From Asanoa ishikariensis (GTDB lineage: Bacteria; Actinomycetota; Actinomycetes; Mycobacteriales; Micromonosporaceae), in NCBI RefSeq assembly GCF_900107455.1, contig NZ_FNQB01000001.1, forward strand, positions 496,001 through 560,000: 64,000 nt of DNA, in the 5' to 3' direction. The position numbers and the translations under genes are program-made. Under the pieces are notes generated by a model. The model was not told the DNA's origin, did no database searches, and was given only the letters and a program-made list of their open reading frames with translations. Shown here piece by piece: positions 1 through 64,000 of this stretch. The stretch's first letter is position 1. Each line of letters opens with the position of its first letter.

Positions 1-271
1 CCGGCTCGGTGAAGCTGGTGATCACCAGGACCCGGCATGGCAGACCCCGGGCGGTCATCTCGCGCAGCGCGGCTACCCCGTCGACGCCCGGCATCCGCAG
101 ATCGAGCAGCACCACGTCCGGCAGCAGCTCGGTCGCCCGCGCTACCGCCTCGGCGCCGTCGGCCGCCTCGCCGACCACCTCCAGGTCGTCCTGCACCTCC
201 AGGAACGAGCGCAGGCCCTGGCGCACCATCGCGTGGTCGTCGACCACGAGCACCCTGATCCGCTCAGCCAA
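1..271 (-). CDS. NarL/LuxR-type response regulator, N-terminal receiver part (cut by window edge)
   Basis: The first 90 residues are visible. They form a receiver domain: acidic pair Asp11-Asp12 after a hydrophobic strand, phospho-acceptor Asp57 in LLDLRMPG, and the switch Thr/Ser in VITSF. The C-terminal HTH lies outside the window, so NarL type is inferred from the kinase partner. The likely start is TTG at 271, which overlaps the stop of the upstream kinase gene (GTTGGCTGA), so the two are translationally coupled. It should be phosphorylated by the kinase encoded at 264-1376 and act as a cytoplasmic DNA-binding regulator. Confidence 0.85.
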   Translation of the reverse strand, partial: MAERIRVLVVDDHAMVRQGLRSFLEVQDDLEVVGEAADGAEAVARATELLPDVVLLDLRMPGVDGVAALREMTARGLPCRVLVITSFTEP

Positions 272-1376
272 CGGGCACCTCCAGCCGCACCCTCGTGCCC
301 TGGCCGGGTTCCGACTCGACCGTCAGGCGCCCGCCCACCGCGCCGGCGCGGTCTCGCATCGAGGTCAGGCCCAGTGAGGCCTGGTCCGTGGGGCGCAGGC
401 CCGACCCGTCGTCGCGGACCTCGACCACCAGTGCGGCGCCGTCAAGGAACAACCGGATCTCGACGGTACGCGCGGACGCGTGCCGCAACGCGTTGTGCAG
501 TGCCTCCTGGGCGACCCGGTACGCGGCGTCCTCGCATTCCGGCGCCAACCGCGGCACTGGGTCGGCGCGCAGCCGGACGCGGGCCGCGTGTACCCGGTCG
601 AGCAGCCGCGCCTGCTTGCCCAGCGCGGCGTCCAGCCCCTCGTGCTCCAGGTCGGCCGGGCGCATGCCGACCACGATCGCTCGGAGCTCGTCGGCGGCCT
701 CCCCGGCGAGCGCGCGGACGGTGGCGATCTGGGCGGCCGCCCGCTCCGGGTCGCGGGTGACGAGGGCCGCGGCGGCGTCCGCGGTCAGCCGCAGTCCGAA
801 CAGCTTCTGTGCCACCGAGTCGTGCAGCTCGCGGGCGATCCGGTCGCGTTCCTCGAGGACCGACAGCTCCCGGCTGCGCTCGTACAACCTGGCATTGACG
901 AGGGCGATCGCGGCGTGACCGGCCAGGATCCGGAGCAGGTCCTCGTCGTCGCGGTCGAACTCACCGCCACGCTTGTTGGCCAGGTAGAGCGCACCGAGGA
1001 TCTCCTCGCCGTGCACGATCGGCATGCCGAGGAAGTCGCGCAGCTCGGGGTGGTGCTTCGGCCAGTACTCGAAGCGGGGGTGCGACCGGATGTCGGCCAG
1101 CCGCAGCGGCGCCGGGTCGCGCAGCAGGACCGCCAGCAGGCCGTGTTGGCGCGGCAGCGGGCCGATCGCGTTCCATTGCGCGTCGCTGATCCCGTCGACC
1201 ACGAACTCCGCGAAGGCGCCCGTGTCCTCGTCGGGCACGCCGAGGGCCGCGTACCGGGCGTCCAGCAGCCGGCGCGCGGCGGACACGATGGTCTGAAGCA
1301 CCTCGCGCACCGACTGGCGCGCGGTCACGGCGAGTACGGCGGCGCTCAGCGCTCGCAGTTCTTCGCGCGCGTCCAC
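264..1376 (-). CDS. GAF-domain sensor histidine kinase, HisKA_3/NarX type
   Basis: The protein has 370 residues from a GTG start at 1376, preceded by a GCGAGG-like ribosome site. The open frame continues upstream, but that part is low-complexity and overlaps the divergent gene. Domain order: a GAF domain (about residues 15-165, YAALGV and LGALYLAN motifs); a HisKA_3 dimerisation/phosphotransfer segment with ARELHDSVAQK, where His185 is the phospho-acceptor; and a C-terminal HATPase_c domain (DDGSG, GLTSMRDRA, GQGTRV). No membrane segment is visible, so it is probably a cytosolic sensor. GAF kinases of the DevS/DosS group bind haem or small ligands, but the ligand here is unknown. It is operonic with the response regulator and divergent from the SDR gene. 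Confidence 0.9.
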   Translation of the reverse strand: MDAREELRALSAAVLAVTARQSVREVLQTIVSAARRLLDARYAALGVPDEDTGAFAEFVVDGISDAQWNAIGPLPRQHGLLAVLLRDPAPLRLADIRSHPRFEYWPKHHPELRDFLGMPIVHGEEILGALYLANKRGGEFDRDDEDLLRILAGHAAIALVNARLYERSRELSVLEERDRIARELHDSVAQKLFGLRLTADAAAALVTRDPERAAAQIATVRALAGEAADELRAIVVGMRPADLEHEGLDAALGKQARLLDRVHAARVRLRADPVPRLAPECEDAAYRVAQEALHNALRHASARTVEIRLFLDGAALVVEVRDDGSGLRPTDQASLGLTSMRDRAGAVGGRLTVESEPGQGTRVRLEVPVG

Positions 1377-1413
1377 CCTCGCACCGTAGCGCGTGCCGGA
1401 CCGCCGGTGATCC

Positions 1414-1467
1414 GGTCCGATGGTCCTAGGACCAAGGTCCCGGGACAGGGTCGTCCCTGGTCCGATG
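1414..1467. promoter_or_regulatory. Cluster of palindromes between kinase and SDR genes, possible response-regulator operators
   Basis: The divergent intergenic region carries TGGTCCTAGGACCA (1421-1434, perfect 14-bp palindrome), GGACCAAGGTCC (1429-1440) and GTCCCGGGAC (1437-1446, perfect). This block is flanked by two copies of GGTCCGATGG (1414-1423 and 1458-1467). GGTCC/GGACC-type inverted repeats resemble DosR/DevR-like binding boxes, which fits a GAF kinase system. That the adjacent response regulator binds here is inferred. Confidence 0.5.
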
Positions 1468-1500
1468 GCATCGGTCGGCATCGTTCCTAGCGTCATAGGC

Positions 1501-2169
1501 ATGACAACAGCGATCATCACCGGCGCGTCCCGAGGCCTTGGGCGCGCACTCACCGGCGGCCTGGCTCGCGCCGGCTGGAACGTCGTCGTCGACGGCCGCG
1601 ACGGTGCGGCCCTGGCTGCCGTCGGTTTCGGGCGTGGGGTCACCCCCGTCGTCGGTTCGGTCGCCGACCCCGAGCACCTGGTCGCGCTGGTCGAGGCGGC
1701 CGACCGCCTCGGCGGCGCCGATCTGCTGGTCAACAACGCCGGGATTCTGGGGCCCTCGCCGCAGCCGCGGATCGCCGACTATCCGATCGAGGCGTGGCGC
1801 GAGGTGTACGAGATCAACGTGCACGCGCCGCTGGCGCTCACCCAGCTCACCCTGCCAGGACTGCGCAAGCGCGGCGGGGCCGTGCTCAACGTGACCTCGG
1901 ACGCGGCCATCGAGGCGTACGCCGGCTGGGGCGGCTACGGCTCGGCGAAGGCGGCGCTGGAGCAGGCGAGCCGGATCCTGGCGGCCGAAGAACCGGACGT
2001 GCGGGTGTGGTGGGCCGACCCGGGCGACCTGCGTACCCGGATGCATCAGGAGGCCTTCCCCGGCGAGGACATCAGCGACCGTCCGGAGCCGGAGTCGGTC
2101 GTGCCCTCGTTCCTCCGCCTGTTGGCCGCGCGGCCGGAGTCGGGCCGGGTCCGGGTCGCGCAGTGGTGA
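1501..2169 (+). CDS. Short-chain dehydrogenase/reductase (SDR)
   Basis: The protein has 222 residues from ATG 1501. It shows the classical SDR signature: NAD(P)-binding TGASRGLG at the N-terminus, the structural NNAG motif, catalytic Ser in NVTSD, and the YxxxK pair in YGSAK. The length is near the short end for classical SDRs (about 250). The substrate cannot be read from the sequence. It overlaps the next gene by 4 bases (GTGA), so the two are probably co-translated, and it diverges from the two-component genes across a palindrome-rich region that may control it. Confidence 0.88.
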   Translation: MTTAIITGASRGLGRALTGGLARAGWNVVVDGRDGAALAAVGFGRGVTPVVGSVADPEHLVALVEAADRLGGADLLVNNAGILGPSPQPRIADYPIEAWREVYEINVHAPLALTQLTLPGLRKRGGAVLNVTSDAAIEAYAGWGGYGSAKAALEQASRILAAEEPDVRVWWADPGDLRTRMHQEAFPGEDISDRPEPESVVPSFLRLLAARPESGRVRVAQW

Positions 2170-3164
2170 CCGCGACCGGGTCGCCGATCGACTTCGTGCT
2201 GCCGGACGAGCTGTCGGCCCACGAGCCGCCGGAGGCCCGCGGTGTGCCACGCGACGGGGTACGGATGCTCGTCTCGACCCCGTACGCCCAATCGCACCGG
2301 ATCTTCCGGGAGCTGCCCGACGTGCTGTGCCCGGGCGACGTGTTGGTGGTCAACACGTCGGCGACGGTGCCGGCCGCGGTGCCCACCCTCGGCGGACCTG
2401 CCGTGCATTTCTCCACGGCCAACCCGGACGGCACGTGGTTGGTCGAGCCGCGCGGCCCGTTGGCCTCGACCGCCGCCGCCGGGCAACGGCTGGACCTGCG
2501 CGGCGGAGGATCGGTGACGCTGCTCTCGCCGTACTCCCGCGGTCGGCTCTGGGTCGCGTCCTTGTCGTTCGGCGATGTCCACGCTTATCTGCGTTCACAC
2601 GGTTCGCCCATCCGGTACGACTATGTGCCGAAGGCCTGGCCGTTGTCGGCTTATCAGACGGTGTTCGCCACCCAGCCCGGCAGCGCCGAGATGCCCAGCG
2701 CCGGCCGGCCGTTCACCGACCGGGTGGTCACGCGGCTGGTCGCCGCCGGCGTGCAGGTGGTGCCGATCGTGCTGCACACGGGGGTGGCGTCGGCGGAGGC
2801 GCACGAACGGCCGTACCCGGAATGGTTCTCGGTCCCCGCCACCACCGCGCGGGTGCTCGCGGGCGCCCGGCGGGTGATCGCGGTCGGCACGACCGTGGTC
2901 CGGGCGCTGGAGACCACCGGAGGCGCGGCCGGCTCGGGTTGGACCGACCTGGTGGTGACACCGGAGCGGGGCGTGCGGGTCGTGGACGGCTTGCTGACGG
3001 GGTTCCACGAACCGCGCGCCTCGCACCTCGATCTGCTTGCCGCGGTGGCGGGTCCGGACCTGGTCGCCCGGTCCTATCGGGAGGCCCTCGCGGCCGGTTA
3101 CCGCTGGCACGAGTTCGGTGACGTCAACTTGCTGCTGTCGGAGCGGGCTTCCGCAGCGGTATAG
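2166..3164 (+). CDS. QueA-like S-adenosylmethionine:tRNA ribosyltransferase-isomerase family protein
   Basis: The protein has 332 residues, starting at GTG 2166 (GTG 2163 is also possible). The whole sequence has the QueA fold pattern: an N-terminal DFVLPDEL..HEPPEARG segment, an ST-rich central part (YDYVPKAWPLSAYQTVFA, GSAEMPSAGRPFT), and a C-terminal TTVVRALE...TGFHEPRASHLDLLAAV segment. QueA transfers ribose from S-adenosylmethionine to preQ1-modified tRNA in queuosine synthesis. No tgt, queG or queuosine gene is nearby, and it is coupled to an SDR, so it may be a paralogue with another substrate. The family is clear; the reaction is not. Confidence 0.8.
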   Translation: MTATGSPIDFVLPDELSAHEPPEARGVPRDGVRMLVSTPYAQSHRIFRELPDVLCPGDVLVVNTSATVPAAVPTLGGPAVHFSTANPDGTWLVEPRGPLASTAAAGQRLDLRGGGSVTLLSPYSRGRLWVASLSFGDVHAYLRSHGSPIRYDYVPKAWPLSAYQTVFATQPGSAEMPSAGRPFTDRVVTRLVAAGVQVVPIVLHTGVASAEAHERPYPEWFSVPATTARVLAGARRVIAVGTTVVRALETTGGAAGSGWTDLVVTPERGVRVVDGLLTGFHEPRASHLDLLAAVAGPDLVARSYREALAAGYRWHEFGDVNLLLSERASAAV

Positions 3165-3198
3165 TCCCGCCGATCGAGCGCGCGGTGGAGGATGACGG

Positions 3199-4374
3199 AT
3201 GTCCCAAGGTCAGCAGGTATATGACACGCCGACGTTCGACACGTCGATGCGCGGCTACGAGAAGAAACAGGTCGACCGGCACGTCGCTGACGCCGCCGAG
3301 CGGATCTCCAAGCTCAGCGCCGAGCGCGAGCAGGCGCACAACCACATCCGGGGCCTGAACTCGAACCTCGAGCAGATGCACGGCGAGCTGACCGAGCTGC
3401 GGGACCGGCCGCCACGACTCGACCGGGCGTCGTTCCGCCACCTGGGTTCGATGGTCGACGAGATCCTGGCCCTGTCGGAGAAGCAGGGCCAGGCCATCGT
3501 CGAGGCGGCGGGCCAGCACGCCGCCGAGATCCAGGCGGCCGCCGAACAGGTGGTCGAGGCGGCGCACCAGGAGGCCGAGCGCCTGCGGACCTTGGGGCAG
3601 GAAGCGCGCGAGGCAGCCGAGCAGGAGGCCAAGCGCCTCCACGAGGCCAGCGAGGCGGCGATCGAGCACGCCGAGGGCGAGGCCCGAGCGCGCATCGAGT
3701 CGGCACACGAGCAGACGCAGCAGGAACTGACCCGCTGGCGCGGCGACGTCGAGCGCGAGGTCAACGAGCACCGGGCGGCGGCGCAGGAGGTCGACGAGGC
3801 CCGCGCGGCCGAGGCCGAGCAGCAGCTACAGGCTTACCACCAGCAGCTCACGATGGTGCAGAAGGAGATCGAGGCGCGCCAGCAGGCGCTCGCCCAGCTC
3901 CGCAACGCGCAGGAACAGGCCCAGCAGCAGCTCGGCCAACTCCGCCACGACGGCGCCGCGGTCGAGAACGACCTGGCCCAGGTGACGCACCGGCTCCAGG
4001 GCACCCGCCAGGAACTGAGCGCGGAGCTGTCCCGGCTCGAGGCCGCTCGGCGGGGCGCCGAGCAGGTCGAGCAGCAGACGCTGGATGCCCGGGTTCGCAT
4101 GCAGCGCGAGGCCAAGCGGATGGCGGATCGGGCCGCCGCGGCGGTCATGGCCGCGGCCGCGATCAGTGAGCAGACGGGCGAGTTCAAGATGGTCGCGATC
4201 GGCCGCGACCAGGAGCAGCTAGCCCTGGCTCCGGCTCCGGCTCCGGTTCACGCGCCCGAAGAGAACGGCGCGGCACCGGAGCCCCAGCCCCAGCCCGAGC
4301 CGGAGCCCCGTGTCGAGGCGCCGGTCGAGGAGTCGCGTTCGCTCTTCGAGCCGCGGCAGCACGTCGACGGGTGA
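3199..4374 (+). CDS. DivIVA/Scy-like coiled-coil protein
   Basis: The protein has 391 residues with GGAGG just upstream of ATG 3199. The first 60 residues (DTPTFDTSMRGYEKKQVDRH) resemble the DivIVA-type membrane-binding head. Residues about 45-330 are an almost continuous Ala/Glu/Gln/Arg-rich coiled coil. The tail (about 335-391) is Pro/Glu/Ala-rich and ends SLFEPRQHVDG. In actinomycetes such proteins organise polar growth, cytoskeletal scaffolds or division sites at the inner membrane. It stands alone, followed closely by a convergent regulator. Scaffold function is inferred from composition; no catalytic motif is present. Confidence 0.72.
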   Translation: MSQGQQVYDTPTFDTSMRGYEKKQVDRHVADAAERISKLSAEREQAHNHIRGLNSNLEQMHGELTELRDRPPRLDRASFRHLGSMVDEILALSEKQGQAIVEAAGQHAAEIQAAAEQVVEAAHQEAERLRTLGQEAREAAEQEAKRLHEASEAAIEHAEGEARARIESAHEQTQQELTRWRGDVEREVNEHRAAAQEVDEARAAEAEQQLQAYHQQLTMVQKEIEARQQALAQLRNAQEQAQQQLGQLRHDGAAVENDLAQVTHRLQGTRQELSAELSRLEAARRGAEQVEQQTLDARVRMQREAKRMADRAAAAVMAAAAISEQTGEFKMVAIGRDQEQLALAPAPAPVHAPEENGAAPEPQPQPEPEPRVEAPVEESRSLFEPRQHVDG

Positions 4375-4378
4375 TGCG

Positions 4379-5107
4379 TTAGGCCGGACCCGCGTCCGGG
4401 TGGAGGTCTGCGGCCAGGCGGCCGACGACGCTGAACTCCGGGCGTGGGTCGGTGGGCGTCGCGCGGACGTTGAGCCAGCGGGGGATTGCCCGGACGGCCG
4501 CGCGCGAACCCGTCGCCGACAGGTCGCCGGCGCGGACTGCGTCGCGCCAGCTCAGTTCGCCGCGCCACAGGTGGGTCAGGCAGCGCAGGGTGGTCTCGAC
4601 GGTCACCGCTACCGGGTGCCCTGGGTCGAAGTCGCAGACGTCCGCGTCGTCCGCTGTCATGATCAGCCACCAGCGTTGGGTCTTGGGCTCGACGTCGTCC
4701 AGAACGACGTGGACCACCGTGCGGCCTGGCGGCAACGACGAGCGCGAAACCTGGCGGCGCATGTCCCAGAACAGCAGGTGGGGGTCGAGGTCTTCGTCGC
4801 CCAGCTCCGGCAGCCAGCGCAGCGACCAGTCGCCCAACCCGTCGACTATCTGTTGTAGGTCCTTCCCGGCGGGCGTCAGGCGGTAGATGACCTTGTTGCC
4901 GTCCGGGAAGCGCTCGACCACGCCCACGCGTTCCAGTCGTTGGAGCCGCTTGACCAGCAGGGCCGGCGACATGCGGGGGACGCCCCGGCGGATGTCGTTG
5001 AAGTGGCGGCTGCCCATCAGCAGCTCGCGGACGATCAGCAGGGTCCACCGCTCGTCCAGGACCTCGAGTGCCTTGGACACCGGGCAGAACTGGTAGTAGG
5101 TACCCAT
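4379..5107 (-). CDS. HxlR-family winged-helix regulator fused to an SCP2-like domain
   Basis: The protein has 242 residues from ATG 5107. Residues 1-100 are an HxlR winged helix (CPVSKALEVLDERWTLLIVRELL, FNDIRRGVPRMSPALLVKRLQRLERVGVV). HxlR proteins are normally 100-120 residues. The extra half (about 115-230) carries an SCP2/sterol-carrier-like pattern (VAVTVETTLRCLTHLWRGEL, then AGDLSATGSRAAVRAIPRWL), suggesting a lipid or hydrophobic-ligand pocket. It diverges from the methyltransferase gene across about 100 bases with an inverted repeat, so it probably controls that gene and itself. The ligand is unknown. Confidence 0.82.
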   Translation of the reverse strand: MGTYYQFCPVSKALEVLDERWTLLIVRELLMGSRHFNDIRRGVPRMSPALLVKRLQRLERVGVVERFPDGNKVIYRLTPAGKDLQQIVDGLGDWSLRWLPELGDEDLDPHLLFWDMRRQVSRSSLPPGRTVVHVVLDDVEPKTQRWWLIMTADDADVCDFDPGHPVAVTVETTLRCLTHLWRGELSWRDAVRAGDLSATGSRAAVRAIPRWLNVRATPTDPRPEFSVVGRLAADLHPDAGPA

Positions 5108-5149
5108 GCACCCACGGTAGGACCCCGCGCGGTACACAAACAGAACTGG

Positions 5150-5171
5150 TCAGCTTCATTTCGTGAACTGA
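5150..5171. promoter_or_regulatory. Inverted repeat, candidate HxlR-SCP2 operator
   Basis: TCAGCTTCA (5150-5158) and TGAACTGA (5164-5171) form an inverted repeat with one extra base in the left arm. A second GAACTG lies at 5143-5148. The site lies between the divergent HxlR-SCP2 regulator and the methyltransferase, 35 bases before the methyltransferase start. Binding is inferred from position. Confidence 0.4.
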
Positions 5172-5205
5172 CGGGCGGCCCCGGCCAGGGCCGAACATCG
5201 AGGTC

Positions 5206-6210
5206 ATGACTGACATCAAAGAATCCGTAGGAAACATGTTGGGCCTGCTGGCCGGGTACGTCGGCCACCGGACCGTCGCGACCGGGCTGCGCACCGGGCT
5301 CGTCGCGGCACTCGCGAACGATGGCCCGGCCACGCCGGACGACCTCGCCCGCCGCACCGAGCTCGACCCGTTCTACACCTTCGCGTGGTGCCGGGCCGCT
5401 TACGGCGCCGGTGTCTGCGACCGGGACGGCGACGTCTACCGCCTGGCCGACAACCTGGGCACCGTGCTCCTCGACGACACCTCCCCGGCGTACGTCGGTG
5501 GCGTCTTCAAGGTCCTCGAACAGCCCGAGATCTTCGACCGGTTCGAGGCGAGCCTGGCCAGCGGCGAGCGGCTGTGGTGGGACGGCTGCTCGCCCGAGTT
5601 CATCGCCGCGGTCGGCGGCACCGGCCGCCCGTTCTACCGCCGCCTCGTGCCGGGCGGGCTGGCCCAGGTGCCGGGGCTGGCTCAAAAGCTCGACCAGGGG
5701 TGCCGCGTCCTCGACACCGCCTGCGGTTCCGGGCACGGGCTGGTCATGCTGGCGCAGGCCTACCCGAACAGCGAGATCTCCGGTGTGGACGGTGACGCGC
5801 ACTCGGTCGAGGTCGCGCGCGAGACGCTCGACGAGGCCGGCATCCAAGGGGTCACCGTCTGGGACAGTCCACTGGAGAAACTCGCCGTCGAGCAGCCGTA
5901 CGACGTGGTGGTCAACAACATCTCCATGCACGAGTGCCGGGACATCGACGCCGTGGTGCGCAACGTCAAGGACGCGCTGAAGCCCGGCGGGGTGTTCGTC
6001 ATCTCGGACTTCCCGTTCGCCGACGACGACGCCGGACTGCGTACCGCGCCGGGTCGGGTGATGTCCGGCATCCAGATCTTCGAGGCGCAGATCGACGACC
6101 AGCTACTGCCCCGCCGGGTGTACGACGACCTGCTCGCGAAGCACGGCTTCACGGACCTCGGCTTCGCCAGCATCACCCCGATGCACGCCCTGACCTGGGG
6201 ATACGCCTGA
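5206..6210 (+). CDS. SAM-dependent class I methyltransferase
   Basis: The protein has 334 residues. The N-terminal 110 residues look like the winged-helix/dimerisation region found in many small-molecule methyltransferases (ATGLRTGLVAALAN, DDLARRTELD). The Rossmann core has motif I RVLDTACGSGHGLVML, an acidic residue at the end of strand 2 (GVDGD), and the post-I to IV run PYDVVVNNISMHE. The C-terminal part carries KPGGVFVISDFPF. The substrate is unknown. The gene is divergent from the HxlR-SCP2 regulator, suggesting that a hydrophobic ligand controls expression. Confidence 0.85.
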   Translation: MTDIKESVGNMLGLLAGYVGHRTVATGLRTGLVAALANDGPATPDDLARRTELDPFYTFAWCRAAYGAGVCDRDGDVYRLADNLGTVLLDDTSPAYVGGVFKVLEQPEIFDRFEASLASGERLWWDGCSPEFIAAVGGTGRPFYRRLVPGGLAQVPGLAQKLDQGCRVLDTACGSGHGLVMLAQAYPNSEISGVDGDAHSVEVARETLDEAGIQGVTVWDSPLEKLAVEQPYDVVVNNISMHECRDIDAVVRNVKDALKPGGVFVISDFPFADDDAGLRTAPGRVMSGIQIFEAQIDDQLLPRRVYDDLLAKHGFTDLGFASITPMHALTWGYA

Positions 6211-6298
6211 GTCGCACGGCGAGGCTAGACCTGCGGGCATCGGGCTGCGACGATATGCGCACTCTCAATGCAAGAATCTTCGCTTGCCTGGAGGTCCC

Positions 6299-7582
6299 GT
6301 GCGTCGTCTGCTCTCCGTGGTTGCCGCCATCGCCCTGGTTCTGACCGCGACACCGGCCGTCGCGAGCGGAAGCAAACCCAGGCCCGTCATCTTCGTCCAC
6401 GGTAGCGCCGGGTCCGCCTCGCAGTTCGAGTCGCAGACCCGGCGACTGACCAGCAACGGCTTTCCGATTGAGATCATCGAGGCGCACGAGTACGACTCGC
6501 CCAACGTCGCCACGATCCTGCCGGCCATCTTCGCCGGGCTCGACGAGCGGGTGGAACGGCTGCGCGCCCGCACCGGGCAGGACCAGGTCGACATCGTCGC
6601 GCACTCGCTCGGCACCTTCGTCATGCAGAGTTACCTGGCCAGCTCGCCGGCCCGGGCGCAGCGGGTCGCGCACTACGTCAACCTCGACGGCCGCACCGCG
6701 ACCGCACCGCCGGGTGGGGTGCCGACGTTGGCGATCTGGGGTGAGGGCGACCAGACCCGCGCGATCACCGGCGCCACCAACGTCTACCTTCCGAATCAGT
6801 CACACACCCAGACGGTCTCGTCGGAGGAGTCGTTCCGGGAGATGTTCCGGTTCTTCAGCGGGCGGTCGCCGCACACCGGCCGGATCGTGCCAACCCGGCA
6901 CGCCGAGATCTCCGGTCGCGCCGTGCTGTTCCCGAGCAACGCCGGAGTCACCGACGCGACGCTGGAGGTCTACCGGGTCAGCCCGCTGTCCGGGCGGCGG
7001 CTGAGCCACCGGCCGGTGAAGACGGCGGCACTTACCGGCGACGGCACCTTCGGCCCGATCAAGCTCGACAGCACCGCCCGCTACGAGCTCGCGGTGGTCC
7101 GCCCCGGCGCCGCGACGCATCACTTCTACTTCCAGCCGTTCCTGCGCGACAGCGCGTTCGTCCGGCTGCTCACCAGTCGCCCGGGCGAGGGGCTCGGCGC
7201 CCTCGTGGAGACCGGCGCCCGGCACACCGCGTTGACGATCCAGCGCCAGCAGGAGTGGTGGGGCGACCAGGGCGCGGCCGGCGACCACCTGTGGGTCAAC
7301 GGCCGCGACATCCTGAATGCCGCCAACGCGCCGCGGGTCAAGCGGGTCATCGGGATCTTCGCGTTCGACGCGGGCAGCGACCGCCGCACCGACCTGACCG
7401 CGCCACTGCCGGCGTTCTTCGCGCAGACCTTCATCACCGGCATGGATGTGTACGTCCCCGCGAGGCCAAGAGGCCTGGTGTCCATCACCGTTGGCCAGCG
7501 CGGCGGCGGCTACGAGTCCGTCAACGTGCCCAACTGGCCGTCATCCGACCACCGGATCACTGTGAACGTCAACGACTACTAG
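6299..7582 (+). CDS. Secreted alpha/beta-hydrolase (lipase/esterase)
   Basis: The start is GTG 6299, six bases after a GGAGG. The 427-residue product begins with a Sec signal peptide (MRRLLSVVAAIALVLTATPAVA). The hydrolase core has the oxyanion HGSAGS motif and nucleophile elbow AHSLG with Ser103. The catalytic half ends near residue 190, where NQSHTQ probably supplies the catalytic His. A further 230 residues form a beta-rich C-terminal domain of unknown role (THHFYFQPF...RGLVSITVGQRGGGYESVNVPNW). It probably cleaves external esters or lipids. It overlaps the convergent TetR gene by 14 bases at the 3' ends. Confidence 0.82.
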   Translation: MRRLLSVVAAIALVLTATPAVASGSKPRPVIFVHGSAGSASQFESQTRRLTSNGFPIEIIEAHEYDSPNVATILPAIFAGLDERVERLRARTGQDQVDIVAHSLGTFVMQSYLASSPARAQRVAHYVNLDGRTATAPPGGVPTLAIWGEGDQTRAITGATNVYLPNQSHTQTVSSEESFREMFRFFSGRSPHTGRIVPTRHAEISGRAVLFPSNAGVTDATLEVYRVSPLSGRRLSHRPVKTAALTGDGTFGPIKLDSTARYELAVVRPGAATHHFYFQPFLRDSAFVRLLTSRPGEGLGALVETGARHTALTIQRQQEWWGDQGAAGDHLWVNGRDILNAANAPRVKRVIGIFAFDAGSDRRTDLTAPLPAFFAQTFITGMDVYVPARPRGLVSITVGQRGGGYESVNVPNWPSSDHRITVNVNDY

Positions 7583-8237
7583 GCGGCAGGGCGGCATAGC
7601 CCGCCAGCAGGATGTCGATGGCCTCGGTGAAGCGGCTGTCGAAGTCGAGGCCGGCCCGCGTCGCGATGACCTCGGTCAGGTTGGGGAACTCGGCCGGGTC
7701 GAGCTCGTCGGCGCGGTCGTCGAGGTTGGGTTCGGAGCCCTCGTGTCCGGGTGTCCGGCCCACCTCGGCGAGCGTGTGCCCGATCGTGAACATGGCCACG
7801 ACGTTGACGACATCCATGGCCCGCCCCAGCGGTACGCCACCCGCGCGCATCCCGGCCAGCCAGCGCTCCGACATCCGCAGCGCGTCCGGCGAGTTCACCG
7901 GGCGGGTGCCGGCCAGCGGCAGCACTCCGGGGTGGGCCAGCAGCGCCCGGCGCAGGGCGTGTGCGAAGTCGCGCATCCACGGCACCCAGGCGGCACCCGG
8001 CTCGTCGAGGCCGGCGAATGCCACCTCCATGACCCGGTCGACCAGGCCGTCGAGAAGCGCGTCCTTGTTGGGCACGTAGTGGTAGAGAGTCATCGCCTCC
8101 ACACCTAGTGTGGCGCCCAGCTTGCGCATCGACAGGGCGGGCAGGCCATGTGTGTCCACAAAGTCCAGTGCGGCGTCGAACACCTGCTCCCGGCTCAGCC
8201 CGGCCTTCGTGCCCGCACGGCGTCCCGCCACCACCAC
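7569..8237 (-). CDS. TetR-family repressor
   Basis: The protein has 222 residues. The N-terminal TetR helix-turn-helix reads LSREQVFDAALDFVDTHG...LSMRKLGATLGVEAMTLYHYVPNKDALLDGL, followed by a TetR_C-type ligand domain. Three GTG codons in a row (8237, 8234, 8231) are all possible starts. The divergent gene is a small membrane protein. Between them lie two near-identical palindromes, one overlapping the start region of the membrane gene, so the repressor probably controls that gene and itself. The ligand is not known. Confidence 0.88.
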   Translation of the reverse strand: MVVAGRRAGTKAGLSREQVFDAALDFVDTHGLPALSMRKLGATLGVEAMTLYHYVPNKDALLDGLVDRVMEVAFAGLDEPGAAWVPWMRDFAHALRRALLAHPGVLPLAGTRPVNSPDALRMSERWLAGMRAGGVPLGRAMDVVNVVAMFTIGHTLAEVGRTPGHEGSEPNLDDRADELDPAEFPNLTEVIATRAGLDFDSRFTEAIDILLAGYAALPPSSR

Positions 8238-8251
8238 ACCCCTTGACGATT

Positions 8252-8292
8252 CTTACGGCGTAAGTCAGGCTAGCAGAAACTTACACCGTAAG
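8252..8292. promoter_or_regulatory. Pair of TetR-type operators
   Basis: CTTACGGCGTAAG (8252-8264) is a 13-bp palindrome, perfect around one central base. CTTACACCGTAAG (8280-8292) repeats its arms 28 bases later. Both lie between the divergent TetR and membrane-protein genes. The second ends 13 bases before the probable ATG at 8306, a position that would block transcription or initiation. Confidence 0.7.
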
Positions 8293-8305
8293 AATGGAGT
8301 CGAGC

Positions 8306-8773
8306 ATGCTCGCGCTGGCCCTGACGCTGATCCTGAGCACGGTCGCGTACCACCTGGTCATGACCTTGATCGACGTGTATCCGCTGAACAACGTGCGCGA
8401 CGCCAAGCGCAGAGAACAGTGGACCGAGGTCGCCGTGAACGCACCGGTCATGGCACTGCCCGCGGTCCTGCTCGGCCTGGCCGCGGCGCTCAAGACTCCA
8501 ACGTTCGGCTACGTCGCCGGCGGGCTGGAGCTACTGATCGCGGCCGGCGGACTGCTGCTCTGGTGGCTGCCCTACCTGGTCGGCGTCACCGTGCCCTGGG
8601 CAACGGCCGGCACCGGCGTGACCTGGGCGCAACTGCACGCCCGCACGTACGCGCACACGCTGATCGTGCTGCCCCGGATCGGCGACCGCCCACGCCCCAA
8701 CCTGGAGCACATGATCCTGCACGCGCTGATGCTGGCGGCCGCGATCGCCACCTTCGCCGCAGCGGCAGGCTAG
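8306..8773 (+). CDS. Small polytopic membrane protein, TetR-controlled
   Basis: The protein has 155 residues from ATG 8306, which has GGAG six bases upstream; ATG 8294 would add four residues but lies almost on the operator. About four membrane segments are visible (LALTLILSTVAYHLVM; PVMALPAVLLGLAAAL; LLIAAGGLLLWWLPYLVGV; MILHALMLAAAIATFAAAA). No family is recognised. The stop codon shares a CTAG with the convergent LacI gene. Divergent TetR control suggests a response to a small hydrophobic compound, but the function is unknown. Confidence 0.7.
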   Translation: MLALALTLILSTVAYHLVMTLIDVYPLNNVRDAKRREQWTEVAVNAPVMALPAVLLGLAAALKTPTFGYVAGGLELLIAAGGLLLWWLPYLVGVTVPWATAGTGVTWAQLHARTYAHTLIVLPRIGDRPRPNLEHMILHALMLAAAIATFAAAAG

Positions 8774-9807
8774 GCGGAGCGAGGCTGCGGGACGGTGGTG
8801 GGCACAGTGGACTCACGAATCACCAGCCGGCAGGACTGACGGACCACGCCTGCGGAAGGCGTGCCGTCGAGGGCGGCGAAGAGGTGCTCGACGGCCGTGG
8901 CACCAAGCTGTTCGAGGTTGAGGTCCACAGTGGTCAGCGGTGGGCGGCAGTCGGTGGCGAAGTCCTCCCAGTTGTCGTAGCCGACGATGGCGACGTCGTC
9001 GGGGATCCGCCGGCCGAGGTCGAGCAGCGTCTGCGAGACACCCGTGGCGATCTGGTCGTTGCCGCAGAAGATGGCGTCGATCTCGGGCTCGGCGTCGAGC
9101 AGCATCCGGGCGGCGTGCCGGCCCCAGCGCTGCGACCACTCGCCGTAGAGCGGCTCGCCGGCCGGCGAGAGGTCGTGCTCGGCCAGGACGGCGCGCATGC
9201 CGACGACCCGGTCGCGGGCCGCCCGATAGCTGTGCGGGCCGGTGATGTGCGCGATCCGCCGGCGGCCGAGGGCGACCAGGTGCTCCACCGCGAGGCGGGC
9301 GCCGCCCTCGTCGTCGGCCAGCAGCGAGAAGTCGTCCGGGTCGGCGGACTCGCCGTAGACGTAGACGACCGGGACGGGGATGTCGCGGGTCAGCGACGGC
9401 CGGATGTCGTTGCTGTCGCCGAGCACGATGAAGCCGTCGACCCGGCGGGCCAACAGCGTGCGGATGTAGTGCGCCCGGCGGATCGCGTCGCCGCGGGCGT
9501 CGCACAGCAGCACCGACATCTGCTCGTTGCCGAGCGCGTTCTCGGCGCCGAGCAGGATCGGGATCGAGAACCGGCCGCCGAGCTCGTCGGTGAGCAGGCC
9601 GATCGTGCGGGTGCGGCCGACGATCAGGCCGCGGGCGAGGGCGTTGGGGTGGAACGACAGGTCGCTGGCCGCCTGGAGCACCCGCTGCCGGGTCGCCGCG
9701 GCCACCTGGGCGCGGTCGTTGAGCGCCTTCGATGCCGTGGCGACCGAGACGCCGGCCCGCCGCGCGACGTCGGACAGCGTCACGGCCTGCGAGCGGAGCC
9801 GCCCCAT
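8770..9807 (-). CDS. LacI-family transcriptional regulator of the GH127 locus
   Basis: The protein has 345 residues from ATG 9807, with AAAGG eight bases upstream. The LacI DNA-binding head is VTLSDVARRAGVSVATASKALN with hinge FHPNALARGL. The periplasmic-binding-protein-like effector domain follows (IGLLTDELGG, AIFCGNDQIATGV, VAIVGYDNWEDFA, PLTTVDLNLEQLG). It is divergent from the GH127/ABC locus. A CCGAAAA..TTTTCGG palindrome in the gap is the likely operator. The inducer is expected to be an arabino-oligosaccharide or arabinose, inferred from the controlled genes. Confidence 0.9.
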   Translation of the reverse strand: MGRLRSQAVTLSDVARRAGVSVATASKALNDRAQVAAATRQRVLQAASDLSFHPNALARGLIVGRTRTIGLLTDELGGRFSIPILLGAENALGNEQMSVLLCDARGDAIRRAHYIRTLLARRVDGFIVLGDSNDIRPSLTRDIPVPVVYVYGESADPDDFSLLADDEGGARLAVEHLVALGRRRIAHITGPHSYRAARDRVVGMRAVLAEHDLSPAGEPLYGEWSQRWGRHAARMLLDAEPEIDAIFCGNDQIATGVSQTLLDLGRRIPDDVAIVGYDNWEDFATDCRPPLTTVDLNLEQLGATAVEHLFAALDGTPSAGVVRQSCRLVIRESTVPTTVPQPRSA

Positions 9808-9895
9808 GAGAAACACCTTTCGCCAACGTTTTCTGTTGCTGCGGGCAACGTATCAGCATGCAGCGGGTTTTCGGGATGGCCGATTTGGCATCTTG

Positions 9896-9911
9896 CCGAA
9901 AAGGTTTTCGG
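9896..9911. promoter_or_regulatory. Candidate LacI operator before the GH127 operon
   Basis: CCGAAAAGGTTTTCGG has perfect 7-base arms around a central GG. A further TTTTCGG half-site lies at 9878-9884, and a CAAC-TTTTC-GTTG patch lies near the LacI start. The site is 43 bases before the GH127 start codon and between divergent genes, the usual place for a local LacI regulator. Confidence 0.5.
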
Positions 9912-9953
9912 AGTCCAGAGTGAGCGCCATCACGAAACCTGGAGGTAACAACG

Positions 9954-11870
9954 GTGGCAGCTTCCGACCCCACCGGCGGCCGGCCGGTGGACCCGTCCCG
10001 TGGCGCGTTGCGCCCGCTCGGCCTGGCCGAGGCGCGGATCACCGCGGGGTTCTGGGCCGACCGGCAGCGCGTCATCAGCGAGGGCAGCCTGGATCACGCC
10101 CGGGCCTGGATGGACAAGGTCGGTTGGACCGCCAACTTCACGATCGGCGCGGCCACCGGGCCGGCTGAGCACCGAGGTCGGGAGTTCGCCGACTCCGAGG
10201 TCTACAAGCTGATCGAGGCGATGTCGTGGGAGACCGGCCGCCGGGCCGACCCCGCGCGGGTTCGCGAGATCGACGAGCTCGTCGCGCTGATCGGCGGCGC
10301 GCAGGAGGCCGACGGCTACCTCAACACCGCCTTCGGCCGGCCTAGCCAGCAGCCGCGCTGGAGTGACCTGCGCTGGGGCCACGAGCTCTACTGCGCGGGC
10401 CACCTGATGCAGGCCGCGGTGGCCAACACCCGCGTGCACGGCCCGGGCCCGCTGCTCGACATCGCGCGAAAGGTCGCCGATCACATCTGCGCGACTTTCG
10501 GTGAAGACGGCAGCAGCGGGGTCTGCGGCCACCCGGAGATCGAGCCGGCCCTGGTCGAGCTATACCGGGTCACCGGTGAGCGCCGCTACCTCGACCAGGC
10601 CGCGCTGTTCGTCGAGCGGCGCGGGCACGGGAGCCTTCCGCCGCACCAGTTCGGTGCCTCCTACTTCAGCGACGACATCCCGGTCCGGGAGGCCACGGTC
10701 CTTCGTGGACACGCGGTACGGGCGCTCTATCTGGCCTGCGGCGTGGTCGACGTGGCGGTCGAGACCGGCGACGACGAGCTGCTCGAGGCCGTCGCCGCGC
10801 AGTTCGACCGCACGTGGGCCAGGCGCACGTACCTGACCGGCGGGATGGGCTCCCGGCACATGGACGAGGCGTTCAGCGACGACTTCGTGTTGCCGTCCGA
10901 CCGCGCCTACTCGGAGAGCTGCGCCAGCGTCGCCGCGGTCATGCTGGCCTGGCGCCTGCTGCTGGCGACCGGCGAGGCTCGCTACGCCGACGTGATCGAG
11001 CGGGTCCTCTACAACGTGGTCGCCACCGCGATCGAGGACGACGGGCGGGCCTTCTTCTACGCGCACAGCCTGCACCAGCGCACGCCGACCCGGGCGTTGC
11101 CCGACGACGAGGAGCAGCTCGGCTTCGGCGGCGGCCCGCGGGCGCCCTGGTTCGAGGTGTCCTGCTGCCTGCCCAACGTGTCCCGGCTGCTGGCCGCCCT
11201 GAGCACCTACCTCGCCGTCGCTGACGACGAGGGGCTTCGGATCATGCAGTACGCGAACGCGACGGTCGACACCAGGCTGGCCGACGGCCGCCGGGTGGCG
11301 CTGGAGACCACCACCGCGTACCCCGTCGACGGTGACGTGACCATCCGGATCACCGCCACCGACGGCGGCGAGTGGCCGCTGACCCTGCGGATCCCGGCCT
11401 GGGCCGAGGGCGCGACGGTCGACGGGGTGACGCGAGCCGCCGGTGAGGCCGTGACCGTGCGGCGCGCGTTCGCCCCCGGCGACGAGGTCCGGTTGCACCT
11501 GCCGATGACGCCCCGGTTCACGACACCCGACCCGCGAATCGACGCCGTGCGTGGCTGCGTCGCGGTCGAGCGCGGCCCGGTCGTCTACTGCGCCGAGTCG
11601 CCGGTGGCCGAGCCGCTGGGCGACCTCGACCAGCTCCGGATCGACCCGGCCCGGGCGCCGGCGGATCACGAGGACGGCGTCGAGGTGTGGGGCGGGCTCG
11701 CCGCCGAGACCGACGCCGCGTGGCCCTATGAAGGGACCGCTGTCGCCGACCCGCCGCTCGGGTTGGTTCGACTGCTGCCTTACCACCGCTGGGCGCGCCG
11801 TGGTCCCGCCACGATGCGGGTCTGGCTGCCCACTGTCCAATCCCCTCGCGCAAGGAGCACGGATGGCTAG
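9954..11870 (+). CDS. GH127 beta-L-arabinofuranosidase, cytoplasmic
   Basis: The protein has 638 residues from GTG 9954 with GGAGG upstream and no signal peptide. It belongs to the GH127/DUF1680 family with an (alpha/alpha)6 barrel. The zinc-thiolate active site is complete: Glu305 fits the acid/base, Glu321-x-Cys323 and the Cys404-Cys405 pair fit the metal ligands and nucleophile. The Glu305-Glu321 spacing of 16 matches characterised HypBA1. The enzyme releases L-arabinose from beta-1,2-linked arabinofuranosides. Being intracellular, it would cleave imported beta-arabinobiose. It overlaps the following solute-binding gene by 8 bases. Confidence 0.9.
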   Translation: MAASDPTGGRPVDPSRGALRPLGLAEARITAGFWADRQRVISEGSLDHARAWMDKVGWTANFTIGAATGPAEHRGREFADSEVYKLIEAMSWETGRRADPARVREIDELVALIGGAQEADGYLNTAFGRPSQQPRWSDLRWGHELYCAGHLMQAAVANTRVHGPGPLLDIARKVADHICATFGEDGSSGVCGHPEIEPALVELYRVTGERRYLDQAALFVERRGHGSLPPHQFGASYFSDDIPVREATVLRGHAVRALYLACGVVDVAVETGDDELLEAVAAQFDRTWARRTYLTGGMGSRHMDEAFSDDFVLPSDRAYSESCASVAAVMLAWRLLLATGEARYADVIERVLYNVVATAIEDDGRAFFYAHSLHQRTPTRALPDDEEQLGFGGGPRAPWFEVSCCLPNVSRLLAALSTYLAVADDEGLRIMQYANATVDTRLADGRRVALETTTAYPVDGDVTIRITATDGGEWPLTLRIPAWAEGATVDGVTRAAGEAVTVRRAFAPGDEVRLHLPMTPRFTTPDPRIDAVRGCVAVERGPVVYCAESPVAEPLGDLDQLRIDPARAPADHEDGVEVWGGLAAETDAAWPYEGTAVADPPLGLVRLLPYHRWARRGPATMRVWLPTVQSPRARSTDG

Positions 11871-13149
11871 ATATCGAGCACGACGCGTCGTCGCCGTCAC
11901 CGCGGCGGCATTACTGATGACCGTGGCGGCCTGCGGCAACGACGACAAGGCCGCAGGTGGCACGGTCGCCGCTTCGGCCGACGACGGCGCCACCCTGACC
12001 CTGTGGACCAGGGCCGCGACCGAGTCGGTCTCCAAGGCGTACGCGGAGAAGTACAACGCCACCCACAAGAACCAGGTGGAGGTGACCGCCTATCCCAACG
12101 AGGAGTACCCGGCCAAGCTGGCGTCGGCGGCCGGCGCGAAGTCGCTGCCGGACCTGTTCGCCTCCGACGTGGTGTTCGCCGCGCAGTACGCGTCGCAGGG
12201 CCTCTGGGTCGACCTGACCGACCGGTTCGGCGCGCTCGACGTCAAGGACAAGGTCGCGCCGGCGCACGTGAAGGCCGGCACCTGGGAGGGCAAGAACTAC
12301 GCGGTCCCGCACACCATCGACATGTCGGTGATGCTCTACAACAAGGACCTTTACGCGAAGGCCGGACTCGACCCCGAGAAGCCGCCGACCACGCTCAAGG
12401 AGTTCGCCGAGCAGGCTCGCAAGATCGATAAGCTGGGCGGCGACGTCAACGGCACCTACTTCGGCGGCAACTGCGGCGGCTGCGTCGAGTTCACCTTCTG
12501 GCCGTCGGTCTGGGCCGCGGGCGGTGGCGTCCTGGACGCCGAGGGCAACAACGCGAAGGTCGACTCCAAGGAGATGGCCGACGTCTTCGCTCTCTACCGC
12601 TCGCTCTACGACGAGGGCGTCGCCGCGCCGGCGTCGAAGGACGAGGCCGGCCCGACGTGGCTCGGCGCCCTCCAGGGCGGCAAGGTCGGCATCGCCCCCG
12701 GCCCCTCGGTCTGGCTCGGCCTGATCGAGGAGAAGGGCGTGAAGATGGGCGTGGCGCCGATTCCCGGTCCGGACGGGGGCGAGTCCACGTTCGTGGGCGG
12801 CGACGCGATCGGCATCGGCGCCACCAGCACCAAGGTGGCCCAGGCGTGGGACTTCCTGGCCTGGACGATGTCCGACGAGGCGCAGATCGAGGTCGTCGCG
12901 AAGAACAAGGGCGTGCCGACCCGCACCGACCTGGCAGCCAACAAGTACTCGTCCGCCGACCCGCGGATCGTGCTGATCAACTCGCTGATGGCCAAGGGCC
13001 AGACGCCGTACGCCCGCAACTTCAACGCCTCCTTCAACGACCCGCAGAGCCCGTGGCTGCAGACCGTGCGAGGAGCCCTGTTCGGGGATGCGGCGTCGTC
13101 GCTCAGCAGCGGCAACACCGCCATCACCAAGTCACTGCAACAGAGCTGA
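11863..13149 (+). CDS. Sugar ABC transporter solute-binding lipoprotein (family 1)
   Basis: The protein has 428 residues from ATG 11863 with AAGGAG upstream. A lipoprotein signal ends at VAAC with lipidated Cys24, followed by a flexible linker and a family-1 solute-binding fold (TLTLWTRAATESVSKAYAEKYN, LPDLFASDVVFAAQYASQGLWVDLTD, NYAVPHTIDMSVMLYNKDLY, WDFLAWTMSDEAQ). It overlaps the GH127 gene and precedes two permeases, so it should deliver an oligosaccharide that the cytoplasmic GH127 can cut. By comparison with the bifidobacterial cluster, beta-L-arabinobiose is the leading candidate. A hairpin follows the gene. Confidence 0.88.
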   Translation: MARYRARRVVAVTAAALLMTVAACGNDDKAAGGTVAASADDGATLTLWTRAATESVSKAYAEKYNATHKNQVEVTAYPNEEYPAKLASAAGAKSLPDLFASDVVFAAQYASQGLWVDLTDRFGALDVKDKVAPAHVKAGTWEGKNYAVPHTIDMSVMLYNKDLYAKAGLDPEKPPTTLKEFAEQARKIDKLGGDVNGTYFGGNCGGCVEFTFWPSVWAAGGGVLDAEGNNAKVDSKEMADVFALYRSLYDEGVAAPASKDEAGPTWLGALQGGKVGIAPGPSVWLGLIEEKGVKMGVAPIPGPDGGESTFVGGDAIGIGATSTKVAQAWDFLAWTMSDEAQIEVVAKNKGVPTRTDLAANKYSSADPRIVLINSLMAKGQTPYARNFNASFNDPQSPWLQTVRGALFGDAASSLSSGNTAITKSLQQS

Positions 13150-13162
13150 CCCTGCTCGTGGT

Positions 13163-13190
13163 GGGGGTCCGGTCGGCCGTCCGGACCCCC
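13163..13190 (+). terminator. Intra-operon hairpin after the solute-binding gene
   Basis: GGGGGTCCGG (13163-13172) pairs perfectly with CCGGACCCCC (13181-13190) around an 8-base loop. It lies between the binding-protein and permease genes and has no U-tract. It more likely protects the upstream mRNA end or attenuates transcription than stops it, giving more binding protein than permease. Confidence 0.55.
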
Positions 13191-13213
13191 ATCCCCAACC
13201 GAGAAGGACGAAG

Positions 13214-14164
13214 ATGACCATCGTGACCACCCCGCGCCGGGAACAGCGGGCCGAGCAGGCCGGCTCACCACCGGCTCGCCGCCGCCGCAGGCGCCAGACC
13301 CGTCGTGCCTGGCTCGGCATCGCGTACGCCAGCCCGACGGCCGTCATGGTCGCGTTGTTCTTCCTCACCCCGCTGGTGCTAGTCGGCTGGATGTCGTTGC
13401 ACCGCTGGCCCCTGCTGGCCCCGCCGACCCTCAACGCGCCGGACAACTTCACGACGATCGGCGACAACGAGCTCGTCCGGTCCGCCACCTGGTTCACCAT
13501 CAAATACACGGTGATCATCACCGTGCTGCTCTTCGCGGTCTCGCTGGGCCTGGCGCTGCTGGTCCAGCACCGCCGGCGCGGCGTCGGCTTCTTCCGCACC
13601 GCGTTCTTCCTGCCCATGGCGGTCGGCTTCGCCAGCGCCTCACTGCTCTTCCTCGGCCTGCTCAGCGACGAGATCGGGCCGGTCAGCGACCTGCTGCGCA
13701 GCATCGGGCTGATCGACGGCTACGTCTCGTGGACCAGCGGCAGCGCCAACTCCGCGCTCGGGTCGGCGGTCGTGCTGGTGATCTGGCGGTTCGCGGGCTT
13801 CAACATGCTGATCCTGCTGACCGGCCTGCAGGCCATCCCGCCGGAGATCTACGAGGCGGCCCGGGTCGACGGCGCCAGCCGGTGGCAGACGTTCCGCCGC
13901 ATCACCCTGCCGCTGCTGCGGCCGACGATCGCGCTCGTGCTCACGCTCATGGTGACCGGCTCGCTGCTGGCCTTCGACCAGTTCTGGATCCTGACCCGGG
14001 GCGGGCCCGACAACAGCACCACCTCCCTGGTCATGGTGATCTACCGGGAGGCGTTCATCCGCCTCGACCTCGGCTCCGCCGCCGCCATCTCGGTGGTGCT
14101 GCTGGTGGTCCTGGTCGTCTTCAACGTCATCCAACTCGGCGTCCTGCGCCGCCGGTCGAACTGA
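13214..14164 (+). CDS. ABC sugar permease, MalF type
   Basis: The protein has 316 residues from ATG 13214 with GAGAAGG upstream. A basic Arg-rich N-terminus precedes six membrane helices. The cytoplasmic EAA loop reads EAARVDGASRWQTFRRITLPLLRPT. It pairs with the next permease as an integral-membrane heterodimer. No ATPase is encoded in the operon, so, as for many actinobacterial CUT1 importers, a shared MsiK-like ATPase elsewhere would energise it (inference). Confidence 0.9.
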   Translation: MTIVTTPRREQRAEQAGSPPARRRRRRQTRRAWLGIAYASPTAVMVALFFLTPLVLVGWMSLHRWPLLAPPTLNAPDNFTTIGDNELVRSATWFTIKYTVIITVLLFAVSLGLALLVQHRRRGVGFFRTAFFLPMAVGFASASLLFLGLLSDEIGPVSDLLRSIGLIDGYVSWTSGSANSALGSAVVLVIWRFAGFNMLILLTGLQAIPPEIYEAARVDGASRWQTFRRITLPLLRPTIALVLTLMVTGSLLAFDQFWILTRGGPDNSTTSLVMVIYREAFIRLDLGSAAAISVVLLVVLVVFNVIQLGVLRRRSN

Positions 14165-14175
14165 GGAATCGCGAG

Positions 14176-14973
14176 ATGAACCGCTCCCGCGTCGGATACT
14201 CGGTCACCGGCGCCGCGCTGGCCATCCTCTTCCTGTTCCCGTTGCTGTGGAGCGGCTGGGCCTCGGTGCGCACCGGCTCCGGCTTCGGCCTGGAGAACTA
14301 CGACCGGCTGTTCACGTCAGACAACGGCGTGCGGCCGCAGCACGTGTTCAACAGCCTCGTGGTCAGCGTGCTGACCGTTGGCGGGACCCTGTTCGTCGCG
14401 ACCCTCGGCGGCTACGCCTTCGGCCGGTTCAAGTTCCCCGGCCGCGACGTGCTCTTCCTGGTCACCCTGGCGATCCTGATGGTCCCGTACGCGACGATCC
14501 TGATCGCCCTCTACGTCCTGCTCGGTTGGATCGGCCTGGAAGACTCGCTGATCGGCCTGAGCCTCGTGCTGGTGATGTTCCAGCTACCGTTCTCGATCTT
14601 CATGATGCGCAACTCGTTCGAAGCCGTGCCACGTGAGCTCGAGGAGTCGGCCCAGATGGACGGGTGCGCCACCCTCGGCACGTTGCTCCGGATCATGCTG
14701 CCGGCGGTCAAGCCGGGCCTGATCACCGTGGGGCTGTTCGCGTTCCTCACCTCGTGGAGCGAGTTCTTCGCGCCGCTCATCCTGCTCAACTCGACGGACA
14801 AGTTCACCACCACGCTCGCGGTGGTCAACATGCGCACGGCCAGCCACGGCTCGATCGACTACGCGGCCCTCGAGGCCGGCGTGGTCTTCATGGCCGTGCC
14901 CTGCCTGATCCTGTTCGCGTTCATGCAGCGCAGCTACGTCCGAGGCTTCACCTCGGGCGCCATCAAGGGGTAA
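14176..14973 (+). CDS. ABC sugar permease, MalG type
   Basis: The protein has 265 residues from ATG 14176, 11 bases after the previous stop. Six membrane helices are visible; the EAA loop reads ELEESAQMDGCATLGTLLRIMLPAVKPGL, with C-terminal FTSGAIKG typical of CUT1 MalG-type subunits. It completes the importer with the preceding permease and lipoprotein. The next gene encodes a secreted protein 77 bases downstream, suggesting the exported enzymes are in the same regulon, if not the same transcript. Confidence 0.9.
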   Translation: MNRSRVGYSVTGAALAILFLFPLLWSGWASVRTGSGFGLENYDRLFTSDNGVRPQHVFNSLVVSVLTVGGTLFVATLGGYAFGRFKFPGRDVLFLVTLAILMVPYATILIALYVLLGWIGLEDSLIGLSLVLVMFQLPFSIFMMRNSFEAVPRELEESAQMDGCATLGTLLRIMLPAVKPGLITVGLFAFLTSWSEFFAPLILLNSTDKFTTTLAVVNMRTASHGSIDYAALEAGVVFMAVPCLILFAFMQRSYVRGFTSGAIKG

Positions 14974-15050
14974 AACCCGGACTCCCCGGCTCCACGGGCG
15001 GACTCCGGTCTCAGAAATTGATCTTCATCAATGTACGGAGAGGAGTCCTC

Positions 15051-16343
15051 ATGAACACCCGAAAAGCCCTGGCCAGCACAGCGAGCATCCTGGTGACGGC
15101 CGGGCTCGCTCTCGTCACGGGCGGCGCCCCGGCTCAGGCCGCGCCCGGCGACAACCTGGCCTGGACGGCCACGCCCAGCGCCTCCTACACCTCGCCCTGG
15201 GAGAGCGTCGCCGCGATCCGCGACGGCGTCGACCCGCCCCGGTCCAACGACACCGCGAACCCGCGCTGGGGCACCTGGCCCAACCAGGGCCAGCAGTGGG
15301 TGGACCTGACCTGGACGGCCACGCAGACCATCCGCGCCGCCGAGGTCTACTTCTTCGACGACGGTGGCGGCGTCCGGCTGCCGTCCTCGTGGCGGGTGCA
15401 GAGCTGGAACGGCAGCGCCTACGTCGACGTGGCCGGCGTCAGCGGCTATCCGGTGGCCGCGGACCGCTACAACTCCGTGACCTTCACCGCGGTCAGCACC
15501 ACCCGACTCCGGGTGGCGCTCCAAAGTGGAGCCGGGTCCGTCGGCCTGCTGGAAGTCAAAGCGCACACCAACGGTCCGACCACGCCGCCGCCGACCAGTG
15601 GGTGGAACCCGCCGGCCAATCTCGTCACCCCGCTGAACCAGGTCTGGGCGCACCAGGAGCAGACCTACAACAACGGCAACCTGTACGCGTTCCGCAACTA
15701 CGGCTGGGACCAGCTTTTCGCCAACCGGGGCTACATCAACTACTGCGTGCGGTGGGACTCGTCAGCCTCGGTCACGGCCGCGCAGCGCGACCAGGTGCAC
15801 GCCGCCCTGGCCCGGCAGTATCGCAAGTGGATAGCCGAGATGGCCGGCCACAACGGCTTCCCGTACACGGACGTGCCGGTCCGGGTGGTCGGTTGGGCCG
15901 TGCGGGACCGGGCACAGCTCCAGTGGACCGACAACTCCGTCGACGTCTACGTCGGCGACATTCGGGAGAACGCACCGCAGTGCGGCGCGCCGTGCGGGCG
16001 GTTCTTCAACCAGAGCGGCCAGTACCCCAACTGTCCGGGTGGTGCCGCGCGGCACTACGACCACTCGCTCTGGCTGACCGACGGCTTCGGCGGCGGCGCG
16101 GGCGGTGACTGGGGTCAGCGGATGGGCCGCGAGTACTTCATGAACAACGTCAACGCCGAGAACATGACGATCCTCCTCCACGAGATCGGGCACACCTACG
16201 GTCTCGACGATTTTTACGACTGGACGCCCAGCGGTGTCGGCGGCTTCATCATGCGCGCCGGCAGCGCTTCGTCGATCACCGAGTTCGACCGGTGGATGCT
16301 GCGCGACTGGTGGCGCCACCTGAAGAACCGGTACGGCTACTAA
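15051..16343 (+). CDS. Secreted discoidin-domain protein with metzincin-like metallopeptidase domain
   Basis: The protein has 430 residues from ATG 15051 with GGAGAGGAG upstream. A Sec signal peptide ends near AQA-AP (about residue 33). Residues 35-172 are a discoidin/F5-8C-like carbohydrate-binding module. After a Pro/Thr linker, residues 185-430 hold a catalytic-looking domain with HEIGHTYGLDD: His377, Glu378, His381, Gly384 and Asp387 match HExxHxxGxxD, and a downstream FIMRAG fits a Met-turn. Four cysteines (QCGAPCGRF, NCPGG) could form disulphides. It sits between a sugar importer and three glycosidases, so cleavage of a glycosylated protein substrate is likely. The peptidase family is not firmly assigned; it resembles snapalysin-type zinc ligation. 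Confidence 0.75.
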   Translation: MNTRKALASTASILVTAGLALVTGGAPAQAAPGDNLAWTATPSASYTSPWESVAAIRDGVDPPRSNDTANPRWGTWPNQGQQWVDLTWTATQTIRAAEVYFFDDGGGVRLPSSWRVQSWNGSAYVDVAGVSGYPVAADRYNSVTFTAVSTTRLRVALQSGAGSVGLLEVKAHTNGPTTPPPTSGWNPPANLVTPLNQVWAHQEQTYNNGNLYAFRNYGWDQLFANRGYINYCVRWDSSASVTAAQRDQVHAALARQYRKWIAEMAGHNGFPYTDVPVRVVGWAVRDRAQLQWTDNSVDVYVGDIRENAPQCGAPCGRFFNQSGQYPNCPGGAARHYDHSLWLTDGFGGGAGGDWGQRMGREYFMNNVNAENMTILLHEIGHTYGLDDFYDWTPSGVGGFIMRAGSASSITEFDRWMLRDWWRHLKNRYGY

Positions 16344-16365
16344 CTTCCAGTGAAAGGTGCCGCGC

Positions 16366-18849
16366 ATGCACAGACCCTCGCTGTCGCGCCGGACCGTCCT
16401 CAAGGCCGGCGCGGCAACGGCGGTGGCCACCACCGCCGCCGTCGCGCTACCCACCACCGCGCAGGCAGCCCGCCCGGACTCCGGTGTCTCGGCGTATGCC
16501 TTCCCGCTCTCCGCCGTCCGCCTGCTCGCAGGACCCTTCCAGGCCAACGCCGGCCGGACGATGTCCTACCTGACGTTCCTCGACGCGGACCGGCTCCTGC
16601 ACATGTTCCGGCTGAACGCCGGCCTGTCGTCGTCGGCCACCGCGTGCGGCGGTTGGGAGTCGCCGACCACGGAACTGCGCGGCCACTCGATCGGCCACGT
16701 GCTCAGCGGCCTGGCCCAGGCGTACGCCAGCACCGGTGACACGTCGTACAAGACCAAGGGCGACTACATCGTCACCCAGCTCGGGTTGTGCCAGGACCGG
16801 GCCACCGCCCGCGGCTTCAACACCGGCTACCTGTCGGCGTACCCGGAGAGCTTCATCGACCGGGTCGAGACCGGGCAGGCGGTCTGGGCGCCTTACTACA
16901 CGCTGCACAAGATCATGGCCGGCCTGCTCGACATGCACCTGCTGGCCGGCAACGCCCAGGCGCTGACGATCCTCAACCGCAAGGCCGCCTGGGTGCAGTT
17001 CCGCAACAGCCGGCTGACCCTGAGCCAGCGGCAGGCGATGCTGCGCACGGAGTTCGGCGGCGTCGGCGAGACCCTCTACAACCTCTACCAGTACGGCGAG
17101 AACGCCGCGCACCTGACGACGGCACAGTATTTCGACCACGCGCAGATCTTCGACCCGCTGGCCAACAACAGCGACCAGCTCAACGGCTTCCACGCCAACA
17201 CGCAGATCCCCAAGGCACTCGCGGCGATCCGCGGTTACCACGCCACTGGCACCACGCGTTATCGCGACATCGCGTCGAACTTCTGGAACTTCGTCGTCAA
17301 CCAGCACTCGTACGCGATCGGGGGCAACTCCAACGGCGAGTACTTCCAGCCCCCGAACGCCATCGCCAGCGAGCTGTCGGACTCGACCTGCGAGTGCTGC
17401 AACTCGTACAACATGCTCAAGCTGACCCGGCAGTTGTTCTTCACGTTCCCGAACCGGGCCGCCGAGCTGATGGACTTCTACGAGAAGGCGCTCTACAACC
17501 ACCTGCTCGGAGCCCAGAACCCGAGCTCGTCGCACGGCTTCCACTGCTACTACGTGCCGCTGCGGGCCGGCGGCATCAAGACGTACAGCAACGACTACAG
17601 CAACTTCACCTGTTGCCACGGCACGGGCATGGAGACCAACACGAAGTACGGCGAGAGCATCTACTTCTACAACGGCAACACCCTGTGGGTGAACCTGTTC
17701 ATCGCGTCCACCTTGACCTGGCCCGGGCGCGGCATCACGGTTCGGCAGGACACCAGCTATCCCGAGACGTCGACCACTCGGCTCACCATCACCGGCTCCG
17801 GCGCCATCGACCTGCGGGTGCGCATCCCGGCCTGGACCTCGGGCGCGCAGGTGTCGGTCAACGGTGTGGCCCAAGGGTCGCCGACACCCGGCAGCTACCT
17901 GACCATCAACCGCACCTGGGCCAGTGGCGACACGGTCGACATCAGCCTGCCGATGTCGCTCGCGATCGAGCCGACCCCGGACAACTCCGCCGTCCGCGCG
18001 GTCAAGCACGGACCGATCGTGCTCGCCGGCCAGTACGGCTCGACCAACCTGTCCGGGCTGCCCACCCTCAACGCCAGCACGCTGGCGGCCACCAGCACGC
18101 CGTTGCAGTACACCGCGACCGCGAGCACCGGCAACGTGACGCTGCTGCCGTTCTACAAGACGCACGGCGTCCGCTACACCGTCTACTGGAACGTCACCTC
18201 GACACCGACCCTGCCGGCGTTCGTCGCCCACTACCAGTTCGACGAGTCGTCCGGCACCACTGCGGCCGACGCGACCGGCAACGGCCGCACGGCGACCCTG
18301 GCCGGCGGCGCCGGGCGGACCACCGGCCGCACCGGCAACGCCGTCAACCTCAGCGGGTCCAGCCAGTACGTGACCCTGCCGTCCGGCATCCTCGCGGGCG
18401 CGACGTCGTTCACGATCGCCACCTGGGTGCGGGTCACCACCCTGGCGAACTGGGCCCGGCTGTTCGACTTCGGCAGCGGCACGGGCACCAACATGTTCCT
18501 CGTCCCGCGCAGTGGCAGCGGCACCGCCCGCTACGCCATCACCGCGGGCGGGGCGGGCGGGGAACAGCGCATCGACGCACCGGCGGCGCTGCCCGCCGGA
18601 GTGTGGACGCACGTCGCCGTCACACACACCGGCAACCTCGGCATCCTCTACGTCAACGGCGCGGAGGTGGCCCGCAACGCAGCGCTCACCTCGCGGCCAT
18701 CGAGCCTCGGCACGACTACCCAGAACTGGATCGGGCGCTCGCAGTACAGCGGCGACCCGTATCTCAACGCGGCCGTCGACAGCTTCCGCGTCTACAGCCG
18801 CGCGCTGTCGGCCAGTGAGATCGCCTCCCTCAACTCTTCCGGTCAGTAA
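16366..18849 (+). CDS. Tat-exported GH127 glycosidase with C-terminal LamG domain
   Basis: The protein has 827 residues. ATG 16366 is chosen because GAAAGG lies about ten bases before it. The N-terminus is a Tat signal (SRRTVLKAGAATAVATTAAV...AQA). The GH127/DUF1680 catalytic domain (about 45-600) keeps the metal/nucleophile residues: Glu343-Cys344-Cys345 in CECCNSYN and Cys416-Cys417 in FTCCHGTGMET. Tat export fits a folded metal-loaded enzyme. Residues about 620-827 are a LamG/concanavalin-like module (HYQFDESSGTTAADATGNGR, SFTIATWVRV, WTHVAVTHTG, LYVNGAEVA). It should remove beta-L-arabinofuranose outside the cell; exact linkage unknown. Confidence 0.87.
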   Translation: MHRPSLSRRTVLKAGAATAVATTAAVALPTTAQAARPDSGVSAYAFPLSAVRLLAGPFQANAGRTMSYLTFLDADRLLHMFRLNAGLSSSATACGGWESPTTELRGHSIGHVLSGLAQAYASTGDTSYKTKGDYIVTQLGLCQDRATARGFNTGYLSAYPESFIDRVETGQAVWAPYYTLHKIMAGLLDMHLLAGNAQALTILNRKAAWVQFRNSRLTLSQRQAMLRTEFGGVGETLYNLYQYGENAAHLTTAQYFDHAQIFDPLANNSDQLNGFHANTQIPKALAAIRGYHATGTTRYRDIASNFWNFVVNQHSYAIGGNSNGEYFQPPNAIASELSDSTCECCNSYNMLKLTRQLFFTFPNRAAELMDFYEKALYNHLLGAQNPSSSHGFHCYYVPLRAGGIKTYSNDYSNFTCCHGTGMETNTKYGESIYFYNGNTLWVNLFIASTLTWPGRGITVRQDTSYPETSTTRLTITGSGAIDLRVRIPAWTSGAQVSVNGVAQGSPTPGSYLTINRTWASGDTVDISLPMSLAIEPTPDNSAVRAVKHGPIVLAGQYGSTNLSGLPTLNASTLAATSTPLQYTATASTGNVTLLPFYKTHGVRYTVYWNVTSTPTLPAFVAHYQFDESSGTTAADATGNGRTATLAGGAGRTTGRTGNAVNLSGSSQYVTLPSGILAGATSFTIATWVRVTTLANWARLFDFGSGTGTNMFLVPRSGSGTARYAITAGGAGGEQRIDAPAALPAGVWTHVAVTHTGNLGILYVNGAEVARNAALTSRPSSLGTTTQNWIGRSQYSGDPYLNAAVDSFRVYSRALSASEIASLNSSGQ

Positions 18850-18860
18850 GGGAGCTTTTC

Positions 18861-20294
18861 ATGCGCAAACGTGTGGCAATCGCCTGTGGGGTGGTGACGC
18901 TGGCGGCCGCTGTGCTGTTCGGCGTCGCCGCGCAGGCCGCCAACCCCGTCGTCACCGCCATCTACACCGCCGACCCGGCTCCGCTGGTCGTCGGCGACAC
19001 CATGTACATCTACACCGGCCGCGACGAGGCCTCGTCCACCGGTCAGAACTTCGTCATGCGCGAGTGGCACGTGCTCTCCTCGACGGACGCCGCCACCTGG
19101 ACCGACCGCGGCGTACGCGCCAACATCGCCACGTTCCCGTGGGCCGGCGCCGACGCCTGGGCCAGCGAGGTGGAGCCGCGCAACGGCCGCTACTACTGGT
19201 ACACGTCGATCAACGGCAACGGCGCCGGGTGGATGAACATCGGCGTCGCCGTGGGTGACAGCCCGCTCGGCCCGTTCACCGACGCCAAGGGCGGCCCGCT
19301 GATCAGCGACAGCACGGCCAACTCGTCCGGCCTGAACATCGACCCGACGGTGTTCGTCGACGACGACGGCCAGGCCTACATGTACTGGGGCGGCTACTGG
19401 GCTCCGCGGGCCGTGCGGCTGGCGTCCAACATGGTCGACACGGTCGGCGCGGTGGTCACCCCGACCGGGCTCACCAACTACTGGGAAGCCCCGTTCATGT
19501 TCAAGCGCAACGGTCTCTACTACATGATCTACGCGGCCAACGACACCAACGGCTGCGTGACTTCGTCGAGCTACGCCTGTCAGCGGTATGCGACGGCGAC
19601 CAACCCGATGGGGCCGTGGACACATCGCGGCATCGTGCTCGGCCAGGTCTCGTCGACCACCAACCACGCGGGCGTGGTCGAGTTCAACGGCCAGTGGTAC
19701 ATGGTCTACCACAATGCCAACGCGCCCGGCGGCGGCAACTTCCGCCGGTCGGTGGCCGTCGACCGGATGTACTTCAACAGCGACGGGACGATCCAGCGGG
19801 TGGTGCAGACCACCACCGGGCCGCCGTCGAACCCGGGCGGCCCGACCACGCCGCCGACCTCGGGCACCAACATCGGACCGAGCGCCACCGCGTCGACGTC
19901 CTATGTGTCCTCGTGGGAGTCCCTGGCCGCGGTCAACAACGGTGGCACGCCGGCCAACTCGCAGGACCGGTCCAACCTGGCGTACGGGAACTGGCCCCAG
20001 CAGGGCACTCAGTGGATCGAGTACCAGTGGCCGTCGGCCCGCTCGCTCAACCGAGTGGCCACCTACTGGTTCGACGACAACCAGGGCATCGACGTGCCCG
20101 CGTCGTGCCAGGTGCAGTACTGGAACGGCAGCGCGTACGTGGCCGTGCCGGGTCAGTCGGCCTGCGGGGTGGCCGGCAACACGTTCAACTCGACGACCTT
20201 CAACACGGTCAGCACGACCCGGTTGCGGCTTTCGATCGTCTCCCGTGCCGGGCTTTCCACCGGTGTCCTCGAATGGCAGGCATTCCAGTCCTAG
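18861..20294 (+). CDS. Secreted GH43 glycosidase with C-terminal discoidin module
   Basis: The protein has 477 residues beginning with a Sec signal peptide. The five-bladed GH43 propeller (about 30-325) keeps the three catalytic acids: Asp38 in YTADPAP, Asp161 in NIDPTVF, Glu209 in YWEAPFM. The tail (340-477) is a discoidin-like module related to those in the neighbouring proteins. GH43 enzymes are typically alpha-L-arabinofuranosidases or xylosidases. In the bifidobacterial glycoprotein system a GH43 (HypAA) removes a terminal alpha-arabinofuranose, and the context suggests the same here. It begins 11 bases after the preceding stop, so it is co-transcribed. Confidence 0.87.
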   Translation: MRKRVAIACGVVTLAAAVLFGVAAQAANPVVTAIYTADPAPLVVGDTMYIYTGRDEASSTGQNFVMREWHVLSSTDAATWTDRGVRANIATFPWAGADAWASEVEPRNGRYYWYTSINGNGAGWMNIGVAVGDSPLGPFTDAKGGPLISDSTANSSGLNIDPTVFVDDDGQAYMYWGGYWAPRAVRLASNMVDTVGAVVTPTGLTNYWEAPFMFKRNGLYYMIYAANDTNGCVTSSSYACQRYATATNPMGPWTHRGIVLGQVSSTTNHAGVVEFNGQWYMVYHNANAPGGGNFRRSVAVDRMYFNSDGTIQRVVQTTTGPPSNPGGPTTPPTSGTNIGPSATASTSYVSSWESLAAVNNGGTPANSQDRSNLAYGNWPQQGTQWIEYQWPSARSLNRVATYWFDDNQGIDVPASCQVQYWNGSAYVAVPGQSACGVAGNTFNSTTFNTVSTTRLRLSIVSRAGLSTGVLEWQAFQS

Positions 20295-20306
20295 GAGGTG
20301 AGCCCA

Positions 20307-23300
20307 ATGTCCCTACGTAAACGCCGTCCCAAGCTGGCCGCCGGCCTCGTCGCCGTCCTCACCGGCAGCCTGTTGAGCGTCATCGCCGCGACACCCGCCC
20401 ATGCGGCACAGACCATCGGCTTCCCGACCTTCAACAACACCGGCTCGATACCGCAGCCGCCGGTCGGCTACAACACCGGCAGCACCATGCAGGCCATCTA
20501 TGACGCGGAGAGCTCCGGCACCGACTTCTGGATGGACCGGCTGCTCGGCCGCTCCGGCAACGACCCGACCGGCACCTGGCTGATGACCCGGGGCCGGGGC
20601 GCGTACATGAACACGCACACGCCCTCGGTGATCGGGTTCGGTGGCAACGCCGCCTACTGGGACAACATCAGCAGCCAGGGCGCCTACACCATCACGCCGT
20701 CGCCCGGCACGTTCACCGAGCAGTCCGCGCAACGCTTCCAGGCGCCGAGCTTCTGGCGCAGTGTGCACACCAGCGGCTCGATCCGGATCACCGTCACGAA
20801 GTTCATCACGCACAACAACGTGATGGTGACCAACCTCGACGTCGCCAACACCGGCACGGCGTCGGCGACCGTCTCGTTGCGGGCCGTCTCGCCGTACGCG
20901 GCGACCGGGAGCGGCACCGAGCTGACCGGGACGCGGGCGGTCAAGAACAACCTGACCACCCTGTTCCCGAGGTTCTCCGGTGACGGGTTCACGGTCAGCA
21001 GCGGCGGGCTCACCCGTTCGGTGACCGTCGGCGCCGGCCAGACCGTGACCACCAAGGTGCAGCTCGGCTTGGTGGCCAACGAGATCCCGGACTCGCTGAC
21101 CGAGTACAACAGCTACCGCGGCTTCTCGCCGGCGACGGCGTACGCCACCCACGTGCGGGCGTACAACCAGTGGTGGGCGACGAACCTGCCGTACATCGAC
21201 GTGCCGGACGCCGCCATCAAGAAGAACATCTACTACCGCTGGTGGTTGATGCGCTACAACTACCTCGACGTCGACATCCCGGGCCAGGACTACCAGTTCC
21301 CGCAGTCGATCGAGGGTGTCACCGGCTACAACAACGCGATCGTGCTGACCCAGCCGATGCACATCGACGACCTGAAATACCTGCGGTCGCCCGAGTACTC
21401 CTACGGTCCCTGGCTGTCGATCGGCCAGTACTCGGCCAACGGCCGGTTCGTCGACAACCCCGGCGACCCGGAGAACTGGTCCAACTCCTACACGCAGTAC
21501 GTGTCCGAGGCGGCCTGGAAGGCGTTCCAGATCCACGGTGGACAGCCGGGGCTCCTGCAGAACTTCGCGCGCTATGCGGAGGGCGACGCCAAGGGCCAAC
21601 TCGCCTTCTACGACCACAACAACAACGGCGTCATCGAGTACGACTGGGGCGCGCTGACGGGCAATGACGCCGACGCGGTGTCGTTCCACTGGCGGGCCGG
21701 CAACCTGGACCGGGCCGAGACGGCCTATGTCTGGGCCGGCGCCGTCGCTTCCCAGCAGGCGTACGCGATGCTCGGCAACACCGCCAAGGCCGCCGAGCTG
21801 CAGACGCTGGCCGACCGGATCCGCAACGGCGTCATCAACACGCTGTGGAACCCGTCTCGGCAACTGCTCGAGCACAAGCACGTCAGCACGAACGCCTTCG
21901 TGCCGTGGAAGGAAATCAACAACTACTACCCGTACTCCGTGGGGCTGATGCCCAACACCGCGCAGTACCGCGAGGCGCTGCGGCTGTTCGCCGACCCGGC
22001 CGACTACCCGATCTTCCCGTTCTACACCGCCAACCAGCGGGACAAGGCCGCCGCGGCGGCGGCCGGCCAGCCGGGCAGCAACAACTTCTCCACCATCAAC
22101 TCGACGGTGCAGTTCCGGCTCTACTCGTCGGCGCTGCGCAACTACCCGAACTCCTGGATGACCAACGACGACTACAAGAAGCTGCTCTACTGGAACGCCT
22201 GGGCGCAGTACCCCGGCGGCGACACCCGCTACCCGGACGCCAACGAGTTCTGGGCCGACTGGAACGGCAGCAGCATCCAGTACCGCTCGTGGATCCACCA
22301 CAACATCCTGGGCAGCAGCAACTGGACCGTCATCGAAGACGTCGCCGGGCTGCGGCCGCGTACCGACGCGCAGATCGAGCTCTCCCCGATCAACATCGGG
22401 TGGACCCACTTCGCGGTCAACAACCTGCGCTACCGCAATGCCAACCTGTCGGTCGTGTGGGACGACCCGGCCGACGGTGTGACCCGCTACAGCGGCGTGC
22501 CGCAGGGTTACTCCATCTACCTCAACGGCACCCGGGTGGCCACCGTCGACCGGCTCACCCGAGTTCTCTACAACCCGGCCACCGGTGCGGTCACGTTGCC
22601 GTCCGGCTCCGGCGTGGTCAACTTCAGCACGTCGTTCTCGGGCCTCCAGACGCCGCAGAACGTCAACCTGAACAGCGCGCGGATGGTCGACATCGCGGCC
22701 AAAGCCGGCGTCGACCTCACGTCGACCCTGCCCAACCTGGCGTCCGGGGCGTCGGTCTCGGCTTCGTACACCGCGTCGGGCACCTCGACCGCCGGTGCGG
22801 TCGACGGCTTCCCGACCAACGCCCCGATCTGGGGTGCGTACGGGAGCCCGAACAGCTCGGACTGGTACGAGGTGAACTTCGGGACCAGCCGGGCGGTGGA
22901 CGAGGCGCGGATCTACTTCCGCAACGACCGGGCGACCAACCGCTATCGACCACCGGCGTCGTACACCGTGCAGTACTGGAACGGCAGCGCGTTCGTCGCG
23001 GCCGGCAGCCAGGTGAAGACGCCGGGCACGCCGCAGTCCAACTACAACAAGGTGAGCTTCACGCCGGTCAACACCACCCGGCTGCGGGTGCAGTTCACGC
23101 ACGCCTCGGGCTCGGCCAAGACCGGGTTGACCGAGCTGAAGCTCTACAACCGCGGCGGAACCAACCCGAACCCGGATCCCGATCCTGACCCGGATCCTGG
23201 CGGCAACCTCGCTCTGTCGGCGACACCGTCGGCGTCGTACACCTCGTCGTGGGAGAGCGTCGCGGCCATCAACGACGGCATCGACCCGCCGTCGTCGAAC

Positions 23301-23624
23301 GACACGGTGAACGACCGCTGGGGCACCTGGCCCAACCAGGGCGCCCAGTGGGCGGAGCTGACCTGGTCGTCGGCGCAGACGCTGTCGTCGGCCCAGGTCT
23401 ACTTCTTCGACGACAACGGCGGCGTACGCGTCCCGGCGTCGTGGACGCTGCAATATTGGAACGGAAGCTCCTATGTGAACGTTCCGTCGGCGAGCGGATA
23501 TCCGGTCGCGCTCAACCAGTACAACCAGGTGACCTTCGGACAGGTGAGCACCACCCGGCTGCGCGTCGCACTGACGAGCGGCGCGGGCTCGGTCGGCCTG
23601 CTCGAAGTGAAGGCGTTCAGCTAG
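20307..23624 (+). CDS. Large secreted six-hairpin-type glycoside hydrolase with two discoidin modules, possible GH121-like arabinobiosidase
   Basis: The protein has 1105 residues; ATG 20307 has AGGAGG eight bases upstream. A Sec signal peptide ends at AHA (about residue 33). Residues 40-280 look like an N-terminal beta-sandwich; 285-760 look like an (alpha/alpha)6 barrel of the MGH1/GH63/GH121 type (IYYRWWLMRYNY, QFPQSIEGVTGYNNA, YDWGALTGNDADAVSFHW, YPDANEFWADWNGSS). Glu336, Asp446 and Glu647 are candidate catalytic acids. Two discoidin modules follow (about 810-950 and 966-1105), separated by a Pro-Asp repeat linker. GH121 beta-arabinobiosidases are the best functional guess from context; family membership needs a profile search. 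Confidence 0.75.
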   Translation: MSLRKRRPKLAAGLVAVLTGSLLSVIAATPAHAAQTIGFPTFNNTGSIPQPPVGYNTGSTMQAIYDAESSGTDFWMDRLLGRSGNDPTGTWLMTRGRGAYMNTHTPSVIGFGGNAAYWDNISSQGAYTITPSPGTFTEQSAQRFQAPSFWRSVHTSGSIRITVTKFITHNNVMVTNLDVANTGTASATVSLRAVSPYAATGSGTELTGTRAVKNNLTTLFPRFSGDGFTVSSGGLTRSVTVGAGQTVTTKVQLGLVANEIPDSLTEYNSYRGFSPATAYATHVRAYNQWWATNLPYIDVPDAAIKKNIYYRWWLMRYNYLDVDIPGQDYQFPQSIEGVTGYNNAIVLTQPMHIDDLKYLRSPEYSYGPWLSIGQYSANGRFVDNPGDPENWSNSYTQYVSEAAWKAFQIHGGQPGLLQNFARYAEGDAKGQLAFYDHNNNGVIEYDWGALTGNDADAVSFHWRAGNLDRAETAYVWAGAVASQQAYAMLGNTAKAAELQTLADRIRNGVINTLWNPSRQLLEHKHVSTNAFVPWKEINNYYPYSVGLMPNTAQYREALRLFADPADYPIFPFYTANQRDKAAAAAAGQPGSNNFSTINSTVQFRLYSSALRNYPNSWMTNDDYKKLLYWNAWAQYPGGDTRYPDANEFWADWNGSSIQYRSWIHHNILGSSNWTVIEDVAGLRPRTDAQIELSPINIGWTHFAVNNLRYRNANLSVVWDDPADGVTRYSGVPQGYSIYLNGTRVATVDRLTRVLYNPATGAVTLPSGSGVVNFSTSFSGLQTPQNVNLNSARMVDIAAKAGVDLTSTLPNLASGASVSASYTASGTSTAGAVDGFPTNAPIWGAYGSPNSSDWYEVNFGTSRAVDEARIYFRNDRATNRYRPPASYTVQYWNGSAFVAAGSQVKTPGTPQSNYNKVSFTPVNTTRLRVQFTHASGSAKTGLTELKLYNRGGTNPNPDPDPDPDPGGNLALSATPSASYTSSWESVAAINDGIDPPSSNDTVNDRWGTWPNQGAQWAELTWSSAQTLSSAQVYFFDDNGGVRVPASWTLQYWNGSSYVNVPSASGYPVALNQYNQVTFGQVSTTRLRVALTSGAGSVGLLEVKAFS

Positions 23625-23634
23625 CCGGTCGCGA

Positions 23635-23662
23635 GGCGGGCCCTTCCTGCGGAGGGCCCGCC
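23635..23662 (+). terminator. Transcription terminator after the glycosidase locus
   Basis: GGCGGGCCCT (23635-23644) pairs perfectly with AGGGCCCGCC (23653-23662) around an 8-base loop, 10 bases after the last stop codon. There is no long U-tract, as is common in high-GC actinobacteria. Confidence 0.75.
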
Positions 23663-23745
23663 TTCACCGGTAGGGCCGTACCCACCCGCGACCGGCCAGC
23701 GTGCGGGATGTCGACCGGCATCGTTGTCCCGGGACGCTCGTAGGC

Positions 23746-23973
23746 ATGCGAACCCTTACCGGAGTACCGGTCGCCGTACGCGCGGCCTTCGTGCTGTGGC
23801 TGTTGGACGGCAACTCGCTTCGCGACGCCCTCGCTAACTTGAGCGCGTTCGGCGTCAGCCGGGCCGTGCACGTCGCGGCCGTGCTCGCCGGCTGCGTCCT
23901 GATGTACGTGCCGTCCGCCAACGCCTACTTCAGGCGGGTGGCCAGCCCGTCGAGGACGACCTCGAGGCCGTAG
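23746..23973 (+). CDS. Small hypothetical membrane protein, possibly a truncated remnant
   Basis: A 75-residue frame from ATG 23746 encodes two hydrophobic stretches (VPVAVRAAFVLWLLDG; VSRAVHVAAVLAGCVLMYV). Its last 15 codons run into the 3' end of the convergent TetR gene, which is unusual and suggests that an original stop was lost or that the frame is not expressed. It follows a terminator and has no clear ribosome site. No family is recognised. Confidence 0.3.
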   Translation: MRTLTGVPVAVRAAFVLWLLDGNSLRDALANLSAFGVSRAVHVAAVLAGCVLMYVPSANAYFRRVASPSRTTSRP

Positions 23974-24581
23974 GCGAACTTCGACTCGCGGACCTCGGCC
24001 GGATCTTCGGTCACCTCGCCACCGAGACTGGCCACGAACTCGGCCTCCGTCTGGCCCGAGCGGGCGGCGGAGTTCAGCCAGGCGGCCTCGGCCGTGCTCA
24101 TGCCGTTGACGTACGAGAGCAGGGTGTCCAGGGCACCCGCCGGCTCGGGATAGCCGGCCGCGGTGAACAGCTCGACCAGGCCGTAGCTGAACGCACCGAG
24201 GTTCGGGCCGAGCTGGGCCATGCCGGCCTGGCCGAGCATCGAACCGAGCCAGGCATGGCGCAGCGCCGTCGCGCGGAACGACTGGGCGGCGACGCGCGCG
24301 GCGGCCCGCCAGTCGTCGGCCGCGACGGGCACTGCGACCTCACCGAACACCTCGTCGACGGCGAGCTCGATGAGATCGTCCTTGGTTGCCACGTGCCGGT
24401 AGAGCGAGGTGGCGCCGGCGTTGAGCCGGGCACCGAGCTTGCGCATGCTCAGCGCCTCCGCGCCTTCCTCGTCGAGCATGGCGATGGCCTCGCGGACGAT
24501 CGCGGCCTGGCTCAGCGCCGGCTGCTCGGGCTCTGCCGCCTGCCGCGCCCAGACGGACGTGACCTTCTTCTTCGGCGCCAC
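23925..24581 (-). CDS. TetR-family repressor of the adjacent DHA2 exporter
   Basis: The protein has 218 residues from GTG 24581, which has GAGGAG seven bases upstream; ATG 24605 is a weaker alternative. The DNA-binding domain is ALSQAAIVREAIAMLDEEGAEALSMRKLGARLNAGATSLYRHVATKDDLIELAV, followed by a TetR_C-type helical ligand domain. It is divergent from a 14-helix drug exporter, the standard layout for a substrate-induced efflux repressor. Two direct repeats in the gap are candidate binding sites. Confidence 0.88.
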   Translation of the reverse strand: MAPKKKVTSVWARQAAEPEQPALSQAAIVREAIAMLDEEGAEALSMRKLGARLNAGATSLYRHVATKDDLIELAVDEVFGEVAVPVAADDWRAAARVAAQSFRATALRHAWLGSMLGQAGMAQLGPNLGAFSYGLVELFTAAGYPEPAGALDTLLSYVNGMSTAEAAWLNSAARSGQTEAEFVASLGGEVTEDPAEVRESKFAYGLEVVLDGLATRLK

Positions 24582-24637
24582 GGGGCTCTCCTCTTCTGCG
24601 TACATCGTTCGCGATGAGCGTACAGCAAATGCCTCTT

Positions 24638-24671
24638 GCGTACGGCGTGCGCTCATGCGTACGGTGTGCGC
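24638..24671. promoter_or_regulatory. Direct repeats between TetR and exporter genes
   Basis: GCGTACGGCGTGCGC (24638-24652) and GCGTACGGTGTGCGC (24657-24671) differ by one base and start 19 bases apart. Further GCGTAC copies lie at 24598-24603 and 24618-24623. They sit 50-120 bases before the exporter ATG, in the place expected for TetR operators. Confidence 0.5.
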
Positions 24672-24720
24672 AGCACGGGAACAGCGTGCGCTCGCCGAGT
24701 CAGTCGGAAGGACGCCCCTC

Positions 24721-26208
24721 ATGGAAAACCGCAACCCGCACCGCTGGTGGATTCTCGTGGTGCTGTGCCTGAGCAGCCTGGTGCTGGTGGTCGACAGCAT
24801 GGCGTTGACCGTCGCGGTGCCGCACATGACCGCCGACCTCGGCGCCACCGCGCAGGACATGCAGTGGATCCTCGACTCCTACATCCTGGTGTTCGCCGGG
24901 CTTCTGCTGACCTCGGGCAGCCTCGGCGACCGGTTCGGCCGGCGCAAGATAATGATCATCGGCCTGCTGCTCTTCGGGGCGGCGTCACTGGCCGCGACGT
25001 TCGTCGCCGATCCGGCGCAGATGATCGCGGTCCGGGTCGCGATGGGTGTCGGCGGCGCGCTGATCATGCCCTCGACGCTGTCGATCCTGATCACCGTGTT
25101 CGACGCGACGGAGCGGCCGAAGGCGATGGCCGCCTGGGGTTCCGTGTCGATGCTCGGCCTGGTCGGCAGCCCGGTGCTCGGCGGCCTGCTGGTCGACCGC
25201 TTCTCCTGGCAGTCCATCTTCTGGATCAACGTGCCGATCGTCGTCCTGGCCATCGCCGCCGGCCTCGCCCTCATGCCGGAGTCCAAGGGCCCGTGGCAGA
25301 AGCCGGACCCGATCGGCGCGGTGCTGTCGGCGGCGGGCATGACCGCACTGGTTTGGTGGATCATCGAGCTGCCGCACCACGGCGCGTTCGGCGAGCGCTC
25401 CGGCATCACCCTGGCGGTCGCGGTGGTCGGCCTGGTCGGCTTCGTGGTCTGGGAGAACATCACGCCGGCTCCGATGGTGCCGCTGGGCCTGTTCAAGCAC
25501 CGCAAGTTCAGCGGCGGCTCGCTGTCGCTGTCCCTGGTGCAGATCGGCAACGGCGGGCTGCTGCTGGTGCTCACCCAGTACCTGCAGTTCGTCCTCGGCT
25601 ACTCGCCACTGAAGGCCGGCCTGGCCTTCGTGCCGCTGGCGGTCGCGGCCCTGGCCGGCAACGGCGTGGGCGTGAAGCTGGTCGCCACGATCGGCGAGCG
25701 CTACGTGATGCTGATCGGGATGGTCGTCATGGCCGGCTCGTTCGGGCTGCTGACCACCGTCTCCGCCACCAGCGGGTTCGCGATCCCCGCGATCGCACTC
25801 GGCCTCCTCGGTCTCGGTGCGGGCCTCGCGATGCCGGCCGCGGTCACCGCACTGATGGGCACCATCCCGCCGGAGCAGGCGGGTGTCGGTTCGGCACTCA
25901 ACGACACGATCCAGCAGGCCGGCTCGGCGCTCGGCATCGCGATCCTGGGCTCGCTGCTGACCAGCGGCTTCGCCAGCCGGATGCCGGCCGGCGCACCGGC
26001 GGAGGCCCGGCACTCGATCGCCGGAGCACTCGCCGACGGCGACCCGGGCCTGGTCGCCGCGGCCCGCGAAGCCTTCACCGCGTCGATGTCCACCACCTTC
26101 ACCATCAGCGCGATCGGGGTGCTGGCCGCCGCGGTGGTCGCCACGGTGATCATGCGAGACCGCAAGCCGGCTCCGGCCGAGGTGGAGGAGCTCGAGCTCG
26201 CCGCCTGA
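24721..26208 (+). CDS. DHA2-family (EmrB/QacA) MFS multidrug exporter
   Basis: The protein has 495 residues from ATG 24721, preceded by GGAAGG. It shows the DHA2 pattern with about 14 membrane helices: motif D-like LVLVVDSMALTVAVPHM in TM1, motif A GSLGDRFGRRKIMIIG after TM2, motif B VRVAMGVGGALIMPSTLSIL, and motif C GLVGSPVLGGLLVDRFSWQSIFWINVP. It should export drugs or metabolites using the proton gradient. The divergent TetR gene probably encodes its repressor. It ends at a strong bidirectional terminator. Confidence 0.92.
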   Translation: MENRNPHRWWILVVLCLSSLVLVVDSMALTVAVPHMTADLGATAQDMQWILDSYILVFAGLLLTSGSLGDRFGRRKIMIIGLLLFGAASLAATFVADPAQMIAVRVAMGVGGALIMPSTLSILITVFDATERPKAMAAWGSVSMLGLVGSPVLGGLLVDRFSWQSIFWINVPIVVLAIAAGLALMPESKGPWQKPDPIGAVLSAAGMTALVWWIIELPHHGAFGERSGITLAVAVVGLVGFVVWENITPAPMVPLGLFKHRKFSGGSLSLSLVQIGNGGLLLVLTQYLQFVLGYSPLKAGLAFVPLAVAALAGNGVGVKLVATIGERYVMLIGMVVMAGSFGLLTTVSATSGFAIPAIALGLLGLGAGLAMPAAVTALMGTIPPEQAGVGSALNDTIQQAGSALGIAILGSLLTSGFASRMPAGAPAEARHSIAGALADGDPGLVAAAREAFTASMSTTFTISAIGVLAAAVVATVIMRDRKPAPAEVEELELAA

Positions 26209-26216
26209 TGCGCACA

Positions 26217-26256
26217 CGAAGAAGGCCGGCATCCACGGGGGTGCCGGCCTTCTTCG
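26217..26256. terminator. Bidirectional terminator, 15-bp perfect stem
   Basis: CGAAGAAGGCCGGCA (26217-26231) pairs perfectly with TGCCGGCCTTCTTCG (26242-26256) around 10 bases. It lies between convergent genes, 8 bases after the exporter stop and 10 bases after the beta-helix gene stop on the other strand. The GAAGGCCGGCA core recurs in the hairpin at 28851-28882. Confidence 0.85.
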
Positions 26257-26266
26257 TTGGTACGGG

Positions 26267-28822
26267 TCAGGCGGGCGGAGGTGCCAGGTAGAAGCCGGCC
26301 ATGTCGACGACGATGTTCACGGACTTGGCGCTGCTGTTGTAGACCATGAAGCCGGGGGCCAACCCGACCGTGATCTGGTTGGCGATGGTCTCGTTCACGC
26401 CGAAGTTGATGACCGATGCGGTCGGGCGTGGCTGGCCTTCGGGGTACACGGTCAGGTAGCCGGGCGACTGTGCGCCGGTGACGGTCAGGTTGGCGACGGC
26501 GGCCGTGGGCTGACATTCGAGGAGGTAGCAGTCGTTGTTGTAGGCGTGGATAAAGATCGCCTGGCCCGGTCCGATCGGGTTCAAGCTCTCGCGCGTGTCC
26601 AGCACCCGGTTCGGCTGGAACGGCAGGTAGGTGTCGGCGATGCCGGGTGCGAAGTAGCCGCTCAGGTCGGCGAGCACGTGGACGGTGCCGCTGCCGCCGT
26701 ACGCGAAGGAGATCTTCCGGTCGACGACGGGTGCGATGACCATGTTGTTGGCCGTCTGCCCAGTGACGAAGTTGAGGTTCGAGGTCGTCGGCACCGCGCT
26801 GCCGGGCGGGAACGCGGTCAGATGGCCGCCGGCGGTGGGTTTGGTGACCGCGACGTTGAGCAGTACCGCGGTGGTGCCGACCGGGACACGCGACGCGAGG
26901 TCGACGGTGACGCGCCCGTTCGGGTCGACCGGGGTGGTGCCTGGGACGCCCACCGCGGAGCGGGTGTCCAGGACCCGGGCCGGAGTGTTCGACGTGAGGC
27001 CCTGACCCTCGTTCCCGTAGTACCCGGCGAGGTCGGCGAGCACGTGCACGGTGCCGCTACTGCCGTTCTTGATCTTCACCCTGCCGTTGGCCACGCGCAC
27101 GGTGACCAGGTTCGGGATCGTCTGGTTCGCGGAGAAGTTGATGTTCGAGGCCGTCGGTTCCGCGTTGGTGTAGACCTTGAGGTAGCCGTTGGCGGTCGGG
27201 TTGGTCACGGTCACGTTGAGCACCACCGCGTCCGCGGTCGCGGCCGGAGCCGGCAACGGAAGCTCGAGCTCCTCGTGCGGGTTGAGCGGCGTCGTGCGGG
27301 GCACGCCGATCCCGGCCTTGGTGCTGAGCACCCGCTGCGGGGCGACCGCGGTGAACGCCGCGCCCAGCATCAGACAGACACTCTTGGTGTACTGAGCCGA
27401 GAAGGTGCGGAACCCGTCAGTGCTGACCTGGACGAAGACACAGGCACGGCCGGCGCGCTCGAAGGTGAAGCGCGCGGTCCCGGTGCGGTTGACGATCGGC
27501 TGATCCATCGCGTCCAGGACGAAGGTTCCGATCGGTCCGTCCACCGGCCATTCGGGGTGAGTCGTCACCGTCGTGTTCGTCTCGAACGTGCCGCCACCGC
27601 GCACTCGCGCGATGGCCGTGCTGAATGCCGGGCTCGGCATGAGCTCGGTAGCGCCACGGTCGATGAAGCCGCCGCCGCTGTTGAGCGCGTCGGGCTTGTC
27701 GGCGTGGGGGTTGCCACGCAGGTCTGTGGCAGGCAGGCCGGGCGCGTCGGCCCAGGCGGAGTCGATCGCGGGAGAGTCGTAGGAAAGACTCCACCCGAGG
27801 CTGTCCACGTTGAAGGCGTCCACGAGCTTGGCGTCGGCGCCGATGTCGTGCGCGCCCTGGCCGGTAGCAGCGTGGAACGCGGCCTGCGTCGGATAGGTCG
27901 TGCCGGCCCACGAGTAGGCCGGAGCACCGGGTACCGGGTCGATCACGTTGTAGTCGATGTGGCTGTCGGCCGTCGCGGTGCGGGCGACGGCGACCGCCAC
28001 CGCGCTCGCCGGGTCGGGAGCCGGGTTGCCGACGCAGCCGGCGGCATCGACCTTCCGGGTCCGCACGATCGTGTTGTAGAGGCCGAACCCCGTCGACGCT
28101 CCGGTCACCGCGACGCCTGTGGCACAGTCGGCGACGATCGTGTTGTTCGTCAAAGTGGTACGCGGAGCGTCGGTCACCACGACCGCCGGAACGGCTGGGA
28201 GCTGTGGGGATCGGTACGTCTCGACGCTGTTGCCGGCCAGCACGGTGTCGCTGACGCCAGCGCCGACGGAGACGAACGACGAGCGCGCCGCCAGGGACAC
28301 CATGCTGGAGATCGTCACCCGACGCGAGTTGCCTCTGATGGCGACGCCCGGGCCGTTGTTCGAGGAGAGCCAGCCGTTGGTGAGGACGATGTCGGCCGAG
28401 TCCTCGATGACGACGGCCGACTCGGGGCCTCCCGAGAGGTACATCCCATCGATGACGACGTCATGCACTCCGGAGAGCGTGAACGTCGGAGTCTTGGCTG
28501 GCGCGACGATGGTGGTGCGGCCGCCCGGCCCACGAGATCCCTTGATCGTGATCGGCTTGCCGGGCTCGCCGGACGGCGGGGAGATCGCGTCGTCGTGCCG
28601 GCCAGGCCCGACGGCGATCGTCTGCCCAGGCTGGACGGTCGCCGTCGCCGCCGAGATCGAGCAGTAGGGGTGCTGCTCGGATCCGTCGGGAGTCGCGCCA
28701 CAGGTGGTCGAGACGTAGATGGTGTCTGGTGGTTCGGCTGCCGCGGACGCGATTCCGGCCGGGAGGCCGGCGGCCGTCAGCACGCCGATCGTCAGCAGCG
28801 TCGCGCTGCGACCAACCCGCAT
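26267..28822 (-). CDS. Secreted beta-helix protein with three RVLDTR-type modules (paralogue A)
   Basis: The protein has 851 residues from ATG 28822 with a Sec signal peptide (RSATLLTIGVLTAAGLPAGIASAAAE). Residues about 35-330 look like a right-handed parallel beta-helix (repeating VVIDGMYLSGG, VVIEDSADIVLTNGW, RTTLTNNTIV steps), ending with SPAIDSAW..DLRGN..DRGATEL, as in choice-of-anchor Q-like proteins. A cysteine-bearing bridge domain (about 370-480) follows, then three modules of about 118 residues (27350-27005, 26990-26640, 26625-26270), each opening RVLxTR and ending in a GYY/GFY strand. No catalytic motif is certain; adhesion or polysaccharide binding is plausible. It is last in the array. 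Confidence 0.8.
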   Translation of the reverse strand: MRVGRSATLLTIGVLTAAGLPAGIASAAAEPPDTIYVSTTCGATPDGSEQHPYCSISAATATVQPGQTIAVGPGRHDDAISPPSGEPGKPITIKGSRGPGGRTTIVAPAKTPTFTLSGVHDVVIDGMYLSGGPESAVVIEDSADIVLTNGWLSSNNGPGVAIRGNSRRVTISSMVSLAARSSFVSVGAGVSDTVLAGNSVETYRSPQLPAVPAVVVTDAPRTTLTNNTIVADCATGVAVTGASTGFGLYNTIVRTRKVDAAGCVGNPAPDPASAVAVAVARTATADSHIDYNVIDPVPGAPAYSWAGTTYPTQAAFHAATGQGAHDIGADAKLVDAFNVDSLGWSLSYDSPAIDSAWADAPGLPATDLRGNPHADKPDALNSGGGFIDRGATELMPSPAFSTAIARVRGGGTFETNTTVTTHPEWPVDGPIGTFVLDAMDQPIVNRTGTARFTFERAGRACVFVQVSTDGFRTFSAQYTKSVCLMLGAAFTAVAPQRVLSTKAGIGVPRTTPLNPHEELELPLPAPAATADAVVLNVTVTNPTANGYLKVYTNAEPTASNINFSANQTIPNLVTVRVANGRVKIKNGSSGTVHVLADLAGYYGNEGQGLTSNTPARVLDTRSAVGVPGTTPVDPNGRVTVDLASRVPVGTTAVLLNVAVTKPTAGGHLTAFPPGSAVPTTSNLNFVTGQTANNMVIAPVVDRKISFAYGGSGTVHVLADLSGYFAPGIADTYLPFQPNRVLDTRESLNPIGPGQAIFIHAYNNDCYLLECQPTAAVANLTVTGAQSPGYLTVYPEGQPRPTASVINFGVNETIANQITVGLAPGFMVYNSSAKSVNIVVDMAGFYLAPPPA

Positions 28823-28850
28823 GTCATTTCCCGCTTCGAAAGAGGTGGCC

Positions 28851-28882
28851 GAAGGCCGGCACCCGTATGGCTGCCGGCCTTC
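28851..28882 (-). terminator. Terminator after paralogue B
   Basis: GAAGGCCGGCA (28851-28861) pairs with TGCCGGCCTTC (28872-28882) across 10 bases, 9 bases past the stop of paralogue B and 28 bases before the start of paralogue A. The stem sequence is the same as the core of the hairpin after paralogue A. Confidence 0.7.
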
Positions 28883-28891
28883 CGGTGTTGG

Positions 28892-31474
28892 TCAGGCGGT
28901 GGGTGCCTGGAGGTAGTAGCCGGCCTGGTCGACGACAACGTGGACAGTGCCCGCGCTGCTGTTGTAGAGCCAGAAGAAGCCCGCCACTGACTTGATGGTG
29001 ATCAGGTTGGCGATGGTGTCGCCCTTGTTGAAGTTGATGACGGAGGTGGTGGGGCGTGGCCCGTCCTCGTTCGGAAAGACGGTCAGGTAGCCCGGCGACT
29101 GCGTGCCAGTGACCGTCAGGTTGGCCACGAGAGCCGAGTGCCGGCAGCCGACCACGTCGTGATCCACACAGAGAAGCGCGTCCGTATAGATCAGGCGCGT
29201 CTCGCCGGGTCCGACGGCTGTCGAACCCGGCTCGCGGGTGTCCAGGATCCGCTTCGGTGCGACCGGGAGATAGGTGTCGGCGACGCCCGGCGCGAAGTAG
29301 GCGTTCAGATCGGCGATGACGTGGACGGTGCCGCTGCCGCCGTACGCGAACGAGATCTTCCGGTCGACGACGGGTGCGATGACCATGTTGTTGGCCGTCT
29401 GCCCGGTGACGAAGTTGAGGTTCGAGGCTGTCGGAACCGCGCTGCCGGGCGGGAACGCGGTCAGGTGGCCGCCGCCCGTCGGCTTGGTGACCGCGACGTT
29501 GAGCACGACCGCGGTGGTGCCGACCGGCACGCGCGATGAGATGTCGACGGTGACACGGCCGTTGGGGCCGACCGGGGTGGTGCCCGGCACGCCGACCGCG
29601 GCGCGGGTGTCGAGGACCCGGGCCTGGGTGGCGTTGGTCAGACCGAAGCCGGCGTTCGCGTAGTAGCCGGCGAGGTCGGCCAGGACGTGCACCGTACCCG
29701 CGCTGCCGTTCTTGATTTTGACCCGCCCGTTGACGACGGGCACGCTGACCAGGTTCGGGATGGTCTGGTTCGCGGAGAAGTTGATGTTCGAGGCGGTCGG
29801 TTCCGTATCGGGGTAGACCTTGAGGTAGCCGTTGGTGGTCGGGTTGGTCACGGTCACGTTGAGCACCACCGCGCTGCTGGTCGCCGCAGGTGCGGGCAGC
29901 GGCAGCTCGATCTCCTCCTGCGGCCCGAGCGGAGTCGTGCGCGGCAGTCCGATCCCGGCCTTGGTGCTCAGCACACGCTGCGGGGCGACAGCGTTGAAGG
30001 ACGCGCCCAAGAGCACACAGGCATCAATGGCGTACGACGACGTGCGGGAGCGGAAGCCGGTCAGGTCGGATTCGACGTCGACACAGACCCGGCCGGGGTG
30101 GTCGAAGGTGAACCGGGCCGTGCCTGTGCGGTTGACGATCGTCTGCTGGCCCGCGGCCGCGAAGGAGAAGTACCCGACCGGTCCGTCCAGGACCCAGGGG
30201 TAGGTGGCCGTGATCGTCGTTCTCGTCTCCAACGGGCTGGGGCCGTGCGCCCGTCCGGTCGAGACGCGGTATGTCGGGGTGGGCAGAAGCTCGCTGGCAC
30301 CACGGTCGACGAACCCGCCGCCGGTGTTCGGGGCGTCGGGCTTGTCGGCGCGAGCGTTTCCGCGCAGGTCGATGGCGGGCCGGCCCGGTGCGTCGGTCCA
30401 CGCGGAGTCGACCGCGGGCGAGTCCCCGCCAATGCTCCAACCGAGGTCCCACGCCGTACCGGGATTCCCGAGCTTCGCGTCGGCGCCGATGTCGTGGGCG
30501 CCCTGCCCGGTGGCCACGTTGAACGCGGCCGGGTTCGGATAGGTCGTGCCGCCCCAGGAGTAGGAGGGTCCGCCGGGCACAGGGTCGATCACGTTGTAGT
30601 CGACGTGGCTGTCCGCCACAGCGGTGCTGGCGACGGAGACCGCCAGCACGTTCGCCGGGTCGGGAATCGGCTTGGTGTTGCAGTCGGCGGCACTGCCGAC
30701 CCATCGGGTACGCACGATCGTGTTGTAGAGGCCGAACCCGGTCGACGCTCCCGTCACCACGACACCGTCGGCGCAGTCGGTGGCGATCGTGTTGTTGGTC
30801 AGCGTGGTCCGCGGAGCGTCGGTCACCACGATCGCGGGGGCGGACGGAAGCTCGCCGCCTGCCCGAAACGTCCGCATGCTGTTGCCCGCCAGCATCGTGT
30901 CGGTCACACCCGCTCCGACGCTGATGGACGTCCCCCGTGGCGCCTCCACCGACATGCCGCTGATCGTCACCCGGCGCGAGTCGCCCCTGATGTCGACGCT
31001 CGTGCCCAGGACCGCCCGGGCCCAGCCGTTGGTGAGAACGACATCGGTCGAGCCCTCGACGACGACAGCCGGCACCACGCCCGAGGTGGCCTCAATCCCG
31101 TCGATAACGACGTCGTGCACTCCGGCGAGGATCATCGGCGAGGTCGAATCGGTCGTGTAGACGTGCGCGCGCCCGGTGGGCGAGCGGACGCCCTTGATCG
31201 TGACGGGCTTGCCGGGCGCACCGGACGGCACGGCGACAGACTCCGTGTAGTTGCCCTGTCCGACCAGGATGGTCTGGCCAGGCTGGACCACCGCGGCCGC
31301 CGCCGAAATCGAACAGTAGGGCGCCTGCTCGGATCCGTCTGCGTTGGTGGCGCACGTGCGGGACACGTGGATGGTGTCCGTCGGTTCGGCCGCGGCGGCG
31401 GTTCCGGCCGGTAGGCCGGCCGCCGCCAACAAGCCGACCGTGAGCAGCGTGGCGCTGCGGGCGAGCCGCATCAT
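28892..31474 (-). CDS. Secreted beta-helix protein with three RVLDTR-type modules (paralogue B)
   Basis: The protein has 860 residues. Two adjacent ATG codons (31474 and 31471) are possible starts; the first makes an ATGA overlap with the stop of paralogue C. It has a Sec signal (RSATLLTVGLLAAAGLPAGTAAAAE), a beta-helix region (VVIDGIEATSG, RRVTISGMSVEAPRG, LAGNSMRTFR), the DLRGNARADKPDAPNTGGGFVDRGASEL closing motif, a bridge domain and three C-terminal modules. Its close similarity to paralogues A, C and D indicates duplication. It is probably translated from the paralogue C transcript. Function unknown, likely cell-surface or extracellular. Confidence 0.8.
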   Translation of the reverse strand: MMRLARSATLLTVGLLAAAGLPAGTAAAAEPTDTIHVSRTCATNADGSEQAPYCSISAAAAVVQPGQTILVGQGNYTESVAVPSGAPGKPVTIKGVRSPTGRAHVYTTDSTSPMILAGVHDVVIDGIEATSGVVPAVVVEGSTDVVLTNGWARAVLGTSVDIRGDSRRVTISGMSVEAPRGTSISVGAGVTDTMLAGNSMRTFRAGGELPSAPAIVVTDAPRTTLTNNTIATDCADGVVVTGASTGFGLYNTIVRTRWVGSAADCNTKPIPDPANVLAVSVASTAVADSHVDYNVIDPVPGGPSYSWGGTTYPNPAAFNVATGQGAHDIGADAKLGNPGTAWDLGWSIGGDSPAVDSAWTDAPGRPAIDLRGNARADKPDAPNTGGGFVDRGASELLPTPTYRVSTGRAHGPSPLETRTTITATYPWVLDGPVGYFSFAAAGQQTIVNRTGTARFTFDHPGRVCVDVESDLTGFRSRTSSYAIDACVLLGASFNAVAPQRVLSTKAGIGLPRTTPLGPQEEIELPLPAPAATSSAVVLNVTVTNPTTNGYLKVYPDTEPTASNINFSANQTIPNLVSVPVVNGRVKIKNGSAGTVHVLADLAGYYANAGFGLTNATQARVLDTRAAVGVPGTTPVGPNGRVTVDISSRVPVGTTAVVLNVAVTKPTGGGHLTAFPPGSAVPTASNLNFVTGQTANNMVIAPVVDRKISFAYGGSGTVHVIADLNAYFAPGVADTYLPVAPKRILDTREPGSTAVGPGETRLIYTDALLCVDHDVVGCRHSALVANLTVTGTQSPGYLTVFPNEDGPRPTTSVINFNKGDTIANLITIKSVAGFFWLYNSSAGTVHVVVDQAGYYLQAPTA

Positions 31475-34044
31475 TCGTTCCCCGTTTCGAGTGGTGGCGC
31501 TGCGAGGTAGTAGCCGGCCTGGTCGACTACAACGTGGACAGTCCCGGCGCTGCTGTTGTAGAGCATGAAGGAGCCGACGAGGGACTTGACGGTGACCAGG
31601 TTGGCGATCGTCTCGCCCTTGTTGAAGTTGATGACCGAGGCGGCCGGGCGAGACTCGCCAGTGGGGTAGACGGTCAGGTAGCCCGGTGACTGTGTGCCGG
31701 TGACAGTCACGTTGGCCACCAGAGTCGATGTCCGGCACCCGAAGGCCGGGCACGCCAGCGGATCTACCCGAACCATGATCGTCTGGCCTGGTCCGACCGG
31801 CATCGAGCCTGGTTCGCGGGTGTCCAGGATCCGCTTCGGATCGACCGGGAGATAGGTGTCGGCGATGCCCGGCGCGAAGTAGCCGCTCACATCGGCGAGG
31901 ACATGCACGGTGCCGCTGCCGCCATATGAGATGGCGATTTTGCGGTCCACGACGGGTGCGATAACCATGTTGTTGGCTGTCTGGCCTGGGACGAAGTTGA
32001 GGTTCGACGTGGCCGGAACCGCTCCACCGGGCGGAAACGCGGTCAGGTGGCCTCCGGTGGTGGGCTTGGTGACGGCAACGTTCAGGACGACCGCGGTGGT
32101 GCCGACCGGGACCCGTGACGACAGGTCGACGGTGACGCGCCCATTGGGACCGACCGGGGTGGTGCCTGGGACGCCGACTGCGGACCGGGTGTCTAGCACC
32201 CGCGTGGGCGTGGCGCTGGTCAGGCCGAAGCCGGCGCTGGCGTAGTAACCGGCGAGGTCGGCGAGCACGTGCACGGTGCCCGCACTGCCGTTCTTGATTC
32301 TCACCCGGCCGTTGGCGACCGGAACGGTGACCAGGTTCGGGATTGTCTGGTTGGCCGCGAAGTTGATGTTCGACGCCATCGGCTCCGCGGTGGGGTAGAC
32401 CTTCAGGTAGCCGTTCGAGGTCGGGTTGGTCACGGTCAGGTTCAGCACCACCGCGCTGCTGGTCGCTGCCGGGGCGGGCAATGGCAGCTCGATCTCCTCG
32501 TGCGGGTTGAGCGGGGTCGTGCGGGGCACACCGACCCCGGCCCTGGTGTTGAGCACCCGCTGCGGAGTGACCGCGGTGAACGACGCGCCGAGGTACGTGC
32601 AGCTATCCAGGGCTGCGGGTGCCGAGAACTCCCGGAAACCGTTCAGGGTGCGCCTGACCTGGACGCAGGCGAGGCCAGGGCGGTCGAACGTGAACCGCGC
32701 AGGGCCGGTGCGGTCGACGATCGTCGACCGGCCCTCGGCCGAGAAGGAGAGGTGTCCGAGCGGCCCGTCCATGGTCCAGGGGTTCGTGGCCTCGACCCTC
32801 GTGATCAACTCCAACGGGTTGTCGCTGTAGGCCCGATTCGTCCAGAAGCTCAACGTCGGAGGGTGAACGAGCTCGGTCGCGCCGCGATCGACGAACCCAC
32901 CGCCGGTGTTCGGCATGTCGGGCTTGTCGGCGTGCCCGTTGCCGCGCAAGTCGATGGCGGGTCGACCCGGTGCGTCGGTCCAGGCCGAGTCGATCGCGGG
33001 CGAGTCCCAGGCGAGGCTCCACCCCGCTCCGGTCGTGAACCCGTCGAGAACCAGCCGGGCGTCGCCGCCGATGTCGTGAGCGCTCTGTCCCGTGGCCGTG
33101 TGGAACGCCGACGGGTTGGGATAGGCGGTGCCGCTCCACGCGTACGCCGGGGCGCCCGGCGCCGAGTCGATCACGTTGTAGTCGACGTGGCTGTCCGGAG
33201 TCGCCGCGCTGTCGACGATCACCGCCGGCACGGTTGCCGGATCGGGCATCGCGGTGCCGGAACAGGTATCGGACCCGACGGGCCGCGTCCGCACGATCGT
33301 GTTGTGGAGGCGGAAGCCGGTCGACGCACCGGTGACGGCCACACCGACGTTGCAGTCGGTGACGATCGTGTTGTTGGTCGCGGTGGTTCGCGGTGCGTCG
33401 GCAACCGCGATGAGCGCGGCGGGCCGCTGCGTCCACAAGGTCGCTCTGAGGCTGTTGCCGACGAACATGGTGTCGGTGACCCCGGCGCCGATCGTCATGA
33501 AGGACGTCCGTGTCACCGAAGCCGCGTTGCGGCTGATCGTCACCCGTCGCGAGTCGCCGCGCAGGTCGACGGCGTTGACGTTGACCGACCGGATCCAGCC
33601 GTCGGTGACCGTGATGTCGGTCGAGCTGTCGATGACCAGGGCAGGGTTGTTGGCTGCGGAGATGTCGATCCGGTCGAGGACGATGTCGTGCGCGTCGGTC
33701 AGGACGAACGGCGGCTTGCCGTTCGCGGTGGACACGGTGGCGCGCTCGCCCGGCCCGAAGTACCCCCTGATCGTGATCGGCCTCCCGGGTTCGCCGGACG
33801 GCGGGGACACCGACTCCTGATAGATGCCCGGACCGACAACGATGGTCTGGCCCGGCTCGGCCTGCGCGGCGGCCACGGAGATCGAGCAGAAGGGCCGCTG
33901 CTCGGAGCCGTCCGCACCGTCCTCGCAGCTCTTGGCCACGAAGATCGTGTCCGCTGGCTCGGCTGCCGAGGCGCTTCCGATCGGAAGGCCGGTGGCCAGT
34001 AACAAACCGGCTGCCAGCAGCGTCGCGCTGCGACTGATCCGCAT
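31471..34044 (-). CDS. Secreted beta-helix protein with three RVLDTR-type modules (paralogue C)
   Basis: The protein has 857 residues from ATG 34044 with a Sec signal (RSATLLAAGLLLATGLPIGSASAAE). The layout matches its neighbours: beta-helix (IVLDRIDISAANNPALVIDSS, TVTDGWIRSVN), the DLRGNGHADKPDMPNTGGGFVDRGATEL motif, a bridge domain with two cysteines, and three modules. Unlike the other three copies, no terminator hairpin follows it; its stop lies within the start of paralogue B. About 120 bases separate it from paralogue D, including a hairpin, so it probably has its own promoter. Confidence 0.8.
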   Translation of the reverse strand: MRISRSATLLAAGLLLATGLPIGSASAAEPADTIFVAKSCEDGADGSEQRPFCSISVAAAQAEPGQTIVVGPGIYQESVSPPSGEPGRPITIRGYFGPGERATVSTANGKPPFVLTDAHDIVLDRIDISAANNPALVIDSSTDITVTDGWIRSVNVNAVDLRGDSRRVTISRNAASVTRTSFMTIGAGVTDTMFVGNSLRATLWTQRPAALIAVADAPRTTATNNTIVTDCNVGVAVTGASTGFRLHNTIVRTRPVGSDTCSGTAMPDPATVPAVIVDSAATPDSHVDYNVIDSAPGAPAYAWSGTAYPNPSAFHTATGQSAHDIGGDARLVLDGFTTGAGWSLAWDSPAIDSAWTDAPGRPAIDLRGNGHADKPDMPNTGGGFVDRGATELVHPPTLSFWTNRAYSDNPLELITRVEATNPWTMDGPLGHLSFSAEGRSTIVDRTGPARFTFDRPGLACVQVRRTLNGFREFSAPAALDSCTYLGASFTAVTPQRVLNTRAGVGVPRTTPLNPHEEIELPLPAPAATSSAVVLNLTVTNPTSNGYLKVYPTAEPMASNINFAANQTIPNLVTVPVANGRVRIKNGSAGTVHVLADLAGYYASAGFGLTSATPTRVLDTRSAVGVPGTTPVGPNGRVTVDLSSRVPVGTTAVVLNVAVTKPTTGGHLTAFPPGGAVPATSNLNFVPGQTANNMVIAPVVDRKIAISYGGSGTVHVLADVSGYFAPGIADTYLPVDPKRILDTREPGSMPVGPGQTIMVRVDPLACPAFGCRTSTLVANVTVTGTQSPGYLTVYPTGESRPAASVINFNKGETIANLVTVKSLVGSFMLYNSSAGTVHVVVDQAGYYLAAPPLETGNE

Positions 34045-34119
34045 CGTGCTCTCCCCGTTTTAATGATCTTGCTGAAGGCTATCGAGCGGCCACATCGATT
34101 TCCATTGGCCGATACGCCA

Positions 34120-34150
34120 GAGGCCGGCGCCCACTCGGAGCACCGGCCTC
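34120..34150 (-). terminator. Hairpin after paralogue D
   Basis: GAGGCCGG (34120-34127) pairs with CCGGCCTC (34143-34150) across a 15-base loop, 16 bases past the stop of paralogue D. It is shorter than the hairpins after A and B but occupies the equivalent position and shares the GGCCGG core. Confidence 0.55.
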
Positions 34151-34166
34151 ATCGCCGTTCGTCGGT

Positions 34167-36734
34167 TCAGGCGGGCGGCGAGATGTAGACGCCCGCCAGG
34201 TCGATCACGAGGTCGACTTCGCGGGCGCTGCTGTTGTAGACCCGGAACTTGTTGTCGTGGAGGCCGACGGTGACCAGGTTGGCGATGGTCTCGTTGACGC
34301 CGAAGTTGAGGACCGAGGCAGTCGGGCGGGGCTGGCCGTCCGGGTAGACGGTCAGGTAGCCGGGCGAGAGAGTGCCCGTGACGGTCAGGTTGAGCACGGC
34401 GGCGGTGGTGGTGCAGCCGCGTCCGTCGCACTCGTCCGGCTCCACCCGGACGTCGCCGCTCATGCCGGGTCCGAGTTTCATGTACCCGGGCTTGCGACTG
34501 TCGAAGAGCCGCCGCGGCGAGAGTGGGACGAACGTGTCGGCCACGCCGGGCGCGAAGTAGCCGCTCAGGTCGGCGAGGACATGGACGGTGCCGCTGCCGC
34601 CGTACGCGAACGAGATCTTCCCGTCGACGACCGGGGCGATGACCATGTTGTTGGCCGTCTGTCCGCTGACGAAGTTGAGGTTGGAGGTCGTCGGGATCGC
34701 GCTGCCGGGCGGGAAGGCGGTCAGGTGGCCGCCGGCGGTGGGTTTGGTGACCGCGACGTTGAGCAGCACCGCGGTGGTGCCGGCCGGGATGCGGGGCGAG
34801 AGGTCGACCGTGACTCGCCCGTTCGGCCCGATCGGGGTGGTGCCGGGCACGCCGACCGCGGAACGCGTGTCGAGCACCCGGGCCGGTGTGCCGGAAGTCA
34901 GGCCGAGGCCGATGTTGGCGTAGTAACCGGCGAGGTCGGCCAGCACGTGCACGGTGCCCGCGCTGCCGTTGAGAATCCGCACTCGGCCGTTGACCACGGG
35001 AACGGTCACCAGGTTCGGGATCGTCTGGTTCGCCGCGAAGTTGATGTTCGACGCGACCGGCTCGTTCTCGTTGCTGGGATAGACCTTGAGGTAGCCGTTG
35101 GTGGTCGGGTTGGTCACGGTCACGTTGAGCACGACCGCGCTGCTCTTGGCCGCCGGACCCGGCAGCACGAGGTCGATTGCCTCGCGCGGTGCCAACGGCG
35201 TCGTGCGGGTGGTGCCGATCGCGGCCTTGGTGCTGAGCACCCGTCCCGGGGTGACCGCGTTGAACGCGGCGCCCAGCATCACGCACGGATTTTCGCTTTG
35301 GGTCGGAGCCGCGCTGCGGAAACCGTTGGTGCTGGCCATGACATTGACGCAGGCAAGGCCGGCGCGACTGAACGTGATGCGGGCCGTGCCGGTGCGGTTG
35401 ACGATCGTCGGTTGACCCTCGGCCTGGAAGGCGAAGGAGCCGACCGGGCCGTCCAGCGTCCAGTTATGGCGGGCCGTGACCGTCGTGCTCGTCTCGAGAG
35501 CACCGCCGCCGCGTACGCGGGACAGTGTGGTGGTGTAGGTCGGGGTGGGTACGAGCTCGACTGCGCCGCGGTCGACGAACCCACCGCCGGTGTTGGTGGT
35601 GTCCGGCTTGTCGGCGTGGGCGTTTCCGCGCAGGTCCGTCGCCGGCCGGCCAGGTGCGTCCACCCACGCCGAGTCGATCGCGGGCCCGTTGATCGCCGGG
35701 GTCCACCCGATGTCGCCGCTCTCGGGATTGCTCAGCAGTTGCGCGTCCGCGCCGATGTCGTGTGCGCCCTGCCCGCTGGCCGCGTTGAACTCGGCCGGGC
35801 TCGCGTAGGCCGTGCCACCCCAGGAGTAGGACGGCGCACCAGCCACCGGGTTCACCACGTTGTAGTCGAGGTGGCTGTCGGCCAAGGCCGCGCCGTCGAC
35901 GGAGACCGGCGGCAGTTTCGAGAGCTCCGGAACCGGAAAGACGAAGCACGGCTGGGAGCCGACGGCGGCCGTCCGCACGATCGAGTTATAGAGGCCGAAG
36001 CCCGAGGATGCTCCGGTGATTCGGACGCCCGCGAAGCATTCGGTGACGATCGTGTTGTTCGTGATCGTGGTCCGGGGAGCGTCGGTCACCGAGATCGCCG
36101 CGATGTCGGAACTGGCGCGTGGGCTCATCAGGTGCACGCTGTTGCCCACCAACATGGTGTCGCTGCTCCCGGCACCGACCGCGACGAACGACCCCGTCAC
36201 AGCCGAGCCTGCCGTGTCGCTGACAGTTACCCGACGGGAGTCACCCGTGATGTCGATGCCGGTCGCCAGGACGGTGTAGACCCAGCCGTTGGTGACGGTT
36301 ATGTCGGTCGAGTTCTCGATCTGAATGGCCGGGGTGCGTAGCGCCGTTACGTCGATCCCGTCGATCACGACGTCGTGCACCCCGGACAGGACGAACGGCG
36401 TCTTGTCCTGGCGGTTGGTCAGCTTGGTGCTGCCGCCGGGGCCGCGGTATCCCTTGACAGTGACCGGTTTGCCCGGCTCCCCGGACGGCAGGACGATCGA
36501 GACCGATTCCCGGTAGTCGCCGGCGGAGACCAGGATGGTCTGACCAGGCTGGACGACTCCGGAGGCCGCCGAGATCGAGCAGTACGGAGCCTGCTCGGAG
36601 CCGTCGCCGCCGCTGCCACAGGCAGTGGAGACGTAGATGTTGGCTGGTGGTTCGGCTGCTGCCGCGGCGCCGGCCGGAAGACCGGCGGCTACGAGCAGGC
36701 TGACAGTGAGCAGCGTTGTGCCGCGCATTCGCAT
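34167..36734 (-). CDS. Secreted beta-helix protein with three RVLDTR-type modules (paralogue D)
   Basis: The protein has 855 residues from ATG 36734 with GGGGGA six bases upstream (a TTG one codon earlier is less likely). Sec signal LLTVSLLVAAGLPAGAAAAAE; beta-helix (VVIDGIDVTALRTPAIQIENS, RRVTVSDTAGS, TTITNNTIVTECF); DLRGNAHADKPDTTNTGGGFVDRGAVEL closure; bridge domain; three modules ending RVYNSSAREVDLVIDLAGVYIS. It is first in the array and starts only 50 bases after the LacI gene on the same strand, so it may be read through from the regulator's transcript. Function unknown. Confidence 0.8.
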   Translation of the reverse strand: MRMRGTTLLTVSLLVAAGLPAGAAAAAEPPANIYVSTACGSGGDGSEQAPYCSISAASGVVQPGQTILVSAGDYRESVSIVLPSGEPGKPVTVKGYRGPGGSTKLTNRQDKTPFVLSGVHDVVIDGIDVTALRTPAIQIENSTDITVTNGWVYTVLATGIDITGDSRRVTVSDTAGSAVTGSFVAVGAGSSDTMLVGNSVHLMSPRASSDIAAISVTDAPRTTITNNTIVTECFAGVRITGASSGFGLYNSIVRTAAVGSQPCFVFPVPELSKLPPVSVDGAALADSHLDYNVVNPVAGAPSYSWGGTAYASPAEFNAASGQGAHDIGADAQLLSNPESGDIGWTPAINGPAIDSAWVDAPGRPATDLRGNAHADKPDTTNTGGGFVDRGAVELVPTPTYTTTLSRVRGGGALETSTTVTARHNWTLDGPVGSFAFQAEGQPTIVNRTGTARITFSRAGLACVNVMASTNGFRSAAPTQSENPCVMLGAAFNAVTPGRVLSTKAAIGTTRTTPLAPREAIDLVLPGPAAKSSAVVLNVTVTNPTTNGYLKVYPSNENEPVASNINFAANQTIPNLVTVPVVNGRVRILNGSAGTVHVLADLAGYYANIGLGLTSGTPARVLDTRSAVGVPGTTPIGPNGRVTVDLSPRIPAGTTAVLLNVAVTKPTAGGHLTAFPPGSAIPTTSNLNFVSGQTANNMVIAPVVDGKISFAYGGSGTVHVLADLSGYFAPGVADTFVPLSPRRLFDSRKPGYMKLGPGMSGDVRVEPDECDGRGCTTTAAVLNLTVTGTLSPGYLTVYPDGQPRPTASVLNFGVNETIANLVTVGLHDNKFRVYNSSAREVDLVIDLAGVYISPPA

Positions 36735-36784
36735 CAAGCTTCCCCCGCTTCTTGCGATTCGGGGGGAGAGCCTAGTCGGATGAT

Positions 36785-37819
36785 CTATGAGTTCGCATTG
36801 GCCGATTGCCTGATGCCCGTGCTCGCGCGGGACACCAGCACCGGGGTCACTCGCGGATAGACAGGCGTCTCGACGGGGGAGTCGAGCAGGTCGAGGAGCA
36901 TCGCCAGGCAGCGCCGGCCGACCTCGTCGAAGTCTTGGCGGATCGTGGTGAGCGGCGGCGACATGAACTCCGCTTCGGGGATGTCGTCGAACCCGACCAC
37001 GCTGACGCTGTCGGGCACGCGGACGCCGCGCTCGTGGAAAGCGCGTAGCAGTCCCAACGCCTGTTGGTCGTTGGCACAGAACACCGCCGTCACCCGTGGG
37101 TCGCCGGCCAGGCGCAGGCCGGCCTGGTAGCCGGAACGGGCACTCCAGTCGCCGTCGATCACGGGCGGTACGGACCGGCCGGCCGCCTCCAGTGTGGATC
37201 GCCAGGCGCCTTCGCGATCCCTTGCCTCGAGCCAGTTCTGCGGCCCGCGGACGTGCCAGACCGTTTCGTGGCCCAGCTCCAGCAGGTGGCGCACGGCGAG
37301 CTCGGCGCCGGCGACCTGGTCGACCGAGATGGCCGGCAGCCCACCGCTCGCACCCGCCTCGACCACCACCGCGGGGATGCCCATCGGCAGGCTGCGCAAC
37401 GCAGCCGCGGTATTGGTGAACGGCGCGATGATGACGACTCCCGCCACCGACTGCTCGGCCAGCGCGCTCAGTGCGTCGCTGACGCCGTCGTGGTCGAGCT
37501 GTTCGAGCGTGACGATGCTGACGCCGTAGCCGGCGGCACGGGCCGCGCGCTCGACGCCGAGCAGGGTCGCAGCAGGTCCATAGAGGATCGTGTCGAAGCT
37601 GACCACGCCGAGCACTCGGGAACGCCGGCCGGCGAGGCCGCGGGCCAGCGCGTTGGGGCGGTAGTTGAGCTGGCGCACGGCGGTCAGCACGCGTTCGCGG
37701 GTCTCGTCGCGGACGCTCGGATGTCCATTGAGCACGCGCGAGACGGTCTGGTGTGAGACGCCAGCTAGCCGCGCGACGTCGATCATCACCGCCGGTCGTG
37801 GCGGAGACGGCTGATCCAT
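36785..37819 (-). CDS. LacI-family repressor of the arabinose operon (AraR-like role)
   Basis: The protein has 344 residues from ATG 37819 with GAGGAG upstream. DNA-binding head: VMIDVARLAGVSHQTVSRVLNGHPSVRDETRERV with hinge YRPNALARGL. The effector domain reads VLGVVSFDTILYGP, VFCANDQQALGLL and VSVVGFDDIPEAEFMSPPLTTIRQDF. It diverges from the transporter/araBA operon, and the gap contains two GAACGCTAACA operators, one on the promoter. Arabinose or a phosphorylated intermediate is the likely inducer (inference). It lies on the same strand as, and immediately before, the beta-helix array. Confidence 0.9.
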   Translation of the reverse strand: MDQPSPPRPAVMIDVARLAGVSHQTVSRVLNGHPSVRDETRERVLTAVRQLNYRPNALARGLAGRRSRVLGVVSFDTILYGPAATLLGVERAARAAGYGVSIVTLEQLDHDGVSDALSALAEQSVAGVVIIAPFTNTAAALRSLPMGIPAVVVEAGASGGLPAISVDQVAGAELAVRHLLELGHETVWHVRGPQNWLEARDREGAWRSTLEAAGRSVPPVIDGDWSARSGYQAGLRLAGDPRVTAVFCANDQQALGLLRAFHERGVRVPDSVSVVGFDDIPEAEFMSPPLTTIRQDFDEVGRRCLAMLLDLLDSPVETPVYPRVTPVLVSRASTGIRQSANANS

Positions 37820-37869
37820 GGCAACTCCTCGGCCGACACTCTACCGGCCTTGTCGATCATAACCGCGCT

Positions 37870-37932
37870 GTGAACGCTAACAATCGTCCCTTCGGAGCTA
37901 TTGACGTCGATTATGAGAACGCTAACATTCTC
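37870..37932 (+). promoter_or_regulatory. Arabinose operon promoter with two LacI operators
   Basis: TTGACG (37901-37906) and TAACAT (37923-37928), 16 bases apart, form a good sigma-70-type promoter. The palindrome GAGAACGCTAACATTCTC (37915-37932; 14 of 18 positions symmetric) covers the -10 box. A second copy, GTGAACGCTAACAATCGT (37870-37887), lies exactly 45 bases upstream. Two sites in the same orientation suggest repression with possible looping by the divergent LacI protein. Confidence 0.75.
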
Positions 37933-37970
37933 GCAACACGCGAGCCATCGATGTTCGTGAGGAGGAAGCC

Positions 37971-38969
37971 GTGCTCAGGAAATTGTCCGCGGTGGTGCTC
38001 GGTGGCGTGCTCGTCGCCGCCACACTGGCCGCCTGCGGTGGCGAGGGATCGGGTACTAGCGGCGGCGGCGCGGCCGCCGGCAAGGATGACGGCAAGATCA
38101 CGATGGGCTTCTCGCAGGTCGGCGCCGAAAGTGGATGGCGGACGGCCAACACGAAGTCGGTCCAGGAATCCGCGAAGGAGGCCGGGATCGAGCTCAAGTT
38201 CTCCGACGCACAGCAGAAACAGGAGAACCAGATCAAGGCGATCCGCACCTTCATCTCGCAGAAGGTCGACATCATCGCCTTCTCGCCCGTGGTGGAGTCC
38301 GGATGGGACACCGTTCTGAAAGAGGCCAAGGACGCCGGCATCCCGGTGATCCTGACCGACCGAGCGGTCGACTCGCCCGATAAGACGCTCTACAAGACGT
38401 TCATCGGCTCGGACTTCGTCGTGGAAGGCACCAAGGCCGGCGAGTGGGTCAAGAAGGAGTTCGCCAGCGCGGCCGGCCCGGTCAACATGGTCGAGCTCCA
38501 GGGCAACACCGGTGCTGCCCCGGCCATCGACCGCAAGGAGGGCTTCGCTTCGGTGCTCGGCTCCGACGCGAAGTTCAAGATGCTCGCCTCCCAGCCCGGC
38601 GACTTCACCCGGGTCAAGGGCAAGGAGGTCATGGAGGCGTTCCTGCGCGCCAACAAGGACATCGACCTGCTGTACGCGCACAACGACGACATGGGTCTCG
38701 GCGCGATCGAGGCGATCGAGGCGGCCGGCAAGAAGCCGGGCGTCGACATCAAGATCGTGACGGTCGACGCGGTCAAGGACGGCATGCAGGCGCTGGCCGA
38801 CGGGAAAATCAACTTCATCGTTGAGTGCAGCCCGCTCCTTGGCCCACAGTTGATGGAGTTGGCGAAAAAGGTGGTCGCCGGCGAGACGGTGCCCGAGCGG
38901 GTGCTGACCGAGGAGACCACGTTCACCCAGGAGCAGGCCAAGGCTGCCCTGCCCGAACGCAAGTACTGA
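37971..38969 (+). CDS. YtfQ-like sugar ABC solute-binding lipoprotein
   Basis: The protein has 332 residues from GTG 37971 with GAGGAGG upstream. Lipoprotein signal with lipidated Cys22 (TLAAC). The family-2 (ribose/galactofuranose-type) binding fold matches YtfQ: ITMGFSQVGAESGWRTANTKSVQESAKE, QENQIKAIRTFISQKVDIIAFSPVVESGWD, AGIPVILTDRAVD, DLLYAHNDDMGLGAIEAIE. E. coli YtfQ binds the furanose form of galactose. With araB and araA in the same operon, L-arabinofuranose is the likely ligand here. A hairpin follows the gene. Confidence 0.9.
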   Translation: MLRKLSAVVLGGVLVAATLAACGGEGSGTSGGGAAAGKDDGKITMGFSQVGAESGWRTANTKSVQESAKEAGIELKFSDAQQKQENQIKAIRTFISQKVDIIAFSPVVESGWDTVLKEAKDAGIPVILTDRAVDSPDKTLYKTFIGSDFVVEGTKAGEWVKKEFASAAGPVNMVELQGNTGAAPAIDRKEGFASVLGSDAKFKMLASQPGDFTRVKGKEVMEAFLRANKDIDLLYAHNDDMGLGAIEAIEAAGKKPGVDIKIVTVDAVKDGMQALADGKINFIVECSPLLGPQLMELAKKVVAGETVPERVLTEETTFTQEQAKAALPERKY

Positions 38970-38979
38970 GTGTCAGACG

Positions 38980-39006
38980 GCGGCCCCGGTTCGCGCCGGG
39001 GCCGCC
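38980..39006 (+). terminator. Intra-operon hairpin after the YtfQ-like gene
   Basis: GGCGGCCCCGG (38980-38990) pairs with CCGGGCCGCC (38997-39006) with one bulged C and a 6-base loop. It lies between the binding-protein and ATPase genes, matching the arrangement at 13163-13190, and probably stabilises the upstream message. Confidence 0.55.
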
Positions 39007-39031
39007 CCTTCCGCCACAGGGAGAGCACACT

Positions 39032-40558
39032 ATGCCCGAGAGCGAGCCGCTGCTTGTCATGCGCGGCATCGGCAAGCGGTTCCCCGGCGTCGTCGCGCTT
39101 GACGGCGTCGACCTGCGGTTGTTCCCGGGCGAGGTGCACGCCCTGATGGGCGAGAACGGCGCGGGCAAGTCGACCCTGATCAAGGTGCTCACCGGCGCCT
39201 ACCACCACGACCAGGGTGACATCAGCCTCGCCGGTGAGTCGGTCGCCTTCGCCGGGCCGCACCAGGCGCGGCAGGCCGGCATCAGCACCGTCTACCAGGA
39301 GATCAACCTCTGCCCCAACCTGTCCGTCGCGGAGAACGTGCTGATCGGGCGCGCACCGACCCGGTTCGGTCGCATCCGTTGGTCGGCCGTGCGGCGCCGG
39401 GCCGAGGAGTTGCTCGACCGGTTGCACTTGAACATCGACGTCGGCTCTGACCTCGGCACTCACTCGATCGCCGTACAGCAGATGGTCGCCATCGCTCGTG
39501 CCCTTGACGTCGACGCCAAGGTGTTGGTGCTCGACGAGCCCACGTCGAGCCTCGACGCGTCCGAGGTCGACCAGCTCTTCCGGGTCATGCGCGGGCTCAA
39601 GGAAGAAGGCATCGCGGTCCTGTTCGTGACGCACTTCCTCGACCAGGTCTACGAGATCGCCGACCGGATGACCGTGCTGCGCAATGGGCGCCGGGTCGGC
39701 GAATACCGCACCGCCGAACTGAGCCAGCTCGACCTGGTCGCGGCGATGATCGGCAAGGACCTCGCCGTTCTCGAAGACATCGAGGAGGCGCCCCGCCGCG
39801 AGGTGGCCGTGCTGGAGCGGGGCACCCCGGTGGTCAGCGCCGACGGGCTCGGCCGCGCCGGCGCGATCGCACCGTTCTCACTCGCCATCCACAAGGGAGA
39901 GGTCGTCGGGCTCGCCGGGCTGCTCGGCTCCGGTCGCACCGAGGTCGCGCGGCTGCTGTTCGGCGCCGACCGGGCCGACCAGGGCCAGATCGCGGTCGAC
40001 GGCGAGCCGGTCGCGCTTCGCGGACCGCAGTCGGCGATGCGGCAGAAGATCGCCTACTGTCCGGAGAACCGGCGCACCGACGGACTGGTCGAAGAGCTGA
40101 CGGTGCGCGAGAACATCATCCTGGCGTTGCAGGCCGACCGCGGCTGGGCGCGCCCAGTGCCCAGGGGCAAGCAGGACGAGCTGGTGGCCCGCTATGTGCG
40201 CGCGCTCGACATCCGTCCGGCTGACCCGGAGATTCCCGTGCGCAACCTCAGCGGCGGCAATCAGCAGAAGGTGCTGCTGGCCCGCTGGCTGATCACCGAA
40301 CCGAAGCTGATGATCCTCGACGAGCCCACCCGCGGCATCGACGTCGGCGCCAAGGCGGAGATCCAGAAGCTGGTGGTCGAGCTGTCCGACGGTGGCATGG
40401 CGGTGCTGTTCATCTCCGCCGAGCTCGAAGAGGTGCTGCGGCTCAGCCACAAGGTCGCCGTGCTGCGCGATCGCAAGCTGGTCGCCGAGCTCGACAACAC
40501 CGACGGGCTAGACACCGACCGGGTCATGGCGGCCATCGCGAGTGGAGGCGTGGCATGA
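39032..40558 (+). CDS. Sugar ABC transporter ATPase with two nucleotide-binding domains (YtfR/AraG type)
   Basis: The protein has 508 residues from ATG 39032. The first ABC domain has Walker A GENGAGKST and Walker B VLVLDEPTSSLD. The second has a degenerate Walker A (GLLGSGRTE), signature LSGGNQQKV and Walker B MILDEPTRGID. Such double-domain ATPases with one weakened site are usual for ribose/arabinose/furanose (CUT2) importers. It follows the YtfQ-like lipoprotein and overlaps the first permease by 4 bases (ATGA). Confidence 0.93.
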   Translation: MPESEPLLVMRGIGKRFPGVVALDGVDLRLFPGEVHALMGENGAGKSTLIKVLTGAYHHDQGDISLAGESVAFAGPHQARQAGISTVYQEINLCPNLSVAENVLIGRAPTRFGRIRWSAVRRRAEELLDRLHLNIDVGSDLGTHSIAVQQMVAIARALDVDAKVLVLDEPTSSLDASEVDQLFRVMRGLKEEGIAVLFVTHFLDQVYEIADRMTVLRNGRRVGEYRTAELSQLDLVAAMIGKDLAVLEDIEEAPRREVAVLERGTPVVSADGLGRAGAIAPFSLAIHKGEVVGLAGLLGSGRTEVARLLFGADRADQGQIAVDGEPVALRGPQSAMRQKIAYCPENRRTDGLVEELTVRENIILALQADRGWARPVPRGKQDELVARYVRALDIRPADPEIPVRNLSGGNQQKVLLARWLITEPKLMILDEPTRGIDVGAKAEIQKLVVELSDGGMAVLFISAELEEVLRLSHKVAVLRDRKLVAELDNTDGLDTDRVMAAIASGGVA

Positions 40559-41562
40559 GCGTCGTGCGGCACCGGCTCTTCTGGCCAGTTGCGATGCTGG
40601 TCGCGCTGCTGCTCAGCAACCTGTTCTTCACGTCGGGGTTCTTCTCCATCGAAGTCCGCGACGGGCACCTGTTCGGCAGCGTGATCGACATCCTCCGGCA
40701 GGGCGCGCCGTTGATGCTGGTCGCGCTCGGCATGACGCTGGTCATCGCGACGGGCGGGATCGACCTGTCGGTCGGCGCCGTCGTGGCGATCTCGGGTGCG
40801 ATGGCTTGTCAGCAGATTGCCGGCCTCGACGACCAGGGCGCGGTCGGCGGCGTCCTGGTCGCCGTGGCGCTCGCGCTGGTGCTCAGTGGCGGGCTCGGTG
40901 CGTGGAACGGCTTCCTGGTCTCCGTGGTCGGCATTCAGCCGATCATCGCGACGCTGATCCTGATGGTCGCGGGCCGAGGCGTCGCGCAGGTGATCACCGA
41001 CGGCCAGATCGTCAACGTCAACTCTCCGCCGTACAAGACGATCGCGACGGGTTTCCTGTTCGGCATCCCGGTGCCAGTGATCATCGCCGCCGGGGTTGTC
41101 GCGCTCGTCGCCGTGGTCACCCGCCGCAGTGCGTTCGGGATGCTGCTCGAGTCGGTCGGCGGCAACGCGGGCGCGAGCCGGCTGGCCGGCATCAGGTCCC
41201 GGCGGTTGATCATCATCGCGTACGTCGTCTGCGCGGTATGTGCCGGCGTAGCCGGTCTGATGGTCAGCTCGACGGTGTCCAGCGCCGACGGAAACAACAA
41301 CGGGCTGCTGATCGAGCTCGACGCCATCCTCGCGGTGGTGATCGGCGGGACCTCGCTGCTCGGCGGCCGGTTCTCCATCGCCGGCACGGTGATCGGCGCG
41401 CTGCTGATCAAAACGCTCGACACGACGGTCTACACGATCGGCATCCCACCCGAAGTGGCCCTGCTCTTCAAGGCGGTGGTCGTGGTGATCCTCTGCCTCG
41501 TGCAGTCACCCGCCTTCCGCGCCAAGATTGCCCGGCGCCAGCCCGCGGAGGTGGCGGCATGA
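40555..41562 (+). CDS. CUT2 sugar permease, YtfT-like
   Basis: The protein has 335 residues from ATG 40555. It has the BPD_transp_2 permease pattern with 8-10 membrane helices (GAPLMLVALGMTLVIATGGIDLSVGAVVAISGAM, GIQPIIATLILMVAGRGVAQ, GLLIELDAILAVVIGGTSLLGGRFSIAGTVIGALLI). It is joined by ATGA overlaps to the ATPase gene before and the second permease after, and forms the membrane channel with the latter. Confidence 0.92.
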   Translation: MSVVRHRLFWPVAMLVALLLSNLFFTSGFFSIEVRDGHLFGSVIDILRQGAPLMLVALGMTLVIATGGIDLSVGAVVAISGAMACQQIAGLDDQGAVGGVLVAVALALVLSGGLGAWNGFLVSVVGIQPIIATLILMVAGRGVAQVITDGQIVNVNSPPYKTIATGFLFGIPVPVIIAAGVVALVAVVTRRSAFGMLLESVGGNAGASRLAGIRSRRLIIIAYVVCAVCAGVAGLMVSSTVSSADGNNNGLLIELDAILAVVIGGTSLLGGRFSIAGTVIGALLIKTLDTTVYTIGIPPEVALLFKAVVVVILCLVQSPAFRAKIARRQPAEVAA

Positions 41563-42563
41563 TCGATATGAAGAGTCGCCCTGAGCAGACGGTTGCCGAA
41601 CGTTTGCGGGTGATCCCGGTTCGGCAGAAATATTTGCCGGTCACCGCCACCGCCGTGCTCCTCGCGCTCATGTACGGCCTCGGCGTGATCAATTATCCAG
41701 GGTTCTCCGACACCCAGATCGTGCTCAACGTCTTCATCGACAACGCGTTCCTGCTCGTGGTCGCGGTCGGCATGACGTTCGTGATCCTGACCGGCGGCAT
41801 CGACCTGTCGGTCGGCTCGGTGGTGGCGCTCACCACGATGGTCGTCGCGTTGCTGCTGGAAAACGGTTGGCCGGCCGCCGTCGTGCTGCCCGTCGCGCTG
41901 CTGATGGGCGCGACGATCGGGTTCCTGATGGGCCTGATGATCCATTACTTCGACGTGCAGCCGTTCATCGCGACGCTCGCCGGGATGTTCCTCGCGCGCG
42001 GGCTCTGTTACGTGATCAGCACGGACTCGATCTCGATCGACAACCCGTTCTGGGTATCGGTCGCGAACGCCCAACTCTGGTTCGGCGGCTTCTTCATCAC
42101 CATCAGCGTGCTGATCGCGCTCGCGGTCGTGTTGATCGCCGCGTACGTGCTGGCGTACACGACCTTCGGCCGCGACGTCTACGCGGTGGGCGGCAACCCG
42201 CAGTCGGCGATGCTGATGGGCCTGCGCGTCGGCCGCACCCGCATCGCGGTCTACACGATCAGCGGGCTGTGCTCGGCGCTCGGCGGCGTGGTGCTCAGCT
42301 TCTACATGCTCTCGGGCTACGGGCTGCACGCCTCGGGCATGGAACTCGACGCCATCGCCGCGGTGGTGATCGGCGGGACGCTGCTCACCGGTGGCTCCGG
42401 CTATCTGTTCGGCACCGTGCTCGGCGTGCTGGTGCTCGGCCTGATCCAGACGATCATCACGTTCCAGGGCGACCTCAGCTCCTGGTGGACAAAGATCTTC
42501 ATCGGCCTGTTCCTCTTCGTCTTCATCGTCCTGCAGCGCGCCGTCACCCGGCGCCGTCGATAG
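41559..42563 (+). CDS. CUT2 sugar permease, YjfF-like
   Basis: The protein has 334 residues from ATG 41559 (ATGA overlap with the previous stop). BPD_transp_2 permease: FLLVVAVGMTFVILTGGIDLSVGSVVALTTMVVALL, VQPFIATLAGMFLARGLCYVIS, GMELDAIAAVVIGGTLLTGGSGYLFGTVLGVL. Two different permeases with one double ATPase and one lipoprotein reproduce the ytfQ-ytfR-ytfT-yjfF order of the E. coli galactofuranose importer. Confidence 0.92.
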   Translation: MIDMKSRPEQTVAERLRVIPVRQKYLPVTATAVLLALMYGLGVINYPGFSDTQIVLNVFIDNAFLLVVAVGMTFVILTGGIDLSVGSVVALTTMVVALLLENGWPAAVVLPVALLMGATIGFLMGLMIHYFDVQPFIATLAGMFLARGLCYVISTDSISIDNPFWVSVANAQLWFGGFFITISVLIALAVVLIAAYVLAYTTFGRDVYAVGGNPQSAMLMGLRVGRTRIAVYTISGLCSALGGVVLSFYMLSGYGLHASGMELDAIAAVVIGGTLLTGGSGYLFGTVLGVLVLGLIQTIITFQGDLSSWWTKIFIGLFLFVFIVLQRAVTRRRR

Positions 42564-42572
42564 GGGGTGGCC

Positions 42573-44210
42573 GTGCCTTACGTGGTCGGCGTCGACTTCG
42601 GGACGCTCTCCGGCCGGGCCGTGGTGGTGCGGGTGGCCGACGGTACGGAGGTCGGGTCCGCGGTCCATGAATACGCGCACGGCGCGGTCGAGCGGGCCCT
42701 GCCCGGTGGCCGCCGGCTGCCGCCGTCCTGGGCGCTACAGGTGCCGCAGGACTGGCGTGACGTGCTGCGCGAGGCGATCCGCAAGGCGCTCGCGGTGGCC
42801 GGCGTCGAGCCCGCGGACGTGGTCGGCATCGGCACCGACTTCACCGCCTGCACCGTGCTGCCGACGCTGGCCGACGGCACGCCGCTGTGTGAGGTCGACG
42901 GACTGGAAGACCGGCCGCACGCGTACCCGAAGCTCTGGAAGCACCACGCCGCGCAGGGCCAGGCCGACCGGATCAACGCGCTCGCCGCCGCCCGTGGCGA
43001 GCCGTGGCTGCGCCGCTACGGCGGCCGGATCTCGGCCGAGTGGCAGTTCGCCAAGGGCCTGCAGGTGCTCGACGAGGATCCGGAGATCTACGACCGGGCC
43101 GCGCGCTGGATCGAGGCGGCCGACTGGATCATCTGGGAGCTGTGCGGCGTCGAGACCCGCAACGTCTGCACGGCCGGCTACAAGGGCATCCACCAGGACG
43201 GCGCCTACCCGTCGCCGGAATACCTGACCCTGCTCGACCCGCGCTTCGCCGGATTCGTCGACAAGCTGCGCCACCCACTGTCCGCATTGGGCGGTCGCGC
43301 CGGCTCGCTCACCGCGCGGGCGGCGGCGCTGACCGGCCTGCCCGAGGGGATCGCGGTCGCGGTCGGCAACGTCGACGCGCACGTCACAGCGCCGGCCGCC
43401 CGGGCTGTCGAGCCCGGCCAACTCGTCGCCATCATGGGCACCTCGACGTGCCATGTGCTGTCCAGCGACCGGCTTGCTTCCGTGCCAGGGATGTGCGGCG
43501 TGGTCGAGGACGGCATCGTCGAAGGGCTCTGGGGGTACGAAGCCGGGCAGAGCGGCGTCGGCGACATCTTCGGGTGGTTCGCCGCGAACTGCGTTCCGCC
43601 GTCCTACGTGGACGCCGCTACCGCGGCCGGGGTTGACCTGCACGACCATCTGAGCGCGCTGGCCGCCGCCCAACCGGTCGGTGCGCACGGGCTGGTCGCG
43701 CTCGACTGGCACAGCGGCAACCGTTCGGTGCTGGTCGACCACGCGCTGTCCGGAGTGATCCTGGGGCAGACCCTGGCCACCCGTCCCGAGGAGCAGTACC
43801 GGGCGTTGGTCGAGGCGACCGCCTTTGGCACCCGGATGATCGTCGAGACCTTCGAGACCGCGGGCGTGCCGGTCACCGAGGTGGTCGCCGCGGGCGGCCT
43901 GATCAAGAACGCCTTCCTCATGCAGGTGTACGCCGACGTCCTGCGCCGCCCGATCTCGGTGATCGGCTCCGCGCAGGGACCGGCGCTCGGTTCGGCGATC
44001 CACGCGGCCGTGGCCGCCGGGCATTATCCCGACGTCCGGGCCGCCGCCGCGGTGATGGGCAGCCGGGGACCCGAGATCTACCGCCCCGAACAGAAGCGCG
44101 CCGACGCGTACGACCCGATCTACGCCGACTACCGCGAGCTGCACGACCACTTCGGCCGGGGTGGCTCCAGAGTGCTGCACCGCCTGCACGCCCGCCGCGC
44201 CGCCGCCTGA
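42573..44210 (+). CDS. araB: Ribulokinase
   Basis: The protein has 545 residues. GTG 42573 is preferred because AGGGGG ends five bases before it; GTG 42567 would add two residues. FGGY kinase signatures are clear: GVDFGTLSGRAVVVR at the N-terminus, the FTACTVLP region, the GNVDAHVTAPAA and AIMGTSTCH phosphate motif, and TEVVAAGGLIKNAFLMQVYADVL with AQGPALGSAIHAAVA in the ATP-binding half. It phosphorylates L-ribulose to L-ribulose-5-phosphate. It follows the furanose importer and precedes araA. Confidence 0.95.
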   Translation: MPYVVGVDFGTLSGRAVVVRVADGTEVGSAVHEYAHGAVERALPGGRRLPPSWALQVPQDWRDVLREAIRKALAVAGVEPADVVGIGTDFTACTVLPTLADGTPLCEVDGLEDRPHAYPKLWKHHAAQGQADRINALAAARGEPWLRRYGGRISAEWQFAKGLQVLDEDPEIYDRAARWIEAADWIIWELCGVETRNVCTAGYKGIHQDGAYPSPEYLTLLDPRFAGFVDKLRHPLSALGGRAGSLTARAAALTGLPEGIAVAVGNVDAHVTAPAARAVEPGQLVAIMGTSTCHVLSSDRLASVPGMCGVVEDGIVEGLWGYEAGQSGVGDIFGWFAANCVPPSYVDAATAAGVDLHDHLSALAAAQPVGAHGLVALDWHSGNRSVLVDHALSGVILGQTLATRPEEQYRALVEATAFGTRMIVETFETAGVPVTEVVAAGGLIKNAFLMQVYADVLRRPISVIGSAQGPALGSAIHAAVAAGHYPDVRAAAAVMGSRGPEIYRPEQKRADAYDPIYADYRELHDHFGRGGSRVLHRLHARRAAA

Positions 44211-44234
44211 CCGCACCCGATAGGGGAGACTCGG

Positions 44235-45731
44235 ATGAGCACACCGCGTTTGTGGTTTCTGACCGGCAGCCAGGAGCTCTACGGCGCGGACACGCTGCGC
44301 CAAGTGGCTGAGCAGTCGCAACGGATCGCCGCCGTGCTGGACGCGTCCGCCGACGTGCCGACCGCGGTGGAGTGGCAGCCGGTGCTCACCTCGGCCGAAG
44401 CCATCCTGAGTTGCTGCCGGGCCGCGGCCAACACCGAGGGCGTCGTCGGTGTGATCGCGTGGATGCACACGTTCTCGCCGGCCAAGATGTGGATCGCCGG
44501 GCTCGACGCGCTCGACGTGCCGCTGCTGCACCTGCACACCCAGTCCAATGTGGCCTTGCCGTGGGCCGACATCGACATGGACTTCATGAACCTCAACCAG
44601 GCGGCACACGGCGACCGCGAGTTCGGGTACGTGCAGACCCGGCTCGGCGTGGCCCGCAAGACGGTGGCCGGACACGTCAGCGACCCCCGGGTGACCGCTC
44701 GGATCGGCACGTGGGCGCGGGCCGCGCTCGGCCGGGCGGAGCTGCGCTCGCTGCGGTTGGCCCGGTTCGGCGACAACATGCGGAACGTCGCGGTCACCGA
44801 GGGCGACAAGGTCGAGGCCCAGGTGCGCTTCGGGGTCTCGGTCAACACGTACGGGGTGACCGACCTGGCCGACGCCGTCGCGGCCGCCTCCGACTCCGAT
44901 GTGGACAAGCTGGTCACCGAATACGACTCGCTCTACCGCCTCGACCCCGCGCTGCGGGCCGGCGGCGCGCGGCACGAGTCGCTTCGCTATGCCGGGCGGA
45001 TCGAGCTCGGACTGCGCTCGTTCCTGGATGCCGGCGGCTTCCGGGCCTTCACCACGAACTTCGAGGACCTGGGGGCGCTGCGCCAGTTGCCGGGCCTCGC
45101 GGTGCAGCGCCTCATGGCTGACGGCTATGGCTTCGGCGGCGAGGGCGACTGGAAGACCGCGGTGCTGGTGCGCACCCTCAAGGCGATGTCGGCCGGCCAG
45201 TCCGGCGGCACGTCGTTCATGGAGGACTACACGTACGACCTGACTCCCGGCCACGAACGCACACTGGGCGCGCACATGCTGGAGGTCTGCCCGTCGATCG
45301 CCGGTGAGACCCCACGCGCCGAGATCCACCCGCTGTCGATCGGCGGCCGCGAAGACCCGGTGCGGCTGGTCTTCGACGCCGCACCCGGCCCGGCGGTCGT
45401 GGTCGGGCTCGCGGACCTCGGTGAGCGGTTCCGGCTGGTCGCCAACGAGGTCGACGTGGTGCCGGCGGACCACCCGCTGCCCAAGCTCCCGGTGGCGCGG
45501 GCGATCTGGATCCCGCGCCCCGACCTGCTTACGTCGGCCGAGGCCTGGCTGACCGCGGGCGGGCCGCACCACACGGCGCTGTCCCAGGCGATCGGGACGG
45601 CGGAGTTGCACGACCTGGCCGAGATGACCGGCACCGAGCTCGCCCTGATCGACGGCCAGACCACCGTGCGGCGGTTCGTGCAGGAGCTGCGCTGGACGGC
45701 GGCGTACCACCGGCTCGCTCGCGGTTTGTAA
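44235..45731 (+). CDS. araA: L-arabinose isomerase
   Basis: The protein has 498 residues from ATG 44235 with GGGGAG upstream. It matches AraA along its length: [73 protein letters not shown], the metal/catalytic region [20 protein letters not shown] and [29 protein letters not shown], and the late GGPHHTALS. It converts L-arabinose to L-ribulose in the cytoplasm. It ends the operon; no araD epimerase gene is present here. Confidence 0.96.
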
Positions 45732-45754
45732 GCCGCCGTCCAGCCGCGTATGGG

Positions 45755-46798
45755 TCAGAGCTTCACTGGCATGAGAAGCGAGTAGGCGCGGTCGTCGGTC
45801 GGGCGGCGAATCGCGAGCGGGCGGATCGGGCCGTCGAGCTCGAGCACGAGCTGGCCGTCGCCGCTCGCGTTCAGGGCGTCGAGCAGGAACTCGCGATTGA
45901 CGGCGACGTGCTCGTCGGCGCCGGCCTCCCACTCCTGCTCGCCGACCACGTTGACCCCACCGCTGCTCCCGATGGCCAGCACGACGAGCTCGTGGTCGTG
46001 GCGCACCACCCGCGGGGTGTCGTTCGCCGTGAGCGTCGCGCGCAGCGCATTGGCGTCGACCGGTGCGAGGCGCGGGCTGCCGCCGGCGGCGCGCGCTTCG
46101 ATCGCCCGGCGCCAGTCGGTGTAGTCGTACGCCAGCGGCTTGTCCTTGATCGCCCAACCGGCGCCGGACGCCTCGATCGTCTCTGTGTCCAGGTGCAGGG
46201 TGATCGGCTCTTCCTTCTCGTGCGCGCGGAGCCGGTCGACCCAGTCGAGCGGCGCGATCACCCTCTTCGGCGCCCCGTCGACCGCGGCGGGCTCCCGGTG
46301 GATCGCCATCCGGTAGCGATCGGTGGCCACGAAGATCACGGCGTCGGCCTCGACCTCGACCAGGACGCCGGAGAGCATCGGCAGCTCGGGATCGAGGCCG
46401 GCGGCGAAGCGGACATCGCCGAGCGCGGCGATCAGGGCGGCGCGGCTCAGGGTCACGGTGGTCATGGGGTACTCCTGCGTATCGAGAAGGGCATGGACGC
46501 GGGAGAGCTCACGGCGGGCATCGCACAAGCCGGCCTCGAGCCGGTGCAGGTGCCTCTCTAGCATCTGGTGCCCGGCCGCCGCGTCTGTGCTCAAGACGGC
46601 GGCGATCTCGGCGACCGGCATTCCGACCCGGCGCAGGCCGGCAACCAGGCGGGCTTGACGGATCTGCCGGTCGGTGTACCAGCGGTAGCCGTTCTCCGGG
46701 TCCACCAGCGCCGGCACGAGCACGCCTTCGCGGTCGTAGAACCGCAGCGCGCTCACGCTCAGCCCACTGGCCCGGGCCGTCTCGCCGATGCTCCGCAT
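45755..46798 (-). CDS. MerR-type regulator fused to a two-domain DNA polymerase III beta-clamp-like region
   Basis: The protein has 347 residues from ATG 46798, with GGAG six bases upstream. Residues 1-105 are a MerR head and coiled-coil helix (MRSIGETARASGLSVSALRFYDREGVLVP, GYRWYTDRQIRQARLVAGLRRVGMP). Residues 112-347 resemble DnaN domains II and III: FAAGLDPELPMLSGVLVEVE, IFVATDRYRMAIHRE, then EHVAVNREFLLDALNAS, LDGPIRPLAIRRP and the terminal YSLLMPVKL, close to the normal clamp ending. Clamp domain I is absent. The clamp fold probably serves as a sensor or assembly module, or competes for clamp partners (inference). A MerR-type promoter precedes it. Confidence 0.85.
   Translation of the reverse strand: MRSIGETARASGLSVSALRFYDREGVLVPALVDPENGYRWYTDRQIRQARLVAGLRRVGMPVAEIAAVLSTDAAAGHQMLERHLHRLEAGLCDARRELSRVHALLDTQEYPMTTVTLSRAALIAALGDVRFAAGLDPELPMLSGVLVEVEADAVIFVATDRYRMAIHREPAAVDGAPKRVIAPLDWVDRLRAHEKEEPITLHLDTETIEASGAGWAIKDKPLAYDYTDWRRAIEARAAGGSPRLAPVDANALRATLTANDTPRVVRHDHELVVLAIGSSGGVNVVGEQEWEAGADEHVAVNREFLLDALNASGDGQLVLELDGPIRPLAIRRPTDDRAYSLLMPVKL
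46465..46476 (-). promoter_or_regulatory. Internal ribosome site and ATG at the clamp boundary
   Basis: AGGAG (46476-46472) stands six bases before an in-frame ATG at 46465, exactly at the junction between the MerR linker and the first clamp-like strand (MTTVTLSRAALIAALG). It could start a clamp-only product of 236 residues, or it may be a relic of two separate genes. Confidence 0.45.
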
Positions 46799-46817
46799 GT
46801 CGCTCTCCACATCCCTG

Positions 46818-46848
46818 ACCGTGGTGCCTCGACCAGGTCGAGGGTCAA
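46818..46848 (-). promoter_or_regulatory. MerR-type promoter with 19-base spacer and central dyad
   Basis: On the minus strand, -35 TTGACC (46848-46843) and -10 CACGGT (46823-46818) are 19 bases apart, the stretched spacing typical of MerR-activated promoters. The spacer carries the dyad CCTCGACCAGGTCGAGG (46827-46843), perfect around one central base. It points to autoregulation of the MerR-clamp gene and perhaps control of the divergent oxidoreductase. Confidence 0.7.
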
Positions 46849-46888
46849 GCTCCGCTTTCTGTCGGAGGTCCCTGCTATTCATTTCCCC

Positions 46889-47704
46889 ATGAGGTACGGG
46901 GTGATTCTGCCCGGCGGGCCGGCCGGTGAGCAGGTCGAGCAGGCTGTTATGGCCGAGCAGGCCGGCTGGGACGCGGTGTTCGTGTGGGAGGCGGCCTACG
47001 GCGTCGATGCCTGGTCACTGCTGGCCGCGATGGCTGTGGCGACCGCCCGGGTCCGCCTGGGCACCATGCTGACGCCGCTGCCGTGGCGCCGCCCGTGGAA
47101 GGTCGCCAGCCAGGTCGCGACCCTCGACCAGCTCTCCGGCGGGCGGGCGGTGCTGACCGTCGGCCTGGGCGCGATAGCGACCGATCTGCCCGACACAGGG
47201 GAGGTGGTCGACCGGCGCGGCCGGGCCCTACGCCTCGACGAGGGCATCGACCTGATTCGAGCGCTCTGGGGCGGGTCGACCAGCTTCCACGGTGCGCACT
47301 ACGACTACGAGTGCGCCCGCTCCGACCTGACCGAGGCGGTCCAGCCCGTCCAGTCGCGCATCCCGATCTGGGTCGTGGCGCGCTGGCCGCGACCACGCTC
47401 GATGCAGCGGGTGCTGCGCTGCGACGGGGTGGTCCCCGAGTTCGACGGCGACGGGGGTCCGGCCGGCGTGCGTGCGCTGCGCGGGTGGCTCGCGGAGCAG
47501 GGCGTCCCGGCGGGATACGACGTGATCGCCGAGGGCGAGACGCCGGTCGATGATCGCGTCGCGGCGGCTGACATCGTCACGCCCTGGGCAGACGCGGGGG
47601 CGACCTGGTGGTTGGAGTCGCGCTGGGAGATGCCGCACCACACCCCGGCACGAATGACCCAGATCCGCGAACGGATCGCCGCCGGCCCACCGGAGGCATC
47701 TTGA
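46889..47704 (+). CDS. Luciferase-like (LLM class) flavin/F420-dependent oxidoreductase
   Basis: The protein has 271 residues from ATG 46889. The TIM-barrel LLM pattern is visible: MRYGVILPGG at strand 1, AEQAGWDAVFVWEA, ARVRLGTMLTPLPWRRPWKVASQVATLDQLSGGRAVLTVGLG, LDEGIDLIRALWGG and IPIWVVARWPR. Such enzymes use FMNH2 or F420; the substrate cannot be inferred. It lacks a strong ribosome site near the ATG. It diverges from the MerR-clamp gene across a MerR-type dyad, so it may belong to that regulon. Confidence 0.82.
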   Translation: MRYGVILPGGPAGEQVEQAVMAEQAGWDAVFVWEAAYGVDAWSLLAAMAVATARVRLGTMLTPLPWRRPWKVASQVATLDQLSGGRAVLTVGLGAIATDLPDTGEVVDRRGRALRLDEGIDLIRALWGGSTSFHGAHYDYECARSDLTEAVQPVQSRIPIWVVARWPRPRSMQRVLRCDGVVPEFDGDGGPAGVRALRGWLAEQGVPAGYDVIAEGETPVDDRVAAADIVTPWADAGATWWLESRWEMPHHTPARMTQIRERIAAGPPEAS

Positions 47705-47722
47705 CGGGTGGCTCGGTTGGCG

Positions 47723-48718
47723 TCAGGGGCGCGGTAGGCGGGCCTCGCGGGGGCGGCGGTCCGGGCGCAGGCCGCGCCAGGCCGGGTGGCGCAGCCGGCC
47801 GTCCGGGGTGACCGACCGGAAGACCACCTCGCCGACCACCTTCGGGCGCACCCAGCGCACCGCGCGTCGGTCCGGCGTCGGGATCTGGTGCGCCAGCGGT
47901 GATCGGTCGGTTTCCAGCGGGCCGAGCAGCGCGAGCAGTTCGGCCAGCATGTCGTCGGTGAAACCGGTGCCGACGCCGCCGCAGTAGGTGAGTTGGTCCT
48001 GTTCGTCGTAGGCGCCCAGGGCGAGTGAACCAATCGTCCCCGCGCGCCGGCCGGCGCCGGGTTTCCAACCGACGATCACTACCTCGGTGGTCTGGATGAA
48101 GGGGGTCTTGAGCCACGCCGGCGAACGTCGCCCCGGGTGGTACGTGCCGTCGACCCGCTTGGAGACCACGCCCTCCAGGCCGCGTTCGCGCGCCGTCGCC
48201 ATCACGGCGTCGGGGTCGCTGTCGAAGTAGGGCGCTACCAGCACCGGCTGCTCGTCGATGCCGAGCCCGTCGAGCACCGCCCGCCGTTCGTGCCATGGGC
48301 GGCCGATCAGCGGCTCGTCGAGGAACAGCACGTCGAACACGCCGTATACGACCGGGGTGTCCGCGACCAGCCGAGGGCTCGGGCTGACCACGTGCATCCG
48401 GCGTTGCAGCGAGGAGAAGGAGGAGACGCCACGCTTGTCGAAGGTGACGATTTCGCCGTCGAGTACGACTCGGCGGCGGCCGACCAGGTCGGCGACCACG
48501 CCGAGTTCCGGGTAGCTCGCGGTCACGTCGAGGTCGTTGCGCGACATCAGCCGGATGCCGCCACGGCCGTCGGTGTAGGCGACGGTGCGGACGCCGTCCC
48601 ACTTGAACTCGTACGCCCAGCCGGGTTTGGTCGGTATCTCGCCCGGGACCGCCAGCATCGGCTCGATCACCGCCGGCCAGCCCAGGCCCGGTGGTTTCCG
48701 GCGGGCGGCGGGGCTCAT
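47723..48718 (-). CDS. ATP-dependent DNA ligase, LigC/LigD ligase-domain type
   Basis: The protein has 331 residues from ATG 48718. The adenylation site is EFKWDGVR with nucleophile Lys39. Further nucleotidyltransferase motifs are LDGEIVTFD, YGVFDVLFLD, EGVVSKRVDG and SPAWLKTP; the C-terminal OB fold has VVIVGWKPGAGRRAGTIGSLALGAY. It seals nicks or breaks using ATP. There is no polymerase or nuclease domain and no Ku gene in the window, so it resembles stand-alone LigC enzymes. Its start overlaps the MMPL stop by ATGA, implying translation coupling to an unrelated transporter. Confidence 0.92.
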   Translation of the reverse strand: MSPAARRKPPGLGWPAVIEPMLAVPGEIPTKPGWAYEFKWDGVRTVAYTDGRGGIRLMSRNDLDVTASYPELGVVADLVGRRRVVLDGEIVTFDKRGVSSFSSLQRRMHVVSPSPRLVADTPVVYGVFDVLFLDEPLIGRPWHERRAVLDGLGIDEQPVLVAPYFDSDPDAVMATARERGLEGVVSKRVDGTYHPGRRSPAWLKTPFIQTTEVVIVGWKPGAGRRAGTIGSLALGAYDEQDQLTYCGGVGTGFTDDMLAELLALLGPLETDRSPLAHQIPTPDRRAVRWVRPKVVGEVVFRSVTPDGRLRHPAWRGLRPDRRPREARLPRP

Positions 48719-51168
48719 CGGTGCGCGTCCTGGAGCTCCGGCTTGGGCGGCTGTTCACCCTCGATGTCCAGCCGGGGCAGGATGCGGTCGAGCCAGCGCG
48801 GGATCCACCAGGCCCGGTCGCCGAGCAGTGCCAGGATCGCCGGGACGAGGATCATCCGGACGATGCTGGCGTCCAGCAGGACGGATACCGCCATGCCGAC
48901 GGCCAGCATCTTGATCGTCGGATCCGGGTCGGCGACGAAGCTGATGAACACCACGACCATGATCAGCGCGGCGGTGGTGATCACCTGAGCGGTGGCGCCG
49001 ATGCCCAGTGCCACGCTGCGCCGGGTGTCGCGGGTGTGCAGGTAGGCCTCGTGCACGCGGGACATGAGGAAGACCTCGTAGTCCATCGAGAGCCCGAACA
49101 CGACGGCGAACATGATCATTGGGACGTACGCGGGTATGGACAGCGACATGTCCACGCCGATCAGCGACGCGCCCCAGCCCCACTGGAAGACGGCGACGAT
49201 CACGCCGTACGCGGCGCCGACCGAGAGCAGGTTCATCAGCGCGGCCTGGATGCCGATCACCAGCGAGCGGAAGGCGGTTGTCAACAACAGCAGCGAGAGC
49301 ACCACGACGGCGAGGATCAGCCACGGCAGGCGCTCGACGGTACGCGCGGTGAAGTCGTCATAGCTGGCGGTCTGCCCGGTCAGATAGCTCGTCGCCGGAA
49401 TGGTCGGCAGCACGTCGTCACGCAGGTGGTGGACCAGGTCGTTGGTGGCTGAGTCGCGCGGCCCGGTGGTCGGGATGACGTTGATGATCGCGGCGGTGAC
49501 CTGCGGGTTGACCAGCGGCGGCGTCACCGAGGCCACGCCGGGCTGCTGTTCGAGGGTGAGCTGGGTGCTGGTCAGCAGCGTCGTCGGGTCGCTGCCGGCC
49601 GGGAAGGTCAGCACCACGGTCAACGGCCCGTTGGCGCCGGGACCGAAACCTTCGGCGATCAGGTCGTACGCCCGGCGGTCACTGTCGCTGGTCGGGTCGG
49701 TGCCGGGATCGAGCTGGCCGAAGTCGATCCAGACCAGCGGAATGGTGATGACCAGAAGGACTGCCACGGCCGCGACGGCCCACGGCCATGGGTGCTTGCT
49801 GACGTAGCGCCCCCAGCGCGCGAAGGCACCATGTTCGTGCGCGGGGTGAGTGATCGGATCGGGCCGCTCTTCACCCGCGGGCCCGGATCCCGGTTGAAAG
49901 CCAGACCCGGCAGCGGATCCCGGCCCTTCCCCCGGTCTGGGCTCGCCACCAAGTGATCCCTCACGACCCCGCCAGTCGATGGATCCTGACTCGCCTGCGG
50001 GCCAGTTCACCGGTCCTGTCTCGCGCGCGGGCCCATCCTCGCCGCCCGGCCCGGTGCCGTGTCCCGCCTCCCAGTCGGGTCCGTTGCCCGGCCGCGGGTG
50101 TGGCGGTGTCGGTGGGACCGCCACACCCGCCGGCCCCGCCGCAGGCTTACGGCGGCGGTGCATCGCGCGGACCGTCCGCCCCGACAACCCGAGAAACGCC
50201 GGAATCAACGTCAGCGCCGCCAGCATCGTCATCGCCACGCCGAGCGCCGCCGAGACACCGAGTGCGCTGATGAACGGCAGACCGGCGATGAAGAGCCCCA
50301 GCATCGCGATGATCACGGTGCTGCCGGCGACCAGGATCGCCATTCCGGAATGGCTGTTGGCGTTCGCCGCCGCGCGCACGTAGTCGTCGCTCGTGCCCAG
50401 ATCCTCGCGATGGCGGGCGACCTGGAACAGTCCGTAGTCGATCGCGACGCCCAGGCCCAGCAATGTCGCCAGCGTCGGGCCCGTCGTCGGGAAGTTCCAC
50501 AACGCGGCCAGCAACCCGATGATGGACAGCGCACCCAGCACCGAGAACACCGCGGCCACCAACGGGATCAGCGCGGCTACGAAAGAGAAGAAGATCAGGA
50601 ACAGCAGCACGAAGGCCACCACGATGCCGACGATCTCGGACGGGATGTCGTTGGTGCTCTTGTCGATCTGGCCCGAGGCGGCGCCGTAGTCGACGGTCAG
50701 GCCGGCCGCCCGGGCGGGCGCTACCGCCTGGTCGAGCTGCTGAAGGTACGAGTATCCGAGCGTGTCGGTCGAGATGTCGTAGTCGACGTTGCCGTACGCG
50801 ATCGTGCCGTCAGCCGACACCGTCGGCGGTGACATGGCGAACGGGCTGACCGCGCTGACCACGTGCTCCAACTTCGCGGTGTTCGCGAAGGACTGGTCGA
50901 CCGCGGCCTGCTGGGCGGCCACCGTCGTGCCGGCCGGCGCCTGGAAGACGAGTTGGCCCACGAACGTGCTCTGGCCCGGAAAATCGTCAGCGATCACCTG
51001 GGTGCCCTGGTCGGACTGGCTACCCGGCACCGTGTAGTTGTTGACGTAGTCGCCGCCCCACCGGCCGTTCGCGACCGCCAGCCCGACCACGAGCACCAGC
51101 CACGCGATGATGACGACCCAGTGATGGCGGGCGCAGGTGCGGCCGAGACGGGCCAGGAACGCGTGCAT
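48715..51168 (-). CDS. MMPL-family RND transporter with a long low-complexity loop
   Basis: The protein has 817 residues from ATG 51168. There are two MMPL halves of about six membrane helices each, with large external loops after TM1 and TM7. Key segments: HHWVVIIAWLVLVVGLAV; LGLGVAIDYGLFQVARHRE in half one; VFGLSMDYEVFLMSRVHEAYL in half two. The central cytoplasmic loop (about residues 339-443) is a Gly/Pro/Glu-rich insert. MMPL proteins export lipids or drugs, driven by the proton gradient. The gene is co-translated with the DNA ligase downstream. Its substrate is unknown. Confidence 0.9.
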   Translation of the reverse strand: MHAFLARLGRTCARHHWVVIIAWLVLVVGLAVANGRWGGDYVNNYTVPGSQSDQGTQVIADDFPGQSTFVGQLVFQAPAGTTVAAQQAAVDQSFANTAKLEHVVSAVSPFAMSPPTVSADGTIAYGNVDYDISTDTLGYSYLQQLDQAVAPARAAGLTVDYGAASGQIDKSTNDIPSEIVGIVVAFVLLFLIFFSFVAALIPLVAAVFSVLGALSIIGLLAALWNFPTTGPTLATLLGLGVAIDYGLFQVARHREDLGTSDDYVRAAANANSHSGMAILVAGSTVIIAMLGLFIAGLPFISALGVSAALGVAMTMLAALTLIPAFLGLSGRTVRAMHRRRKPAAGPAGVAVPPTPPHPRPGNGPDWEAGHGTGPGGEDGPARETGPVNWPAGESGSIDWRGREGSLGGEPRPGEGPGSAAGSGFQPGSGPAGEERPDPITHPAHEHGAFARWGRYVSKHPWPWAVAAVAVLLVITIPLVWIDFGQLDPGTDPTSDSDRRAYDLIAEGFGPGANGPLTVVLTFPAGSDPTTLLTSTQLTLEQQPGVASVTPPLVNPQVTAAIINVIPTTGPRDSATNDLVHHLRDDVLPTIPATSYLTGQTASYDDFTARTVERLPWLILAVVVLSLLLLTTAFRSLVIGIQAALMNLLSVGAAYGVIVAVFQWGWGASLIGVDMSLSIPAYVPMIMFAVVFGLSMDYEVFLMSRVHEAYLHTRDTRRSVALGIGATAQVITTAALIMVVVFISFVADPDPTIKMLAVGMAVSVLLDASIVRMILVPAILALLGDRAWWIPRWLDRILPRLDIEGEQPPKPELQDAHR

Positions 51169-51234
51169 GCACAGCCCCTTCGGCTATCCAGGCCTGCCGG
51201 GCGGTCCAGGGACCGGGCATACAGCATAAAACGG

Positions 51235-52926
51235 TCAAGTCGTGCGGATGTCCTCCTCGCGGAACTCCGTTGCCGGGCGCCCGCCGGCCGCATAAGCGTC
51301 GTGGTCGCCCGTCCGTAGCTCGACCCGGCGGATCTTCCCGGACAGCGTCTTGGGCAGCGGCGCGAACTCGAGACGCCGCACCCGCTTGAACGGCGCCAGG
51401 TGCTCGCGACAGTGCGCGAAGATGGCGGCCGCGGTCTCCGCGGACGGCGACCAGCCCGCGGCCAGCACCACGAACGCCTTCGGCACGGCGAGCCGCAGCG
51501 CGTCCGGCGAGGGCACCACCGCCGCCTCGGCGACCGCCGGGTGTTCGATCAGGACGCTCTCGAGCTCGAACGGCGAGATGCGGTAGTCGGACGCCTTGAA
51601 GACGTCGTCCATCCGCCCGACGTAGGTGATGTAGCCGTCCGCGTCCCGGGAGCCGACGTCACCGGTGTGGTAGTAACCGCCCGCCATCGCCTCCGCGTTG
51701 CGCTCCGGGTCGCCGTGGTAACCGACCATCAGCCCGAGCGGCCGGTCCGCGAGGTCGAGGCAGATCTCACCGTCGTCGCCGGGCTTGCCGGTCAGCGGGT
51801 CGACGAGCGCGACCGCGTACCCGGGAAGCGCCCGGCCCATCGACCCGGGCTTCACCGGCTGCCCGGGCGTGTTGGCGATCTGCACCGTCGTCTCGGTCTG
51901 CCCGAAGCCGTCGCGGATGGTCAGCCGCCACGCTCGGCGTACCTGCTCGATGATCTCCGGGTTGAGCGGTTCACCGGCGGCCACCGCTTCCCGTGGCGGC
52001 GTGGCCAGCGTGCGCAGGTCGGCCTGCACCAACATGCGCCAGACGGTCGGCGGCGCACAGAACGTCGTGACGCCGCACCGGTCCATCTGCGCCATCAAAG
52101 CGGCCGCGTCGAACCGGCTGTAGTTGTAGAGGAAGACGCAGGCCTGCGCGTTCCACGGCGCGAAGACGTTGCTCCAGGCGTGCTTGGCCCAGCCCGGCGA
52201 GGAGATGTTGAGGTGCACGTCGCCGGGCCGCAGACCGATCCAGTACATGGTCGACAGATGACCCACCGGGTACGACGCATGCGTGTGCTCCACCAGCTTC
52301 GGCAACGCCGTGGTCCCGGAGGTGAAGTAGAGCAGCAGCGGATCCGAGGCCCGAGTCACCCCGTCCGGAGCGAAATCGGAGGGAGACGAGGAGCTCGCCG
52401 AGTAGTCGAGCCAGCCCGACGGCGCTCCACCGCCTACCGCGACACGGGTATAGGAGCCGGCGACACCCTCCAGCTTGCCGGTCGACGCGCTCGTCGTGAG
52501 CACGTGCCGCGCCCCGCCGCGGTCCAGCCGGTCGCGCAGGTCGGCCGGCCCCAGCAGCGGCGTGGCCGGGATGATCACCGCGCCGAGCTTGGCGCACGCG
52601 AGAATCGTCTCCCACAGCTCGACCTGGTTGCCGAGCATCACGATGACCTTGTCACCGCGGCCGACACCGGCGGAGTCACGCAACCAGTTGGCCACCTGGT
52701 TCGACCGTTCAGCCAGCTCGCTGAAAGATCGTTTGGCCTCGGAGCCGTCCTCCTCGACGATCCACAAAGCCGGGTTGTCGTTGCCCTCGGCCATCGGGTC
52801 GAACCAGTCCAACGCCCAGTTGAAGGTGTCGAGCCGCGGCCACTGGAACTCCGCGAACGCCCGCTCGTAGTCGTCGGCGACATCGAGGAGATAGTCCCGC
52901 GCCGCTTTGAAGGCTTCTCGGCTCAC
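51235..52926 (-). CDS. AMP-forming acyl-CoA synthetase (benzoate/medium-chain type)
   Basis: The protein has 563 residues, with GTG 52926 chosen because the longer frame runs through the divergent YCII gene. ANL-family motifs: P-loop LLYFTSGTTALPKLVEHTH, GFGQTETTVQI, adenylate-binding YHTGDVGSRD, hinge YVGRMDDVFKASDYRISPFELE, and the catalytic Lys in PKTLSGKIRR. It activates a carboxylic acid to acyl-CoA in the cytoplasm. The WxxxGDVHLN and PGWAKHAWSN segments suggest the medium-chain/aryl group; the acid is not identifiable. It lies upstream of the MMPL gene on the same strand. Confidence 0.9.
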   Translation of the reverse strand: MSREAFKAARDYLLDVADDYERAFAEFQWPRLDTFNWALDWFDPMAEGNDNPALWIVEEDGSEAKRSFSELAERSNQVANWLRDSAGVGRGDKVIVMLGNQVELWETILACAKLGAVIIPATPLLGPADLRDRLDRGGARHVLTTSASTGKLEGVAGSYTRVAVGGGAPSGWLDYSASSSSPSDFAPDGVTRASDPLLLYFTSGTTALPKLVEHTHASYPVGHLSTMYWIGLRPGDVHLNISSPGWAKHAWSNVFAPWNAQACVFLYNYSRFDAAALMAQMDRCGVTTFCAPPTVWRMLVQADLRTLATPPREAVAAGEPLNPEIIEQVRRAWRLTIRDGFGQTETTVQIANTPGQPVKPGSMGRALPGYAVALVDPLTGKPGDDGEICLDLADRPLGLMVGYHGDPERNAEAMAGGYYHTGDVGSRDADGYITYVGRMDDVFKASDYRISPFELESVLIEHPAVAEAAVVPSPDALRLAVPKAFVVLAAGWSPSAETAAAIFAHCREHLAPFKRVRRLEFAPLPKTLSGKIRRVELRTGDHDAYAAGGRPATEFREEDIRTT

Positions 52927-52974
52927 CGCCCCAGTTTGCTCCTGATCTCCACGAGCCGCGCGACACTGAAGGGC

Positions 52975-53358
52975 ATGAAATATCTGATCATGGTGTACGG
53001 GAACCCGCAGTCGCGCGCGATCTGGGAGAGCTTCACCGAGGAGCAGCGCGCCGCCGGCATGGCCGAGCACCTGGCGCTGGGTGACGCGATCGCCGCGGCC
53101 GGCGAGCTGGTGATGAGCGAACGCCTGGCCGATCCGTCGACGACCAGGCGCCTGAAAGCCCAACCCGAGGCCCTGGCCGCCCTCGGCCTGCCCAGCGACG
53201 GCCCGTTCGCGGAAGCCAAGGAACACCTGGCGGGCTTCTATCTGGTCGACTGCCCGTCGGAGGAGCGCGCCGCGCAGTGGGCCTCGATGATCCCAGAGGC
53301 CGCCCTGGGCCTGGTCGAACTGCGCCCGGTCTGGACCGGCGACATCACCGACCGGTGA
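52975..53358 (+). CDS. YCII/DGPF-domain protein
   Basis: The protein has 127 residues from ATG 52975. The sequence MKYLIMVYGN...LPSDGPFAEAKEHLAGFYLVDC...AAQWASMIPEA is the YCII-related DGPF pattern. These small ferredoxin-like-fold proteins usually lie beside ECF sigma factors of the SigJ/ECF41 type; none is seen here, so the copy is an orphan. Its biochemical role is unknown. It diverges from the acyl-CoA synthetase and converges on the CapA-like gene 3 bases away. Confidence 0.88.
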   Translation: MKYLIMVYGNPQSRAIWESFTEEQRAAGMAEHLALGDAIAAAGELVMSERLADPSTTRRLKAQPEALAALGLPSDGPFAEAKEHLAGFYLVDCPSEERAAQWASMIPEAALGLVELRPVWTGDITDR

Positions 53359-53361
53359 GCC

Positions 53362-54567
53362 TCACCTGACGACGACCAGGCCCGCGGCGCGGGCGCCTCG
53401 ACCGGACACGTGTCCGGCAGTCCGCCGCCACGATGCCAGGCAGGTTCGACGAAGCGCGGCGGAGTTCCGCGCACTCCCGGCACAGCGCGCCGCGTCGAGC
53501 ACCCGAGCGGGTCGCCCACCGCCGAGCAGCATCCACGTCGGCAGCGCCTCTGCACGGGATATCTGAAACTTCCCGGGCGCCACCTCCGTGAGCGTGAAGC
53601 GGGCCATTACCCCGTCCTGGGTGTCGGCCGAGAAATCCTGGCTGGAGACGTGGTTGCCGAGACCGTACGCGACCCACTTCGAACCGATGCGCTCGAACGG
53701 CTGCACGACGTGCGCGTGGTGGCCGAGGATCAGGTCGACATCGGGCGAGCTGAGCACCTCGCGAGCCACTCGGCGCTGCAACGCGTCCGGCTGATGCGCG
53801 TACTCGGTGCCCCAATGGATCGACGCGATGACGAACTCGGCGCCGGCCGCGCGGGCCCGGCGGGCTTCCCTGCGCAGCGCGGCGACGCCTAGCTCGTTCG
53901 CGATCCAGGGCTTGTCCCTCGGTTCGGACAACCCGTTGAAGCTGAACGTGTACGACACGTGGCCCACCCGCACGCCGTCGACGTCGTAGATGGTGGGACG
54001 CGCCGCCTCGGCCGCGCTGCGCGCCGTTCCGGTGTGTGCGATGCCCGCGCGGTCGAGCGCGTCGAGGGTGCGTTTCACCCCCGCGGCTCCACCGTCGAGG
54101 CTGTGGTTGGACGCGGTGGAGCATGAGTCGTAGCCCGTGGTCCGCAGTGCCGGCGCGATCTGCGGCGGCACGGTGAAGATCGGATAGCCGGAGAAGGGGC
54201 CGCCCGGCCGCCCGACCGGCGTCTCGAGGTGGCAGATCGCGAGGTCGGCGTTCCTGACGACGGGGGCGACGTCGCTCAACAAGGGCGCGAAGTCGTAACC
54301 GCGATGTCCAGCGGCGTTCGCCGCGTCCCGCCACAGTCCAGAGTGGAGGAGCACGTCTCCGCTGGCCAGCAACGTCAAGGTGCGGGGGACCCAAGGGGCC
54401 GGAGCCGCCGGGGCCGCCGGAGGCCATGGCGCGAAACGCGGGGATGCCAAGGAGAGTCCGGGCGCCGCGGCGGAGTTCGGTGTCGTGTCGACCGCGGTGG
54501 CCGGCCGGCCCCAGAACGAAAGGCCGAGAACCAACAGGACCGCGATGCCCCCGCTCCGAAATCGCAT
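53362..54567 (-). CDS. CapA-family secreted metallophosphatase-like protein
   Basis: The protein has 401 residues from ATG 54567 with a Sec signal (IAVLLVLGLSFWGRPATA) and an Ala/Pro linker. The CapA/PgsA calcineurin-like metal motifs are present in order: ASGDVLLH, CHLETPVG, STASNHSLDGG, SIHWGTEYAHQP, LGHHAHVVQPFE, YGLGNHVSS. CapA proteins are linked to poly-gamma-glutamate export or are uncharacterised phosphoesterases. No pgsB/pgsC genes are nearby, so a general exported phosphoesterase role is as likely. The C-terminal 50 residues are Arg/Ala-rich and not conserved in the family. Confidence 0.88.
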   Translation of the reverse strand: MRFRSGGIAVLLVLGLSFWGRPATAVDTTPNSAAAPGLSLASPRFAPWPPAAPAAPAPWVPRTLTLLASGDVLLHSGLWRDAANAAGHRGYDFAPLLSDVAPVVRNADLAICHLETPVGRPGGPFSGYPIFTVPPQIAPALRTTGYDSCSTASNHSLDGGAAGVKRTLDALDRAGIAHTGTARSAAEAARPTIYDVDGVRVGHVSYTFSFNGLSEPRDKPWIANELGVAALRREARRARAAGAEFVIASIHWGTEYAHQPDALQRRVAREVLSSPDVDLILGHHAHVVQPFERIGSKWVAYGLGNHVSSQDFSADTQDGVMARFTLTEVAPGKFQISRAEALPTWMLLGGGRPARVLDAARCAGSARNSAALRRTCLASWRRTAGHVSGRGARAAGLVVVR

Positions 54568-54652
54568 CCGAGCAGACTGTCGGAAGACCCCGCCATCGCG
54601 CAGCCCCGTCAGGGACTCAGTTTTCGAGTACCTCCAGGACGGCGGCGACCGC

Positions 54653-55009
54653 CTACGTGGCGGACGTCGACGCGGATTCCAGCCGCTTGACCCGGGCCGT
54701 CCCCCAGTCGCCCAGCGGCGCGAGGGCCGCGTTGAGCGAACGGCCGTCGTCGGTGAGCGAGTACTCCACCTTCGGGGGCACCTCGGCGTACACCCGGCGG
54801 TCGATCAGCCCGTCCTGCTCCATCTCCCGAAGCTGCTGGATGAGCATCTTCTCGCTGACCCCGGGCAGGCCGCGCCGAAGCTCGCCGAACCGGCGCACGC
54901 CGTGGTTCGCGAGCTCCCACAGGATCAACGACTTCCACTTGCCGGACACGACATCCATGCTGGCGTCGATGCCGCAGATGTACGGGCCGCGTCGCGCACT
55001 CGAAGCCAT
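54653..55009 (-). CDS. HxlR-family winged-helix regulator
   Basis: The protein has 118 residues from ATG 55009, normal length for HxlR. Motifs: CGIDASMDVVSGKWKSLILWELANHGVRRFGELRRGLPGVSEKMLIQQLREMEQDGLI, with the wing RRVYAEVPPKVEYSLTDDGRSL. The early Cys (YICGID) is the position often used for redox or electrophile sensing in this family. It is divergent from the imine-reductase-like gene, and an inverted repeat lies between them. Confidence 0.92.
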   Translation of the reverse strand: MASSARRGPYICGIDASMDVVSGKWKSLILWELANHGVRRFGELRRGLPGVSEKMLIQQLREMEQDGLIDRRVYAEVPPKVEYSLTDDGRSLNAALAPLGDWGTARVKRLESASTSAT

Positions 55010-55036
55010 GCCCCGCTCCCATGCTCACCAACAGGT

Positions 55037-55063
55037 AAGTACTGAACAAAATAGTGAGTACTT
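55037..55063. promoter_or_regulatory. Inverted repeat, candidate HxlR operator
   Basis: AAGTACT (55037-55043) and AGTACTT (55057-55063) form exact inverted arms 13 bases apart, flanked by CAACA on one side and TGTTG on the other. The AT-rich spacer (GAACAAAATAGTG) is the least GC-rich point nearby and probably contains promoter elements for one or both divergent genes. Confidence 0.6.
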
Positions 55064-55088
55064 GTTGACCCGACAGTACCGGCGAAGC

Positions 55089-55961
55089 ATGGTCAGCATG
55101 GTCCCCGTTACCGTCATCGGTCTTGGCCCGATGGGCCGCGCCACCACCGCCACGCTGATCCGGGCCGGGCACCCGGTCACCGTCTGGAACCGCACGGCGG
55201 GCCGCGCCAACAGCCTCGCCGCCACCGTCGCACCGACGCCCGGCGCCGCTGTGAAGGCCGCCGACCTGGTCCTGCTCAGCCTCACCGACTACCGCGCGAT
55301 GTACGACATCCTCGGCCCGGTCGCCGACGAGCTGAGCGGAAAGACCCTCGTCAACCTCAGTTCCGACACCCCCGACGAGTCGCGCACGGCCGCGGCCTGG
55401 GCTGCCGACCTCGGCGCGGGGTTCCTGACGGGCGGGATCATGGTGCCGGCGCCCGCCGTCGGCCAGCCCGGCGCGTACGCGTTCTACAGCGGCCCGCAGG
55501 ACCTGTTCCGTGCTCACGAGCCGGTGCTGCGGCTGATCGGCGAGACGAGGTACCTCGGTGCCGACCCGGGTCTGGCGCAGTTGTTCTACCAGGCGCACCT
55601 CGATGTCTTTCTCACCGCTCTCGCGAGCCTGCTGCACGCCACGGCCCTGGTCACCGCGGCCGGCGTGCCGGCGGCCGAGTTCCTGCCCGACGCGATGCGG
55701 ACGCTCACCGAGATCCCGGACGTCGTCGGCAGCGGACAGGAACTGGCCGCCGCGCTCGTGGCGGGAGAGCACCCCGGCGACCTCAGCACGGCCCGCATGA
55801 TGGGCGCCACCGCCGACCACATCGTTCGGACCAGCGCGGCCAGCGGCGTCGACGTCGAGTTGCCCAACGCGGTCAGGTCGCACTACGACCGGGCGATCGC
55901 CGCCGGTCTCGGTTCTCGCAACTGGACGGCCCTCTATGAGGTGATCAAACTCAAACGATGA
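55089..55961 (+). CDS. NAD(P)-dependent oxidoreductase, imine-reductase/6PGDH-like
   Basis: The protein has 290 residues from ATG 55089 (ATG 55098 is an alternative). Rossmann motif VTVIGLGPMGRATTATLIRAGHPVTVWNRTAGRA, followed by ADLVLLSLTDYRAMYDIL and LVNLSSDTPDESRTAAAWAADLGAGFLTGGIMVPAPAVG. The long inter-domain helix (LAQLFYQAHLDVFLTALASLLHATALV) and all-alpha dimerisation half fit the 3-hydroxyisobutyrate dehydrogenase/imine reductase group. VWNRT after strand 2 suggests NADP preference. The substrate is unknown. Probably controlled by the divergent HxlR protein. Confidence 0.85.
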   Translation: MVSMVPVTVIGLGPMGRATTATLIRAGHPVTVWNRTAGRANSLAATVAPTPGAAVKAADLVLLSLTDYRAMYDILGPVADELSGKTLVNLSSDTPDESRTAAAWAADLGAGFLTGGIMVPAPAVGQPGAYAFYSGPQDLFRAHEPVLRLIGETRYLGADPGLAQLFYQAHLDVFLTALASLLHATALVTAAGVPAAEFLPDAMRTLTEIPDVVGSGQELAAALVAGEHPGDLSTARMMGATADHIVRTSAASGVDVELPNAVRSHYDRAIAAGLGSRNWTALYEVIKLKR

Positions 55962-56010
55962 CGGCCACTTTCGGTGGTCCAGACCCGAAAAGCACCCTTC
56001 GGCCGATCGC

Positions 56011-57780
56011 TTGCGGACGGGCGTCAATGACATCCTCTCCACCGTGGTCGTTACGGGGATTGCACCGACAAAGGTCCGGCCGGCGCCGAGCCCGCCGCCG
56101 GCACCGAAAGCGCGATGGTGGGCTCGGCTCTGGCACGAGTGGACACTGGCCGTGCTCGGCGCCCTGGCGCTGGCCTCGCTGGTGACCTGGCCGACCCTGC
56201 GGCATCCCACCCGGACGATCCCGTCCGACGTCGGCGACCCGACCATGCAGGCCTGGCAGATGGCCTGGTCGGGCCACGCGCTGCGGACCGACCCGATGAG
56301 CCTGTGGCAGGCCAACGCCTTCTATCCGGAGGCGAACAGCTTCGCCTTCACGGACACGCTCCTGGGGTACGCGCCGGCGGGGCTGATCGGCAGCGGACCG
56401 GTCGCTGCCCTGGTCCGCTACAACATCATCTTCGTGCTGGCGGTGGCACTCGCGTTCATCGGCGCGTACGCGCTGGTCCGGCAGCTCGGCGCGGGGCGGG
56501 TGGCGGGCGCCCTGGCCGGAGCCGCGTTCGCGTGCGCGCCGTGGCGGCTCGCCCAGGCCGGGCACCTCCAGGTGCTGTCGACCGGCGGGATCGCGTTGGC
56601 CCTGGCCATGCTCGCCCGAGGGCACGGCTGGTCACTGCGGCACGGCTATCGACCCGACCGGGTGCGCCCCGGCTGGGCCGTCGCCGGGTGGTGCGCCGCC
56701 GCCTGGCAACTCTCACTGGGCTTCGGCATCGGGGTCCCGTTCGGGTACGCGTTGGGGCTGGTCTGCGTCGTGGCGATCGTCGCCTGGCTACGGCACCGAC
56801 CGCCGCTGACCCGCCGGTTGTTGCTCGCCGACGGCATCGGGCTGACGGTGTTCCTCGCCGGGGCCGCGTTCATGGCCCGCCCTTACCTCCAGGTCGCCGA
56901 GCAGTTCCCGTACGTGCGCCGTAGCTGGCAGGACCTGACGTGGACCTCACCGCCGCTGCGGGGCTTCTTCACCTCGCCCAGCACCTCGATCGTCTGGGGC
57001 GACCTGTTCGCCGACGCCCGCGCGGACCTGGGCCATCGCGGCGAGGTGTCGCTGCTGCCGGGCTTCACGCTGTACGCGCTCGCCGCCCTCGGGCTGGTCC
57101 TGTCGATCTGGTCGGTGCGCCAACGGCTGCTGCTGGCCGCCGCGGTGATCGCGAGCATCGTGTTCGGGATGGGCACGCAAGGACCCGGGGGCGGCCGGCT
57201 CACCTACGGGCTGCTCTACGTGCTGCCCGGCTTCGACGGCATCCGTACCCCCGGCCGCCTGGTCATCTGGACGACCCTGCTGCTCGCGGTCCTGGCCGCC
57301 GGTGCGGTCACCGCGCTCGCCCAACGGGTCAGGTGGCGGCCCATCGGACTCGCCCTGGCGCTGCTGCCGCTGCTCGCCGTGGCCGAGGGGCTGAACACCA
57401 CACCGCACCCGCCTGTGCCCGCGGCACCACCCGTGCTGGCCACCGCGCAGGCACCGCTCCTGGTCCTACCCACCGGCGCGACGATCGACGGCATCCCGAT
57501 GCTGTGGACGACCGACCGTTTCCCGACCATGGTCAACGGCGCGGCCGCATTCACCCCGCAACGGCAGGCCGCCGCCCGCACCGCCGCACTCCACTTCCCG
57601 GACGCGTCGTCAGTGGCAGTGCTTAGGGCGACGGGGGTACGCAGCGTCGTGGTGGTCCGGGACGCGGTCGTCGGCACGCCGTACGAGACCACGGTGTGGG
57701 GCACGACCAGCGGCCTGCCGCTGACCCGCGTCGACACCCCGGAGGCGGTCGTCTACCTCCTGGACCCAATCGAGCGTTAG
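56011..57780 (+). CDS. Polytopic membrane protein, GT-C/YfhO-like
   Basis: The protein has 589 residues if TTG 56011 is the start; GTG 56044 is an alternative and neither has a good ribosome site. About ten membrane helices are visible. A large loop after the first helix carries DVGDPTMQAWQMAWSGHAL, an acidic loop like those of GT-C glycosyltransferases; the rest alternates helices and short loops, ending in an extracytoplasmic soluble domain (LLVLPTGATIDGIPMLWTTDRFPTMVNG). A role in surface glycan assembly is plausible but unproven. Its stop overlaps the convergent acetyltransferase stop by 4 bases. Confidence 0.75.
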   Translation: MRTGVNDILSTVVVTGIAPTKVRPAPSPPPAPKARWWARLWHEWTLAVLGALALASLVTWPTLRHPTRTIPSDVGDPTMQAWQMAWSGHALRTDPMSLWQANAFYPEANSFAFTDTLLGYAPAGLIGSGPVAALVRYNIIFVLAVALAFIGAYALVRQLGAGRVAGALAGAAFACAPWRLAQAGHLQVLSTGGIALALAMLARGHGWSLRHGYRPDRVRPGWAVAGWCAAAWQLSLGFGIGVPFGYALGLVCVVAIVAWLRHRPPLTRRLLLADGIGLTVFLAGAAFMARPYLQVAEQFPYVRRSWQDLTWTSPPLRGFFTSPSTSIVWGDLFADARADLGHRGEVSLLPGFTLYALAALGLVLSIWSVRQRLLLAAAVIASIVFGMGTQGPGGGRLTYGLLYVLPGFDGIRTPGRLVIWTTLLLAVLAAGAVTALAQRVRWRPIGLALALLPLLAVAEGLNTTPHPPVPAAPPVLATAQAPLLVLPTGATIDGIPMLWTTDRFPTMVNGAAAFTPQRQAAARTAALHFPDASSVAVLRATGVRSVVVVRDAVVGTPYETTVWGTTSGLPLTRVDTPEAVVYLLDPIER

Positions 57781-58403
57781 CGAGGGGCAGCGGCCTCCAG
57801 GGCGTCGACCGTGCCGGACATGATCGTGCGTACGTGCTCGGTCAGGTGCTCCAGCGGCCAGTCCCACCACGCCAGCGCCAGCAGGCGCGCGATCTCGTCC
57901 GCGTTGTAGCGCAGGCGGATCAGCTTGGCCGGGTTGCCGCCGACGATGCCGTAGTCGGGCACGTCGTCGACGACCACCGAACCCGAGGCGATGACCGCGC
58001 CGCTGCCGATGCGGACGCCGGGCATCACCATGGCCTGGTAGCCGAACCAGACGTCGTTGCCCACCACGGTGTCGCCGCGGCCCGGCAGGCCGGTGATCAG
58101 GTCGAAGTGCTCGGCCCAGGAGCCACCCATGATCGGGAAGGGGTACGTCGACGGGCCGTCCATGCGGTGGTTGGCGCCGTTCATGATGAAGCGGACGCCC
58201 TCGCCCAGCGCACAGAACTTCCCGATCACCAGCCGCTCGGGACCGTAGTGATAGAGCACGTTCCGCGTCTCGAACGCGGTCGGATCGTCGGGGTCGTCGT
58301 AGTACGAGAACTCACCGACCGAGATCAGCGGCGACGTGACCAACGGTTTGAGCAGCACCACCCGCGGCTGGCCAGGCATGGGGTGCAGCACGTTCGGATC
58401 CAT
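57777..58403 (-). CDS. Vat/CatB-like hexapeptide acetyltransferase
   Basis: The protein has 208 residues from ATG 58403 with GGGGG seven bases upstream. It matches the xenobiotic acetyltransferase group: GEFSYYDDPDDPTAFETRNVLYHYGPERLVIGKFCALGEGVRFIMNGANHRMDG with catalytic His79, SWAEHFDLI, then left-handed beta-helix repeats (VGNDVWFGYQAMVMPGVRIGSGAVIASGSVVVDDVPDYGIVGGNPAKLIRLRY). Vat enzymes acetylate streptogramin A; CatB enzymes acetylate chloramphenicol. Chromosomal homologues are common and may act on other alcohols. No mobile element is near. Resistance is possible, not shown. Confidence 0.88.
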   Translation of the reverse strand: MDPNVLHPMPGQPRVVLLKPLVTSPLISVGEFSYYDDPDDPTAFETRNVLYHYGPERLVIGKFCALGEGVRFIMNGANHRMDGPSTYPFPIMGGSWAEHFDLITGLPGRGDTVVGNDVWFGYQAMVMPGVRIGSGAVIASGSVVVDDVPDYGIVGGNPAKLIRLRYNADEIARLLALAWWDWPLEHLTEHVRTIMSGTVDALEAAAPR

Positions 58404-58522
58404 CAGAAAGCCCCCTCTACGACTGCCACCATGATTCCAAATGCCGTTCGGACCCGGTTCAGTCGTGCGTGGCGCCGGGCGGTCGACCGCTTCCGTGATC
58501 TGGCCGCCCGGCAAGCCACCGC

Positions 58523-59563
58523 CTAGGCGGCCGAGACCACCACCGGGACCGGTCGCAGGACGACCCGCACCGCGGTGCCGGGTGGCATCTCGGCCAACCG
58601 GGCGCTGGCCAACTGAGCCACCACGACAGCATCGCCCGGCAACGCCACCGTCACCCGGGCCAGCGGGCCGAGGAAGCTCACCGCGACCACCCGTCCCGTG
58701 CCGTCGGCGTCGGCCGTCACGTCCACCGACTCCGGGCGCACCAGCGCGGTCGCCGGTCCATCGTGGACGCTCGCACCCGCGACCAACGGCAGCTTCGTGT
58801 CGAGCACCTCCACCACGTCGCCGGTGACGCGGCCCGCGAGCCGGTTGCTCAGGCCGACGAACTCGGCCACGAAGGGCGTCGCCGGGGTGCGGTAGATGTC
58901 CTCCGGCGAACCGATCTGCTCCAACTGCCCGGCGCGCATGACACCGACGCGGTCCGCGATGGCCAGCGCCTCTTCCTGGTCGTGCGTCACGAACAGGGTC
59001 GTGGTGCCGACCTCGAGCTGGATCCGGCGGATCTCCTCACGGAGCTGCACACGAACCTTCGCGTCGAGCGCCGAGAGCGGCTCGTCCAACAGCAGCACCT
59101 CAGGCTCGAACGCGAGCGCCCGAGCCAGCGCCACCCGCTGCTGTTGGCCGCCCGAGAGCTGCTGGGGGAAACGAGAAGCGTGGGCGCCGATGCCGACCAG
59201 GTCGAGCATGTCCTGCGCTCGCTTGCGGCGGGCCGCGGCGTTCTGCTTCCGCAGTCGCAGGCCGAACTCCACGTTCTCGATCGCGGTCAGGTGTGGGAAG
59301 AGGCTGTAGGCCTGGAACACCATGCCCATGCCGCGCTTGTTGGCGGGCACGTTCGCGATGTCCTTGCCGCCCACGATGATGCGGCCCGAGTCCGAGTCTT
59401 CGAGGCCGGCCAGGATGCGCAATGCCGTGGTCTTGCCGCAACCCGACGGCCCGAGCAGGGCCACGAGCTCGCCCGGCGCCATGTCGAGGTCGAGCCCGTC
59501 GAGGGCATGCACGTTTCCGAACTGGCGGCGCAAGGCCTCCAGGCGTACCCCGGACGACGTCAC
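58523..59563 (-). CDS. ABC transporter ATPase, spermidine/iron/thiamine type with TOBE domain
   Basis: The protein has 346 residues from GTG 59563; GTGA overlaps the stop of the upstream permease. Walker A GPSGCGKTT, signature LSGGQQQRVALARAL, Walker B VLLLDEPLSALD, H-loop FVTHDQEEAL. After residue about 240 a TOBE-like regulatory domain follows (LAGRVTGDVVEVLDTKLPL, TALVRPESVDVTADADGTGRVVAVSFLGP). It energises the importer formed by the two permeases and the lipoprotein encoded upstream. Last gene of the four-gene operon. Confidence 0.92.
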   Translation of the reverse strand: MTSSGVRLEALRRQFGNVHALDGLDLDMAPGELVALLGPSGCGKTTALRILAGLEDSDSGRIIVGGKDIANVPANKRGMGMVFQAYSLFPHLTAIENVEFGLRLRKQNAAARRKRAQDMLDLVGIGAHASRFPQQLSGGQQQRVALARALAFEPEVLLLDEPLSALDAKVRVQLREEIRRIQLEVGTTTLFVTHDQEEALAIADRVGVMRAGQLEQIGSPEDIYRTPATPFVAEFVGLSNRLAGRVTGDVVEVLDTKLPLVAGASVHDGPATALVRPESVDVTADADGTGRVVAVSFLGPLARVTVALPGDAVVVAQLASARLAEMPPGTAVRVVLRPVPVVVSAA

Positions 59564-60363
59564 GATGTCTTCCTTTCCCGATTGCGCCTGCGACCGGCGA
59601 AGGAGAGCAGGAACAGCAGTGCGAACGCGAGGACCAGCGCAGCGAGCGACACCGCGACCGACATCGTCGCGCTGCTCTTGCCGAGCTGGTTGATGGCGAC
59701 CTGGATGTTGTCGCGGTTGAGCAGGGACGCGATCGTGAACTCGCCCAGCACGAGGGCTACGGTCAGGAACGCGGCGGAGAGCACGGCGGAGCGGATGTTC
59801 GGCAGGACCACCCGCCACATGACCGTCGCCCAGCTCGAGCCGAGGCTGCGGGCCGCCTCGGACAGCGTCCGCACGTCGATCGCCGACAGTCCGGCGTCGA
59901 TGGCGCGGTAGGCGAACGGCAGGGCGAGGACGGTGTACGCGAGGAACAGCGTCACCGACGATCCGCCGACGAAGTAGACGACCCAGGCGTACACCGGCGC
60001 CAGGCCGACCACGAGCACGACGGCCGGGACCGTCAACGGCAGCAGGCTGACGAACTCGACGACCCGCCGCAGCCGGGGCAGCCGCAGGCGCACCCACACG
60101 ACGGTCGGCACCAGCAGCACCAGGGTCAGCGCCACCGATAGCAGCACGAGCCAGAACGACGCCTTCATGCCGGTCCAGAGAATCGGGTACGTCTCGCCGA
60201 GCGCCTTCCAGTTGAAGAAGACGCGCCACGTGTCCCACCCGTCCCGGGTGGTGAACTCGAACATGGCGATGAGCGGCAGCAGGAACAGCACCGCGAACAG
60301 CGTGACGACGACCCAGCGCAGCGCCTGCTGCCGGCGGGCGCGCCGCTTTCTCAGTCCAGCCAT
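59560..60363 (-). CDS. ABC permease, PotC/FbpB type
   Basis: The protein has 267 residues from ATG 60363. Six membrane helices; the EAA loop reads SEAARSLGSSWATVMWRVVLPNIRSAVLSA. Overlaps the previous permease by 13 bases and the ATPase by 4, so the genes are tightly co-translated. It is the second permease of the heterodimer. Basic tail RRRNRERK. Confidence 0.9.
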   Translation of the reverse strand: MAGLRKRRARRQQALRWVVVTLFAVLFLLPLIAMFEFTTRDGWDTWRVFFNWKALGETYPILWTGMKASFWLVLLSVALTLVLLVPTVVWVRLRLPRLRRVVEFVSLLPLTVPAVVLVVGLAPVYAWVVYFVGGSSVTLFLAYTVLALPFAYRAIDAGLSAIDVRTLSEAARSLGSSWATVMWRVVLPNIRSAVLSAAFLTVALVLGEFTIASLLNRDNIQVAINQLGKSSATMSVAVSLAALVLAFALLFLLSFAGRRRNRERKTS

Positions 60364-61268
60364 CGTGACGTCCTTCGCTGTAGCAGGCCGTAGAGCCACA
60401 TGACGAGCGCGACGACGAGGACCATCCCGAGCGCCATCGCCTTGCCGAGGTTCTCGCGGCCGAGGAGCACTTCGCTGGTCAGCGCGGAGCGGATCTGCAG
60501 CGGCACGATCGGGCTGCCCTGGCTGACCAGTGCGGCCGCGGTGGCGTACGCCGAGAACGCGTTGGCGAACAGCAGCAGGGTGGAGCCGATGAACGCGGGC
60601 GCGAGCAGGGGAGCCGCCACGCGTCGCCAGTAGTAGAAGGTCGACCCGCCCAGGCTCTCGGTCGCCTCACGCCATTGTGGACGGACCCCGTCGAGCGCCG
60701 GCAGAAAGACGATGACCATCAAAGGAATCTGGAAGTACGTGTAGACGAGGACCAGGCCGGGCAGGTCGAAGAGCCACATGCCGCCCGAGAAGATGTCGAT
60801 GCCGAGCGAGTCCTTGAGGAACACCGTGACGAACCCGGAAAAGCCGATCGTCGCGATGAACGCGAACGCCAGCGTCACGCCGCCGAACTGGGCCAGCACG
60901 CCGCACGCCGAGGTGACGAGCCGGCGGACCAGGCTGTCCGGTCCGGCGGTCACCACCGCGTAGGCGACCAGCGCGCCGATCACCGCACCGAGGATCGCCG
61001 TCACCGCCGACAGCGTGATGCTGCGGACGAAGGCTTCGACGATGTAGTCGTCCGCCAGCGCAGAGATGTTCTCGAGCGTGGGACGGCCGTCGTCACCCGC
61101 GAACGCTCCGACGACCACGACGATCGTCGGAATGAACAGGAAGACGGCGACGTAAACGAAGAACGGCACGACGCCCAGCAGATCGCGTATCCGCGACCGG
61201 TGGCGCCGACCACCCCGTACACCGGTGGTGGTCGGCGCCTCGAGCGTCCCCGTTGTGGGGGCGGTCAT
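60351..61268 (-). CDS. ABC permease, PotB type
   Basis: The protein has 305 residues from ATG 61268, three bases after the lipoprotein gene. A Thr-rich and then basic N-terminus precedes six membrane helices (VVPFFVYVAVFLFIPTIVVVVGAF; AVTAILGAVIGALVAYAVVTA; GVTLAFAFIATIG). EAA loop: REATESLGGSTFYYWRRVAAPLLAPAFIGS. First permease of the spermidine/iron/thiamine-type importer. Confidence 0.9.
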   Translation of the reverse strand: MTAPTTGTLEAPTTTGVRGGRRHRSRIRDLLGVVPFFVYVAVFLFIPTIVVVVGAFAGDDGRPTLENISALADDYIVEAFVRSITLSAVTAILGAVIGALVAYAVVTAGPDSLVRRLVTSACGVLAQFGGVTLAFAFIATIGFSGFVTVFLKDSLGIDIFSGGMWLFDLPGLVLVYTYFQIPLMVIVFLPALDGVRPQWREATESLGGSTFYYWRRVAAPLLAPAFIGSTLLLFANAFSAYATAAALVSQGSPIVPLQIRSALTSEVLLGRENLGKAMALGMVLVVALVMWLYGLLQRRTSRWLD

Positions 61269-61271
61269 CGG

Positions 61272-62402
61272 TTAACCGATTGCCTTGGCCCAGTTGGCGC
61301 CGAGGTATTCGTTGGCCGACTTGGTCTGGGCGTCGGTCAGGAAGACCGGGGTGCCGGTGACCGGGGGCAGCGCGTCGAACAGGGTCTTGTCGAGCGTGCC
61401 GGCCTTGGTCATGGCGTCGGCCCGCACCGGACGGGCGCCGCCCTTGAGCCACAGGTTCTGGCCCTCGTCGCTGTAGAGGAACTCCTGCCAGAGCCGGGCG
61501 GCCGCGGGGTGCGGGGCGTCGGCGCTGATGGCCTGGACGTAGTAGGAGCCGAGCACCGCGTTCGCGGGTACGACGGTCTTCCACTCGACCTTGCCCTTGA
61601 GCTTGGCGCCCTGGGCGACGTTCAGGTAGTCCCAGTCGAAGACGACCGGGGTCTGGCCCGACTCGATCGTCGCCGGGGTCGGGTCGACGGGCAGGAAGTT
61701 GCCCGACTTCTTCAGCGCACCGAAGAAGTCGACGCCCTTGGAGATGTCGTCGGCGGAGCCGCCGTTGCCCAGCGAAGCCGCGACGACGCCGTTGAACGCC
61801 GCGCCGGCCTGCGTCGGGTCACCGTTGAGGGCGATCTTCCCCTTGTACGCGGAGCCGAGCAGGTCGGCGATGCTCGTGGGAGCCGGCACCTTCGACGAGT
61901 CGTACCCGATCGACATGTAGCCGCCGTAGTCGTTGACCCACGTGCCACTGGCGTCCTTGAGCGCGGCCGGGATGTCGTCCCAGGTCGTGACCTTGTACGG
62001 GGCGAACGTGGCGGTGTTGGCCAGCGCCACCGCCGAGCCGAGGTCGAACACGTCCGGCGCGCCGCCCTGGCCCTTGAGTTGCTTGGCGGCGTTGATCTCG
62101 TCCTGGCTGGAGGCGTCCGGCTGCGCCGAGTTCACCTTGATGCCGTACTTGGCGGTGAAGGCGGTGATGATCTCGCCGTAGTTGGCCCAGTCCGGCGGCA
62201 GCGCGATGACGTTGAGCGCGCCTTCCTTCTTGGCTGCCTCGACGAGCTTGTCCAGCCCACCGAGGGCGGCGGCGTTCTGCGCCTTCGCCGCGTCACTCGC
62301 GGCGGCCTCGTTGTTGCTGGACGGCGGGGAGCACGCGGTAAGACCGACCATCGCGGCGGCAACCGCGACCAGGGCGGTCCCGCGGGTAATCGAGAATCGC
62401 AC
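61272..62402 (-). CDS. ABC solute-binding lipoprotein, extracellular family 1 (polyamine/iron/thiamine-like)
   Basis: The protein has 376 residues from GTG 62402, with GGGAGG upstream. Lipidated Cys24 after VGLTAC, then a short Asn/Ala linker and a family-1 fold (EGALNVIALPPDWANYGEIITAFTAKYGIKV, DVFDLGSAVALANTATFAPYKVTTWDDIP, GKIALNGDPTQAGAAFNGV, AARLWQEFLYSDEGQNLWLKGGARPVR). The layout lipoprotein-permease-permease-ATPase is that of polyamine, Fe3+, thiamine or phosphonate importers. No regulator or metabolic gene nearby narrows the ligand. Confidence 0.9.
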   Translation of the reverse strand: MRFSITRGTALVAVAAAMVGLTACSPPSSNNEAAASDAAKAQNAAALGGLDKLVEAAKKEGALNVIALPPDWANYGEIITAFTAKYGIKVNSAQPDASSQDEINAAKQLKGQGGAPDVFDLGSAVALANTATFAPYKVTTWDDIPAALKDASGTWVNDYGGYMSIGYDSSKVPAPTSIADLLGSAYKGKIALNGDPTQAGAAFNGVVAASLGNGGSADDISKGVDFFGALKKSGNFLPVDPTPATIESGQTPVVFDWDYLNVAQGAKLKGKVEWKTVVPANAVLGSYYVQAISADAPHPAAARLWQEFLYSDEGQNLWLKGGARPVRADAMTKAGTLDKTLFDALPPVTGTPVFLTDAQTKSANEYLGANWAKAIG

Positions 62403-62656
62403 GGATCCTCCCTTCTCGCCGATCCGTCTCTGGACCGGCCTCGTAGATTCTTTTGCCGGCATGATCATGCGGGGGACCTGCTTGCGAGCGGCGCAACAGC
62501 GGGAGGCCGCACTGTGGCGATTGGGTGGCCAGGCATTTCTCACACCCCGTTCGGCGGGCGGGATGGGCGCCGTCGTCCGAAACGTGCCTGTGCGTCAGGG
62601 CGGCGGTGAGTACGCGAGCCCATGCCGCCCGCCCGCCGAAGCAGCATCCTGAGCGG

Positions 62657-63955
62657 ATGCGGGGGAACCGACTGTTCGTTCAACTCGGAGCGCTGTGGCT
62701 CTTCGGCGGCGTCCTGGTGCCGACCGCGGTCGCCGCGCTCACCACGCTGCTCTGGGGAGCGGGGGACTACGTCTTCGTCGGCCTGGCGGTCGGCCTCGTG
62801 CTGTTCGCCGGCTACCTGTTGACGGTCGTCACGCTCACCGCCCCGGTCACCCGGCTCGGTGCGACCGTCCCCGCCCGCCTGCTCTGGGTGGTCATCGTCC
62901 TCGTCGGCGGCACCGTGCTGTGGTCCCAGGGCTGGGCGTTCGCCGACGCCGCCGAGCTCGGGATCAGCCACAACCCATGGTGGGTGGCACTCTTCGGCGG
63001 CCTCGCGTACGCGCTGGTCGCCGGTTTCCTGTTGCGTGGCTGGCGGCTCAACCTGACCGCCGTCGGCGTCCTGCTCGCCCTCACGGTAGGGGGTTTGGTG
63101 GCGCTGCGGGCAGCCGAGCCCGAGGAGCCGGCCGGGGTCAGCCACGGCGCGGTGTACGTCGTCGAGATACCCGGCTACACGCCCAGCGACGACACGTACG
63201 GCGACCGGATCGGCACCGGGCCGTTCATGCCGACCGACCGCAGCACGATTCCCGCACTCCAGTACGTCAACGTCTTCGGCTACGGCCCCGACAACCAGCG
63301 CCACCCGGGCGGCCCCGGCTGCGGCGAGACGCTGTTCGACTCACCGTTGAGCTCGGCGGAGTGCACCCCCGAACCGGGCGGCAACCTCGTCTACCGTCGC
63401 GGCGTCATCGAACACGGCTACCAGGTCGCCGCCGGATCCGGCTCGATCGTGGTGGTGGCGGGCTCGCTCGCGGTCGACCGGGACCTGCTCCGGTCCGCTG
63501 CCCGTTCGGTGCGCGCCGGCACCGCCACCGACGTCCCCAACATGACTGGCACGTTCTACGTCGCTGACGTACCCGGTTACTTGCCGCAGCCGTTCGGCAT
63601 GCCGCCCGGGGTTCAGTATCTGCGCGCCGACAACAAGAGTGGGGATCGCAGCGTGCGGATCACGGTCTTCGCGGTGCGGGCCGACCAGGGCGACCAGTGC
63701 TTCAACTCGACGTGCTCACCGGACGGGCCGGACCTGAAGTACCTGCGGCGCGGCGACGTGCACGGCTATGTCCAGCACCGGGGCGACATCATCGTCAGCG
63801 CCGAGGGTGGCCTCTTGGTCGACCGCGAGCTGCTGCGGCGTGTGGTGCTGGACGCTCGTCCCGCTACCGACGCCGAACTGCTGCGCGTTCCGCCCACCAC
63901 GCCGCCCGGTGACCGTTACGACCGGCTGCGCGGGTGGCTGCGTACCAACACCTAG
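62657..63955 (+). CDS. Membrane protein with two external cysteine-paired repeats
   Basis: The protein has 432 residues from ATG 62657. The N-terminal 155 residues contain four or five membrane helices (LGALWLFGGVLVPTAVAALTTLLW; GLAVGLVLFAGYLLTVVTL; LLWVVIVLVGGTVLW; LFGGLAYALVAGFLL; LTAVGVLLALTVGGLVAL). The rest is extracytoplasmic and made of two related repeats: (1) GAVYVVEIPGYTP...LQYVNVFGYG...GCGETLF..AEC...YRRGVIEHGYQV..DRDLLRSAA; (2) GTFYVADVPGYLP...VQYLRADN...CFNSTC...YLRRGDVHGYVQ..DRELLRRVV. Each has a Cys pair. No known family recognised. Confidence 0.7.
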   Translation: MRGNRLFVQLGALWLFGGVLVPTAVAALTTLLWGAGDYVFVGLAVGLVLFAGYLLTVVTLTAPVTRLGATVPARLLWVVIVLVGGTVLWSQGWAFADAAELGISHNPWWVALFGGLAYALVAGFLLRGWRLNLTAVGVLLALTVGGLVALRAAEPEEPAGVSHGAVYVVEIPGYTPSDDTYGDRIGTGPFMPTDRSTIPALQYVNVFGYGPDNQRHPGGPGCGETLFDSPLSSAECTPEPGGNLVYRRGVIEHGYQVAAGSGSIVVVAGSLAVDRDLLRSAARSVRAGTATDVPNMTGTFYVADVPGYLPQPFGMPPGVQYLRADNKSGDRSVRITVFAVRADQGDQCFNSTCSPDGPDLKYLRRGDVHGYVQHRGDIIVSAEGGLLVDRELLRRVVLDARPATDAELLRVPPTTPPGDRYDRLRGWLRTNT

Positions 63956-64000
63956 GTCGAGGTCCAGCCCTGCTGGCGCAGGCGTTCGACGCCGTCCAGC
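63952..64000 (-). CDS. Possible C-terminal end of a convergent gene (cut by window edge)
   Basis: An open minus-strand frame enters at the window edge and ends in TAG at 63954-63952, with tail LDGVERLRQQGWTST. Its stop shares a CTAG with the stop of the convergent membrane gene, an arrangement also seen at 8770-8773. Too short for identification. Confidence 0.35.
   Translation of the reverse strand, partial: LDGVERLRQQGWTST

Follow-up and report, generated by a model that had tools for sequence, protein, structure and literature searches.

A MerR-type regulator carrying half of a DnaN sliding clamp in Asanoa ishikariensis and related actinomycetes

In the actinomycete Asanoa ishikariensis, a gene within the 64,000-nucleotide stretch of DNA analysed here (the window; contig NZ_FNQB01000001.1, positions 496,001 to 560,000) encodes a MerR DNA-binding head and coiled coil fused to domains II and III of the sliding clamp DnaN. 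Comparison with relatives reveals that this clamp half has largely kept its cleft and has lost parts of the ring, that the gene carries a MerR-type operator, and that the same operator is associated with other genes across the family. We propose, with as much confidence as doubt, that the protein is an autoregulated MerR activator whose sensor is a degenerate half of DnaN, detecting ligands of the cleft such as griselimycin-type antibiotics. The main rival is that it serves clamp homeostasis, reading an endogenous signal of clamp occupancy.

A fusion at the border between clamp domains

Counted from ATG 46798 to the stop at 45755 on the minus strand, the open reading frame encodes 347 residues (Table 1). 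The fusion is real, since Pfam, the NCBIfam profile for DnaN (TIGR00663), phmmer and Foldseek all agree on it. The head scores 55 bits against MerR_1 (cut-off 21.6), PF02768 matches residues 289-345 (E 1.6e-6), and TIGR00663 aligns residues 112-347 with profile positions 124-367 of 367 (E 1.1e-17), its score of 64 bits lying below the model's equivalog cut-off of 137.65. The protein is thus no three-domain DnaN: domains II and III are present up to the C-terminus, domain I is missing, and the MerR head and coiled coil join the clamp at the domain I/II border. A preliminary description, made from the sequence alone, had proposed that a MerR head replaces clamp domain I and that the 236 C-terminal residues retain the hallmarks of domains II and III; both proposals are upheld by these matches. 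That description had also named an outcome that would count against it, namely a profile search finding residues 112-347 unrelated to DnaN, and Pfam and TIGR00663 found the opposite.

Searches of the PDB with phmmer led from the head to MerR proteins (best match EcmrR, residues 5-108, E 3.1e-12) and from the remainder to sliding clamps. The TipAS effector domain (PF07739) had no Pfam match in the window protein up to E 1. Structure prediction had been suggested earlier as a check. AlphaFold models built from three sequences were too weak for detail (mean pLDDT 54 and 58). Among their Foldseek neighbours, all 50 matches listed for the first weak model are named sliding clamp or polymerase III beta, or complexes of these; the same holds for 48 of the 50 matches listed for the second, where the other two chains come from one entry, named Mismatch Repair Complex.

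Table 1. Features of the regulator gene in window coordinates, with two partner genes from relatives in the coordinates of their own loci
Feature	Position	Strand	Details
MerR-clamp regulator gene	45755..46810	-	Likely GTG start 46810 (VESDMRSIGE...); alternative ATG 46798
MerR winged-helix DNA-binding domain, residues 3-70	46589..46792	-	Pfam MerR_1, E 9e-15
Linker/coiled coil, about residues 71-108	46475..46588	-	Predicted helices 73-87 and 92-106, low-confidence model
Sliding-clamp domain II, residues 117-215	46154..46450	-	Pfam DNA_pol3_beta_2 (PF02767), E 2.1e-11; Foldseek matches are sliding clamps
Clamp domain III, C-terminal part (residues 289-347), including the cleft's terminal SLLMPVKL	45758..45934	-	Pfam PF02768
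Possible internal translation start	46463..46477	-	CAGGAG, 6 nt, ATG at residue 112; putative function
MerR-type operator/promoter TTGACCCTCGACCTGGTCGAGGCACCACGGT	46818..46848	-	-35 at 46848-46843, 19-bp spacer with palindrome, -10 at 46823-46818
Distant-clade TPR-like genes, examples	L070:7091-7744; L071:5091-5744		Adjoin the regulator; 11 other loci

A retained cleft in a broken ring

The clamp half of 119 close and ten distant homologues was compared in an alignment with 31 true DnaN proteins, namely 30 from the family plus E. coli beta, whose numbering is used here. Twelve columns that we take to form the protein-binding cleft of DnaN show higher conservation than the clamp half's other columns (Mann-Whitney p 6.5e-5). 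Among these, T172, R176, M362 and P363 are invariant in all 119 close homologues, the R365 position holds Arg in 112 and Lys in six, and P242 is kept in 112, with Thr in the other seven. The window protein is one of the seven, and it carries Ala at the V247 position. Loss of the pocket in all homologues had been named as a second outcome that would count against the preliminary description: the cleft is kept in most of them, although the window protein itself departs from it at these two positions. With the cleft largely retained, the earlier suggestion that the regulator senses through it is plausible.

The features that close a ring and track DNA are gone. All 119 close homologues have a deletion of E. 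coli positions 270-275, which include I272 and L273 and which we assume to be the ring-interface stretch of domain III; in 10 of 10 distant ones, the deletion covers 271-275. Positions K198 and R205, presumably basic residues of the DNA channel, are basic in 1 and 10 of the 119, respectively, versus 31 of 31 true DnaN proteins in both cases. E304 is present in every DnaN examined and in seven close homologues, and R246, conversely, is basic in 104 of 119 close homologues but in only 1 of 31 DnaN proteins. Because the cleft is constrained while these features have disappeared, the clamp half is likely to be a cleft sensor and not a clamp.

These losses bear on two further readings. One, raised in the preliminary description, is that the regulator loads onto DNA as a ring or half-ring. 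It has the clamp fold in its favour, and it finds no domain I, no interface stretch and few of the K198 and R205 side chains to work with; its clamp half, moreover, is slightly more negative than domains II-III of DnaN are (-11.2 vs -7.9, a rough comparison as the stretches differ slightly). We regard ring loading as scarcely credible. The structural oddity that had been seen in combining a MerR dimer with a two-domain clamp of the kind that trimerises in PCNA is not pressing, since domain I, the interface stretch and the basic channel residues have been lost. The other reading is that the clamp half pairs with DnaN through domain III, thereby measuring or blocking the real clamp. Retention of domain III and the operator-linked dnaN of one genus (see below) would suit such pairing, and the universal deletion of the interface stretch, together with the scarcity of E304, makes it very improbable.

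Promoter, start codon and probable autoregulation

Translation most likely begins at GTG 46810, four codons upstream of ATG 46798, because our start rule assigns a GTG start to 113 of 119 close homologues and several of them have CTG at the position of the window's ATG. Upstream of this start, the promoter with a 19-base spacer noted in the preliminary description proved to be a shared property of the group. In the window it reads TTGACC, 19 bp, CACGGT; among homologues it consists of TTGACC, a 19-bp spacer holding the palindrome CTCGACC.GGTCGAG, and a -10 of CAGGGT or CAGGAT. It was found in 118 of the 119 close homologues examined (the exception being L181) and in 12 of 12 distant ones, with a search pattern that imposed the first 8 positions and left the other 23 free. 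The -10 element at this spacing has A in second place in 117 of the 118 and T in last place in all of them. It ends 7 nt ahead of the GTG in the window and 6-8 nt ahead of the start codon in 113 of the 118 close homologues, a distance that points to a probably leaderless mRNA and to direct autoregulation, with the MerR-type operator forming the regulator's own promoter.

Within the window, the operator weight matrix (PWM) scores 46.7 at this site and -0.8 at the next best. The window's own genome contains a single mismatch-free copy of the operator core, at the regulator's promoter, and no second site there matches the strict operator pattern. Allowing up to three mismatches gives 48 sites, versus eight for the reversed pattern; of these 48, the exact copy alone was used. 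The operator lies between the regulator and a divergent luciferase-like monooxygenase gene (46889-47704, plus strand; PF00296), which starts 78 nt from the regulator's GTG. No wider link to the regulator was found for this gene or for araA (44235-45731), both identified by Pfam.

A possible internal start for the clamp half

At exactly the point where the 236-residue clamp part begins, a Shine-Dalgarno-like GGAG (46475-46472) precedes an ATG (46465-46463), a feature absent from the preliminary description. Of 119 close homologues, 87 have such a motif and start codon at this border, or 94 with relaxed spacing, versus 54-72 in 20 synonymous shuffles and 21 at the next best alignment column. The arrangement is absent in 25-32 of the 119, spread over several lineages, and in 10 of 12 members of the distant clade. 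Where present, an internal start would yield a stand-alone clamp half of 236 amino acids.

Distribution and relatives

The preliminary description had called for a search for homologues and conserved neighbours. Homologues are widespread: of 250 family genomes, 162 have a regulator match at E <= 1e-20, as do 32 of 394 genomes sampled from the class, a sample that includes three genomes of the family. A few family matches near E 1e-25 are more distant relatives. The closest named records come from Asanoa hainanensis (88%) and A. iriomotensis (71%), and a Streptomyces atratus homologue is 47% identical over its full length, with Kitasatospora cathayae at 30%. Around the close-clade gene, even the commonest neighbour family is present in at most 6 of 28 loci. 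Two neighbour families span several genera (five and four loci; by eye zinc-type dehydrogenases and large LuxR-type regulators), and no function was drawn from them.

The tree comprises 129 sequences, 119 close and 10 distant, which is fewer proteins than the 162 genomes with a match. Excluded beforehand were L004-L010, which are MerR or DnaN genes from elsewhere in the window's genome, a short MerR without the clamp part (L064), the copies L003, L011 and L014 (of the window, L001 and L002) and duplicate longer loci of the same genes. A further 13 loci were dropped, nine without a start codon in an allowed place, one with masked bases and three extending past the end of the locus, so that 131 remained, the window among them. 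L056 and L062, outliers in length, were omitted from the alignment and retained in the promoter count. Counts among the 119 are not independent events, because two genera dominate.

Other origins and roles were considered and set aside. No relative appeared in viral contigs (one scan with six peptide patterns), and 16 records of a phage collection match parts of the protein, with none covering at least 80%. A PADLOC match to the defence gene mad1 spans only residues 3-48 of the MerR head.

Genes linked to the operator in relatives

The strict operator pattern occurs in 137 of the 250 family genomes, all of them among the 162 with the gene; it is lacking in 25 gene-positive genomes and in all 88 gene-negative ones, and a reversed control pattern had no hits. 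This association is partly trivial, as most hits are the regulator's own promoter. Additional sites were therefore taken from the matches listed, leaving out at least G242 and a second site in G236, and 49 operator regions were examined. Two of them turned out to belong to the regulator gene itself or to a truncated version of it; in the truncated case (L251, G236:C1:986287), the operator is followed by a regulator of about 198 amino acids with part of the MerR head missing. Four kinds of gene account for 42 of the other 47 among the matches listed: TPR-like proteins (19), the dnaA-dnaN region (9), YunG proteins (7) and MFS transporters (7). The rest stand ahead of another MerR gene (3) or have nothing assigned (2). 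Families were grouped by BLAST, with Pfam run on five members: two TPR-like proteins gave weak matches below cut-off, one YunG protein matched PF24585 (E 8.7e-39), and two MFS proteins matched MFS_1 (E 3e-24 and 3.4e-30). Among the 33 genes for TPR-like, YunG and MFS proteins, 13 have their picked start codon 6-8 nt past the -10. An MFS transporter is likewise a target in the BmrR-type regulators, as with BmrR and Bmr. Searching the open-access literature for YunG together with MerR returned only plant papers among the matches listed.

The TPR-like protein is the regulator's most consistent partner, because the two are joined by position and fusion in the distant clade and by the operator in the close clade. 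Of 16 distant-clade loci, 13 carry a TPR-like gene within the flanking sequence covered (the flanks of L054, L059 and L060 gave no match), and it begins -8 to +78 nt behind the regulator in 11 of the 14 loci measured. These proteins are 45-56% identical to the best-matching close-clade query. In L062, MerR, clamp and TPR parts form one open frame of 533 residues (reverse strand, 1474-3072 after turning). The window's genome had no match to the one TPR-like query used.

Operator patterns were also sought in sampled genomes of the class. The close-clade pattern occurs in 13 of 388, of which 11 have a gene match. Judged by eye, the two without one carry, after the operator, a regulator frame that looks broken (G473) and a frame of NTF2-like type (G318). 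A looser distant-clade pattern occurs in 21 of 388, 14 with a gene match. The remaining seven comprise a fainter relative (G499), a clamp remnant without MerR head (G336), another frame (G608) and four sites ahead of other MerR genes. In G336 (L320), a distant-type operator precedes a frame whose resemblance is limited to the end of clamp domain III, possibly a remnant, with a TPR-like gene nearby. Three loci of genus g7 (L239, L240 and L241) have a similar operator ahead of a different MerR gene (307-397 amino acids as called), which possibly reflects cross-talk or a second regulator. Since similar operators precede other MerR genes in these three loci and in four genomes of the class, other regulators might share the sites.

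An operator upstream of the clamp gene

In genus g4, dnaN has the operator 689-706 nt upstream, oriented towards it, within the dnaA-dnaN (oriC) region. The PWM places it in 38 of 40 g4 genomes (9 of 10 and 29 of 30), at scores of 20.6-43.4 against a threshold of 20; the lowest training operator scores 25.7, and the best background score in 519,800 positions, operators themselves excepted, is 0.6. One exception, G003, has the regulator gene and no dnaN site. The other, G180, is not among the regulator-positive genomes and has no strict operator. Motifs that we take to be DnaA-box-like follow the operator in nine g4 dnaN loci. No such site was found in 20 genomes examined outside g4, six of which belong to the same genus as the window, nor upstream of dnaN in the window's own genome. 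An effect on dnaN is not certain, because the site lies in the oriC region some 690 nt upstream. A second DnaN gene in G010 (L354, G010:C1:8280000-8299000; 64% identical), by eye among phage-like genes, was not counted as operator-linked because there is no operator within 19 kb.

The g4 sites speak for the homeostasis reading. Under it, the cleft would bind the cell's own clamp-binding proteins or peptides off the clamp, and the regulator would adjust dnaN and a few helper genes as a sensor of replication stress, with no antibiotic involved. The operator's presence in 38 of 40 g4 genomes, with its absence from G180 alongside the regulator's, is consistent with this, as is the kept cleft, and a wide distribution suits a housekeeping signal. 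Against it, the MFS transporters under the operator better fit drug defence, the dnaN site is confined to one genus among those examined, and 88 of 250 family genomes have no gene match at E <= 1e-20. We consider homeostasis somewhat unlikely.

A third reading is that the clamp fold is a scaffold for a generic small-molecule sensor, its cleft serving some other metabolite or drug that has nothing to do with clamps. This we judge unlikely: the kept residues are among those that we take to bind clamp ligands in true DnaN, and dnaN itself is among the operator-linked genes. Transporters among those genes would fit, and MerR regulators do carry varied effector domains, such as GyrI-like and TipAS domains (excerpts of PMC7762955 and PMC9909328).

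Comparison with known systems

BmrR- and EcmrR-type MerR proteins with GyrI-like drug domains have the MerR head and an MFS transporter target in common with the present system, and their effector domain is unrelated. The Streptomyces atratus and Kitasatospora cathayae records annotated 'MerR family transcriptional regulator' contain the same fusion, the clamp part being absent from the annotation; in the Kitasatospora record, Pfam finds MerR and clamp domain II.

Other near counterparts are TipA of Streptomyces lividans (TipAL/TipAS) and the TipAS-domain regulators Mta, SkgA and AlbA, which likewise combine a MerR head, a coiled coil and a C-terminal ligand domain in an autoregulated gene. 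TipA uses two start codons, one for the complete regulator and one for its drug-binding domain by itself (excerpt of PMC7762955), and the possible internal start described above resembles this. Unlike in TipA, the ligand domain here is DnaN II-III instead of the TipAS fold, and one genus has the operator upstream of dnaN as well. DnaN and the self-resistance clamps MypR and GriR, the latter two described as DnaN genes that protect the producers of clamp-binding antibiotics (excerpt of PMC10817943), share domains II-III and the cleft with the window regulator. The regulator differs from all three in being fused to a DNA-binding head and in lacking domain I, the ring interface and most basic channel residues. 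A MerR-DnaN fusion was not found described in the open-access literature searched by title and the start of the abstract, and MerR does not occur in the available excerpt of a paper on clamp-binding antibiotics (PMC10817943).

A proposed alarm for clamp ligands

Our preferred reading, that of a MerR activator sensing cleft ligands, involves steps that we infer from these comparisons. A ligand of the cleft, most likely an antibiotic of the griselimycin/mycoplanecin kind or a similar peptide, would bind the clamp half of the DNA-bound dimer, and MerR-type distortion of the 19-bp-spacer promoter would switch on the regulator gene itself. In many homologues, a separate soluble clamp half made from the internal start may soak up ligand, much as TipAS does with thiopeptides. 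In relatives, the same operator would add a TPR-like protein, a YunG protein and an MFS transporter, and in one genus it would act as a promoter directed towards dnaN, which presumably encodes the drug's target.

Clamp-binding antibiotics could account for cleft retention, transporters and dnaN together, because griselimycin resistance in mycobacteria is associated with amplification of segments containing dnaN (excerpt of PMC8765428). The DnaN cleft binds griselimycins as well as partner proteins (excerpt of PMC8765428), and mycoplanecin contacts Arg365 of the clamp (excerpt of PMC10817943). Occurrence in 162 of 250 genomes is a broad spread for one antibiotic class, and we count this against the alarm. 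In its fullest form, the proposal makes both sensor and sponge from half of an antibiotic's target: the fused half senses and the internally started half traps clamp blockers, while the switch raises transporters and the TPR-like partner, joined in one genus by the gene for the clamp. That combined version is possible though doubtful.

Cyclohexyl-griselimycin is a preclinical candidate against tuberculosis (excerpt of PMC8765428), and the regulator offers a reporter for discovering clamp-binding antibiotics. A transcription factor with a degenerate clamp as sensor and operators in the oriC region would link clamp occupancy to gene control. Given the operator upstream of the real clamp gene in relatives, the regulator may warn the cell of clamp-blocking molecules; if so, these bacteria would possess a ready-made alarm for natural clamp inhibitors.
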